Assembly: GCA_028877205.1 (NCBI GenBank)
Contig: JAPPHY010000022.1
Span: 1 to 42,469, forward strand
DNA length: 42,469 bases
Direction of reading: 5' to 3'
Source of the DNA: Chloroflexota bacterium
GTDB taxonomy: Bacteria; Chloroflexota; Dehalococcoidia; Lucifugimonadales; UBA2985
Shown: positions 1-42,469 of the stretch, in pieces
How positions within the stretch are numbered: the first letter of the stretch is position 1
Layout: each line of letters starts with the position of its first letter
Position numbers and translations under genes: made by a program
Notes under the pieces: model-generated
What the model was told of the DNA's origin: nothing
Databases searched by the model: none
The model's input: only the letters and a program-made list of their open reading frames with translations

Positions 1-2
1 TT

Positions 3-194
3 CTCCTGATGGTGGTGGAGCAGGTGGTCATCGACAGGGACAACAACGTGGACATTACCCTGGCCATTCCCATCGACGACGACCCCCTCGGGACAGATGC
101 TCCCGAACCTGAATCCCCTACGGATGATTCTGTAGCGATTGCGTCTGCCATACCGTCTCTTCAACATACAGAGGGGTGGAGGTATGATGGATAG
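3..194 (+). CDS. C-terminal end of a gene cut by the window edge, possibly a large serine recombinase
   Basis: The frame is open from the first bases of the window to a TAG at 192-194, so this is probably the 3' end of a gene that starts outside. The visible part has a short alternating hydrophobic/charged strand (VVEQVVIDRDNNVDITLAIP) followed by an acidic, Pro/Asp-rich tail. A strand of this kind ending in an A-I-P or similar motif is common at the C-terminus of large serine recombinases, after the zinc ribbon. The stretch is too short to prove that, and a low-complexity tail of another protein is possible. An internal ATG at position 9 is in frame but has no ribosome site. The gene ends 19 bases before the start preferred for the next gene. 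Confidence 0.35.
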   Translation, partial: LLMVVEQVVIDRDNNVDITLAIPIDDDPLGTDAPEPESPTDDSVAIASAIPSLQHTEGWRYDG

Positions 195-213
195 TGAATG
201 GGAGGAGGTCTCG

Positions 214-777
214 ATGGAGATAGGGGAGACGCTGTACGTTATTGAGAGGAAGGAATGGCGGAGGTGGCTGGAGGCCAACTTCGAGTCGGCAAAGGAGATA
301 TGGCTGGTAAATCCCAACAAGGCGTCGGGAGAGCCGCGCATCCTGTACAACGACGCGGTGGAAGAGGCCCTGTGTTTCGGCTGGATAGACAGCATCGTCA
401 AGAAGCTGGACAGTCTGCGCGCCGTGCAGCGCTACACGCCGAGGAATCCCAAGAGCGGCTACTCCCAGCTGAACAAAGAGAGGCTTCGATGGCTGGCGAA
501 GGAGGGCCTGTTGCATCCCTCTGTGAGGGAGTCCGTGGAGGACGTGCTGAATGAAGAGTACGTGTTTCCCACGGACATTTTGGAGGCGATTCGGGCGAAC
601 AGAGAGGCGTGGAACCACTTCCAGGGCTGTTCGGCGGCGTACCAGCGGATTCGCGTGGCGTACATCGACGGTGCAAGGGCACAACCGGAGGTATTCAAGA
701 GTCGGCTGGATAGCCTGGTTAGGGCGAGCGAGAAGGGGAGGCAGATAGGGTACGGGGGAAGCGACAAGTACTTCTAA
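214..777 (+). CDS. YdeI/OmpD-associated family protein
   Basis: The protein is 187 residues long and resembles the YdeI/OmpD-associated family, small cytoplasmic proteins linked in some annotations to bacteriocin or peptide protection; the biochemical role is unsettled. Family hallmarks in order are an N-terminal LYVIERKEWRRWL segment, YNDAVEEALCFGWIDS, the YTPRNPKSGYSQLNKER block, and a C-terminal helix ending in an I-G-Y-G-G stretch. Length is normal for the family. The ATG at 214 is chosen because GGAGGAGGT lies 4-5 bases upstream and family members begin close to the LYV motif. In-frame ATGs at 139, 184 and 187 would overlap the preceding gene. The gene is convergent with the ABC exporter operon and has no obvious operon partner. 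Confidence 0.8.
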   Translation: MEIGETLYVIERKEWRRWLEANFESAKEIWLVNPNKASGEPRILYNDAVEEALCFGWIDSIVKKLDSLRAVQRYTPRNPKSGYSQLNKERLRWLAKEGLLHPSVRESVEDVLNEEYVFPTDILEAIRANREAWNHFQGCSAAYQRIRVAYIDGARAQPEVFKSRLDSLVRASEKGRQIGYGGSDKYF

Positions 778-816
778 CGGGGCAGGGACATCGTGGTTAG
801 GCCAGGGGCTCCCAGC

Positions 817-1533
817 CTACGGTACATCCATCCGGCGCAGCCGGTAGACAGTGGCCGCGAAGAACAGCGCGATGGCCGCGGCCGCTCCCACCATGCCCGC
901 CTGAAGCTCGATGATGCCCTCCTCCAGGGACGAGAACCCTCCGTTGTCTATGCCGTGCAAAATGGCGAAGGTGTAGCCCCGGACGCTCACGTAGCGCAGA
1001 CCCTCCAGGAGGGAGGTGGCAAATCCTTCCCAGAGGAATACGTAGACGACTGCAAAGGCGAGAGCTCGCTGGGTCATGAGTCCCGTCCAGGTGAAGATGG
1101 ATGAGTAGGCCACAACGCAGATAAGAGAGCCCACAATCGTGGCCGCTATGGTGGTGCTGCTTGCAGACGGGTCCAGCGCCACCAGGACGGCCGCGGGCAC
1201 TGCGGCCATGGGCGCGGCCACCACGACGGTGGCTGCCAGTTTGGCGAATACGATGTAGCTGCGAGGGACGGGACGGGTGGTCAGCAGGCTCAGCGTGCGG
1301 TCCTCCAGCTCGTTGCCAAAGGCGCCGGTGGCAAGGATGATCACGATCATTGGCAGTATGATCGAGACTACAAGCCCCGTAAACAGGTCGATGAAGGTGC
1401 CATCGTCGTTGTTGCCGGTCAACAAGACCGGGGCAACTATCAGGAATGGAATCAGCGCGACCAGCGCCAGCAGCAACAGCCTTCTTATGGAGATGGCCTG
1501 CCGAAGCGAGAGCGAAAACAGGACTGGAATCAC
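817..1533 (-). CDS. ABC-2 type transporter permease (second exporter)
   Basis: This 238-residue membrane protein has about six hydrophobic segments. The first is at residues 17-38, followed by a short extracytoplasmic loop (TGNNDDGTF). The motif GNELEDRTLSLLTTRPVPR at about residues 93-111 is the coupling-helix region typical of ABC-2 permeases of the Nos/YhaP kind. The start is GTG at 1533-1531 and overlaps the stop of the upstream ATPase gene by four bases (GTGA), so the two are translationally coupled. It is the last gene of a four-gene minus-strand operon. The substrate cannot be read from the sequence. No rho-independent terminator is visible in the 39 bases before the convergent neighbour. 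Confidence 0.87.
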   Translation of the reverse strand: MIPVLFSLSLRQAISIRRLLLLALVALIPFLIVAPVLLTGNNDDGTFIDLFTGLVVSIILPMIVIILATGAFGNELEDRTLSLLTTRPVPRSYIVFAKLAATVVVAAPMAAVPAAVLVALDPSASSTTIAATIVGSLICVVAYSSIFTWTGLMTQRALAFAVVYVFLWEGFATSLLEGLRYVSVRGYTFAILHGIDNGGFSSLEEGIIELQAGMVGAAAAIALFFAATVYRLRRMDVP

Positions 1534-2456
1534 TGCTGCACCACGTAGGAGAACACACTCTCAAGTGAGTCGTCCAGCGGCTCGATCCGGTACAGGCGGA
1601 CGCCCAAGTCCTTGGCGAGCCTCGGGGCCTCGCGCTGGAGGTGCGCCACATCACGCGTGAGCACCTCTATGCCCTTGTCGTCCAGCGAGACGGAGTCCAC
1701 GGCGTCGAGGCCGACCAGGGCGGAGGCCATCTCGCGCGGCCTGGACGCGGCAATTCTCACGTGGAAGGGGCGCTGGTCAAGCTTCTCGCGAATCGCGTGG
1801 TAGTTGCCCGCCGCGGCCAGCTTGCCGCTGACCACCAGCAGGATTCGATCCGCCAGGACCTCCACCTCCTCCAGTATGTGCGAGGATATGAGCACGGTCT
1901 TGCCCTGCTCGGCAAGGCGCCCAATGTAGTCTGCGAACTCCACGCGCTGGCGCGGGTCGGTGCCGTTGAGGGGCTCGTCCAGCAGCAGCACATCCGGGTC
2001 GTGGACTACGGAGGCCGCCATTCGGATGCGCTGTCGCATGCCGCGTGAGTACGTGCCCGTGGGCCGGTCCTGTGCGTCCAGCAGGTTGGCCGCGGCGATG
2101 GCGCTTTCGGCAGCCTCCTCGACGTCTTTCAGCCCCTGCAGTCGCGCCGCCATGCGCACGAACTCGCGCCCCGTCATGAAGGGGTAGAGTGCATCGTGCT
2201 CGCGCATGACGCCGACGCTTCGGTAGAGCGCGGGGTTGTCGCGCACGTTCTGGCCCAGGACGCGGACGCTACCGAGGGACGGAGTCACCAAGCCACACAT
2301 CATGCCCAGGAGCGTGGTCTTGCCCGCGCCGTTGGGCCCCAGAAGTCCCGTCACTCCGGGTCGCACCTGGAAGGTGGTGTCGTTGACGGCGACCACGCTG
2401 CCGTACCACTTGGATATGCGGTCTACCTCTATGGGCGCGTCGTAGGTGTCGTTCAC
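1530..2456 (-). CDS. ABC transporter ATP-binding protein (second exporter)
   Basis: This is the nucleotide-binding subunit (308 residues) of an ABC-2 exporter. Walker A is GPNGAGKTT (residues 40-48), the signature is YSRGMRQR (136-143), Walker B is VLLLDEP (156-162) and the H-loop is SSH (191-193). The Q-loop position reads REHD instead of the usual Q, as in many ABC-2 ATPases. About 100 residues follow the ATPase core, forming the small C-terminal domain common in CcmA/NatA-like proteins. The chosen start is GTG at 2456, which overlaps the upstream permease stop as GTGA and has AGGAG nine bases before it. An ATG at 2483 would add nine residues and overlap the permease by 31 bases. It pairs with the permease immediately downstream. 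Confidence 0.9.
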   Translation of the reverse strand: MNDTYDAPIEVDRISKWYGSVVAVNDTTFQVRPGVTGLLGPNGAGKTTLLGMMCGLVTPSLGSVRVLGQNVRDNPALYRSVGVMREHDALYPFMTGREFVRMAARLQGLKDVEEAAESAIAAANLLDAQDRPTGTYSRGMRQRIRMAASVVHDPDVLLLDEPLNGTDPRQRVEFADYIGRLAEQGKTVLISSHILEEVEVLADRILLVVSGKLAAAGNYHAIREKLDQRPFHVRIAASRPREMASALVGLDAVDSVSLDDKGIEVLTRDVAHLQREAPRLAKDLGVRLYRIEPLDDSLESVFSYVVQQ

Positions 2457-3445
2457 AGTCGCATTCTCCTGTACCGGTTCCACAGCACCAGCGCGGGCAG
2501 TCCGGTGAACAGAGCGTAGACGCCTATGGGCCAGGCGTCGTTCAGCTCATCCCGGGCTTCCTGCTCCGGCGAGGCGAACTCCTCGTCCACGTCGAACACG
2601 ATGCTGTTGATGTTGTCGATCACGGCGCTCATGCTCAGCAGCCCGATGTAGGGTGCCCAGCGGCCGGTTGGCGTGGAGCACTCCTCCGTGGTCGTGAATG
2701 TGGTGGTAGTTCTCCCGTTTTCCCGTACTTCCGTGCTCTCAAACGAGCAAAACTCTGTTGTCAGGCCCTCGACCACGGTGACTGACAGTAGATAGAAGCC
2801 GATGACAATCACTGATGCATAGGCGCGCCGCGTCGTGAAGGCGGACACGGCCAGGGACGCAATGGTGGCAAAAAGGGCAATCGCCGCGCCAACGAGCACT
2901 ATGCGCGGAACGTCCAGCCAGTTGTCCCGCGCGTAGTCCACGATGTTGTCGGCGGTAAGGATGAGGCCGAGCTGGAGCACAGCCTGCCCGGCGAATGCCA
3001 GAACCAGCGAGACCGCGAAGAACGCGAGGCAGCGTCCCACGATGTAGTCGGTGGCCGTAAGCGGTCGCACCATGTAGAGAGGAAATACGTTCTCGCGCCT
3101 GTCCGGTACCAGCAGCTCCGGCGCCATTATGGCGGCAAAGACTATGAGGACCAGCCCCACGATCGAGTAGTAGTCGCCCGGGCCGGGTATGAACTGGTCC
3201 GCTGCGTCCTCCGCGCCTGGAACTACATCGCTCAACGTCACCAGAACGACGACGAATACCACGGCCGGGGCCATCGACGCCAGGAAGAGCAGAGCGGGCA
3301 TGATCTTGGCGCGGCCGCCCCGGCCGATGCCCAGCAGCGTGCGGACGCCGTTCACGAACAGCGCGATGCGCGCCCGGTTGCGCCCCTCGCGCGGGCCGGT
3401 GTAGTGCTGGTAACCAAGGTCAAAGACCTCCGCCTCGCGCGCCAC
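2453..3445 (-). CDS. ABC-2 type transporter permease (first exporter)
   Basis: This is a 330-residue membrane protein. A soluble N-terminus of about 45 residues (motif LGYQHYTGPREGR) is followed by a hydrophobic helix at residues 48-73 and by several more segments. The central motif PDRRENVFPLYMVRPL corresponds to the conserved cytoplasmic stretch before the second core helix in ABC-2 permeases. A hydrophilic extracytoplasmic loop near residues 225-260 is rich in Thr, Glu and Cys (two cysteines) and may be disulfide-linked. The start is GTG at 3445; it shares one base with the TAG stop of the ATPase gene upstream (TAGTG), so coupling is tight. It should work with the ATPase at 3445-4347. The substrate is unknown. 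Confidence 0.87.
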   Translation of the reverse strand: MAREAEVFDLGYQHYTGPREGRNRARIALFVNGVRTLLGIGRGGRAKIMPALLFLASMAPAVVFVVVLVTLSDVVPGAEDAADQFIPGPGDYYSIVGLVLIVFAAIMAPELLVPDRRENVFPLYMVRPLTATDYIVGRCLAFFAVSLVLAFAGQAVLQLGLILTADNIVDYARDNWLDVPRIVLVGAAIALFATIASLAVSAFTTRRAYASVIVIGFYLLSVTVVEGLTTEFCSFESTEVRENGRTTTTFTTTEECSTPTGRWAPYIGLLSMSAVIDNINSIVFDVDEEFASPEQEARDELNDAWPIGVYALFTGLPALVLWNRYRRMRL

Positions 3446-4347
3446 TACGCCGCCCCGGCCCTGAATATGTCGGTCAGGTTGAGGCGCTCCAGGGAGAGGC
3501 GTCTCAGCCGGGCGCCCGCGTCCACCGCCGCGTCTCGCACGCGATCGTAGTCGTCCTCCCTCGCTCCCTGGATGATGAACAGGTCGCCCCGGCTCTCGGC
3601 TTGCACACCGCGGGCGGCCAGCGCCGCGGCGAACTCGTCCCTGCGGTCTGCCACCTCCACGTGGAGCGTCTCCGTCTCCTCCGTGAGCTTGGCCACCTCG
3701 CCGCTGCGGGCCACCGCGCCGGACTCCAGCACGATGATGGAGTCAGCCGTGCGCTCCACGTCTCCCATGAGGTGAGTAGACAGCACCACGCTTATGCCGA
3801 ACGTCCTTGCGGTACGCTCGACTAGGCTGAGCATCTCCTGCCGCCCGTCCGGGTCCAGGCCGGCGGTTGGCTCGTCCAGGAATACCAGCACGGGGTCGTG
3901 GACGATGGCCTGCGCGAGCTTCACCCGCTGCTTCATGCCGGTCGAGTACTCGCCGATCGAGCGGTATCGCTCCTCGTCCAGGCCCACGTGGCGCAGGACG
4001 TCGGCGGCGCGTGTGCGGGCCTGGCTGGGCGGGATTCCGCTGACCTGGGCCATGTACATCAGGAATTCGGCGGCGGTGACGGAGGAGGGCAGGCACTCGT
4101 GCTCCGGCATATAGCCGAGCTGGGCGCGGCTGTCCGGGTCGTCGTAGGTGGTCTTTCCGAGAACCTCGGCGGAGCCGCCGGTGGGGGCGATCAGTCCGAG
4201 GAAAAGCTTGATGGCCGTGCTCTTGCCTGCGCCGTTGGGACCGAGAAGCCCGGTCACGCCCTCATTGACCTGGAAGTTCACTGAGTCGAGTGCCACAGTG
4301 GAGCCGTAGCGCTTGGTGAGTCCTCTTGCTTCCAGCAATGGTGGCAT
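3445..4347 (-). CDS. ABC transporter ATP-binding protein (first exporter, first gene of operon)
   Basis: This is a 300-residue ATPase subunit. Walker A is GPNGAGKST (36-44), the signature YSTGMKQR (134-141), Walker B LVFLDEP (154-160) and the H-loop STH (190-192). A C-terminal domain of about 90 residues follows. The start ATG at 4347 is chosen because homologues begin close to the EARGLTKRYGS strand and because a TATAAT box ends six bases upstream, leaving no room for a Shine-Dalgarno; translation is probably leaderless. An in-frame ATG at 4365 lies upstream of that box. The open frame continues to 4737 only because the GC-rich repeats lack stops. It heads an operon of two ATPase/permease pairs in which every junction overlaps. 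Confidence 0.9.
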   Translation of the reverse strand: MPPLLEARGLTKRYGSTVALDSVNFQVNEGVTGLLGPNGAGKSTAIKLFLGLIAPTGGSAEVLGKTTYDDPDSRAQLGYMPEHECLPSSVTAAEFLMYMAQVSGIPPSQARTRAADVLRHVGLDEERYRSIGEYSTGMKQRVKLAQAIVHDPVLVFLDEPTAGLDPDGRQEMLSLVERTARTFGISVVLSTHLMGDVERTADSIIVLESGAVARSGEVAKLTEETETLHVEVADRRDEFAAALAARGVQAESRGDLFIIQGAREDDYDRVRDAAVDAGARLRRLSLERLNLTDIFRAGAA

Positions 4348-4353
4348 GCGACC

Positions 4354-4359
4354 ATTATA
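4354..4359 (-). promoter_or_regulatory. -10 box of the ABC exporter operon, likely leaderless start
   Basis: A consensus TATAAT lies on the minus strand six bases before the ATG at 4347. With the usual 6-7 base distance, transcription would begin at or next to the A of the ATG. No convincing -35 hexamer and no Shine-Dalgarno are present. Confidence 0.55.
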
Positions 4360-4365
4360 CAACAT

Positions 4366-4749
4366 GGCGCGGCCAGCACGCACGGGGCGCGGGAGTTCGG
4401 CCGGCTTACGCTGGGCGGAGCCGGAGGGCCAGCGGGAACGCGAGTACCTAGTCCGCTCACCCCCGCAACAGGTGTGGGGCAGGCTCTGAGCTTGTCGAAG
4501 GGTGTGAGCGGACGCCCCCTCTCTGACTCTCCCCCTGAAAAGGGGGAGAGAAATCCCTTCCCCTGCGGACGGGGGAAGGTCAGAGCCTGCCCCTGCGAAA
4601 GCAGGGGATGGGGACACTAGCCCGCTCGAATGGTTCGACAGGCTCTCCACGAGCGGGTTGGGGCACCATGAGCGGGCCGCATGGTCGCGGGCCGTCGTAT
4701 TGACCGCTCCACCGCCCCACATTAGACTGGACTGCACTGGAGAACAGCC
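4366..4749. repeat. Intergenic palindrome cluster between divergent genes
   Basis: This roughly 400-base gap holds no gene. It contains four palindromes: a long inverted repeat with GTCCGCTCAC at 4451-4460 and GTGAGCGGAC at 4503-4512; a perfect hairpin CTCTCCCCC/GGGGGAGAG at 4527-4550; a GAAA-tetraloop hairpin CCCCTGC/GCAGGGG at 4590-4607; and CCCGCTCG/CGAGCGGG at 4621-4657. Two of them carry the core TTCGACARGCTC or its complement. Related modules recur at 11.65-11.9, 18.6-18.85, 32.4-32.5 and 42.2 kb. The right end carries the promoter of the next gene. Confidence 0.8.
4700..4728 (+). promoter_or_regulatory. Promoter of the queuosine-precursor transporter gene
   Basis: TTGACC at 4700-4705, a 17-base spacer and TAGACT at 4723-4728 form a sigma70-type promoter. 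The predicted start of transcription is near 4735, leaving a leader of about 15 bases that contains GGAG at 4739-4742. No riboswitch fits in such a leader. Confidence 0.6.
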
Positions 4750-5439
4750 TTGAACTACTCCTCCGAGCCCCGCGTCACCGGCCTGTTTCTTGTGCTGGCC
4801 GCGATCTTCGTGACCCTGCTGGTCACGTCCAACATCATCGCGGTTAAGCTAATCGAGGTCTACGGGCGCATCCTGCCCGCGGCCATCGTCCTGTTTCCCA
4901 TGACGTACATCCTGGGCGACATCTTCACCGAGGTGTACGGCTTCCGCTTCGCCCGCCGCGTGATCTGGCTGGGCTTCATGTGCAACGCCGTGGCAGTTGC
5001 GGGCTTCTGGGTGGGCGGCATACTTCCCGCCGCCTCATTCTGGGAGGGTCAGGACTCCTACGACGCGATCCTCGGTTACACACCGCGGCTGCTCATGGCC
5101 TCATTCGCCGGCTACCTCGTGGGTGAGTTCGCAAACTCCATGGTCCTGTCACGCCTCAAGGTGGCAACCGAAGGGCGCATGCTGTGGACGCGCACGATTA
5201 GCTCAACGGTAGTTGGCCAGGGCCTCGACTCCGTTGTCTTCATCACGCTTGCCTTTATTGGCACGGTCACCAGCAGCAGCCTCGTGGAGCTCGTGATCAC
5301 GGTGTGGGTTTTCAAGGTGGTGTACGAGGCCGCGGCTACGCCCCTCACGTACGCCGTGGTGGGCTACGTGAAGCGACGCGAGGGCGTGGACGCGTTCGAC
5401 CGCGGCGCGTCGATGAACCCGCTCGCATTCCTGCGGTAG
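4750..5439 (+). CDS. yhhQ: Queuosine precursor transporter (YhhQ family, VUT)
   Basis: This 229-residue, six-helix inner-membrane protein belongs to the YhhQ/VUT family, which imports queuosine precursors (preQ0/preQ1) for tRNA modification. Family signatures are the N-terminal helix with VTSNIIAVKLIEV, the motif FPMTYILGDIFTEVYGFRFAR (residues about 51-71), and the late DSVVFITLAFIG segment. Length is typical. The start is TTG at 4750: GGAG sits seven bases before it, a good promoter lies just upstream, and there is no ATG nearby in frame. It is followed 18 bases later by the hydrolase gene on the same strand, so the two may be cotranscribed, although no functional link is obvious. Confidence 0.87.
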   Translation: MNYSSEPRVTGLFLVLAAIFVTLLVTSNIIAVKLIEVYGRILPAAIVLFPMTYILGDIFTEVYGFRFARRVIWLGFMCNAVAVAGFWVGGILPAASFWEGQDSYDAILGYTPRLLMASFAGYLVGEFANSMVLSRLKVATEGRMLWTRTISSTVVGQGLDSVVFITLAFIGTVTSSSLVELVITVWVFKVVYEAAATPLTYAVVGYVKRREGVDAFDRGASMNPLAFLR

Positions 5440-5457
5440 CACATCGAAGGTGAGGCG

Positions 5458-6636
5458 GTGGCATCCGAGACAATACAGCGGCCCAGGCGCAGATGGCGCA
5501 GGCTGGCGGCCCGCGCCGCGATGGTCTTCGCGGCGCTGTTCGCGATGACGCTGGTGCTGGTCGTGGTCACGCCGCAGGGCCGCACGGCGGCCAAGACCGG
5601 CGGGTTCATCTTCCAGGTGCTGCCCGTGGTGCCCGTCAAGCCGCTTGCGTGGTTCACGAGCGGCCCCACGCGTTCGGAGGTGCTGTTCCCGCAGGCGTTG
5701 GGCGAGGGCTTGGCCGACGTGTACAGGCCCGCCGGCGACGGCCGCCACGCGGCAGTGCTGCTCTTCCTGGGCGTGAACCCCGCCGGCCGCGACGACGAGC
5801 GCGTGGTGAACCTGGCCGAGGGTCTGGCGCGTTCCGGGATGGTGGTGATGGTGCCCTGGTCGGAGTCGATGACGCAGTTCAAGATCGACTCGGCGGAGGT
5901 GGACAACCTGGTCAACGCCTTCCAGTACCTGCGGGACCGGGAGTACGTGGACCCTGAGCGCGTGGGCATGGGAGGGTTCTGCGTGGGCGCATCGTTGGCG
6001 GCGGTCGCGGCGCAGGACGTTCGCATTCGTGACAACGTGGCGTTCGTGAACTTCTTCGGCGGCTACTACGATGCGCGCGACCTGATGGTGTCGGTGGCAA
6101 GCCGCACCCGGTTCGACGAGGACGAGCAGCGTGAGTGGGAGCCGAGCGGCCAGACGGTCACCACGTTCCGCAACCACCTGATAGACAGCGTTGAGAGCGC
6201 GGAGGAACGCGACCTGCTCACGCGGGTATTCGAGAAGGGCGAGGAGCCGCTGCCGGGCGAGGTGGATGCCCTGTCCGAACAGGCGGACGCGGCCTACCGG
6301 CTGATGGACGGCACGACGGCGGAGGAGGCGAGGGTTCTGCTGGACCGGCTATCGCCCGAGTTTCAGGAGGATCTCGACAGGATGTCGCCGAGCCGCAACG
6401 TCGACAACCTCCGGGCCAGGGTGCTCATCATGCATGACGCCGAGGACAACAACGTGCCTTCGGAGGAGTCGCGGCGGCTGACGGAGGCGCTGGAGGACAG
6501 GGGCAACGTTCGTCACACGGAGTTCGTATTCTTCCAGCACATGGACCCGGCAAGGGCGGTGAACCCGCTCACGTGGACGGTGGACACGCTCAAGCTGTTC
6601 CTGCACATGTACAACGTGGTGCGCGTCTCCACATAG
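5458..6636 (+). CDS. Membrane-anchored dienelactone hydrolase-like protein with a large insertion
   Basis: The protein has 392 residues. A basic N-terminus (QRPRRRWRRLAARAA) and one hydrophobic helix at about 22-38 act as a signal anchor. An alpha/beta-hydrolase domain of the dienelactone hydrolase type follows: the nucleophile elbow is GGFCVGAS with Cys175, the probable acid is Asp330 (AEDNNVP) and the base is His361 (FFQHMDP). In classical enzymes the Cys-to-Asp distance is about 48 residues; here it is 155, because a charged, mostly helical segment at about 205-312 is inserted. The start is GTG at 5458, with a GAAGG site seven bases upstream. The substrate is unknown, and hydrolysis outside the cytoplasm is an inference from the anchor. 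The gene ends five bases from a convergent neighbour. Confidence 0.78.
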   Translation: MASETIQRPRRRWRRLAARAAMVFAALFAMTLVLVVVTPQGRTAAKTGGFIFQVLPVVPVKPLAWFTSGPTRSEVLFPQALGEGLADVYRPAGDGRHAAVLLFLGVNPAGRDDERVVNLAEGLARSGMVVMVPWSESMTQFKIDSAEVDNLVNAFQYLRDREYVDPERVGMGGFCVGASLAAVAAQDVRIRDNVAFVNFFGGYYDARDLMVSVASRTRFDEDEQREWEPSGQTVTTFRNHLIDSVESAEERDLLTRVFEKGEEPLPGEVDALSEQADAAYRLMDGTTAEEARVLLDRLSPEFQEDLDRMSPSRNVDNLRARVLIMHDAEDNNVPSEESRRLTEALEDRGNVRHTEFVFFQHMDPARAVNPLTWTVDTLKLFLHMYNVVRVST

Positions 6637-6641
6637 GGGCG

Positions 6642-7127
6642 CTAGCTCTCCAGCGCTTCCTTGATCCGGTTCAGGGCCGCCTCCATTTCCCTGCCGAACA
6701 CCTTGCGGTCGATCAGCCAGAGCGTGGGCGGGAACCACATCTGCGGAGGCTTGGGATCGAAGCGGCGCTCCAGCAGCGTGTAGGTGATGCGGGTGCTTGT
6801 GGCATCGCCGACGGGCTGGAGCGTGTAAGCCCACTGAAAGGTGTTCTCCTGCCCCGCGCCGTCGCTGACGGTAACCCACGCAAACCGCCGGTTCAGCTCC
6901 AGCTCGGTGACGGTTGAGTTGTCCTCCACTCCCGCCCTGTGCGACATCTTGCCCACAGACCTGAACTTCGATCCCACGGCGAGAGGCCCCTCCGTGATCT
7001 TGGTGATCCTCTCCAGTCCGAAGCTCAGCTGGCCGGACCACTCGACGTGCTTCTCCACGTCCGTCAGGTACTCAAAGACGCGCTCCACGGGTGAGCGGAC
7101 GAATTTGCTCTTGCTTAGCACTGGCAT
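6642..7127 (-). CDS. SRPBCC (START-like) family protein
   Basis: This is a 161-residue protein with the polyketide cyclase/CoxG-like helix-grip fold. It opens with the family pattern of a first strand followed by SPVERVFEYLTDVEKHVEWS (residues about 12-31). Further hallmarks are an alternating strand-rich middle (KFRSVGKMS, ENTFQWAYTLQPVG) and a long C-terminal helix (REMEAALNRIKEALES). Such proteins bind hydrophobic ligands in a deep cavity. The gene lies 93 bases downstream of hpnE on the same strand, so a role in handling an isoprenoid product is conceivable but is only inferred from position. The ATG at 7127 has GGAG seven bases upstream. Confidence 0.8.
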   Translation of the reverse strand: MPVLSKSKFVRSPVERVFEYLTDVEKHVEWSGQLSFGLERITKITEGPLAVGSKFRSVGKMSHRAGVEDNSTVTELELNRRFAWVTVSDGAGQENTFQWAYTLQPVGDATSTRITYTLLERRFDPKPPQMWFPPTLWLIDRKVFGREMEAALNRIKEALES

Positions 7128-7220
7128 AAGCCGTCTCCAGTCGTGGAATTGGCAGAAATGTCAGGGGTTGCGAGCTACGCTAGCACATGGATGCCGAAGT
7201 TTCAACATCGCCGGCGTTGC

Positions 7221-8597
7221 TCACTCCCCGCGCGCCCTGGACGAAATCGCCAGTGCGGCGGCATATCCGCTGCGCACCGCGCCCTCCATGGTGCCGGGCC
7301 AGTCGGTGTTCACCCACTCGCCAGCGAGGAAAAGGTTTGAGATGGGCGTCGTGACGGGCAGCCGGAAGGAAGATGCGCCTGGAACCGACCGGAATGTAGC
7401 CCTGGGCTGCTTCACCACCACCAGCCGCTCCACCCGGGCGTCCCGCGCTTGCGGGAACACCCGCGCCATCTCTTCCAGGAACATCTCGCCTATGCGCTGC
7501 CTGGGCAGGTCCGCATACTCCCATGCCCCACTGAGGGAGATGCACACGTACTGCCCGGTCGAATCGTCGTCGCCCTGCATCCGCGTCTTGTTGAACACCC
7601 ACTGGAGAGGGCTGTCCACGAACCCCGCGAACTCGTCGTCCATCACGGGCCGGTCGTACCAGACGTGAACGTTGACGATGGGCGAGTACGACAGGTGATC
7701 GGCGAGCGAGAAGAAGCCGTCCGCGGCTACGGCCGGCGGCAGCACGGCCCCCAGATCGTGCGAGGCCAGAGCCAGGACGTACCAGTCTCCGTGGACGTCA
7801 CCGCGGGACGTGCGGACGCCGCAGACCCTGTCGCCCTCGATGATCAACTCACGTACGCCGGTGCCCAGCATTACCTCGCCGCCGCGTGACGACAGGTAGT
7901 CGATCGCGCCGTCCGAGACCAGCTCGGAGAGGCCCACCCTGGCGTAGCCCATACTGCCGCTCTCCCTGGACTGTAGCACTCCCTCCTTGAACACCTTCAG
8001 ACCCATGTTCGCGCTCACCTGCGACGCGTCGTCGTTCAGCGTGGGGAGCACCACCAGATTCCAGAAACGGTCAATGGCCTCGTCCGACTGTCCGTGTCGC
8101 TTCAGCCAATCGGCGAAGGTCTCGTACTCGAGGCTTGACTCGTCGCGCCGGCGATCGGCGAGGTGGATGCGCAGTCCGCCGTATAGAACGCGCAGCTTGT
8201 CCATCCACGAGAGGTGGGGATAGGCAAGCAGCGAGGGCAGCAGGTGAAACGGGGCGGGCAGCGCGGCGCCCCGTAGTACGCCCCTGCGGCCTGTGCGGTC
8301 GAGGACGGGGACGAACAGAGATTCCTGCAGGTGCGTATTGCGATGCGCTTGCAGGGAGCCCAGGAGGTTGATGTAGAAGGTGCAGCAGCCCAGGAAAACG
8401 TGCTGGCCGTTGTCCATCTGGAGGCCGGTCTCCGGTTCCGGGAAGGAGAACGCCCGGCCGCCCAGGAAGGAGCGCTTCTCCATGAGCACCACCGGGTGGC
8501 CGCGGTCGGCCAGGTAGCAGGCGGAGGCGATGCCCGCCAGCCCACCCCCTATAACAACTACCTTTCCCTGACCCTCGACACTATCGCGTTCAACCAT
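7221..8597 (-). CDS. hpnE: Hydroxysqualene dehydroxylase HpnE (FAD-dependent)
   Basis: This 458-residue flavoprotein of the amine oxidase/phytoene desaturase fold is predicted to reduce hydroxysqualene to squalene, the last step of the HpnCDE route. Near the N-terminus is the dinucleotide-binding motif VVVIGGGLAGIASA followed by LMEKRSFLGGRAFS; near the C-terminus is the FAD-binding stretch LAGEWVNTDWPGTMEGAVRS. DNGQHVFLGCC matches the HpnE-type substrate region. The start is ATG at 8597, inside the last 40 bases of hpnD; the frame stays open further upstream without a family-like sequence. The position directly after HpnC- and HpnD-like genes supports HpnE over other desaturases. Confidence 0.88.
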   Translation of the reverse strand: MVERDSVEGQGKVVVIGGGLAGIASACYLADRGHPVVLMEKRSFLGGRAFSFPEPETGLQMDNGQHVFLGCCTFYINLLGSLQAHRNTHLQESLFVPVLDRTGRRGVLRGAALPAPFHLLPSLLAYPHLSWMDKLRVLYGGLRIHLADRRRDESSLEYETFADWLKRHGQSDEAIDRFWNLVVLPTLNDDASQVSANMGLKVFKEGVLQSRESGSMGYARVGLSELVSDGAIDYLSSRGGEVMLGTGVRELIIEGDRVCGVRTSRGDVHGDWYVLALASHDLGAVLPPAVAADGFFSLADHLSYSPIVNVHVWYDRPVMDDEFAGFVDSPLQWVFNKTRMQGDDDSTGQYVCISLSGAWEYADLPRQRIGEMFLEEMARVFPQARDARVERLVVVKQPRATFRSVPGASSFRLPVTTPISNLFLAGEWVNTDWPGTMEGAVRSGYAAALAISSRARGE

Positions 8598-9430
8598 AGC
8601 TTTGCCATCAGCCCCAGCTTCTCGTGAGTGCCAAGGCCAATCCTCTTGCCGAATACGTTGTAGTCCGCCGCCTCTATGCGGTCCAGCAGGCGGCTGTACA
8701 GGCCGTGCAGCACCGCCGGGCATGCCCTGGAGCGCGGCGACAGCAGCGGCAGGAGCCGCTTGCCGCGCTGGAAGTAGTCGCGGGCGCGCTCAACCTGGAA
8801 TCGCATCATATCGCGAAAGCCGTCACTAGTCCTTCGCTGCAGGATTTCATCCTCGGAGCAGCCGAAGCGCTCCAGATCCTCGCTCGGGAGGTACAGCCTA
8901 TCCCGTTCCAGGTCTTCCTCCACGTCCCGCAGGATGTTGGTGAGCTGCATGGCGATGCCCAGGTCTACGGCGTGCTGCCTGGCATTGGGGTCGGTGTAGC
9001 CGAATATCTCGATGCAGACGAGGCCCACGGCGGAAGCTACCCGGTAGCAGTACTCACTCAGCTCCTCGAAGGTGGAGTATCGGGACTTGGTGATGTCCAT
9101 CTCCACGCCGTTGATCACCTCATCCAGATGATCACGCGGAATGCCGAAGCTGTTGATGGTGTCGTGCAGGGCGAGGTAGACCTGGCCCTCCGGCTTGCCC
9201 GCGCACGTCATTTCGAGAGCCTCGCGTTGCTCCTCGACGAGCCTCAGCTTGACGTCAGGGTCGTCCGAATCGTCCGTGGCATCGTCGCAGAGGCGGCAGA
9301 AGGCGTAGGTGGCGTAGATTGCCCTGCGCTTGGCAGCGGGCAGGGTGATGAAGGCGTAGTAGAAGTTCTTTGCCCTCTCTTTGGTCAGCCTTCGGCAGTA
9401 TTCGTAGGCCAGGTCAAGGTCGGTGGTCAC
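8558..9430 (-). CDS. hpnD: Presqualene diphosphate synthase HpnD
   Basis: This 290-residue enzyme of the squalene/phytoene synthase family is predicted to condense two farnesyl diphosphates to presqualene diphosphate. The first Mg-binding motif is DDATD (residues 49-53), in the context YAFCRLCDD. The second is DVEED (169-173), within NILRDVEEDLERDRLYLP. Flanking Tyr and Arg residues of the family are present. The start is GTG at 9430 with GGAG six bases upstream. The 3' end overlaps hpnE by 40 bases. HpnD rather than phytoene synthase is preferred because HpnC and HpnE partners flank it. Phytoene synthase is the main alternative. Confidence 0.85.
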   Translation of the reverse strand: MTTDLDLAYEYCRRLTKERAKNFYYAFITLPAAKRRAIYATYAFCRLCDDATDDSDDPDVKLRLVEEQREALEMTCAGKPEGQVYLALHDTINSFGIPRDHLDEVINGVEMDITKSRYSTFEELSEYCYRVASAVGLVCIEIFGYTDPNARQHAVDLGIAMQLTNILRDVEEDLERDRLYLPSEDLERFGCSEDEILQRRTSDGFRDMMRFQVERARDYFQRGKRLLPLLSPRSRACPAVLHGLYSRLLDRIEAADYNVFGKRIGLGTHEKLGLMAKLWLNAIVSRVRER

Positions 9431-9465
9431 CGGTGTCTCCGTATCCCCATTCTCCGCTATGGCGC

Positions 9466-10353
9466 TCAGATCCTCCCGCGCAGCTTCATACGAATCGCCG
9501 TGCCGGCTGCAAGCCGCGTCCGGGCGAGCTTGGACAGCGTGGGTCGGCGGCTGAGCACGTCGTAGTCCTGGCGCTCGATGGCGTTCAGGATGTGCAGGCC
9601 GCCCTCTGTGAAGAGCGCGATGTCCAGCCGCACGATGCCCTCAACAGCGTCGACGAGGGCGGCGCCCTCCCGGAAGAGGCCGCGGGCGCGCTCCACCTCG
9701 AACCGCATCAGCTCGCGAAAGGCACTGTCAGCCACGCCTTCGTGAAGCTGCTTCTCCGTGCAGCCGAACTGCACCATGTCCTCCTGAGGAATGTATATAC
9801 GACCCATCTCCAGGTCGCGCCGGACGTCCTGCCAGAAGTTGGCGAGCTGCAGTGCGGTGCAGGTGGCGTCGGACAGGCGCTGCCTCTCCGCGTCCCAATA
9901 GCCGAACAGGTACAGGAACAGGCGCCCAACGGGGTTGGCGGAGTGGTCGCAGTAGAAGAGCAGGTCGTCGTAGGTGGGATGGCGCTGTGTCCTCTGGTCG
10001 ATGCGGTTGGCCTCGACGAGCTTGAGGAATGGCTCCATCGGTATGCTGAAGCGCTGGATCGTATCGGCGAGGGCGACGGCGATGGGATGCGTCGGCATCC
10101 CGTCGTAGCAGGCTCGCAGCTCTTCCTCCCACCTGTCGAGCAGGGCGAGCCGGTCTCCCTGCGCCTCGTCCCCGAGGTCATCCACGAAGCGGCAGAAGGC
10201 GTAGACGGCGTAGACGTGGGGGCGCTTGTCGCGGGGCAGGAACCACGAGGCGACGGTGAAGTTCTCGTAGTGGGAGCGGGCGAGGGTGCGGCAGTAGTCG
10301 TATGCCTCCTCCGCGCTCCACCGGGTGCGGGAGCTCGCTGTAAGCCCGTCCAT
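9466..10353 (-). CDS. hpnC: Squalene synthase-family protein HpnC
   Basis: This 295-residue protein is the second squalene/phytoene synthase homologue of the cluster and is assigned as HpnC, which converts presqualene diphosphate to hydroxysqualene. The first aspartate motif is DDLGDE (residues 58-63, after YAFCRFV) and the second contains Asp176 and Asp180 (NFWQDVRRDLEMGRIYIP). The sequence EEAYDYCRTLARSHYENFTVASWFLP is typical of HpnC N-termini. The ATG at 10353 is chosen because GGAGG lies five bases before it; an in-frame ATG at 10416 has no ribosome site. A 35-base gap separates it from hpnD and 106 bases separate it from the polyprenyl synthetase gene. Confidence 0.87.
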   Translation of the reverse strand: MDGLTASSRTRWSAEEAYDYCRTLARSHYENFTVASWFLPRDKRPHVYAVYAFCRFVDDLGDEAQGDRLALLDRWEEELRACYDGMPTHPIAVALADTIQRFSIPMEPFLKLVEANRIDQRTQRHPTYDDLLFYCDHSANPVGRLFLYLFGYWDAERQRLSDATCTALQLANFWQDVRRDLEMGRIYIPQEDMVQFGCTEKQLHEGVADSAFRELMRFEVERARGLFREGAALVDAVEGIVRLDIALFTEGGLHILNAIERQDYDVLSRRPTLSKLARTRLAAGTAIRMKLRGRI

Positions 10354-10459
10354 GCTGGCCTCCGGTGCCTGGGCTGTGCGCCTGCCGTGCGAATGCCGGC
10401 GGCGTGCGTGGCTCATATCTCAGGCTACCACAAGCCGCAGGCGCCTTCAAGGGCGGCGC

Positions 10460-11509
10460 CTATCGGTCGCGGGTGAGCAGGAAGTGCACCAGCTCTCGCA
10501 GCTCCTCGCGGCAGCCCTCCGACGTCCTCACACCGCTCAGCGCATCCTCCACGAGTGCTGCCTGTCGCTCGGCCAGGCTCTGCATGTACGCGGGCGCGCC
10601 CAGGCTCTCCAGCAGCTCTATCAGCGACGCCACGTCGGAGTCGTCCACGTGCTCCTTGGCGTAGACGGACTGGATGTGCTCCCGCTCCACGCCTCCGCCG
10701 TGCTCCAGCCCGTAGACCACGGGCAGCGAGTTCTTCTTGCTGCGCAGGTCGTTGCCTGCGGGCTTGCCGGTCTCGTCCTCGCGGCCCCAGATGCCAAGGT
10801 AGTCGTCGCGGATCTGGAACACCAGCCCGATGTGGCTGCCGCACCGGGCCATCGCCGCGACGGTGTCAGCGTCGCCTCCTCCGGCCAGCGCGCCCATGTA
10901 CATGGAGCAACGGATGAGCGCGCCCGTCTTCAGCCCTATCATCCGCAGGTAGGAGGCGGTGTCCACGTCCGTCCGCCCTTCGAAGTCGATGTCCAGGTAC
11001 TGGCCCTCGATCATCTCCAGGTAGGCCTCGCTGAGTGCGCGGCTGCATGCCGCCGCCACGGAGCTTTCGTTGTGCGCCTCCATGAGCCGTCGCAGGCCCG
11101 AGTCGGCGAGCATACGCATAGCGTTGCCGGCCTGCACGGCCTGTGGCTTGCCGTAGACTGCCCACACCGTCGGGCGGTGGTGACGCTGCAGGTCGCCGTC
11201 CTGGATGTCGTCGTGGATGAGCGAGAAGTTGTGGACAAGCTCGATTGCGGCTGCTGCGGGGAGCGCCTGCTCCGGCGCGCCGCCCACGGCCTCGCAGGCG
11301 AACATGCACAGCGCCGGTCGGAGCCGCTTGCCCTGGCTGAGCGACGATGGCCGTCCCGCCTCGTCGACGCGGCCCATGTGGTAGCGCAGCATCACGCCGA
11401 GGTCGGGGTCTTCCGGGCAGAGCAACTCGTCGATGGCGGTCTCTACGCCGTCGAGGTAACTGCGGAGTATGGCCGGTGTGTCGTCGGGGTGGCTGCGGTC
11501 GGTCGTCAC
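10460..11509 (-). CDS. Polyprenyl (geranylgeranyl/farnesyl) diphosphate synthase
   Basis: This is a 349-residue trans-isoprenyl diphosphate synthase. The chain-start motif is GKRLRP (60-65), the first Asp-rich motif is DDIQD (100-104, without the two-residue insert of type II FPP synthases) and the second is DDYLG (235-239), where Gly replaces the final Asp, a variant found in a subset of bacterial enzymes. An aromatic residue (Phe95) precedes the first motif, which favours short products. It probably supplies C15 (or C20) diphosphate to the HpnCD enzymes encoded downstream. The start is GTG at 11509: GAAGG lies seven bases upstream, and the strong promoter at 11605-11634 lies between it and the upstream in-frame ATG at 11650, ruling that ATG out. 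Confidence 0.88.
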   Translation of the reverse strand: MTTDRSHPDDTPAILRSYLDGVETAIDELLCPEDPDLGVMLRYHMGRVDEAGRPSSLSQGKRLRPALCMFACEAVGGAPEQALPAAAAIELVHNFSLIHDDIQDGDLQRHHRPTVWAVYGKPQAVQAGNAMRMLADSGLRRLMEAHNESSVAAACSRALSEAYLEMIEGQYLDIDFEGRTDVDTASYLRMIGLKTGALIRCSMYMGALAGGGDADTVAAMARCGSHIGLVFQIRDDYLGIWGREDETGKPAGNDLRSKKNSLPVVYGLEHGGGVEREHIQSVYAKEHVDDSDVASLIELLESLGAPAYMQSLAERQAALVEDALSGVRTSEGCREELRELVHFLLTRDR

Positions 11510-11906
11510 GGGGTCGCCTTCGGTAGTCCAGGGCCGCGAGCTGCGCTCGTGGCGAGGGTCGTATTGGAGCGTCGTCAGGCCGGAGCCTGGCCCAGTCTGC
11601 GGCAATGCTAGCAGAGGCGGATTTGGGGTGTCAATGACGGGCTGCTGCAACCCACCCGCTCATGTCCTTCGACACGCTCAGGATGAGCGGGTGAAGATGG
11701 CCCGCTCGTGGTGAGCCGAGAGTTTACCCTGAGCGCAGTCGAAGGGAACCATACGGGCGGCCATATGAAGGACAGCGGCCGTCCGCTCATGTCCTTCGAC
11801 GAGCTCAGGATGAACGGACTAGGATGGCCCGCTGAGTGATGGACTCCTGCTCCCTGCTTTCGCAGGGACAAGCTCCGCAGGAGTGACGGCTTTGGTAGGC
11901 GCCCGG
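11510..11906. repeat. Gap with palindromic repeats between the isoprenoid operon and sbcD-like gene
   Basis: The right two thirds of this 397-base gap carry interspersed repeats. There is a 41-base palindrome with arms CACCCGCTCAT/ATGAGCGGGTG (11653-11693), a related one with GTCCGCTCAT and ATGAACGGAC (11781-11819), and a nested structure with outer arms ACTCCTGC/GCAGGAGT (11843-11884) around TCCCTGC/GCAGGGA (11851-11868). TTCGACACGCTCA and TTCGACGAGCTCA form the loops of the first two. The left third is the leader and promoter of the polyprenyl synthetase gene. No gene is seen. Confidence 0.8.
11605..11634 (-). promoter_or_regulatory. Promoter of the squalene/isoprenoid operon
   Basis: On the minus strand, TTGACA (11634-11629), an 18-base spacer and TAGCAT (11610-11605) form a good sigma70-type promoter. 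Transcription should start near 11598, giving a leader of about 90 bases before the GTG at 11509. Confidence 0.6.
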
Positions 11907-13148
11907 TCAGTGCTGGGCCCGCTCCGACTCCTCGCTGATGAGCTGCTCCGCCATCTCCATCAGCGTGCGCGCCCGCTCCTCCGGCACATTCGTCGTCTCC
12001 AGGTACAGGCGCAGCGCCTCCTGCGGCGACATGCCCTCGACCGTCGTTGTGCCCAGCCGCGTGCGCCGCTCGCGCTGCACGTCCCGCACGATGGGCGTCA
12101 CGAAGTGCGCCGACGACAGCGCGCCGCGCACCTCACTCTCCCGCAGCTGCGCCTCCACCTCCTGCGGCATGGTGACGCGCACGCGCACGATGGCGTCCGC
12201 AACGTCGCTGCGCTCGATGGCGCGGAGCGCGACCTGCGTGGGGTCTTCGTCCGCGCGCACCCTGACCTCGATGGTGAGGAAGCGCCGGGCGTCGACGGGA
12301 CGGAAGCTGAAGTCGACGAGGCGGCGTCCGGGGGGCGCGGACGGGTCGAGCTCGATGACGCAGAACCCCTTCTCGTCATTCTCCTCGCCGAAATCGACGC
12401 GCTGGAGGCTGCCGGCGTACACGACGTGCGGGTCCTGCGCAAGCACCTGGTGCCGGTGGACGTGGCCCAGCGCGACGTAGTCCAGGGGGGCGCGTGCGAC
12501 CGCGCTCTGCATGAGGACGGGGTCTCTGCCCAGGAGCATGGACTGCTCCGAGCCGGCGCGCGCGGTGTTGAGCGTGGCGTGGGCGGTGAACACGGCGGGC
12601 ATCGACGGGTCGAGGGCGCTGATGTGATGGGAGACGAGGTTGGTGACTCGCTCCTGGATCTGGCCGTTGATGTCGTCGATGCTGAGGCCGCGGGTCTCCT
12701 CGCGGGCGAGGTATGCGCTTCGCCGAATCCAGGGCAGGGCGATGATCTGCAGCGGGCCGGAGCGGGTGTGCACCACGTGGGTCTCCAGGCGGTCTGCGGT
12801 GATGACGTTGGGCACGGCGAGCGTAGGGAAGATGTCGAGCGCGGTGGCGCGGGTGGCGACGTTGGGCACGTCGTGGTTGCCGACGAGCAGGAACACGGGG
12901 ATGCCGGCGTGCGAGAGCCGGGCGATGCGGCGTGCGAACTCGCGCTGGTGGGTCTGCGAAGGGTCGCGGCTCTTGTAGGCGTCGCCTGAGAACAGGGCGA
13001 GGTCAACGCTGGTGTCGATGGCGAAGTCGACGAGCTGGTCGAAGGTGTGGAGGAAGTCGCCGAGGCGAGTGGAGAGGCCGGTAGCCGGATCGGTGTGGCC
13101 GTAGGTCTCGACGCCTATGTGCACGTCCGAGAAGTGGAGGATACGCAT
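11907..13148 (-). CDS. SbcD/Mre11-like metallophosphoesterase, DNA repair exonuclease
   Basis: This is a 413-residue calcineurin-like phosphoesterase of the SbcD/Mre11 type. The metal-binding motifs appear in order: FSDVHIG (Asp8, His10), FSGDAY, LVGNHDVPN, HATLN and GHVHRHQ. A C-terminal capping region of about 150 residues with a helical end (ARTLMEMAEQLISEE) matches SbcD architecture. These enzymes act as dsDNA exonuclease/ssDNA endonuclease, normally with the SbcC ATPase. No sbcC is adjacent here, so it is an orphan in this window. A TATACT hexamer lies nine bases before the ATG at 13148 and no Shine-Dalgarno is obvious. Confidence 0.85.
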   Translation of the reverse strand: MRILHFSDVHIGVETYGHTDPATGLSTRLGDFLHTFDQLVDFAIDTSVDLALFSGDAYKSRDPSQTHQREFARRIARLSHAGIPVFLLVGNHDVPNVATRATALDIFPTLAVPNVITADRLETHVVHTRSGPLQIIALPWIRRSAYLAREETRGLSIDDINGQIQERVTNLVSHHISALDPSMPAVFTAHATLNTARAGSEQSMLLGRDPVLMQSAVARAPLDYVALGHVHRHQVLAQDPHVVYAGSLQRVDFGEENDEKGFCVIELDPSAPPGRRLVDFSFRPVDARRFLTIEVRVRADEDPTQVALRAIERSDVADAIVRVRVTMPQEVEAQLRESEVRGALSSAHFVTPIVRDVQRERRTRLGTTTVEGMSPQEALRLYLETTNVPEERARTLMEMAEQLISEESERAQH

Positions 13149-13157
13149 GGCCCCCCG

Positions 13158-13163
13158 AGTATA
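13158..13163 (-). promoter_or_regulatory. -10 box close to the sbcD-like start codon
   Basis: TATACT on the minus strand ends nine bases before the ATG at 13148. Transcription would start within about two bases of the ATG, consistent with a leaderless mRNA. No clear -35 hexamer is seen. Confidence 0.4.
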
Positions 13164-13196
13164 GCAGAGGGAGGTTATGGGCAGGAAGCGGGGCGG

Positions 13197-13478
13197 CTAC
13201 CAGTCGAAGTAGAGCTCGATCCCGTCGCCGTCCCACGGCAGCGACTCCACCCACGCCCAGACCTCTGATGTTTCTTCGTCCGTGAAGTCATGTTCCTCGG
13301 CGTACTCGTATAGCAGATGGCCGACGAGGGGCTTGGTGAAGTGGCCTACGCTATTGCCCGCGCCGCTCATGTTGCCTGCAACGGAGGCTTCTAAAGCCAA
13401 CTCCTTCGCGAATTCGTGCGCGACGCCGCTCGGAGTCTCCAGAAACTGAATGCCCAGGATGCCGATGTGTAGGGCCAC
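13197..13478 (-). CDS. Hypothetical protein, 93 residues
   Basis: This small acidic protein is not recognised. It is soluble, rich in Glu, Asp and Trp, and ends in WVESLPWDGDGIELYFDW. The centre (ASVAGNMSGAGNSVGHFTKPLVGHLLYEYAEEHDFTDEE) looks helical. It is probably real because GGGAGGT lies six bases before the ATG at 13478 and base composition matches the GC-rich neighbours rather than the AT-richer island that begins just to its right. It lies 48 bases upstream of the sbcD-like gene on the same strand, but that gene seems to have its own promoter. Confidence 0.6.
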   Translation of the reverse strand: MALHIGILGIQFLETPSGVAHEFAKELALEASVAGNMSGAGNSVGHFTKPLVGHLLYEYAEEHDFTDEETSEVWAWVESLPWDGDGIELYFDW

Positions 13479-13592
13479 GGTTGACCTCCCCGCAGTGGTG
13501 GACCGGGACCTTAGCGGACCGCGGGGTGGGATGTCAAGGGGCGTAAAGCAGGTAAAGAGGAGTGGTCAAGTCTTCGGCGGTTTGTCCGACCG

Positions 13593-15422
13593 TCATGGAA
13601 GGCGAGTAAAAGGGTCTTCTCTTCTGGGGTTGCGACGATTGCGTTGGAGAACGTGATTGAGGCGGTTCTCAACCAAGTTGGAGTTTCTGGAATCTTCTCG
13701 ACTTCGATAGAAATTTCGTTGGTTAAATGTACTCTTTTGGGCTTCGGCGTCAGTTTTGGCACTTTCAACAGCCTCAAAGAGTGCATCCGACGCGACGTCA
13801 AACAAGTCGTCGAACCAGTCGTCGATTGACTGTCGCAGCGATAAGGAATCCTCTCTCGTCAAATATCTAGATTCTGTCGGGGTGTAGTGATGAGAGCGCA
13901 CCAAGACTCCGAATAGCCAGACGATGAACATTTCGCCGTAATTGAAAGGATCTCTGTTGGAACTATCCATTGCCTTTAGGCTTCTAACTACTCGCTTACG
14001 GATTAGGCTAGGCAACAATAGCTGTTCCGCTGAAACGTCGGAAGGAAATACGTCTTCGTAGTGGCGCTGAGAGTCTTGCTCGCTCTCCTTGTTCACAAAG
14101 ATCGTTCTTGTGTCTTCTATCGCCTCTCCCGGTTTCCCGATGAAGGCCAATCCAGATTGAGCAACCTCTTTCATGCTCAAGTATCTGTACTTGTTGGATT
14201 CGTCAAGGTATCTGCGCCTGTCCGGGGTGTCGTGTTGCCACTCCCCGGACTTTATTTCATAGAACCAATATAATCGCCCGAATTCTTCCTTGAGGCGCCG
14301 TTGTTGGTCATCATTTGACTTAAACTGCTGCGCTTGTAAACCCGTCTGGGTATTGGTCGCCGCGGCGATCTGTTGCCCTACCTCGTCCTCCTCAGTCTGC
14401 GTTACCTTTAGACTGACCAACACGTTTTCGTCAATCTTGTCCGAATTGCGAGAAAGAAAGACTGTAGTCTGACATCCGTTGACAACTTGGAAGTCTTGGA
14501 ATCCGAATACTGGGCTATCCGGGTCTTCCTCATTTACCACATCATACCGCTTGCAGAGAACCGAGAGGCCGTTATTCAGGAGGTGGAACCGCGACCTGCG
14601 GGCTCTATCCCCCATAGTCTCGGCCATTCGCCGATACGGCTGTGTTTGGCTTCCAAGCCAAAGCCTTGGATTCTGATCGAATAGTGCATATTCGTATTGC
14701 CGGAATGCCTCAACCAAGTCTCTCGCGGGGATTAATGCATTCAGGGTGTTAACCCCACCTCCGTCAAATTCGTAGTGCTTAAGCAATCTTAGTTCCACAT
14801 ATGGAGGATCGCCAGTTCTACTTTCGGCCTTGTGCCTGCTGTACAAGTCGGCAAGCGCAGAACGGTCGAAGATCTGCAGATCGATGGTAGTAGCGAGAGT
14901 TCTCCCTTGTATTGGAAGGTGAATTCGTTTTTGGTTCTTGAAATTCTCAGCTACTGCCCAGGCACGTGCGTCTAGACGTCCGGATGTTGCGAAAACCAAA
15001 CGCAATCCATATGAGTCGTCGGCTATTCTCGAGATTAGCCTTCCATGAAGGTACTTTACTTCGCTGTTGTTGCACTGATTGACCAAGTCCGCGTTCAAGA
15101 TTCTCTGCGGCGAGGATAGAAAAATATCAATTGCCTTTCTGCCGATACGTGACTGGTGCTTGGCTTGAAAGAGGGAAATCTGCCGATCATCGTCACTCTC
15201 ATAGAAGCCGTCAATCTCCAGATCATCCGAGCCGTCGATGCGCGTGTGTTTGAATGCCAAATCTATTGGTGATATGGCCTCCGAGAGTGCTTCTCCGCGA
15301 AAGATCTCAGCAAATGCCCAATCTCTGAAAGCGGCCCAGTCAACAAGGTCCTCACGGTCTGCGAGCTCCGTTATCTGGGCCGTGATTTCTCTCCAGCTAT
15401 CTTCCAGTATCCTATTGACCAT
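13593..15422 (-). CDS. AIPR-family (abortive infection phage resistance) protein with nuclease-like N-terminus
   Basis: This is a 609-residue protein. The central and C-terminal parts match the AIPR family: FDQNPRLWLG (248-257), FHLLNNGLSVLC (279-290) and DFQVVNGCQTTVFLS (310-324), followed by QQIAAATNTQTGLQAQQF. The N-terminal 100 residues contain DLEIDGFY with Asp71 and then ISLFQAKHQ with Gln86 and Lys88, a D-(Q)xK pattern of restriction-endonuclease-like folds. AIPR proteins are associated with phage resistance and restriction-modification loci; a DNA- or RNA-cleaving defence role is an inference. Base composition is clearly lower in GC than the flanks, with many AGA, AAA and ATA codons, which suggests horizontal gain. 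No methyltransferase is adjacent. Confidence 0.82.
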   Translation of the reverse strand: MVNRILEDSWREITAQITELADREDLVDWAAFRDWAFAEIFRGEALSEAISPIDLAFKHTRIDGSDDLEIDGFYESDDDRQISLFQAKHQSRIGRKAIDIFLSSPQRILNADLVNQCNNSEVKYLHGRLISRIADDSYGLRLVFATSGRLDARAWAVAENFKNQKRIHLPIQGRTLATTIDLQIFDRSALADLYSRHKAESRTGDPPYVELRLLKHYEFDGGGVNTLNALIPARDLVEAFRQYEYALFDQNPRLWLGSQTQPYRRMAETMGDRARRSRFHLLNNGLSVLCKRYDVVNEEDPDSPVFGFQDFQVVNGCQTTVFLSRNSDKIDENVLVSLKVTQTEEDEVGQQIAAATNTQTGLQAQQFKSNDDQQRRLKEEFGRLYWFYEIKSGEWQHDTPDRRRYLDESNKYRYLSMKEVAQSGLAFIGKPGEAIEDTRTIFVNKESEQDSQRHYEDVFPSDVSAEQLLLPSLIRKRVVRSLKAMDSSNRDPFNYGEMFIVWLFGVLVRSHHYTPTESRYLTREDSLSLRQSIDDWFDDLFDVASDALFEAVESAKTDAEAQKSTFNQRNFYRSREDSRNSNLVENRLNHVLQRNRRNPRREDPFTRLP

Positions 15423-15520
15423 GGCCTCTTTCGCTTCGTGACGGTGAAGCTACCTATTAGCTACCTGGGGATAGTACATCCACTGCCTAGCTGCACCATC
15501 ATAGCATTCTCAGGATCAAT

Positions 15521-15538
15521 TGTCGTCCGGTGACGACA
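15521..15538. promoter_or_regulatory. Inverted repeat in the divergent intergenic region, candidate operator
   Basis: TGTCGTC and GACGACA face each other across a four-base CGGT centre. The site lies about 100 bases from both the AIPR gene start and the divergent two-TM gene start. It could be a binding site for a regulator or a small hairpin. Confidence 0.45.
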
Positions 15539-15599
15539 CTTGTCCGTGCTGGACCGGACTCGGGCGGATTTTAGAGGGCCTAGTGGCCTAAATGAATGG

Positions 15600-15615
15600 C
15601 AAGGCAATTGCCTTG
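15600..15615. promoter_or_regulatory. Perfect 16-bp palindrome upstream of the two-TM gene
   Basis: CAAGGCAATTGCCTTG is perfectly self-complementary with no loop, which fits a dimeric protein binding site better than an RNA hairpin. It ends 17 bases before the ATG at 15633. Confidence 0.45.
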
Positions 15616-15632
15616 TTGAAGGGGGTGAGTGA

Positions 15633-16157
15633 ATGGCCTACTATAGCTCTATGCACAAACGATTCACCCGTGTGGGTTTCTTGGTGGGAATTGCGGGCGT
15701 ACTCTTTGGCCTACCAGGTCACATTGACGACGGGCTTACTTGGCTTCGATGGAGGCAGGCATTAAGTCCTACTGCATTAGGCATAATGTTCTCAATCGGA
15801 GTTGGCATTCTCCTAGTAACTTCGCTAGCCGCCACCGCGTCACTGTGGAGACCTTTGGTTCCTGGAAACAGACTCAGAAAGCTCTCGCGCCTCCTTCAGG
15901 AAGGGAAGGAGCTTGACAGTGCTTTCACGAATGCTACAGCTGCGAGATCCCCTGATGACGTTGACATTCTCATGGACTTCAGAGCGCTTACAAAGCTTAT
16001 CCGCCTTGAAATCCGCAGGCTTTACCATGTTGACATCGACACCAGTCTTCAATTCTGGTCGATGATCATCAGGGAACTTGCCCCCTTAGCAAGGGAAGGT
16101 ATGCACAAAGAAGTGAAGCAGAGGTGTGAGGAACTCGCTGCCAATCTCAGTGAATAA
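15633..16157 (+). CDS. Hypothetical two-TM membrane protein
   Basis: The 174-residue protein is not recognised. It has two hydrophobic helices, at about 14-32 (VGFLVGIAGVLFGLPG) and 45-68 (PTALGIMFSIGVGILLVTSLAA), and then a soluble, mostly helical region of about 100 residues rich in charged residues that should lie in the cytoplasm. The ATG at 15633 follows a GGGGGTGAG stretch. It is divergent from the AIPR gene, shares with it a 210-base intergenic region full of dyad symmetry, and has the same AT-richer composition. A two-helix anchor plus cytosolic helical domain is a common plan for membrane effectors of defence systems, but function here is unknown. Confidence 0.65.
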   Translation: MAYYSSMHKRFTRVGFLVGIAGVLFGLPGHIDDGLTWLRWRQALSPTALGIMFSIGVGILLVTSLAATASLWRPLVPGNRLRKLSRLLQEGKELDSAFTNATAARSPDDVDILMDFRALTKLIRLEIRRLYHVDIDTSLQFWSMIIRELAPLAREGMHKEVKQRCEELAANLSE

Positions 16158-16191
16158 GCATAGCCGCAGAGTCTCAGTTCATACATTGCCG

Positions 16192-16407
16192 TCACAGCTG
16201 TTCCCACTCTTCTTCGGTCAGACCGGCCTGAAGCAGGATGTTTCGTATTACGGGGACTCGTATATCGCCCGTATGGATCGGCACTGTGACTCTACGCCCC
16301 TGCTGGTCTCGGAAGTGAGCGTGGCTGCCCCGCTGACGGGAGAAGCTGAAACCTGCTCGCTCAATCCTTGCGATGATTTCCCGGGATCTCAGGGGCCTAA
16401 GCGGCAA
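16192..16407 (-). CDS. hicA: HicA-type toxin (mRNA interferase)
   Basis: This 71-residue protein has the HicA/YcfA double-stranded-RNA-binding-like fold: an N-terminal REIIARIERAGF helix, the conserved GSHAHFR strand with the catalytic-type His29, then VTVPIHTGDIRVPVIRNILLQAGL. HicA toxins cleave mRNA when free of HicB. Length is typical. The gene overlaps the end of the antitoxin gene by 11 bases and lies downstream of it, so this is the hicBA order rather than the E. coli hicAB order. It sits at the right edge of the AT-richer island. Confidence 0.88.
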   Translation of the reverse strand: MPLRPLRSREIIARIERAGFSFSRQRGSHAHFRDQQGRRVTVPIHTGDIRVPVIRNILLQAGLTEEEWEQL

Positions 16408-16651
16408 CTACCGGCACCTTGACCTGAACGTACAGCCCCTCTTCCAGGCTCTCCTCGCGGGGAATCTCTTCGCCTTCCAGCACCAGGCACTCCAAGTGGA
16501 ACGAGAGCATGTCCTGGATGTTCTGGAGCGCTTCCTGGCCGTCCTTGCCCTGGTCTGCCAGGTTCAGGGACGGAATCTCTGCAATGACAAGGCCGGAGTC
16601 AGCATCGTGTGAAAGAACTACCCTGTAGCGAAAGACGTCTTGGTTTTGCAT
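16397..16651 (-). CDS. hicB: HicB-family antitoxin
   Basis: This 84-residue protein of the HicB partial RNase-H fold carries the core FRYRVVLSHDADSGLVIAEI, then a helix with GQEALQNIQDMLSFHLECLV. No C-terminal DNA-binding domain is present, so autoregulation would need another factor or use the fold itself; this is the short HicB form. Start: ATG at 16651 with AGGTG six bases upstream. An in-frame GTG at 16660 would add three residues and lies within the ribosome site region. It is coupled to hicA by an 11-base overlap and should neutralise it by direct binding. Confidence 0.85.
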   Translation of the reverse strand: MQNQDVFRYRVVLSHDADSGLVIAEIPSLNLADQGKDGQEALQNIQDMLSFHLECLVLEGEEIPREESLEEGLYVQVKVPVVAA

Positions 16652-16704
16652 TTCATTCACCTGCGCCTATTGTATCACCTCGCGGCCCAATGAGCGGAGG
16701 CCGC

Positions 16705-18021
16705 CTACCGCCCCAACCTCGCGGCCAGCTCCGGCAGCAGGTCGGGGATGGGCACGCGTGCTTGCTGCATGGTGTCCCGGTCGCGGATGGTCACGGCGTT
16801 GTCCTCCTCCACGGTCTTGAAGTCGACCGTGACCGCCAGCGGCGTGCCGATCTCGTCCTGGCGGCGGTAGCGGCGGCCAATCGACTGCGCGTCGTCGTAC
16901 TGCGCCACGAAGCTCGCGCGCACCATGTCGTACACCTCGCGGGCCTTGGGCGCCAGGCGCTCGTTGCGGCTCAGCGGCAGCACGGCCACCTTCACCGGCG
17001 CCAGCGAGGGGTGCAGGTGCAGCACCACGCGGGTGTCGCCCTCCACGGTCTCCTCGTCGTAGGAGTCGAACAGGAAGACGAGCAAGGCGCGGTCGACGCC
17101 CAGGGCAGGCTCCACCACGTATGGCACCAGGTGCTCGTGCGTCTCGTCGTCGAAGTACTCCAGGCGGTTGCCGCTGTGCGAGGAGTGGGCCTTCAGGTCG
17201 AAGTCGGTGCGGTTGGCGATGCCCATCAGCTCGCCCCAGCCCCACGCAAAGCTGTACTCGATGTCGGAGGTGGCCCTGGAGTAGTGCGAAAGCTCCTCGT
17301 CGGCGTGCGCACGCAGTCGCAGCCGGTCGGGCCGCACGCCCAGGTCGGTGAACCAGGTCATGAAGTCGTCCATCCAGCGCCGGTGCCACTCCTGGTCCGT
17401 CCCCGGCTTGACGAAGTACTCAATCTCCATCTGCTCGAACTCGCGGGTGCGAAACGTGAAATTGCCCGTGGTGATCTCGTTGCGGAACGACTTTCCGATC
17501 TGGCCGATGCCGAACGGCAGGCGCTTGCGGGTGGCCACCAGCACGTTCTGGAAGTTGACGAATATGCCCTGCGCGGTCTCCGGCCTGAGGTACGCCTGCG
17601 ACGCAGAGTCCTCCACCGGGCCGATGAAGGTCTTGAACATGAGGTTGAAGCTGCGAGGATCTGTCAGCTGGCCGTCGCAGTCTGGGCAGTCCTTCGAGTC
17701 GACGTGGTCGGCCCGGTAGCGCTGGTTGCACTTCTTGCACTCCACCAGCGGGTCGGTGAAGGTGTCGGCGTGGCCGGATGCGACCCACACCTGGGGGTGC
17801 ATCAGGATGGCGGACTCCAGGCCGACCATGTCGTCGCGGTCCTGGATGAACCGCTTCCACCAGGAGTCGCGGATGTTGCGCTTCAGCTCGATGCCCAGCG
17901 GGCCGTAGTCGTACGTGGACGCGAGGCCGCCGTAGATCTCACTGGACTGGAAGATGAACCCCCTGCGCTTGCACAGCGAGACTATCTTGTCCATTTCCAC
18001 CTGTTGCAGGGAGCGGTCCAC
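16705..18021 (-). CDS. glyS: Glycyl-tRNA synthetase (single-chain GlyQS type)
   Basis: This 438-residue class II synthetase charges tRNA-Gly; it is the homodimeric bacterial/archaeal/eukaryotic type, not the alpha2beta2 form. In order: the N-terminal KRRGFIFQSSEIYGGL, a cysteine cluster CKKCNQRY...CPDCDGQ (about residues 95-116) that may bind zinc, motif 2 (FRNEITTGNFTFRTREFEQME), the motif 3 region (YVVEPALGVDRALL) and a C-terminal anticodon-binding domain (VKVAVLPLSRNE onward). The GTG start at 18021 has GGAGG six bases upstream. An inverted repeat lies about 45 bases before it. No T-box leader is present. Confidence 0.95.
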   Translation of the reverse strand: MDRSLQQVEMDKIVSLCKRRGFIFQSSEIYGGLASTYDYGPLGIELKRNIRDSWWKRFIQDRDDMVGLESAILMHPQVWVASGHADTFTDPLVECKKCNQRYRADHVDSKDCPDCDGQLTDPRSFNLMFKTFIGPVEDSASQAYLRPETAQGIFVNFQNVLVATRKRLPFGIGQIGKSFRNEITTGNFTFRTREFEQMEIEYFVKPGTDQEWHRRWMDDFMTWFTDLGVRPDRLRLRAHADEELSHYSRATSDIEYSFAWGWGELMGIANRTDFDLKAHSSHSGNRLEYFDDETHEHLVPYVVEPALGVDRALLVFLFDSYDEETVEGDTRVVLHLHPSLAPVKVAVLPLSRNERLAPKAREVYDMVRASFVAQYDDAQSIGRRYRRQDEIGTPLAVTVDFKTVEEDNAVTIRDRDTMQQARVPIPDLLPELAARLGR

Positions 18022-18062
18022 GGCGCGCCTCCGGGAATTGATATGGGAATGAAGGTACCAGA

Positions 18063-18085
18063 TTCCCTATGGAATGTATAGGGAA
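18063..18085. promoter_or_regulatory. Inverted repeat upstream of glyS, overlapping a weak -10
   Basis: TTCCCTAT (18063-18070) and ATAGGGAA (18078-18085) form an 8-bp inverted repeat with a seven-base loop. On the minus strand a TATACA hexamer overlaps it and could be the -10 of glyS, which would make this an operator. It is not followed by a T-run, so a terminator is unlikely. Confidence 0.35.
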
Positions 18086-18139
18086 AGGCGAACGGCGGTC
18101 TTGAACAGAAGCGAAATGGACGGTGGAACGTCTACTGTG

Positions 18140-18490
18140 CTAGAGAGGATCCGGGCCATAGCTGTTGGGGCCGCTGGTTCCCGGTTGAGCGAAGAACACC
18201 AGGAGAACCAGCCCTCCAAAGGGGACGAGACCGAGCAGAATCCACAAGCCGGATCGGTCGGTGTCGTGCAGGCGTCTCACCGTCACAGCCAGTGCGGGCA
18301 GCAGCGAGGCCAGACCCACCAGTCCGCCGACGCCCGCGAGGGCCGGCAATGCTGCCCCGCCCGCGAAAACCAAGGCACCAACGACTACGTTGACCACCAC
18401 GAAGAACCACCAGTACTCAGAGCGGCGCGCCCGACCATTGAAGTTGGCGTAGTTCCCAAACGCTGATTGTACTGCCTGCATCGGATCCAT
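18140..18490 (-). CDS. DUF805 family membrane protein
   Basis: This is a 116-residue DUF805 (YhaH-like) protein of unknown function. The hallmark N-terminal sequence FNGRARRSEYWWF (about residues 17-29) is followed by two hydrophobic helices. The conserved RRLHDTDRSGLWILLGLVPFGG motif begins near residue 71 and runs into a last helix, and the tail is the usual PGTSGPNSYGPDP. Length is typical. The ATG at 18490 has AGAGGTGA six bases upstream. It is on the same strand as glyS, 118 bases upstream, with an inverted repeat between them. Confidence 0.9.
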   Translation of the reverse strand: MDPMQAVQSAFGNYANFNGRARRSEYWWFFVVVNVVVGALVFAGGAALPALAGVGGLVGLASLLPALAVTVRRLHDTDRSGLWILLGLVPFGGLVLLVFFAQPGTSGPNSYGPDPL

Positions 18491-18632
18491 GCTGATTCAC
18501 CTCTGCACTTGTACTTCGACTCAGTGGCTACGAAGACTTCAATCCAACAGTCCATCGCGCCAGCTTCACTTATCATGAGTGTATCACGACGGCTGACAGT
18601 GCAACAAGCCTGGACTCGGCGGCAATCTGCCG

Positions 18633-18841
18633 CCCGCTCGTGGTGAGCTTGTCGAACCATTCGAGCGGGCTGAGTAGGGCAAACCGTCGCCCTTGCGAAA
18701 GCGGGGGCCCATCCCCCCTCAGACCCGTGGATTCCCGCGTCCGCGAGAATGACGGGAATGTCCGGTTCACCCAGCATCGCGTGTGAGGCAGTCCTGCGCA
18801 TGAGCGGGTCGGGCCAAAGCCCTTGAACCCTACCCGCTCAT
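18633..18841. repeat. Interspersed palindromic repeats upstream of the 270-residue protein gene
   Basis: CCCGCTCG and CGAGCGGG bound a 37-base palindrome at 18633-18669 whose loop contains TGAGCTTGTCGAA. An ATTCCCGC/GCGAGAAT imperfect hairpin is at 18731-18750. ATGAGCGGGT (18800-18809) and ACCCGCTCAT (18832-18841) form another inverted pair. All three module types recur elsewhere in the window. Confidence 0.75.
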
Positions 18842-18869
18842 TTGCCATACTGTCCGCGGAGGCGATGCC

Positions 18870-19682
18870 ATGATGCTGCACGGCATTCAGGACAGCGAGC
18901 GTTTCGCCGGTCTGACCGACGGCGACCTGGCCTTCCTCGTGGCGGAGGCCGCGCCGGACGCCCGCGACCCCGCGCGGCTTGTTCGGCTGGTGCGGGAGGA
19001 TGATCAATTCCGCCAGGCGCTGGTCGGCGACGACCGCGTGTTCCGGCAGGTGGTGAAGGACGAGGAGATACTGGTCAAGATCTCGCCGGCGCTCTACTTC
19101 GAGGTGCTGCTCAGGCGCGCCGCGAAGGACATGGAGGTTGCCACGCACACCCTGGAGCGCACGGGCAGCCAGAGCATCCCCGTTTTCGATACGGACGAGG
19201 TTGTGGAGCTTCTCGCGCTGCCGGGCGTGCTGCTGTACCTCTCGCAGATGCTGGCGTCGTTCACCCGCATCAGCAGCCAGGTGACGTCGGTGCGAGTGCG
19301 CCGCGGAATCCGACGGCGCGTTCGCCACAACGACTTGGACATCGATAGCCTGATGGGCCGCCTGGGCAGCGCCGGCGAGGAGCAGCGGTTCGGGCTGTAC
19401 CGGCGCATCGCAGACGTGTGCCTGTTCTTGTCGGGAATCTTCCCGGCGTACGCGCGGGCCGACCATCGATACCCGTCCGGCGCGCTGCGGCCGATGGTCA
19501 CGGGACGGATGAGGCGCAGCCCGGAGGACTACGAGAGGGAGGGCACGCGGTTCTACGGCCTGGCGGCGCAACACCCCCTGGCGCGATCGCTGAGACTGTC
19601 CGGTGTGCTGGGCACGCTGCGGACACGGTTCAACTCGGCGCGCAAGCCGCTGGAGTTCATCGCGGCCAACTACATGCGGTAG
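18870..19682 (+). CDS. Hypothetical protein, 270 residues
   Basis: The protein is not recognised. It is predicted soluble and mainly helical, rich in Arg, Leu, Asp and Glu. Notable segments are VRLVREDDQFRQALVGDDRVFRQV (split here as VRLVREDDQF and RVFRQV, residues about 41-63), ISPALYFEVLLRRAA (71-85) and VRVRRGIRRRVRHNDLD (140-156), which is strongly basic and could contact nucleic acid. A late motif is FLSGIFPAYARADHRYPSG. GGAGG lies seven bases before the ATG at 18870; the second ATG at 18873 is also possible. It is convergent with the pyrophosphatase gene, 48 bases away. Confidence 0.6.
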   Translation: MMLHGIQDSERFAGLTDGDLAFLVAEAAPDARDPARLVRLVREDDQFRQALVGDDRVFRQVVKDEEILVKISPALYFEVLLRRAAKDMEVATHTLERTGSQSIPVFDTDEVVELLALPGVLLYLSQMLASFTRISSQVTSVRVRRGIRRRVRHNDLDIDSLMGRLGSAGEEQRFGLYRRIADVCLFLSGIFPAYARADHRYPSGALRPMVTGRMRRSPEDYEREGTRFYGLAAQHPLARSLRLSGVLGTLRTRFNSARKPLEFIAANYMR

Positions 19683-19730
19683 CTGAGGCGTGCCATCGCC
19701 GGTTCGAGCCGTGTGGTATCTGGGCCGTGG

Positions 19731-21740
<2,010 letters not shown>

Positions 21741-21827
21741 CAATTACCTCCTTGAGGAGCCGGTAGGATTGCAGCCCGCATTCACGCAAACGTTATCCAA
21801 ATGGGCAATCTATCACTGCGGGTTGCC

Positions 21828-22490
21828 CTAGTCAAGCTCCCGCTTCTCGAGCCGCTCCCAAAGGCCGGCCAATCTCTGCTCAAGCGCCCGCTGCCCCAGG
21901 GCTGCGGTCAGGTCGCCGCGGGTGCGCTCAAGTATGCCTCGCATGGCGTCGGTCGTTCTTCTCAGGCCGCCTGTGATGGCCTCCGGGAAGTCCATCGTGA
22001 ACAGCTCCGTGTGAATGCGGTCCATGAGGTCGAGCAGCTCCTCGCACCGGGACGAGTCCCCTTGGCGTAGCGAGTCCAGGATGAAGCGGCGCATCTCGCC
22101 GATTGCCTCGCCGAGGCCGTTGAGGTAGGCGGGATAGGCCACGCCCAGGTTCTCGGGCCGCGGCAGGGGCGTGCCGGTGATGAAGGCCAGCGTCGCGTGG
22201 GCTTCGACGTACTCCTTCTGGGAGTCCTGCACGAAACCGGTGTAATAGACGTCAGGGTGGGTCTCCTGCACCTCGCGCATCTCGGCGACGGCGTTGCGGG
22301 CCGCCTCCAGCAGGGCGCGCGCCTCGTCGAACTCGTGCCTGTGCGCGGAGCGTATGGCGTTGGCGGACTGCTGACCGACGGCGCGCGAGAGGCGGAGCGC
22401 CCGCTCACGGGCGGCGTGTTTCTGCGTGAAGAATGCGTGGGCCTCCTCGGACAGGGCTGCCAGCTCTGAGTTCCGGTCTGGTTCAGTCAA
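21828..22490 (-). CDS. Translin-family protein
   Basis: This 220-residue all-helical protein matches the translin/TRAX family of RNA-binding proteins and nucleases. Conserved blocks in order: RERALRLSRAVGQQSANAIR with SAHRHEFDEARALL (about 28-61), FVQDSQKEYVEAHATLAF (about 86-103), YLNGLGEAIGEMRRFILDSL, then DFPEAITGGLRRTTDAMRG and ILERTRGDLTAAL. Such proteins form octamers that bind or cleave RNA in eukaryotes and archaea; activity in bacteria is little known. The start is TTG at 22490, strongly supported by AAGGAG six bases upstream. It lies 42 bases after the Lon-like protease gene on the same strand, so an operon is likely. Confidence 0.8.
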   Translation of the reverse strand: MTEPDRNSELAALSEEAHAFFTQKHAARERALRLSRAVGQQSANAIRSAHRHEFDEARALLEAARNAVAEMREVQETHPDVYYTGFVQDSQKEYVEAHATLAFITGTPLPRPENLGVAYPAYLNGLGEAIGEMRRFILDSLRQGDSSRCEELLDLMDRIHTELFTMDFPEAITGGLRRTTDAMRGILERTRGDLTAALGQRALEQRLAGLWERLEKRELD

Positions 22491-22532
22491 GAGTGGCTCC
22501 TTGCGTTCTGTCTGCTGGCGAGCATGATCCTA

Positions 22533-24971
22533 CTATGCGCCAACGCCTTCACCCTCGAGAGCACGCAGGCGGTCGTCGCTGCGCATGAAGTCCCGCAGGT
22601 TGCGCGCCATCTCCGCGAGCCTGTCCGATACGCGCCCGTTTACCGTACCCTCCTCGAAAGTGCCGTCCGGCAGAAGGCAGCCTGCCGAAACGCCTGTCAG
22701 CAGCTCGATGCCCTCATCGATGGTCTCCGCGGAGTAGACGTGGAACCTCCCGTCCCGCACGGCCTCCACGACCTCTTCGCGCAGCATCAGGTGCGGCACG
22801 TTGGCCGCCGGGACCAGCACGCCCTGGTCGCCTGTCAAGCCCTTGGCCTGACACACCTCGAAGAAGCCCTCCACCTTCTGGTTCACGCCGCCTATGGGCT
22901 GCACCTGCCCCTTCTGGTTGACAGAGCCGGTGACGGCGATTCCCTGCCTGATGGGCAGGTCTGCGAGTCGCGAAAGGATGGCGTAAAGCTCCGCGCTGGA
23001 TGCGCTGTCGCCCTCGATCTCCTCGTAGCTCTGCTCGAAGGTGAGGCGGGCCACGAGCGAAAGCGGCACGTCGCGGGCCAGCCTGTCGGCGATGTAGCCC
23101 GCCAGGATCATGACCCCCTTCGTGTGCAGCCGTCCTCCCAGCCGCGCCTCTCTCTCGATGTCCACAAGGCCCTCGCGGCCGGCGCCGACGGACACAGTGA
23201 TGCGACCCGGACGGCCGAAGCTGAAGTCGCCCAGGCTCAAGACAGCCAGCCCGTTGATCTGGCCGACCTCGGCGCCCTCGGTGTCGATTGCGATGGTGCC
23301 GCGCTGTATCATCTCAACGATCTTGTCGCGGATAAGGTCCGAGCGGTGCATCTTCTCGTCCAGGGCCTTCCTGACGTGGCCGGCTGAGATGCTGGCGGCG
23401 CCGTCCTGCCTGGCGAAGTAGCTGGCCTCTCGGATGACGTCGCTTATTGCCGCGAACCGCGTGGAGAGCTTGTTCTGGTCCTCGGCAAGGCGCGAGCCGT
23501 GCTCCACAAGCTTGCTGACGCCCTCGCGGTCCATAGGGAGCAGGCCCTCCTTGGTGCACAGTGCACAGACGAACGAGGCGTAGTCGAGCACGTTGGCTTC
23601 CGTTCGCTCCATGGTGCTGTCAAACTCAGCCTTTACGCGGAACAGCTCCGGGAACTCCGGGTCGAGCCGGAACAGCATGTGGTAGAGGTTTGCGTCTCCG
23701 ATGAGCACGGTCTTCACGTCCAGGGGAATCGGCTCCGGCGTCAGGCCCTTGACGGCAACGAATCCCATACGCTCAGCCATCTCCTCCACCATGATCTTCT
23801 GCTCTCTGAGAGAGCGCTTCAGAGCCTCCCACGAAGCGGGGTTTCGTAGAATCTCCTCAATGCGGATTATGAGATAGCCGCCGTTTGCCCTGTGAAGGGA
23901 GCCGGGACGAATCATGGTGAAGTCCGTGTAAAGCGCTCCGTACCTGGCCTCCTTGTCCACACGGCCCATCAGGTTGTTGTAGGTGGGGTTCACCTCGTGC
24001 ACTACCGGGGCGCCGCTCGTCTCGGAGTTGTCCACGATGACATTGACCTCGTAGCGGTGCATGGCATGCTCGGGGTCGGTGGATGTGGAGGCGGGCGTCA
24101 ACGCCTGGGGCTGACCTGCCTGCTGCTGAGAGGAGCGGAACATATCGGCGTTCTCCGCCATGTCAGCCTCCACATCATTGAGATAGGCCTCCACCTGCGG
24201 CAGCGAGTCATATTCCCCCTTGAGCTCTCGTATGAGAATGTCCAGGTCAAAGCGGATGATCTCTCTGTCCAGCTGCTGGACTCCCTGGTGTGCTCGGCGC
24301 TCTGCCCGGTGAACCTCGTCGAATACCTGCTTCATCTCGCCCTCGAGTTCATGGCGGGTCTGAGTCATCAGGTCGCGCTGTTCCGGAGAGAGCGATGCCA
24401 ACTCCTCGTTCGAGAGCGGCCGGCCGTCGCGGTGGGGAACGAGTGTCAGCCCCACGGTTGTTGTCTGCACGAGAAAGCCGTTTAGTCTGGCTCGCTCGTT
24501 GAATCTTCCGAAGAGATTCTCTCGTTCTCTTCTGAACTCCTGAAGGATTTCCTCCTTGCGGTTGGAGATTTCGGTGCTCTCCAGGGACTGGGAGATGTTT
24601 CGCTGGGCCTCTTCCACAAGGCGCCTCATGTCGCGCTGCAGTGCGCGGCCTGTGCCTCTGGGGAGCTGTATCACACGTGGATGGTTCGGGTCGCGGAAGT
24701 TCTGTACGTAGCACCAGTCGGACGGTGGCGTCATGGAGGCGGCGCGCTCCTGGAGGAACTCGGTGATGGCGGTGGTCTTGCCGGTCCCGGCTTGCCCTGC
24801 GGCGTAGATGTTGTAGCCCCTCTCGCGGATGCCGAGGCCGAACTCCAGAGACTGCACGGCGCGGTCCTGCCCGATTATCGCGCGCAGGGGCGGCAGGTCG
24901 GCGGTGGTCTGGAAGTTCAGGCACGACTCGTCGCAGAAGTTTCGCAGCGAGCCGGCGGACAGCTCTGGCAT
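22533..24971 (-). CDS. Lon-like ATP-dependent protease (LonB/YcbZ type)
   Basis: This 812-residue AAA+ protease has Walker A GQAGTGKTT at residues 59-67, a long helical middle domain (about 90-310) and a C-terminal Lon protease domain of the S16 family. The catalytic dyad is Ser656 (EGDSASSAE) and Lys699 (QPIGGVNQKVEGFF); their 43-residue spacing equals that in classical Lon. No N-terminal Lon substrate domain and no transmembrane segment are present, so it is the YcbZ-like soluble class. The ATG at 24971 has GGAGG seven bases upstream; an in-frame ATG-like start at 25025 would lie upstream of the promoter -10. It heads a minus-strand set with the translin-family gene. Confidence 0.9.
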   Translation of the reverse strand: MPELSAGSLRNFCDESCLNFQTTADLPPLRAIIGQDRAVQSLEFGLGIRERGYNIYAAGQAGTGKTTAITEFLQERAASMTPPSDWCYVQNFRDPNHPRVIQLPRGTGRALQRDMRRLVEEAQRNISQSLESTEISNRKEEILQEFRRERENLFGRFNERARLNGFLVQTTTVGLTLVPHRDGRPLSNEELASLSPEQRDLMTQTRHELEGEMKQVFDEVHRAERRAHQGVQQLDREIIRFDLDILIRELKGEYDSLPQVEAYLNDVEADMAENADMFRSSQQQAGQPQALTPASTSTDPEHAMHRYEVNVIVDNSETSGAPVVHEVNPTYNNLMGRVDKEARYGALYTDFTMIRPGSLHRANGGYLIIRIEEILRNPASWEALKRSLREQKIMVEEMAERMGFVAVKGLTPEPIPLDVKTVLIGDANLYHMLFRLDPEFPELFRVKAEFDSTMERTEANVLDYASFVCALCTKEGLLPMDREGVSKLVEHGSRLAEDQNKLSTRFAAISDVIREASYFARQDGAASISAGHVRKALDEKMHRSDLIRDKIVEMIQRGTIAIDTEGAEVGQINGLAVLSLGDFSFGRPGRITVSVGAGREGLVDIEREARLGGRLHTKGVMILAGYIADRLARDVPLSLVARLTFEQSYEEIEGDSASSAELYAILSRLADLPIRQGIAVTGSVNQKGQVQPIGGVNQKVEGFFEVCQAKGLTGDQGVLVPAANVPHLMLREEVVEAVRDGRFHVYSAETIDEGIELLTGVSAGCLLPDGTFEEGTVNGRVSDRLAEMARNLRDFMRSDDRLRALEGEGVGA

Positions 24972-25015
24972 CGAGAGGCCTCCACGCAGCGGGTTCCGTT
25001 CCTGCTGGCAAGGAA

Positions 25016-25024
25016 ATTGTAACA
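25016..25024 (-). promoter_or_regulatory. Extended -10 promoter of the Lon-like/translin operon
   Basis: On the minus strand TGTTACAAT is an extended -10 element (TGnTACAAT). Transcription would start near 25009, leaving a leader of about 38 bases before the ATG at 24971. No good -35 hexamer is seen, as expected for extended -10 promoters. Confidence 0.45.
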
Positions 25025-25217
25025 CGGGGAGGGAAGTCCTGCCGAATCTATGCGAGCGCGACCGGCTTAGTCCGGTGTGTCACACACAGGCGCGGTGACA
25101 GGAGGTCTTTCAAGTGGGAATCATGCAGACCCATTCGTCTCCCCACGCCTTTACGGCGCGTGTTTGTGGCTGGTAAACTGGAAGGGAAGACCAGGCAGTG
25201 GTCAGGAGGTATCTCCC

Positions 25218-25364
25218 ATGGGCGATCGAGATTACAGGCACAGAGAAGCCAAGAAGCCCAAGAAGTCGAGCCGGCCTGTCAAGGTAGAGGCGCTAACTCC
25301 CTCCGCGGAGGTTGAGGTAGTGCGCAAGAAGAGATCGCGGAGAGACGAGGAGCCATCCTCGTAG
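25218..25364 (+). CDS. Small basic hypothetical protein, 48 residues
   Basis: This tiny, very hydrophilic protein has a Lys/Arg-rich first half (DYRHREAKKPKKSSR) and a second cluster (VVRKKRSRRDEEPSS). No fold or family is recognised; the composition suggests a disordered, nucleic-acid- or ribosome-binding peptide. It is likely translated because a perfect AGGAGGT lies seven bases before the ATG at 25218. The acylphosphatase gene begins one base after its stop codon, so the two are probably coupled. Confidence 0.6.
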   Translation: MGDRDYRHREAKKPKKSSRPVKVEALTPSAEVEVVRKKRSRRDEEPSS

Positions 25365-25365
25365 C

Positions 25366-25707
25366 GTGAACAGCAATGAGCGGCTCCACGCCATAGCGCG
25401 CGGGAAGGTGCAGGGAGTTTCCTTCCGCTACTTCGTGGTGCGCAGGGCACAGGGCCTGGGCCTGACCGGCTACGCCTACAACACGCCCGACGGCCGCTCC
25501 GTGGAGGTGGTGGCCGAGGGGGAACGGGACGGCCTCGAAGAGCTGCTGATCGGCGTTCGCCAGGGTCCGACCGGTGCGGACGTGCAGGACGTGGACGCAA
25601 GCTGGTCGGAGGCATCGGGCGAGTTCAGGGACTTCCGCATCGCGTACCAGATGCCCATCGACGGTCCCGGGAACAACGTGAGCTGGGAGCCCCCGGCCCG
25701 CTCGTAG
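25366..25707 (+). CDS. acyP: Acylphosphatase
   Basis: This 113-residue protein contains the acylphosphatase domain, which hydrolyses acyl phosphates such as carbamoyl phosphate or 1,3-bisphosphoglycerate. The phosphate loop GKVQGVSFRYF has the catalytic Arg21; Asn39 lies in GYAYNTPDGRSVEVVAEG, with the 18-residue Arg-Asn spacing of the family. A tail of about 20 residues (DGPGNNVSWEPPARS) extends beyond the usual 90-95-residue domain. The start is GTG at 25366, one base after the stop of the 48-residue gene; no strong Shine-Dalgarno is seen, so translation likely depends on coupling. Confidence 0.9.
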   Translation: MNSNERLHAIARGKVQGVSFRYFVVRRAQGLGLTGYAYNTPDGRSVEVVAEGERDGLEELLIGVRQGPTGADVQDVDASWSEASGEFRDFRIAYQMPIDGPGNNVSWEPPARS

Positions 25708-25788
25708 GATCGGCCTCGCGCGGACGCTTCGGAAGGCGCGCTCCCAGCAACCACGACGAATACGCAAGGACTCGCGGAGGGTAGCTGC

Positions 25789-27096
25789 ATGTCAATGAAC
25801 GTCGAAACGGGTCTTCCGTATATGCTGAGCGTGGAGGATGCCCGTGCCCGGATCCTCAACATGTTCGAGGTCCTGGAAACGGAGCGCAAACCGATCCTTG
25901 ACGCTCTGGGACAGACATTGGCCGAAGACGTGTCGTCGACGCTGGACATTCCACCGCTGACCAACTCCGCCATGGACGGCTACGCCGTCCATCACGAGGC
26001 CGTCGCGGGGGCAAGCGAGGCCAACCCTATCGAGCTGCGCGTGGTGGGCCATCTGGCCGCCGGAGAGCTGCCCGGGCAGTCCGTCGAGGGCGCCAACGCC
26101 ATCCGCATTATGACCGGCGCGCCCATCCCGCTTGGCGCTGACACGGTCGTCCCGTTCGAGGAGACCGACGAGTTCGAGCGCAAGAGCCGCGGCCTCAGTC
26201 CGTCCGAAATCACCGAGATACGCGTGATGAAGGAGGCGGCTGTGGGGGCCAACCTGCGCCCGGCCGGCCAGGACGTCAGGAAGGGCCAGATGGTGCTGGA
26301 GCGCGGCACGCTGCTTCGCCCGTCCGAGATCGGCGTGCTGGCGTCGCTGGGCCGCGACACGGTGGAGGTGGTGCGTCGGCCCGTCGTCGCGGTGATCGCC
26401 ACGGGCGACGAGCTGATCGAGCCGGGTGACCCAGCGGAGGCCGGCAAGATCTACAATAGCAACAGCTACGGCGTGGCAGCCGAGGTCCTGCGCTACGGCG
26501 GCATCCCCAAGCTGCTCGGCATTGCGCGCGACAACCTGGAGTCGATGAACGCGAAGCTCGACGAGGGCCTGACGGCGGACGTGCTCCTGACTTCCGCCGG
26601 CGTGTCCCGCGGCGACTACGACATAGTGAAGGACGTGCTGGCGAGCCGCGGGCAGATCGACTTCTGGTCGGTCAGGATGCGGCCCGCCAAGCCGCTGGCC
26701 TTCGGCGTCTTCACCGGGCAAGGAGGCAGGCTTGTTCCCCACGTGGGACTGCCGGGCAACCCCGTGAGCGCACTCGTGGCATTCGAGGAGCTGGTGCGGC
26801 CGGCGCTGCTCAAGATGCAGGGACGCACGGACCTGGAGAAGGCCATGATACGCGCCGTGCTCGAGGACGACATCGTGAACAGCGACGAAAGACGCGTGTA
26901 CGCCAGGGCCGTCATCACGCGGAGAAACGGCCGATACTACGCTCGCCTGACGGGCGACCAGGGTTCCGGCGTGCTCACGTCGATGGCGCTGGCAAACGGG
27001 CTTGCGATCTGCCCGGAGGACGTGCCGGTCATGCGGGCAGGCCAGGAAGTCGACGTGCAGATGCTGGACTGGCCCGTGGACGCAGGCCAGGCGTAG
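25789..27096 (+). CDS. moeA: Molybdopterin molybdenumtransferase MoeA
   Basis: This 435-residue MoeA inserts molybdate into adenylylated molybdopterin in the last step of molybdenum cofactor synthesis. Hallmarks in order: PPLTNSAMDGYAV (domain 3 start), GAPIPLGADTVVPFEE, the MoCF-like domain with VIATGDELIEPGDP and TSAGVSRGDYD, then MRPAKPLAFGV, GLPGNPVSALVAFEELV, and a C-terminal beta domain ending after residue 430. Length is slightly above the usual 400-410. GGAGGG lies seven bases before the ATG at 25789; a second ATG two codons later is possible. No other moa/mob genes are in the window. The regulator gene follows 73 bases downstream. Confidence 0.93.
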   Translation: MSMNVETGLPYMLSVEDARARILNMFEVLETERKPILDALGQTLAEDVSSTLDIPPLTNSAMDGYAVHHEAVAGASEANPIELRVVGHLAAGELPGQSVEGANAIRIMTGAPIPLGADTVVPFEETDEFERKSRGLSPSEITEIRVMKEAAVGANLRPAGQDVRKGQMVLERGTLLRPSEIGVLASLGRDTVEVVRRPVVAVIATGDELIEPGDPAEAGKIYNSNSYGVAAEVLRYGGIPKLLGIARDNLESMNAKLDEGLTADVLLTSAGVSRGDYDIVKDVLASRGQIDFWSVRMRPAKPLAFGVFTGQGGRLVPHVGLPGNPVSALVAFEELVRPALLKMQGRTDLEKAMIRAVLEDDIVNSDERRVYARAVITRRNGRYYARLTGDQGSGVLTSMALANGLAICPEDVPVMRAGQEVDVQMLDWPVDAGQA

Positions 27097-27169
27097 CGGA
27101 TACTCGACATCCAAGCCCTCGTGAAGTAACATATTGCCATCCTGAAGTGATGGAGTTGTAGCCGCGCCC

Positions 27170-27838
27170 GTGCCTCCAGGCAACAGGATCCTGCTCCTCA
27201 CCCCTCCGGAAGAGAGGTCCACCTTCAGCACGCTGGAAGGCGACGGCCTCATCGTCTCCTATTCGGATGACCTCCAGGTGATAGAGACCATCCCGCTGGA
27301 GGAAGCTCCCAACCTACTGTTGCTGGACCTCTCGCTTGTGTCGCCCGGCTCGCTGGGAGGCTTTGCCCGACGGTGCAAGGAGGCCGACCTGCCAATTCTG
27401 GCCCTCGTGCCCAGGGAGAGCCAGTCCACGGTCGATCCACGCCTGGAGGTCGAGGACTTCGTGTTCTTTCCGTTCACTGACGCGGAGCTGTGGGCAAGGG
27501 TCCAGAGGGCTCTGTGGCGGAACGGCAGGGGGGACAGCGGACAGATCATCCACGTTGGAGACCTGGTCATAGACCAGGAGCGGTACGAGGTTAGCGTGGG
27601 CGGCCGGAAGGTGCTCCTCACCTTCAAGGAGTACCAGCTTCTGCGCCTGCTGGCGTCAAACCCCGGGCGAGTCTTCACCCGCGAGACACTCCTCAACCGC
27701 GTGTGGCAGTACGACTACTTCGGCGGCACGCGCACCGTGGACGTGCACATCCGCAGGCTGAGGAGCAAGGTGGAGGACGCCACGCACCTGTTCATCGAGA
27801 CCGTGCGCAACGTGGGATACCGCTTCAGGGTTGCGTAG
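27170..27838 (+). CDS. GlnR-like OmpR-family regulator with degenerate receiver domain
   Basis: This 222-residue protein has an N-terminal receiver-like domain (1-115) and a C-terminal OmpR/PhoB winged helix (125-222; FKEYQLLRLLASNPGRVFTRETLLNRVW, given in parts as FKEYQLLRLLAS and RVFTRETLLNRVW, then GTRTVDVHIRRLRSK and VRNVGYRFRV). The receiver keeps Asp53 (LLLLDLSL) but lacks the N-terminal acidic pair (ILLLTPPEE instead of a DD motif), the Thr/Ser after strand 4 and the Lys of strand 5 (FFPF instead of TKPF). It should therefore not be phosphorylated in the normal way, like actinobacterial GlnR. No kinase gene is adjacent. The start is GTG at 27170 without a clear ribosome site. Its position next to glnA and the periodic repeats between them suggest a nitrogen regulator. 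Confidence 0.8.
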   Translation: MPPGNRILLLTPPEERSTFSTLEGDGLIVSYSDDLQVIETIPLEEAPNLLLLDLSLVSPGSLGGFARRCKEADLPILALVPRESQSTVDPRLEVEDFVFFPFTDAELWARVQRALWRNGRGDSGQIIHVGDLVIDQERYEVSVGGRKVLLTFKEYQLLRLLASNPGRVFTRETLLNRVWQYDYFGGTRTVDVHIRRLRSKVEDATHLFIETVRNVGYRFRVA

Positions 27839-27859
27839 AGACCGGCAGTAGACTGAGTG

Positions 27860-27897
27860 TTTACACAGCCGTAACATCATGGCAATATAGGCGCAAC
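27860..27897 (+). promoter_or_regulatory. Candidate GlnR/PhoB-type operator of glnA (four direct repeats, 11-bp period)
   Basis: Half-sites TTTAC (27860), GTAAC (27871), GCAAT (27882) and GCAAC (27893) are each separated by exactly six bases, giving an 11-bp period on one face of the helix. A weaker TAGAC at 27849 continues the phase upstream. The last repeat ends ten bases before the -10 box, the spacing typical of activators of the OmpR/PhoB fold. Confidence 0.6.
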
Positions 27898-27907
27898 GGA
27901 TTCGGTA

Positions 27908-27913
27908 TATACT
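27908..27913 (+). promoter_or_regulatory. -10 box of the glnA promoter
   Basis: TATACT is a good -10 hexamer. The -35 position (27885-27890, ATATAG) has no match to TTGACA and lies within the repeat array, which points to activator-dependent transcription. Transcription would start near 27920, giving a leader of about 95 bases. Confidence 0.55.
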
Positions 27914-28015
27914 GCGTCCAGTACATCGGCTACCAGCGTAGAGCCCGGCTAGGATCGCCGGCGCTCGCGCGGATTCGCTGCACAAACTGGCATTTGATTC
28001 GAGAGGAGGATACGC

Positions 28016-29473
28016 ATGACGACGCCAGGAGAGTTTCCGGGTTTCACCAGCCCTGACGAGGTTATTGCCTTCTGCAGAGACAGGGGCATACAGATGGTGG
28101 ACCTGAAGTTCACGGACGTGCCGGGCACGTTCCAGCACGTGACGATTCCATTGGGAGAGCTCAAGCCGGACGTGTTCGTTGAGGGCACGGGCTTCGACGG
28201 CTCCAGCATCCGCGGCTTCCAGCAGATCCAGGAGAGCGACATGCTCCTGGTGCCGGACGCCACCACGGGCACCATCGACCCGTTCTTCACCGTCCCCACG
28301 CTCAGCCTGATCTGCAAGGTCAAGGACCCGGAGTCGGACGCCGGTTACTCCCGGGACCCGCGCTTCATCGCACAGAAGGCTGAGGCCTTCCTGCAGTCCT
28401 CGGGACTGGGGGACGTCAGCTACTGGGGCCCGGAGCCGGAGTTCTTCATCTTCGACTCCGCGCGATTCGACCAGACCATCAACAGCGGCTACTACTACAT
28501 CGGCTCGGAAGAGGGCGTCTGGAACTCCGGGAGCGAGTGGAATGAGGACGGGAGCCCCAACCTTGCGTACAAGCCCAAGCTCAAGGGGGGTTACTTCCCG
28601 GCGCCTCCATTCGACACCTTCCAGGACATGCGCTCCGAGATGTGCCTGCTGATGGCGGGGTTCGGCATAACGGTGGAGAAGCACCACCACGAGGTCGCCA
28701 CGGCCGGCCAGGGCGAGATTGACATGGTCTTCGACTCCCTGACCAGCATGGCGGACATGGTGATGGCGTACAAGTACGTTGTGAAGAACGTGGCGCGGGC
28801 CCATGGCAAGGCCGCCACCTTCATGCCCAAGCCTCTCTTCGGCGACAACGGCACGGGTATGCACACCCACCAGAGCATCTGGAAGGGCGGCGAGAACCTC
28901 TTCTCCGACCCGAACGGCTATGCCGGTTTCAGCCAGATGGGGCTCCACTATATCGGAGGCCTGCTGAAGCACGCGCCTGCGCTGCTCGCATTCGCGGCTC
29001 CCGGCACCAACTCATACCGACGGCTGGTGCCCGGGTACGAGGCCCCGGTGAACCTGGCGTACTCCCAGCGGAACCGCAGCGCCTGCTGCCGCATCCCCAT
29101 GTACTTCGGACACGCGCACGCCAAGCGGGTGGAGTTCCGCTGCCCGGACCCCACGTGCAACCCCTACCTGGCGTTCGCGGCCATGCTCATGGCGGGCATC
29201 GACGGCGTACTGAACCAGATCGACCCCGGATCGCCGCTGGACCAGAACCTGTACGACCTGAGCCCGGAGGAGGCGGCGAAGGTGCAGCAGGTGCCCGGCA
29301 GCCTGGGCGAGTCCCTGGACGCGCTGGAGCAGGACCACGAGTTCCTGCTGCGCGGCGACGTGTTCACGCCGGACCTGATCGAGACCTGGCTGGACTTCAA
29401 GCGCACCAACGAGCTGGACGCCGTGCGGCTGCGGCCACACCCGTACGAGTTCTTCCTCTACTTCGAGGGCTAG
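28016..29473 (+). CDS. glnA: Glutamine synthetase, type I
   Basis: This 485-residue GSI makes glutamine from glutamate and ammonia with ATP. Conserved motifs are [14 protein letters not shown] (Asp50-type loop), [27 protein letters not shown], the ATP-site [15 protein letters not shown] and the glutamate-site [21 protein letters not shown]. The adenylylation loop [13 protein letters not shown] with its Tyr is present, as in the GSI-beta subgroup, so post-translational control is possible. AGGAGG lies six bases before the ATG. A strong rho-independent terminator follows the stop by 25 bases, so glnA is probably transcribed alone from the operator-bearing promoter upstream. Confidence 0.97.
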
Positions 29474-29497
29474 GACGAGACGAGTCACGCAACGTCG

Positions 29498-29536
29498 AAG
29501 GAGGTCCGGCGGCGCCGGGCCTCCTTCCTCTTTCTC
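29498..29536 (+). terminator. Rho-independent terminator of glnA
   Basis: AAGGAGGTCCGGCG and CGCCGGGCCTCCTT pair almost perfectly (one G-T wobble) around a very short loop, and a pyrimidine run CCTCTTTCTC follows. It starts 25 bases after the glnA stop. Confidence 0.8.
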
Positions 29537-29578
29537 GACTGTTGAGCCGGAATCACGACTCTCGGTGGGTCGGCGAGA

Positions 29579-29608
29579 TTGACAACCGAACGCAGCAGAA
29601 GATAGATT
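29579..29608 (+). promoter_or_regulatory. Promoter upstream of the UPF0104 gene
   Basis: TTGACA at 29579-29584, an 18-base spacer and TAGATT at 29603-29608 form a plausible sigma70-type promoter. Transcription would begin near 29615, about 70 bases before the ATG at 29687. Confidence 0.5.
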
Positions 29609-29686
29609 GAGGATTAGCCCCGGGCTGGCGGAGGCTGCCGTGGAGTGCAGTCAATATGCGTCCAGGCACGGGGCCTGTTGCCTTCA

Positions 29687-30718
29687 ATGAGAAGTGTTCT
29701 CGCAGTACTTGGCGTGGGTAACCCCGGCAAGAAAGCGACAGTCATACGCCTGATAATCGCCGGTCTGATTTGCGTTGGGCTGGGCTGGCTGGCCGGACGA
29801 GGCCTTGACTGGCAGGTGGTGGTCGACACTCTCACCGGTGTTCCTCCGCACATCATTGCGCTGTCGCTGGCTGTCTTTCTGCTGAGCAACCTGCTCAGGG
29901 CCTACAGGTGGCAGCTGCTCTTCATTGAGGAGACCATATCGCTGCGCAGGCTCTTTCTCATCGAGAACATGGGTCTGGGCATCAACAACCTGCTGCCCGT
30001 CCGCGTTGCCAGCGAGGCCACCCAGTTCGCCCTGCTCACGCTCCGCGACAACATCAGCCGCGGGACGGCCCTGGCAACCCTCGGCATGACCAGGGTCATA
30101 GACGTCTGGTCTTCCACGCTCCTGCTGTCGGTGGGGCTGTTCCTTGTGCCCGGCGTAGGCCAGCTGGCGCGGTACACGGCGGGAGGGCTGGTTATCTCGG
30201 TGCTGCTGCTGGGGCTTGTTCACTTCCTGGCCTGGGGAGGCAGGGGCTTTCGATTCGTGGAGCGGTTTCCCTTGTTGACCACCTTCTCAGCCGCTCTGCG
30301 TGACCTGGAACGCCACAAGCTCCGCCTGACGGTCTCGATACTGGCCGGCGCAGTCCACTGGGGTGTCCTGGGCCTTAGCGCCTGGATCCTGGCCGGGAGC
30401 ATGGGCGTCGAGATCTCCCTGGCGCAGGCCGTGCTGCTCACCATCGCCACCATATTCGTATCGACGTCCGTTCCGACGGTGCCGGGGGCCATCGGCGTGT
30501 TCGAGGCAGCGGTCGTTTACATTCTGGCATTTTTCGACGTGGACAAGAGCCATGCATTTCCGTACGCGCTCGTACTTCACGCCTTGTTCTTCGTGCCCCC
30601 GACCGCGATCGCCGTCCTGCTCCTGCCCCGCGAGGGCCTCGGTTCGCTTGGGAAACTCGGGGCTCGCGCACGGGCGCTCATGAACGCGCCTCCCGCCGAA
30701 CCCGAGCCCGGAAGGTAG
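29687..30718 (+). CDS. UPF0104 / lysylphosphatidylglycerol synthase TM-region family protein
   Basis: This 343-residue polytopic membrane protein has about eight hydrophobic helices. It matches the UPF0104/AglD family, related to the flippase half of MprF. Signatures are NLLRAYRWQLLFIEE, the GLGINNLLPVRVASEATQF loop (about 85-103) and the C-terminal PTVPGAIGVFEAAVVYIL. No C-terminal synthetase (GNAT-like) domain is present, so it is the membrane part only, and lipid or glycolipid transport is inferred from the family. The ATG at 29687 is chosen because it precedes the first helix; an in-frame GTG at 29645 would add 14 polar residues. The solute-binding lipoprotein gene starts eight bases after its stop. 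Confidence 0.85.
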   Translation: MRSVLAVLGVGNPGKKATVIRLIIAGLICVGLGWLAGRGLDWQVVVDTLTGVPPHIIALSLAVFLLSNLLRAYRWQLLFIEETISLRRLFLIENMGLGINNLLPVRVASEATQFALLTLRDNISRGTALATLGMTRVIDVWSSTLLLSVGLFLVPGVGQLARYTAGGLVISVLLLGLVHFLAWGGRGFRFVERFPLLTTFSAALRDLERHKLRLTVSILAGAVHWGVLGLSAWILAGSMGVEISLAQAVLLTIATIFVSTSVPTVPGAIGVFEAAVVYILAFFDVDKSHAFPYALVLHALFFVPPTAIAVLLLPREGLGSLGKLGARARALMNAPPAEPEPGR

Positions 30719-30726
30719 ATGCCGAC

Positions 30727-32340
30727 GTGCGCACTCGTCGCATCGTTGCCATCGCGGCGGCCTTCCTCGCGCTACCGTTCGTCCTGTCGTGCACGTCCGA
30801 CGAGGCTACGCCGACGCCATCGCCCACTCCCATGCTCCCCGCAACCGAGGTTGCGCCCGATACAGGCGTACTGAACCTGGCTTCGCCCCTGACGCTGAAC
30901 CACTGGGACGTTCACCTGTCGCCGTCCCACGTGCTGGCCTCGTGGGGCCCGGGCATAGTCTACAGCCGGCTGCTCCGCTTCCAGTCCGGCCCGGACGTGG
31001 AGACTCCCACACAAGCCACGGAGTGCGACCTGTGCGAGAGCTGGGAGCAGGTGGACGCCACCACCTACCTGTTCCGCCTGCGGGAGGGCGTTCTCTGGCA
31101 CGACGTGGCGCCTGTGAACGGCAGGGAGCTTGTGGCCCAGGACGTGCTCTACAGCCTGCGACGCCAACTCACACCCAGCTACCCCAACGCCGGAATACTG
31201 GAAGCCGTTCACACCATCGAGGCGGAGGACAGATACACCTTACGCATAACGTTGCGCTCGCCGGACGCCGACTTTCTGGCGAGCCTGGCCAGCGGCTTCA
31301 CGAAGGTCGTGGCGCCGGAGGCCGTCGAGCTCAACGGCGACCTGCGGGAGGGGCCAGTCATCGGTAGCGGGCCGTGGCTGTGGGACGGAACCCGGGATGA
31401 TATAGGCTACTACTTCAAGGCCAACCCTGCCTACTACGAGAGCGACCTGCCGGGCCTCGACCGGCTCAACCTCATCACGATCGTGGACGAGTTCACGCGC
31501 ATGGCCGCCTTCCGGACACGCAGGCTGGACCTGCTGGAGGCCGTGCCGGCCGACTTCAACACCATTCGGGAAGGTCACCCTGACGTGGGCTTCCAGGTCT
31601 ATCCTGAGGCCGGATCGGGGCTGGAGCTGGCGCTCAATACGAACTCGCCGCCTCTGGACGACCTTGCCGTTCGCAGGGCCGTGTTCGCCGCGCTGGACCC
31701 GTGGGAGGCACGGGACGCCGTGTGGGACGGTCTGGGCTTCGTCAGCCTGGGTATGCCGGTTGCCGGCCCCGGCTGGCTTCTGCCTGAGGAGGAGATGCGG
31801 GCGCACCTGGCGCTCCCCGGCGCGAGGGGCATGGTGAACGACCTGCCGGAGGAGTCGCGCTCGCTGACGCTCACCGTCGCGGACTACGGAGACGCCTATC
31901 TGGAGTACGGCCGGCGCCTGGCGGAGCAGCTGAGCCGGCAGGGCTTCCGCGTGGACACGCGCACCGTAACTCCCACGGACTACCCGCATCAGGTGTGGTA
32001 CAACGGCGACTACCAGGCGTTCGTCGGCCCCATTGCTCCAATTTCCACGCCCAACATGTACCTGCGGTCGGTCCTGCACAGCGGCGGGGAAGGGAACACC
32101 CACGGGTACCGCAGCGACGCGCTGGACGCTTTGATAGAGGAGCAGGCAGCCAAGCAGGACGCTGCGTGGAGGCAGGAGTTGGCGTTGGCCATCCAGCGTC
32201 ACGTGATGGAGCAGGCTGTGCGCTTCATGCCGCAGACGCGAGAGTCAACGTGGGTGTGGTGGCCCTGGGTGGAAGGCTTCCACGCCAACCTGTCTTTCGG
32301 CGAGTACTTCCACCTCGCGCGGCTGCGTGTGGAGTCGTAG
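30727..32340 (+). CDS. Solute-binding lipoprotein, family 5 (peptide/nickel/opine type)
   Basis: This 537-residue exported protein has a lipoprotein signal: basic MRTRRI, a hydrophobic core and a lipobox VLSC with Cys22, then a Thr/Pro-rich linker. The mature domain is the SBP_bac_5 fold (DppA/OppA-like), with YSRLLRFQSGP, the signature-like DATTYLFRLREGVLWHDV, ELVAQDVLYSLRR and the later RRAVFAALDPWEARDAVW. It would bind a peptide or similar solute outside the membrane. No cognate permease or ATPase genes follow, so it is an orphan here. The start is GTG at 30727, eight bases after the UPF0104 stop, suggesting cotranscription. Confidence 0.88.
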   Translation: MRTRRIVAIAAAFLALPFVLSCTSDEATPTPSPTPMLPATEVAPDTGVLNLASPLTLNHWDVHLSPSHVLASWGPGIVYSRLLRFQSGPDVETPTQATECDLCESWEQVDATTYLFRLREGVLWHDVAPVNGRELVAQDVLYSLRRQLTPSYPNAGILEAVHTIEAEDRYTLRITLRSPDADFLASLASGFTKVVAPEAVELNGDLREGPVIGSGPWLWDGTRDDIGYYFKANPAYYESDLPGLDRLNLITIVDEFTRMAAFRTRRLDLLEAVPADFNTIREGHPDVGFQVYPEAGSGLELALNTNSPPLDDLAVRRAVFAALDPWEARDAVWDGLGFVSLGMPVAGPGWLLPEEEMRAHLALPGARGMVNDLPEESRSLTLTVADYGDAYLEYGRRLAEQLSRQGFRVDTRTVTPTDYPHQVWYNGDYQAFVGPIAPISTPNMYLRSVLHSGGEGNTHGYRSDALDALIEEQAAKQDAAWRQELALAIQRHVMEQAVRFMPQTRESTWVWWPWVEGFHANLSFGEYFHLARLRVES

Positions 32341-32376
32341 ACGCGGCGGTTCACCACAACCGTCACCCTCGCGAAG

Positions 32377-32500
32377 CTTGTCCCGCACTTGATGCGGGAG
32401 CAGGGGGTCTAGGTCCCAAGGCACGGTGGAGGGCGGCGGCCCGCTCATCCTTCGACAGGCTCAGAGCCTGCCCCTGCGAAAAGCAGGGGACGAGCGGGCC
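32377..32500. repeat. Palindromic repeats between convergent genes
   Basis: A 28-base module (32377-32404) with the hairpin TCCCGCA/TGCGGGA is repeated base for base at 41028-41055. To its right, GGCCCGCTC (32438-32446) and GAGCGGGCC (32492-32500) enclose TTCGACAGGCTCA and a CCCCTGC/GCAGGGG hairpin (32471-32489). The latter part also matches 4582-4607. Confidence 0.8.
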
Positions 32501-32513
32501 GGGTGGCTCAGAT

Positions 32514-33302
32514 CTAGCTCAGGAAGTCCCGGATGGCGCCGGTGAACGCGTCGGGGTTCTCCAGGTTGGAGAGGTGGCCAGCGCCCGACACCTCGACGAG
32601 CTTGGCGTTGGGAATGATGGACGCCATGCTCTGCGACTCCGCAGGTGGCGTGATCACGTCCTGGTCGCCAACCACGAGAAGCGTGGGCACGCTGATGTTC
32701 GGCAGCAGGTCGGACGAGTCGCCCCTGAGGGCCATGCCCCGGAGATCGCCGGCAATGCCCTCGACCGGGCACTCGGTGATCATGGCGGTGACGCAGTCGA
32801 CGACGTCCTGGCAGTTGGCAACCGTGTCGGCGCACAACAGGCGAGGCACGAGCCGCTCAGCGATGGCTGCTCCACCCTCACTCTCTGCGAGCTGCGCCAT
32901 GGTCTCACGGCCGCCCTTGGCCTCCTCGGAGTCCGGCTGCGGCCGTGTGTCCAGCAGCAGGAGATTGGCAACCCGCTCCGGGTGCTTGCGGTAGAAGGCG
33001 AAGGCAACGTAACCGCCCATCGAGAACCCGCCGAGCGTCACCTGGCCCAGCCCCAGCGCGTCCAGGAAGGCGTTAAGGTCGTCGGCCAGAAGCTCCATGG
33101 TATATGGGCCAGGCGTTACTTGCGACTCGCCGTGGCCCCGCAGGTCGGGCGCGATGACGCGGAACTCGCCGGACAGGGACTCTGCCTGCGCCTCCCACAT
33201 CCGCTTGTCCAGTGGAAACCCGTGCAGCAGCACGATTGGCACGTCGCCGCTTCCCTGGTCGCGGTAGGCAATGTCGATGTCGTTTGCGCGTACGGTGGGC
33301 AT
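32514..33302 (-). CDS. Alpha/beta hydrolase
   Basis: This 262-residue enzyme has the classical alpha/beta-hydrolase layout: the oxyanion-hole HGFPLD, DLRGHGES (strand 4 turn), the nucleophile elbow GGFSMGGY with Ser near 94, the acid in VVGDQDVITPP and the base His in GAGHLSNLE. A cap domain of about 80 residues lies between. The sequence resembles 3-oxoadipate enol-lactonase (PcaD) and related esterases, but the substrate cannot be fixed, and no aromatic-degradation genes are near. The ATG at 33302 has GGAGG five bases upstream; the frame is open far beyond that through the divergent hisF gene, which is a composition artefact. Confidence 0.9.
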   Translation of the reverse strand: MPTVRANDIDIAYRDQGSGDVPIVLLHGFPLDKRMWEAQAESLSGEFRVIAPDLRGHGESQVTPGPYTMELLADDLNAFLDALGLGQVTLGGFSMGGYVAFAFYRKHPERVANLLLLDTRPQPDSEEAKGGRETMAQLAESEGGAAIAERLVPRLLCADTVANCQDVVDCVTAMITECPVEGIAGDLRGMALRGDSSDLLPNISVPTLLVVGDQDVITPPAESQSMASIIPNAKLVEVSGAGHLSNLENPDAFTGAIRDFLS

Positions 33303-33386
33303 TGTGACCTCCAAGGCTGAATTGGTGTGGGCGCCGCCCATCGCCGCCGGTTGGTTCCAGGCTTCGCGGGCGATGGGGCCGGCTCC

Positions 33387-33415
33387 ATTGTAAACCAGTA
33401 CGGGGGCGGATGGAA
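33387..33415 (-). promoter_or_regulatory. Candidate promoter of the alpha/beta hydrolase gene
   Basis: On the minus strand TTCCAT (33415-33410), 17 bases and TACAAT (33392-33387) give a moderate promoter. It is about 85 bases upstream of the ATG at 33302 and back to back with the hisF promoter. Confidence 0.4.
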
Positions 33416-33428
33416 GTCGAATTGGGTG

Positions 33429-33437
33429 TGTTACAAT
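33429..33437 (+). promoter_or_regulatory. Extended -10 element of the his operon, probably near-leaderless
   Basis: TGTTACAAT matches an extended -10 (TGnTACAAT) and is identical to the one before the Lon-like gene. The box ends nine bases before the hisF ATG and no Shine-Dalgarno is present, so the leader is zero to a few bases. Confidence 0.5.
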
Positions 33438-33446
33438 GTGCGGGAC

Positions 33447-34226
33447 ATGCTCACGAAGCGAATCATACCGTGCCTGGACGTGTCCCAGGGCCGGGTGATC
33501 AAGGGCGTCAAGTTTCTGGCGCACCGCGACGCGGGCGATCCCGTGGAGCTGGCCGCCTACTACGACTCTGAGGGCGCGGACGAGCTGGTCTTCTACGACA
33601 TCACCGCCTCCGCGCAGGGCCGCGGCATCATGCTTGACGTGGTGTCCCGGACGGCGGAGACGCTCTTCATACCGCTCACCGTGGGCGGAGGCCTGCGTTC
33701 CGTGGAGGACATGAGCGCCATGCTCAACGCTGGCGCGGACAAGGTGTCCATCAACACGGCCGCCGTGGAGGACCCGGAGCTGATACGCCGAGGAGCGGAC
33801 GCGTTCGGCAGCCAGTGCATCGTGCTGGGGATGGACGCGAAGCGGGTTGAGGGCGACTCCGAGACGCGGTGGCAGGTGTTCACGCACACGGGCAGCGGCG
33901 GAGGCCGGCCGCGCGGCCTGGACGCGCTCGAGTGGGCGGTGCGCGCCGCGGAGCTGGGCGCAGGCGAGATCGTGGTGAACAGCATCGACGCCGACGGCAC
34001 GCAGGAAGGCTACGATCTGGAGCTGATGCGCGCCGTATCGGAGGCGGTCAACGTGCCGGTCGTGGCCAGCGGCGGCGCCGGTACTCTTGAGCACATGTAC
34101 CGCGTGGTCGACGAGGGCAAGGCGGACGCAGTGCTGGCGGCCAGTGTGTTTCACTTCGGCACGTACCGCATCGCCGACGCGAAGAGCTACCTGGCGCGGA
34201 TGGGCGTCCCGGTCCGGCCGACGTGA
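33447..34226 (+). CDS. hisF: Imidazole glycerol phosphate synthase cyclase subunit HisF
   Basis: This 259-residue TIM-barrel protein, with HisH, makes imidazole glycerol phosphate and AICAR from PRFAR. The N-terminal [10 protein letters not shown] carries catalytic Asp11, and the second catalytic Asp is in [15 protein letters not shown]. Phosphate-binding turns TVGGGLRS and [11 protein letters not shown] are intact. The start ATG at 33447 fits the family exactly. The partner gene hisH is not in this window. HisF heads a tight unit with a HAD-family gene and hisIE. Confidence 0.96.
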
Positions 34227-34234
34227 GGGATCAC

Positions 34235-34963
34235 ATGCCGCTCAGAGCCGTCATCTGCGACGTATACAACACGCTGTTCCGCAACGAGACCTCTGCGTGG
34301 ATCGAGACCTTCGGCGAAATCTGCCAGCTGCAGGGTCTCACAGTGCCACCCCAAGAGCTCTACGACGTCTGGAAGAGCTACGAAGTGGGCTTTCGCCGTA
34401 TCAGGACCAACCTTGAGCGGCCGGAGGCGTCTCTGCCCTTCAAGACCTACCGGACGGCGTGGACAGAGGCGTTTGCGGACGCCTTCCGCGACCTCGGCCT
34501 GCAGGGAGACCCTCAGCAGGCTGCTGCAATGTGCGTGGATGGGATGGGAACGCGCGAGCCGTTCGAGGACACGTTTGGGTTTCTGGAACGGGCAGGGCAG
34601 CGCTGGAGGGTCTCGCTTCTCACGAACGCTGACGATGACTTCATATCGCCGCTGCTGGAGCGCCACGGCCTGTCGTTCCACTCCGTGGTCACGTCCGAGT
34701 CCGCGCAGGCCTACAAGCCCGCCCCGATGGGCTTCCTGCGCGTCCTGCGGGAGACAGGCGTGTCGCCGGAGGAGGCGGTCTACGTGGGCGATACGCCCCT
34801 GGACGATGTACACGGCGCGAGGCTGCTGGGAATGCGTGCAGCATGGCTCAATCGCAATGGCGCAAACTGGGATGCGTCGCTCCTCGCCCCCGACTACGAT
34901 GTGTCGGGGCTTGATGAGCTGGAGCGGGCGCTGGAGACTCAGGAGGGGGTGAACCAGCCATGA
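34235..34963 (+). CDS. HAD-superfamily hydrolase with a D-x-Y nucleophile motif
   Basis: This 242-residue Rossmann-type HAD protein has motif I CDVYNTLF (Asp9 nucleophile, Tyr at +2), motif II LLTNADD, motif III with Lys in YKPAP and motif IV VGDTPLDDVHGA. In phosphatases the +2 position is an Asp that acts as acid/base; Tyr there is typical of L-2-haloacid dehalogenases, yet motif IV is of the Mg-binding phosphatase type. A helical cap of about 80 residues follows motif I. The ATG at 34235 has GAGG six bases upstream; a GTG at 34223 overlapping the hisF stop is the alternative. It overlaps hisIE by four bases, so it is translated within the his unit. Confidence 0.82.
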   Translation: MPLRAVICDVYNTLFRNETSAWIETFGEICQLQGLTVPPQELYDVWKSYEVGFRRIRTNLERPEASLPFKTYRTAWTEAFADAFRDLGLQGDPQQAAAMCVDGMGTREPFEDTFGFLERAGQRWRVSLLTNADDDFISPLLERHGLSFHSVVTSESAQAYKPAPMGFLRVLRETGVSPEEAVYVGDTPLDDVHGARLLGMRAAWLNRNGANWDASLLAPDYDVSGLDELERALETQEGVNQP

Positions 34964-35571
34964 TAAAACTGGATGTCAGGGGTCTTGTGCCGTCAATAGT
35001 CCAGGACGCCGACACGGGCAAAGTGCTGATGCTGGGATACTCCAGTCCGGGCTCCATCAGGCGCACGCTGGAGGACGGGCAGGTGTGGTTCTACAGCCGC
35101 AGCCGTCAGGAGCTGTGGCACAAGGGCGAAACGTCCGGGAACTTCCTGAACCTTGAGGAGATCGTCTCGGACTGCGACGGAGACGCGCTGCTGTTCAGGG
35201 TGCGACCGACCGGCCCCACGTGCCACACCGGCAGCGAGAGCTGCTTCTTCACGCCGCTGGACGCCCAGGAGTACGAGGCGACGGAGGACGGGCCGGGCGT
35301 CCTGGAAGAGCTGTTCGCAGTGATACAGGACAGGAAGCTGTCGAGGCCGGAGGGCAGCTACACGGTCAGGCTGCTGGAAAGCGGTGTTGAGCGGATCGCG
35401 CAGAAGGTCATCGAGGAGGCGGGCGAGTCGGCGCTGGCCGGAGCCACCGGCGCGCTGGACGAGCTGCCGAAGGAGGTCGCCGACCTGCTGTACCATACTC
35501 TAACGCTGCTGGCGTCGCTCGACGTCTCGCCGCAGGAGGTGTGGCGGGAGCTGCGAAGCAGGCGCGGCTAG
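34960..35571 (+). CDS. hisIE: Bifunctional phosphoribosyl-AMP cyclohydrolase / phosphoribosyl-ATP pyrophosphatase HisIE
   Basis: This 203-residue fusion catalyses steps 2 and 3 of histidine synthesis. The HisI half (1-105) shows GKVLMLGYSSPGSIRRTLEDG, WFYSRSRQELWHKGETSGNF (in parts), SDCDGDALLFRV and the zinc-ligand motif GPTCHTGSESCFF. The HisE half (115-203) shows SYTVRLLESGVERIAQKVIE followed by EAGESALAGA and EVADLLYHTLTLLA. The ATG overlaps the stop of the HAD gene (ATGATAA). Length is normal for the fusion. It is the last gene of the unit; palindromic DNA follows. Confidence 0.95.
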   Translation: MIKLDVRGLVPSIVQDADTGKVLMLGYSSPGSIRRTLEDGQVWFYSRSRQELWHKGETSGNFLNLEEIVSDCDGDALLFRVRPTGPTCHTGSESCFFTPLDAQEYEATEDGPGVLEELFAVIQDRKLSRPEGSYTVRLLESGVERIAQKVIEEAGESALAGATGALDELPKEVADLLYHTLTLLASLDVSPQEVWRELRSRRG

Positions 35572-35592
35572 GGGGCCATACAATCCGCTTGT

Positions 35593-35611
35593 CCCCGTAT
35601 CAGGTACGGGG
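35593..35611. repeat. Hairpin between hisIE and the DUF1385 gene
   Basis: CCCCGTA and TACGGGG pair across a five-base loop, followed by GGCAGGCTCAGC, which resembles the other repeat modules. It lies between convergent genes and may help end transcription, though no T-run follows. Confidence 0.5.
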
Positions 35612-35651
35612 CAGGCTCAGCACGACCGAAAGCGGGCTGCGCGGCCGCCTA

Positions 35652-36632
35652 TCAGGACGGGGCCGGCTCGTCTTCTTCCGCTTCCGATTCGGACGCCTCC
35701 ATGCCTTCCGAGTCTGCGTCCTGCGAGTCGCTCGGCAGCTCTATTCCCTGGTCAACCGCTATGGCGTGCTCCATGGCTCGGATCGCCACCTCGATCTGTG
35801 CGTCGTCGGGCTTGCGGGTCGTCAGCGACTGGAGCGCCAAGCTGGGATAGACGATGAACTTCACGAGCGGGTTCGTCGCGTGGGCGCCGCTGAATCGGAT
35901 GATCTCGTAGCTGATGGCGGCTATGACCGGCACCAGAACAATCCGGGAAGCCACGCTCACGGGCAAGGATGGACGGCCTATGAACGTGAACACGGCTATC
36001 GCCACCACCATGACCACCAGCAGGAAGGCTGTGCCGCACCGGTTGTGCGCCGTCGGGAACCTGCGGACGTTCTCCACCTCCAGCGGCAGTTCGTGCTCCT
36101 GGGCGTGGACGGTCATGTGCTCGGCCCCGTGGTATGCGAAGACTCGCTTGATGTCCGGCAGCAGGCCTATCAGCAGTATGTAGGCCAGGAATACGGCGAG
36201 CCGGAGTATACCCTCCAGCAGGTTGCTGAGAGCATCCGACTCGATCATGCTGTCCAGCGAGCGTATGGCGAACAGGGGAGCAATGAAGAACAGGCCGATG
36301 CCGAGTGTGAGGGAGATGGTGAGCATGATGGCCATGCTCCACCCGGAGAGCTCCTGTCCCTCCTCCTCCAGCGCGATGTTGGCGGACCGGCTCAGTGCCT
36401 GGATGCCGATGATCAGCGTCTCCAGAAGGACGATGACGCCCCTGACGAGCGGGATGCTGCGGAGCCGTCCCGTGTACAGCGTGCTCAGTCGCGACGATAC
36501 GGTGGTGATTTCGCCGTTGAGCTTGCGTACGGCCAGCGAGTAGTGGTCGCGGCCGCGAATCATCACGCCTTCGATGACCGCCTGCCCGCCGTAGACAAAC
36601 CGCCTTTGCGCCTGGGGCTGGCCTTTGTCCAT
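35652..36632 (-). CDS. DUF1385 family membrane protein
   Basis: This 326-residue DUF1385 protein of unknown function has the hallmark GGQAVIEGVMIRG near the N-terminus (about 15-27), the central FAYHGAEHMTVHAQE (about 165-179) and FPTAHNRCGTAFLL. There are about five to six hydrophobic helices and an acidic Ser/Glu-rich tail of about 40 residues (ESEAEEDEPAPS at the end). In Firmicutes the same family lies beside rpmE and prfA; here it lies 66 bases after rpmE on the same strand, so it is likely the last gene of the ribosomal protein operon. The ATG at 36632 lacks a close Shine-Dalgarno. Confidence 0.88.
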   Translation of the reverse strand: MDKGQPQAQRRFVYGGQAVIEGVMIRGRDHYSLAVRKLNGEITTVSSRLSTLYTGRLRSIPLVRGVIVLLETLIIGIQALSRSANIALEEEGQELSGWSMAIMLTISLTLGIGLFFIAPLFAIRSLDSMIESDALSNLLEGILRLAVFLAYILLIGLLPDIKRVFAYHGAEHMTVHAQEHELPLEVENVRRFPTAHNRCGTAFLLVVMVVAIAVFTFIGRPSLPVSVASRIVLVPVIAAISYEIIRFSGAHATNPLVKFIVYPSLALQSLTTRKPDDAQIEVAIRAMEHAIAVDQGIELPSDSQDADSEGMEASESEAEEDEPAPS

Positions 36633-36698
36633 AGGTGCGTCCGACCTGCGAACCTGCGAGCCTGGCTCGTACCGCGGGTCGCTGATGAGAGGTGCGGC

Positions 36699-36902
36699 CT
36701 ACTTGAGGTTGAAGCGCCTCTTCATGCGCTCCACTCGCCCCTCGGTGTCGATGATTCGCTGCTCACCCGTGAAGTAGGGATGGCAGACGCTGCAGATCTC
36801 CACCCTGAGCGCGGGTTTGGTGGCCCCTACGGTGAAGCTGTGCCCGCATGAACAGGTCACGGTGGCGTCCGTGTAGTAGGTTGGATGTATGTCGGTCTTC
36901 AT
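36699..36902 (-). CDS. rpmE: 50S ribosomal protein L31
   Basis: This 67-residue bL31 is of the zinc-binding (C+) type. The sequence starts [10 protein letters not shown] and contains Cys residues in VTCSCGHSF and [12 protein letters not shown], which would coordinate Zn2+. The C-terminus [10 protein letters not shown] is typical. The start immediately follows the rpmA stop (no gap), so translation is coupled. A Zn-type L31 means that L31 exchange under zinc limitation would need a second, C-minus paralogue, which is not in this window. Confidence 0.97.
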
Positions 36903-37166
36903 TTACGCTGCCTGGATGGGATAGACGCTGGCTCGCTTCTTGTACTTGGTGGCGTGCTCGAACTTGACGCGGCCGTCCGCGAGGGCGAAAAGAGTGTGGT
37001 CTCTTCCGACGCCGACGTTCGTGCCTGACTGAATGCGAGTGCCGCGCTGCCTGACGATGATGGTGCCGGCACGCACAACCTGGCCGTCGTAACGCTTGAC
37101 GCCAAGGCGCTGTGAGTTGCTGTCCCGACCGTTGCGGCTGCTCCCGCCGCCCTTCTTGTGGGCCAT
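36903..37166 (-). CDS. rpmA: 50S ribosomal protein L27
   Basis: This 87-residue bL27 begins [17 protein letters not shown], the universal N-terminus that reaches the peptidyl transferase centre; there is no N-terminal cleavage extension of the Firmicutes type. [21 protein letters not shown] and [15 protein letters not shown]-like sequence (seen here as [13 protein letters not shown]) follow. The gene lies 30 bases after rplU and abuts rpmE. The usual downstream partner obg is absent and replaced by rpmE and DUF1385. Confidence 0.97.
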
Positions 37167-37196
37167 GATTCGCTGTCCTCCGAGCCGTGGAGAGGC

Positions 37197-37517
37197 CTAC
37201 TCTCCCTCGACTATCTCCGTGATCTTCAGCTGTGTGTACTGCTGCCGGTGCCCAGTCATGCGCTTGTAACGCACCTTGGGCTTGAACCTGAGGACGGTGA
37301 CCTTCCTGGACTTTCCGTTGCCAATCACGTCAGCCTTCACGCTGGCGCCTTCGACGAGCGGCTGTCCGACCTTCACGACGCCGTCCTTGGACAGCAGCAA
37401 CACCCTGTCCAGCTCCAGTGAGTCGTCCGGGGCGTACGGCAGCTTCTCGACCTGGAGCGTGTCTCCGGGGCGTACCGTGTACTGCTTGCCACCCGTTTCT
37501 ACGATTGCGTAGTCCAT
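37197..37517 (-). CDS. rplU: 50S ribosomal protein L21
   Basis: This 106-residue bL21 starts MDYAIVETGGKQYTVRPGD and ends with the conserved VLRFKPKVRYKRMTGHRQQY (rRNA-binding) followed by TQLKITEI. The ATG at 37517 fits the family; upstream in-frame codons to 37571 run through the promoter and are not used. No clear Shine-Dalgarno exists, and the -10 box ends 12 bases before the ATG, so the mRNA leader is about six bases. It is the first gene of the rplU-rpmA-rpmE-DUF1385 operon. Confidence 0.96.
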   Translation of the reverse strand: MDYAIVETGGKQYTVRPGDTLQVEKLPYAPDDSLELDRVLLLSKDGVVKVGQPLVEGASVKADVIGNGKSRKVTVLRFKPKVRYKRMTGHRQQYTQLKITEIVEGE

Positions 37518-37529
37518 GTCCAAGGCTGG

Positions 37530-37558
37530 ATTGTATGGCAGACGGGTCAATATGTCAA
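37530..37558 (-). promoter_or_regulatory. Strong promoter of the rplU operon
   Basis: On the minus strand a consensus TTGACA (37558-37553), exactly 17 bases and TACAAT (37535-37530) form one of the best promoters in the window. Transcription should start near 37523, only about six bases before the rplU ATG. Confidence 0.75.
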
Positions 37559-37574
37559 ACGCGACGGGCATTGT

Positions 37575-39068
37575 CTACGGCCTTGCCGCTCTCAACGCCT
37601 CCACCACTCGCACCATTGCCATGGTATCGCGCTCGCAGTACGCCAGCAGCGCCTGTCGCAGCTTCTCCCGCTCCGTTTCCGGCATCTTGGGATCGATCAT
37701 CCTGGCGTAGTAGAGGGACGCCACGCTTCCCTCCCGGACATCCAGGTCGTCGTAGGCAAGGTCGGGGACGAGGGCCGGTAGCACCGCCTTGAGCGAGAAG
37801 CTCCCGTGGAACTCGGAGTGGTAGTAGTGATTCCTTACCAACGCCAGCAAGTCCACGTAGCGCTCCGACAGGGCATTCAATGCGTCCTGATAGCTCGGAA
37901 GCGACTCAGCGAGCTGCCGCGTGATGGTCTTCTCGTATGTGTGGTAGACCAGGATATCGCCCTCTGGCGCAACGGCTTCTAGCAGGGTCGAAGCGAAGGC
38001 TTCGCGCGGGTCGTCTGTACCGTCGTGGAGGAACGCATGGTGACTCAGCTCGCCCGCGGCATCCTGAACGTGCAGCGACCACTGGAATGGAATTGTCTGG
38101 TAAGGTCTGGTCATAGGGTATGCGGGTAGGGCGGGGCTGAACGTCTCGAAGTCCAGGAACTGGAGCGGGTATGCGATGTCGTCGAGGGCACGTGCCAGGC
38201 CGTCTCCGACATACGGCAAGTCTTCCACGACGGCCTCGCGGACGCGCCGCTGCATAGGCGAGAGACCGGCGGCGAACTCCTCCGGGATGTCCCCGATGTC
38301 CAGGATGCCGTCACTCCGAAGGCGTTGAATCAGGTTTGCTTTGGCGTAGGGCAACTGATCCACGTAGTGGTCCGGCAGGTCCTGGTGGCACAACCCGTAG
38401 AAGGAGCACCTGTATGGGCTGGTGCAATGCCGCCCGATCTCTATTGGGGGCGCGTAGTCCTGCGCAAGCGTCTCCCACATGGGAACGAGGCGGGTGGGCA
38501 GCGACGCCACGTACGCACTGACCTCGTTCGTGACGTCCTGAAGTCGGAAGAGAGCGTCCAGGTCGTAGGGGCCGCCGGCGTACACGTAGGACGTATCTAT
38601 GTGCATGACGAACGCCCTCGAGACTGCCACGCCGGCGCCCTCCAGCACGTACACTTGGATCGCAGCGTCAGCGACGTGCTCAGGCTTCGCGCTCGCGCTC
38701 GACTTGACCTCCACCAGGTCGTGGGTGCCGTCGTCGTTCCGTCTGAGCACGTCCACCCTCGTCCGTATGCCCTCGAAGGTGAACGCGGCCTCGAAGAGCG
38801 ATGGTATGGAGTCGTCCTGCATAGCTCTCGCTGTGCTCGCGGCGGCCTGAGCGTGCCGGTCGTGCTCCTCCTCGATGAGCACGCCGCCCGGGAAGCGCTG
38901 CCTCGCCAGCTCGCCCACGGCGGTCCCGGAGTCCAGGATCGCCTGCGCTGCCTGGTCGCGCGGGTCTTCGAGGTGGCGTGAGTAGGTCTCCAGGTAGAGG
39001 CGCTTGAGGCACTGGAGGCCTGCCATGAACCTGGACTTGGAGAGGCTGGACGTGCGTGGACTGGTCAT
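37575..39068 (-). CDS. Fused RecB/Cas4-like Fe-S nuclease and DEDD exonuclease (DUF2779-type)
   Basis: This 497-residue protein has two nuclease modules. The N-terminal one is a PD-(D/E)xK nuclease with Asp106 (RTRVDVLR) and Glu120-Val-Lys122 (LVEVKSS), plus four cysteines placed as in Cas4/AddB iron-sulfur nucleases: Cys20 (LQCLKRLYL) and Cys215, Cys221, Cys227 (HCTSPYRCSFYGLCH). The C-terminal half has FLDFETF (Asp306, Glu308) and Tyr477-x3-Asp481 (YCERD), the ends of a DEDDy exonuclease fold of the DUF2779 kind. Processing of DNA ends is inferred. The ATG overlaps the dinB stop by four bases (ATGA), so it is coupled to the lesion-bypass polymerase. Confidence 0.85.
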   Translation of the reverse strand: MTSPRTSSLSKSRFMAGLQCLKRLYLETYSRHLEDPRDQAAQAILDSGTAVGELARQRFPGGVLIEEEHDRHAQAAASTARAMQDDSIPSLFEAAFTFEGIRTRVDVLRRNDDGTHDLVEVKSSASAKPEHVADAAIQVYVLEGAGVAVSRAFVMHIDTSYVYAGGPYDLDALFRLQDVTNEVSAYVASLPTRLVPMWETLAQDYAPPIEIGRHCTSPYRCSFYGLCHQDLPDHYVDQLPYAKANLIQRLRSDGILDIGDIPEEFAAGLSPMQRRVREAVVEDLPYVGDGLARALDDIAYPLQFLDFETFSPALPAYPMTRPYQTIPFQWSLHVQDAAGELSHHAFLHDGTDDPREAFASTLLEAVAPEGDILVYHTYEKTITRQLAESLPSYQDALNALSERYVDLLALVRNHYYHSEFHGSFSLKAVLPALVPDLAYDDLDVREGSVASLYYARMIDPKMPETEREKLRQALLAYCERDTMAMVRVVEALRAARP

Positions 39069-40171
39069 AGCCGGTCCTCGGTGGCGAAACTCGCCTGGGC
39101 TTGGAGATCTGGGAACAGTGGCAGTTGCTGCGTCTCCTGGAAGCCAGACACGCCAACGCCCACCAGCCGGAACCGCCGGCTCGGGTCGAGTTCGCGACGC
39201 AGCAGATCGCAGGCGACGGGCGCGATCACCTCCGCGTCCGCGGTTGGCGCGGGCAGCGTGCGGCTGCGCGTCATCGTCGTGAAGTCCGACAGTCGCAGCT
39301 TGAGCGTAACCGTCTTGCCCGCCAGCTCGTGGCGGCGCAAGCGTGAAGCCACGCCGCGAGCCAGGTCCTCCACGCGGCGCACCAGCTCCGACTCCTCGCC
39401 CGTGTCGCGGGTCATGGTCTCCTCCGAGCTGACCGACTTGGTCTCCCGATGCCGCGTCACCTCGCTGCCGTCGATGCCCATCGCGCGCTCGCGCAGCTCA
39501 GGCCCGCGCCTGCCGAACGTCTGCCGCAGCCACGCCGCATCGCGCGACGCCAGGTCGCCGAGCGTGGCCACGCCGTGCGCGCCAAGCGTCTCCGCCGTCT
39601 TCGCGCCCACGCCCGACAGGATGCCCGCGCTCAGCGGCGCGAGGAAGTCGCGCTCCGTGTCAGGCGCCACGAGCAGCAGCCCGTTGGGCTTCGACAGCTG
39701 CGACGCCACCTTGGCCACCGTCTTGGACGTGCCTCCGCCTATGCTCACCACCAACCCCGTCCGCTCCATCACGCGCGCCTTGAGCCCGGCCGCGGCCTCC
39801 TGCATGGTGTCCCACACCGCCACCGCGCTCACGTCCAGGTACGCCTCGTCGAGCGACATGGGCTCCACGAGCGGCGTCAACTCCATGAACAGGTCCATGA
39901 CCGCCTCCGACAGCTCGCGGTACCGCCCGAAGCGCGGCGCAACGCGCACCAGTTCAGGGCACAGCCGCAGCGCCGTCCGCATCGGCATGGCGGACCGCAC
40001 ATTGTATCGTCGCGCCTCGTAGGAGGCCGCGGCAACCACGCCTCGCTCCTCGGGCGAGCCGCCGACCACCACCGGCCGGCCGCGCAACTGCGGGTTGTCC
40101 AGCTGCTCCACGGAGGCGAAGAAGGCGTCCAGGTCCGCGTGCAGGATGTAGCGCCACTCGCGGGACGTCAT
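39065..40171 (-). CDS. dinB: DNA polymerase IV (Y-family)
   Basis: This 368-residue translesion polymerase has the catalytic motifs HADLDAFFASVE (Asp13) and PMSLDEAYLDVS (Asp/Glu pair), the steric-gate region VVVGGSPEERGVVAAASYEA, the helix-hairpin-helix thumb (LSGVGAKTAETLGAHGV) and a little-finger domain. The C-terminal QLPLF is a sliding-clamp binding motif. The ATG at 40171 is chosen because HADLDAFF starts ten residues later, as in the family; GGAGG is 11 bases upstream, slightly far. It lies 28 bases after bioY and overlaps the nuclease-fusion gene by four bases. Confidence 0.94.
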   Translation of the reverse strand: MTSREWRYILHADLDAFFASVEQLDNPQLRGRPVVVGGSPEERGVVAAASYEARRYNVRSAMPMRTALRLCPELVRVAPRFGRYRELSEAVMDLFMELTPLVEPMSLDEAYLDVSAVAVWDTMQEAAAGLKARVMERTGLVVSIGGGTSKTVAKVASQLSKPNGLLLVAPDTERDFLAPLSAGILSGVGAKTAETLGAHGVATLGDLASRDAAWLRQTFGRRGPELRERAMGIDGSEVTRHRETKSVSSEETMTRDTGEESELVRRVEDLARGVASRLRRHELAGKTVTLKLRLSDFTTMTRSRTLPAPTADAEVIAPVACDLLRRELDPSRRFRLVGVGVSGFQETQQLPLFPDLQAQASFATEDRL

Positions 40172-40199
40172 GCTATCGCGCGCCTCCGTGAGGCGGCTC

Positions 40200-40886
40200 C
40201 TAGTAGTCCTCGTCGCGGATGCGGCGCACCAGCGCCCATGCGCCAGGCAGCGCCACCGACGCCACGTACAGCTTCGCAAGGTCGCCGGCCACGAACGGCC
40301 ACAGGCCCCACTGCAGCGTGTCCGGGATGATCTTCGCGCCGGACGTCCACTCGTTGTCAACGGCCCACCAGCCGAGCCACAGCAGGCCCGGCACGTACAG
40401 CACCACGTTGCCTGCCAGCAGCGCCAGCAGCACGCGCCAGCTTCGGTCCCAGCCGCGCTCCGCAAGCCGGCCCACCAGCCACGCCGCGCCCACGAAGCCC
40501 ACGATGTATCCGCCGCTCGCTATGTTCCACACCAGAGCGTTGCTGCCTTCCCACGGCAGGATGAAGTGCACGACCGTCCCTTCGCCGAGCGACGGCGCGA
40601 ACACCGGCAGTCCCACCATGCCCACGAGCATGTACAGCGCGAGGCTCGCAGCTCCGCGGTTCGCGCCCAGCGCGCCGCCCGTCAGCAGCACGGCGAGCGT
40701 CTGGCCCGTGATCGGCACCGGTGTGAACGGCAGCTTGATCGCTATCTGCGCGAACACCGCAGTGAACATCGCAAAGCCCACCACCAGCGCTACGTCCGCC
40801 AGCAGGCTCCTGCCGGGCAGGAGCGAGTCGATCAGGGTGGCGGATCGGGTCGCAGATTGTGCGGGGGCATAGTAGCTGGTTCTCAT
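40200..40886 (-). CDS. bioY: Biotin transporter BioY
   Basis: This 228-residue membrane protein is the S-component of a biotin ECF transporter. It has six hydrophobic helices, with family signatures VFAQIAIKLPFTPVPITGQT, LTGGALGANRGAASLALYM and MVGLPVFAPSLGEG. A hydrophilic N-terminus of about 25 residues precedes helix 1. AGGAGG lies five bases before the ATG at 40886. No energy-coupling EcfAAT genes are nearby; BioY may work alone or with shared modules elsewhere. It is the first gene of a minus-strand set with dinB and the nuclease fusion, driven by the promoter at 40912-40940. No clear BirA or BioR palindrome was seen. Confidence 0.92.
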   Translation of the reverse strand: MRTSYYAPAQSATRSATLIDSLLPGRSLLADVALVVGFAMFTAVFAQIAIKLPFTPVPITGQTLAVLLTGGALGANRGAASLALYMLVGMVGLPVFAPSLGEGTVVHFILPWEGSNALVWNIASGGYIVGFVGAAWLVGRLAERGWDRSWRVLLALLAGNVVLYVPGLLWLGWWAVDNEWTSGAKIIPDTLQWGLWPFVAGDLAKLYVASVALPGAWALVRRIRDEDY

Positions 40887-40911
40887 GATGGCCTCCTGTT
40901 GAATGGCGGAA

Positions 40912-40940
40912 GTATAACAATGGGTTTTGGGCGTGGTCAA
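40912..40940 (-). promoter_or_regulatory. Promoter of the bioY-dinB-nuclease set
   Basis: On the minus strand TTGACC (40940-40935), 17 bases and TTATAC (40917-40912) form a good sigma70-type promoter; the overlapping TATACT is one base further. The leader would be about 20 bases and contains AGGAGG. Confidence 0.6.
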
Positions 40941-41015
40941 CACGTCTTGACACTCTGAGAGAGGGGGTGATAGATTCTTGCCAACCTGATTGCCACGCCT
41001 GCGACCCCCGTGACC

Positions 41016-41106
41016 ACTCCTGCGAAACTTGTCCCGCACTTGATGCGGGAGCAGGAGTCCACGACAAGCGCAGCGATTGGGGATGGATTCCCGCTTCCGC
41101 GGGAAT
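41016..41106. repeat. Nested hairpin repeats upstream of hrcA
   Basis: Outer arms ACTCCTGC (41016-41023) and GCAGGAGT (41051-41058) enclose TCCCGCA/TGCGGGA; the central 28 bases recur exactly at 32377-32404 and the outer arms recur at 11843-11884. A second hairpin ATTCCCGC/GCGGGAAT with a TTCC loop (41087-41106) recurs at 42301-42322 and, with one mismatch, at 18731-18750. Confidence 0.8.
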
Positions 41107-41160
41107 GGAGTACAAAGCGACGGGCTCAGGGCCGGCTCAGCACTGGTAGTGGCTCCTGCA

Positions 41161-42177
41161 ATGCTTACCGCAAGACAGACAGAGCTCCTCAAGACCCTTG
41201 TGCACCAGTACATTGAGTCTGCGAGCCCGGTGGCGTCCGACTCCGTGGTGCGGAAGCACGCCCTGGGCGTCAGCTCCGCAACCGTTCGCAACGACATGGC
41301 GGACCTGGAGGAGCAGGGCTACATCACTCGCCCGTACCACTCCGCCGGCGCCGTCCCTTCCAGCCGCGGCTACCGCTTCTACGTGGAGGCCATCGACGAG
41401 CCAGCCGACCTGCCGCCCGCCTCACAGCGCACGCTGCGCATGGAGTTCACCCGCGCCGAGCAGGACCTGGACGGCTGGACGCGCCTCGCCGCATCGCTGC
41501 TGTCCGGTCTCGTGAACAACGTTGCGCTTGTGACCATCCCGCGGGAGCGCGAGTCGCACGTGGTGCGCATCGACCTGGTGCCGGTGCAGGAGACGCTCGT
41601 GTTCCTGGTGCTGGTGCTGCAGGAGGTGAAGCTCCGCAAGCAGCTGCTGACGCTGGACGAGCCGCTCACAGGCGACGACCTGCAAGTCGCCGCCAATCGC
41701 CTGAACGATGTGCTGGGCGGCCTGAGCCGTCGCCAGATCCTTTCGCAGACTTCGCAAATGTCGCCCGTGGAGCGCACGGTGACGGACAGGGTGGTGGACA
41801 TGATGGAGGCGGAGGACAATGCGCTGTACAGCGACCACCACATGGAGGGCCTGGCGAGGCTGCTGGGCCAGCCGGAGTTTGCGCAGGCGGGGAAGGTGCA
41901 CGGGATTGTGGAGGCGCTGGAGGACAGGGAGCTTCCCCGCATGGTGATGGCGGAGACGCCGGAGGGCGGCCGCATGCGCGTGGTGATCGGCGAGGAGAAC
42001 CGCGCGGACACGCTCCACCCGCTGAGCATGGTGGTGTGCCGCTACGGCCGCGCGGGCGGCGGCGTGGGCACCATCAGCGCCATTGGCCCCACGCGCATGG
42101 AGTACCCGCGGGCTATCGCCTGCGTGCGTTTCATTTCCGCGCTGCTCACGGACACGCTGGCGCGCGTGCAGGGGTAG
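41161..42177 (+). CDS. hrcA: Heat-inducible transcription repressor HrcA
   Basis: This 338-residue repressor of class I heat-shock genes has an N-terminal winged helix (MLTARQTELLKTLVHQYIES, then VSSATVRNDMADLEEQGYI and PYHSAGAVPSSRGYRFYVE-like sequence, here HSAGAVPSSRGYRFYV), a GAF-like core and the C-terminal conserved GTISAIGPTRMEYPRAI. It normally binds CIRCE elements before groE/dnaK operons. The ATG at 41161 fits the family start; no Shine-Dalgarno or clear promoter is visible and no CIRCE element was found upstream. grpE, dnaK and dnaJ, common partners, do not appear before the window ends. Confidence 0.94.
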   Translation: MLTARQTELLKTLVHQYIESASPVASDSVVRKHALGVSSATVRNDMADLEEQGYITRPYHSAGAVPSSRGYRFYVEAIDEPADLPPASQRTLRMEFTRAEQDLDGWTRLAASLLSGLVNNVALVTIPRERESHVVRIDLVPVQETLVFLVLVLQEVKLRKQLLTLDEPLTGDDLQVAANRLNDVLGGLSRRQILSQTSQMSPVERTVTDRVVDMMEAEDNALYSDHHMEGLARLLGQPEFAQAGKVHGIVEALEDRELPRMVMAETPEGGRMRVVIGEENRADTLHPLSMVVCRYGRAGGGVGTISAIGPTRMEYPRAIACVRFISALLTDTLARVQG

Positions 42178-42187
42178 GCTTTCTCTA

Positions 42188-42322
42188 GTCCGCTCATGTC
42201 CTTCGACAAGCTCAGGATGAGCGGACGGATATTACCCGCTCGTGGTGAGCCCGTCGAACCATGCGAGCGGGCGCAGCGACCGCCACCTGCCGCGTAGACC
42301 ATTCCCGCGCCCCAGCGGGAAT
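42188..42322. repeat. Palindromic repeats downstream of hrcA
   Basis: GTCCGCTCAT/ATGAGCGGAC (42188-42226) encloses TTCGACAAGCTCA; CCCGCTCG/CGAGCGGG (42235-42271) encloses TGAGCCCGTCGAA; ATTCCCGC/GCGGGAAT (42301-42322) is a third hairpin. The three module types found singly elsewhere are here in tandem, in intergenic DNA only. Confidence 0.8.
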
Positions 42323-42407
42323 CCATCCCACTCCCCACACCGCCGGGTGATAGACCCCCGCGTGCGCGAGGGTGACGGAATAGATCCACCAACCCAACAC
42401 AAAGAGA

Positions 42408-42444
42408 GGCGGCCCCCCAATAAACGTGGGGCGCCGAGTTTTTT
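42408..42444 (+). terminator. Rho-independent terminator
   Basis: GGCGGCCCC pairs with GGGGCGCC (one bulged G) across an A-rich loop and is followed after GAG by TTTTTT at 42439-42444. It lies 230 bases after the hrcA stop, beyond the repeats, and is oriented to stop plus-strand transcription. Confidence 0.7.
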
Positions 42445-42469
42445 ATATGGTTGGAGCCATGCCGCGAGG

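Follow-up and report, generated by a model that had tools for sequence, protein, structure and literature searches.

The GlnR of Bacillus and Streptococcus is a repressor with a fold unrelated to that of the regulator described below, and regulators of the PhoB/PhoP type bind 11-bp tandem half-sites in place of the -35, as in the arrays reported here. The closest described system is the GlnR of Actinobacteria. The array consensus that we present agrees with the published GlnR box of M. smegmatis, t/gTAAC-n6-Gc/aAAC; in Amycolatopsis, the A at the fourth position of the half-site was found to be irreplaceable (PMC10704036). In the unphosphorylated dimer of Amycolatopsis GlnR, Arg52 together with Thr9 holds Asp50, and the signal sensed by the unphosphorylated receiver is called unknown in a review (PMC10704036). 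Our literature search, with partial coverage of subscription journals, returned nothing relevant on GlnR in Chloroflexota, SAR202 bacteria or dehalococcoids, and in the literature searched we found no description of the control of nitrogen assimilation in Chloroflexota, including the abundant marine SAR202. We studied a glnA locus on a 42,469-nucleotide stretch of DNA (the window, which designates that whole stretch) from a member of the Chloroflexota (Dehalococcoidia/SAR202-like), an organism lying, as an earlier sequence-only reading had inferred for its GlnR-type activator of glnA, outside Actinobacteria. This reading is well supported by the sequences; by inference, the regulator would bind the promoter, activate it and do so unphosphorylated.

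A four-site operator at the glnA promoter

The sequence-only reading had described, between the regulator gene and glnA (Table 1), four half-sites at an exact 11-bp period ending ten bases before the hexamer TATACT. All four starts, the ten-base gap and TATACT were found where expected, and the promoter has no -35: the hexamers at 16-, 17- and 18-bp spacing (TATAGG, ATATAG and AATATA) match TTGACA at one or two positions. Scored against GTAAC, this operator is the top four-site 11-bp array on both strands of the 42-kb window, a score of at least 16 being reached at period 11 only when periods 8 to 15 were scanned. None of 200 dinucleotide shuffles of the 1 kb upstream of glnA equalled its score, and the array is not due to chance. 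Elsewhere in the window, reading by eye suggested a minus-strand cluster like those of squalene or carotenoid synthesis, with genes for an FAD oxidoreductase and a polyprenyl synthetase and two genes of the squalene/phytoene synthase kind.

Table 1. Coordinates of the features discussed; positions without a locus label are those of the window.
Feature	Position	Strand	Basis or remark
glnR-like gene, 222-aa OmpR-fold orphan regulator	27170..27838	+	GTG start; Pfam, phmmer, tree, alignment, AlphaFold
Half-site 1, TTTAC	27860..27864	+	read from sequence, array scoring
Half-site 2, GTAAC	27871..27875	+	read from sequence, array scoring
Half-site 3, GCAAT	27882..27886	+	read from sequence, array scoring
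Half-site 4, GCAAC	27893..27897	+	read from sequence, array scoring
-10 hexamer TATACT	27908..27913	+	10 bp past half-site 4, without -35
Whole operator-promoter	27861..27913	+	match of profile built from other genomes alone, E=0.0028
Probable ribosome-binding site, GAGAGGAGG	28001..28009	+	read from sequence
glnA, presumed target, coding for a type I glutamine synthetase	28016..29473	+	TIGR00653, E=2.9e-193
Genes resembling squalene or carotenoid synthesis	7221-11650	-	by eye
Histidine-kinase-like gene	G000:C1:38717 (L192:1-1980)		HATPase_c 93 bits
Stand-alone OmpR-type domain	G000:C11:23400-23708 (L183:1492-2367)	-	
Microprotein loci in relatives	L216:1501-1593; L217-L225, L227, L232, L243, L245		

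Kinship and receiver pocket of the regulator

The DNA-binding part of the regulator is a winged helix covering approximately residues 125-222. Trans_reg_C (98 bits) was the sole Pfam match along its 222 residues, with no match to Response_reg. An AlphaFold model, computed with an alignment of relatives, still has strands and helices alternating as in a receiver (mean pLDDT 86, pTM 0.54), the low pTM probably reflecting an uncertain arrangement of the two domains. Fold comparison of the model gave Z 14.6 over 209 residues for 8hih_N and Z 16.7 over 96 for 8hig_A, GlnR chains that were tied with other OmpR-family chains. Since fold alone does not single out GlnR, the assignment rests on sequence.

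At this level, the claimed GlnR type was upheld. In phmmer searches against solved structures, 8hig and 8hih rank before RegX3 and MtrA as the top two; their titles name GlnR of Saccharopolyspora erythraea (DNA-binding domain) and an M. tuberculosis transcription initiation complex with GlnR. In its DNA-binding domain the regulator shares ~53% identity with GlnR, and GGTRTVDVH.RRLR is common to both. Named relatives come from Dehalococcoidia, SAR202 and unclassified Chloroflexi, and the next matches beyond Chloroflexota are nearly all actinobacterial GlnR-type proteins. A maximum-likelihood tree of 97 rows contains a 100/99 branch with all the canonical regulators (RegX3, MtrA, five from the genome of the window and others of its relatives) on one side and, opposite them, the Chloroflexota proteins together with all actinobacterial GlnRs and two proteins from Omnitrophota, this latter side being a clade if the root lies among the canonical regulators. 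The tree leaves the branching order within the GlnR side unsettled, so that it is compatible both with vertical descent and with an old transfer. In the two Omnitrophota proteins (L092 and L116), the DNA-binding domain is GlnR-like and the receiver is degenerate, keeping the Asp and having Leu at the Lys position.

Alignment to canonical regulators likewise confirmed that this OmpR-fold protein retains Asp53 in a pocket that is otherwise lost. All 23 canonical regulators aligned possess the acidic pair, the Asp, the Thr/Ser and the Lys; from this set the regulator has the Asp alone, with Thr11 and Pro at the acidic pair, Val at the Thr/Ser position and Phe at the Lys position. Among 42 Chloroflexota proteins, Asp is present in 36, Lys in four, and the first acid and the Thr/Ser in none; four of these relatives carry Glu at the Asp position. 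The pocket of 24 actinobacterial GlnR-type rows is alike (Asp in 20/24, Lys in 0/24), and Thr is favoured at the first acid position in both groups. They differ two residues after the Asp, where 17 of the 24 actinobacterial rows have Arg and the Chloroflexota proteins have Ser or other residues, rarely Arg. The regulator of the window thus possesses the Thr and the Asp of the Thr9-Asp50-Arg52 network, with Ser55 instead of the Arg. As Arg52 is not conserved in Chloroflexota, a dimer there would have to be held otherwise, or else the network would be dispensable. Both the kinship of the regulator and its broken pocket are established by these comparisons.

The regulator had also been expected to be an orphan, and when the HATPase_c domains of its genome were located, no kinase gene was found beside it. 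This genome encodes six canonical receivers, seven OmpR-type DNA-binding domains and nine HATPase_c-type ATPase domains; by position, four kinases are neighbours of OmpR-type regulators and a further kinase is fused to its regulator. The OmpR-type regulators with an intact receiver have an adjoining or fused kinase. One histidine-kinase-like gene was found with no adjacent response regulator (Table 1). It is the sole obvious candidate for a model in which ours is an ordinary two-component regulator, phosphorylated on Asp53 by a kinase encoded elsewhere. This unpaired kinase and the retention of Asp53, an Asp shared with 36 of 42 relatives, favour such a model; we nevertheless consider it very unlikely, given that the first acid and the Thr/Ser have disappeared from all 42 relatives and the Lys from 38 of them while the 23 canonical proteins keep everything, that Glu replaces the Asp in four relatives and that no kinase gene adjoins the regulator. 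A stand-alone OmpR-type domain of this genome (Table 1) was considered as an NnaR-like partner and rejected: it showed no receiver match (its N-terminal part was unsearched) and its neighbours, by eye, are not nitrogen genes but look like glycine dehydrogenase and trehalose-phosphate synthase.

Tandem arrays in relatives and across the class

Conservation of the half-sites in relatives, the check put forward with the sequence-only reading, gave a positive result: tandem 11-bp arrays precede glnA, other glutamine synthetase genes and amtB. For the glnA upstream regions of the window and of further genera and families within its order (25 in total), the mean best four-site score was 15.6 of 20 at period 11, compared with 12.1-12.5 at periods 8-10 and 12-14, and ~16 of the 25 regions score above all 200 of their own shuffles. 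As glnA does not adjoin the regulator gene in most genomes, this conservation is not carried by gene adjacency. Within the genome of the window, exact three-site matches occur before amtB-glnB only, in an array with the four half-sites GTAAC, GTAAC, GTAAC and GGAAC. The pattern found 30 matches (per-genome tallies) in this genome and 59 relatives, against one for a reversed-pattern control, and the loci read lie mostly ahead of amtB, glnA or another glutamine synthetase gene. The array consensus is GTAAC-n6-GTAAC-n6-GTAAC-n6-GAAAC, with the fourth-position A of the half-site invariant or nearly so. No array was detected upstream of the regulator gene that would suggest autoregulation (best four-site score 13), nor at the second amtB of the same genome (contig C14; best score 11.5). 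In one relative (G044), where the regulator's top match is no better than a canonical regulator (5.9e-27), the exact pattern occurs four times; none of these matches was seen at nitrogen genes and some lie within palindromic GTAACGCGTTAC contexts. They probably represent another factor or chance.

We also built a profile of 55 columns from 21 arrays of other genomes, leaving out the two arrays of the genome of the window. Over this 2.0-Mb genome it returned a single match at E<=10, the glnA operator-promoter. It misses at that threshold the amtB array that the exact pattern finds, and its counts are therefore lower bounds. Across 197 genomes of the class, it detected arrays in at least 56. Among the 30 profile loci listed, of which at least two (G024 and G056) belonged to the training set, 29 stand ahead of amtB, glnB or a glutamine synthetase gene; the thirtieth (L253) lies near a contig end, and a fuller stretch (L279) reads glnR, array, amtB, array, amtB. 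In a relative with a single-contig 1.5-Mb assembly (L277:1-5001, reverse strand; G072), glnR is followed by array-like sequence, amtB, glnB, an array and a glutamine synthetase gene. The existence of the arrays and their targets are in this way established.

At E<=1e-36, 149 of the 197 class genomes sampled carry a GlnR-like gene, nearly always as a single copy. Its co-occurrence with strong arrays is statistically weak (14/44 vs 1/15, p=0.08; 48/149 vs 8/48 in the class genomes, p=0.04), in part because both detection cut-offs are strict. This weakness is compatible with the arrays being real but bound by a different, PhoP-like protein of the OmpR/PhoB family, the gene adjacent to glnA not being their regulator. 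The 11-bp tandem repeat is general to that family. At glnA and amtB of Streptomyces, the sites of PhoP overlap those of GlnR (PMC10704036). Against this, the half-site fits the GlnR consensus, the DNA-binding domain has the identity to GlnR and the common motif described above, and in 30 genomes (rows counted) the GlnR-like gene is followed on its own strand by an array within ~2.5 kb, which makes binding by another protein improbable in our opinion.

The spacing between array and promoter is fixed. Of 27 arrays, 23 have a hexamer with A as its second and T as its sixth base that starts exactly 10 bases past the last half-site, and 14 have TAnnnT there, compared with at most five and three, respectively, at other offsets. 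The operator is therefore at the -35 position and at a fixed distance from the -10, which is the geometry of an activator replacing the -35. That geometry, along with the lack of a recognisable -35 in the window promoter, leaves little room for the regulator acting at the arrays as a repressor or dual regulator, even if actinobacterial GlnR represses some genes, as reported for ald in Amycolatopsis (PMC4140684).

Many relatives encode a peptide of 28-33 residues of the form MGIEAILGGVAFAGLFGLWVVLPSRIRKNRE, placed after the array and ahead of glnA, another glutamine synthetase gene or amtB (Table 1). This single-span membrane microprotein, roughly ME.(I/L)L.G(V/I)AF..LF..WVVLPS(K/R), has a good match in ~17 of 60 genomes and is absent from that of the window (best E 0.78). 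An array scoring at least 16.5 lies upstream, at 78-134 nt, of 14 of the 16 microproteins with a recovered frame. Differences at codon positions 1, 2 and 3 number 737, 526 and 1218, the third position being the most variable, a pattern as in a translated gene. Pfam and NCBIfam searches of the microprotein gave no match.

Proposed mechanism and comparison with known systems

We favour, with a probability of roughly 0.87, a GlnR-type regulator of Chloroflexota that, unphosphorylated, would bind the arrays and switch on glnA and amtB-glnB under nitrogen scarcity. The regulator would form a dimer through its receiver, and the dimers would bind tandem 5-bp GTAAC-like half-sites, one every 11 bp, along a single face of the DNA. 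The four half-sites would hold two dimers, which would stand in for the absent -35 and recruit RNA polymerase to the -10 ten bases downstream. Binding of the arrays by this protein, activation through that binding, independence of phosphorylation and nitrogen status as the signal are our inferences.

If so, Chloroflexota nitrogen assimilation would gain a regulator with its operator code and its small regulon, all directly testable, and GlnR would no longer be specific to one phylum; GlnR-type nitrogen control is probably more widespread than previously thought. The many sequences that have diverged in the receiver and not in the DNA-binding domain should be useful for understanding how an unphosphorylated receiver senses nitrogen. 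More tentatively, and with some doubt on our part, the GlnR regulon may be no invention of Actinobacteria but an old nitrogen-control circuit that they share with most Chloroflexota of the class Dehalococcoidia, where it would have recruited a co-induced membrane protein of ~30 residues acting on glutamine synthetase or AmtB.

With the MerR-family GlnR of Bacillus and Streptococcus, the system has in common the name and the target glnA alone. It shares the fold with canonical regulators of the PhoB/PhoP type, which, by contrast, have a full phosphorylation pocket, a kinase partner and other half-sites, and are separated from it by the 100/99 branch. The likeness to actinobacterial GlnR (S. coelicolor, A. 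mediterranei, S. erythraea 8hig/8hml, M. tuberculosis 8hih) extends to the OmpR fold, the orphan condition, the Asp kept in a degenerate receiver, a DNA-binding domain ~53% identical, the arrays of 5+6+5 half-sites and the targets glnA and amtB-glnB. It departs from actinobacterial GlnR in its Chloroflexota host, in a poorly conserved receiver, in the Asp-centred dimer network, whose Arg52 is not conserved here (Ser55) and is found in 17/24 even of the actinobacterial rows, and in the arrays of Chloroflexota relatives that also precede a ~30-aa membrane microprotein.
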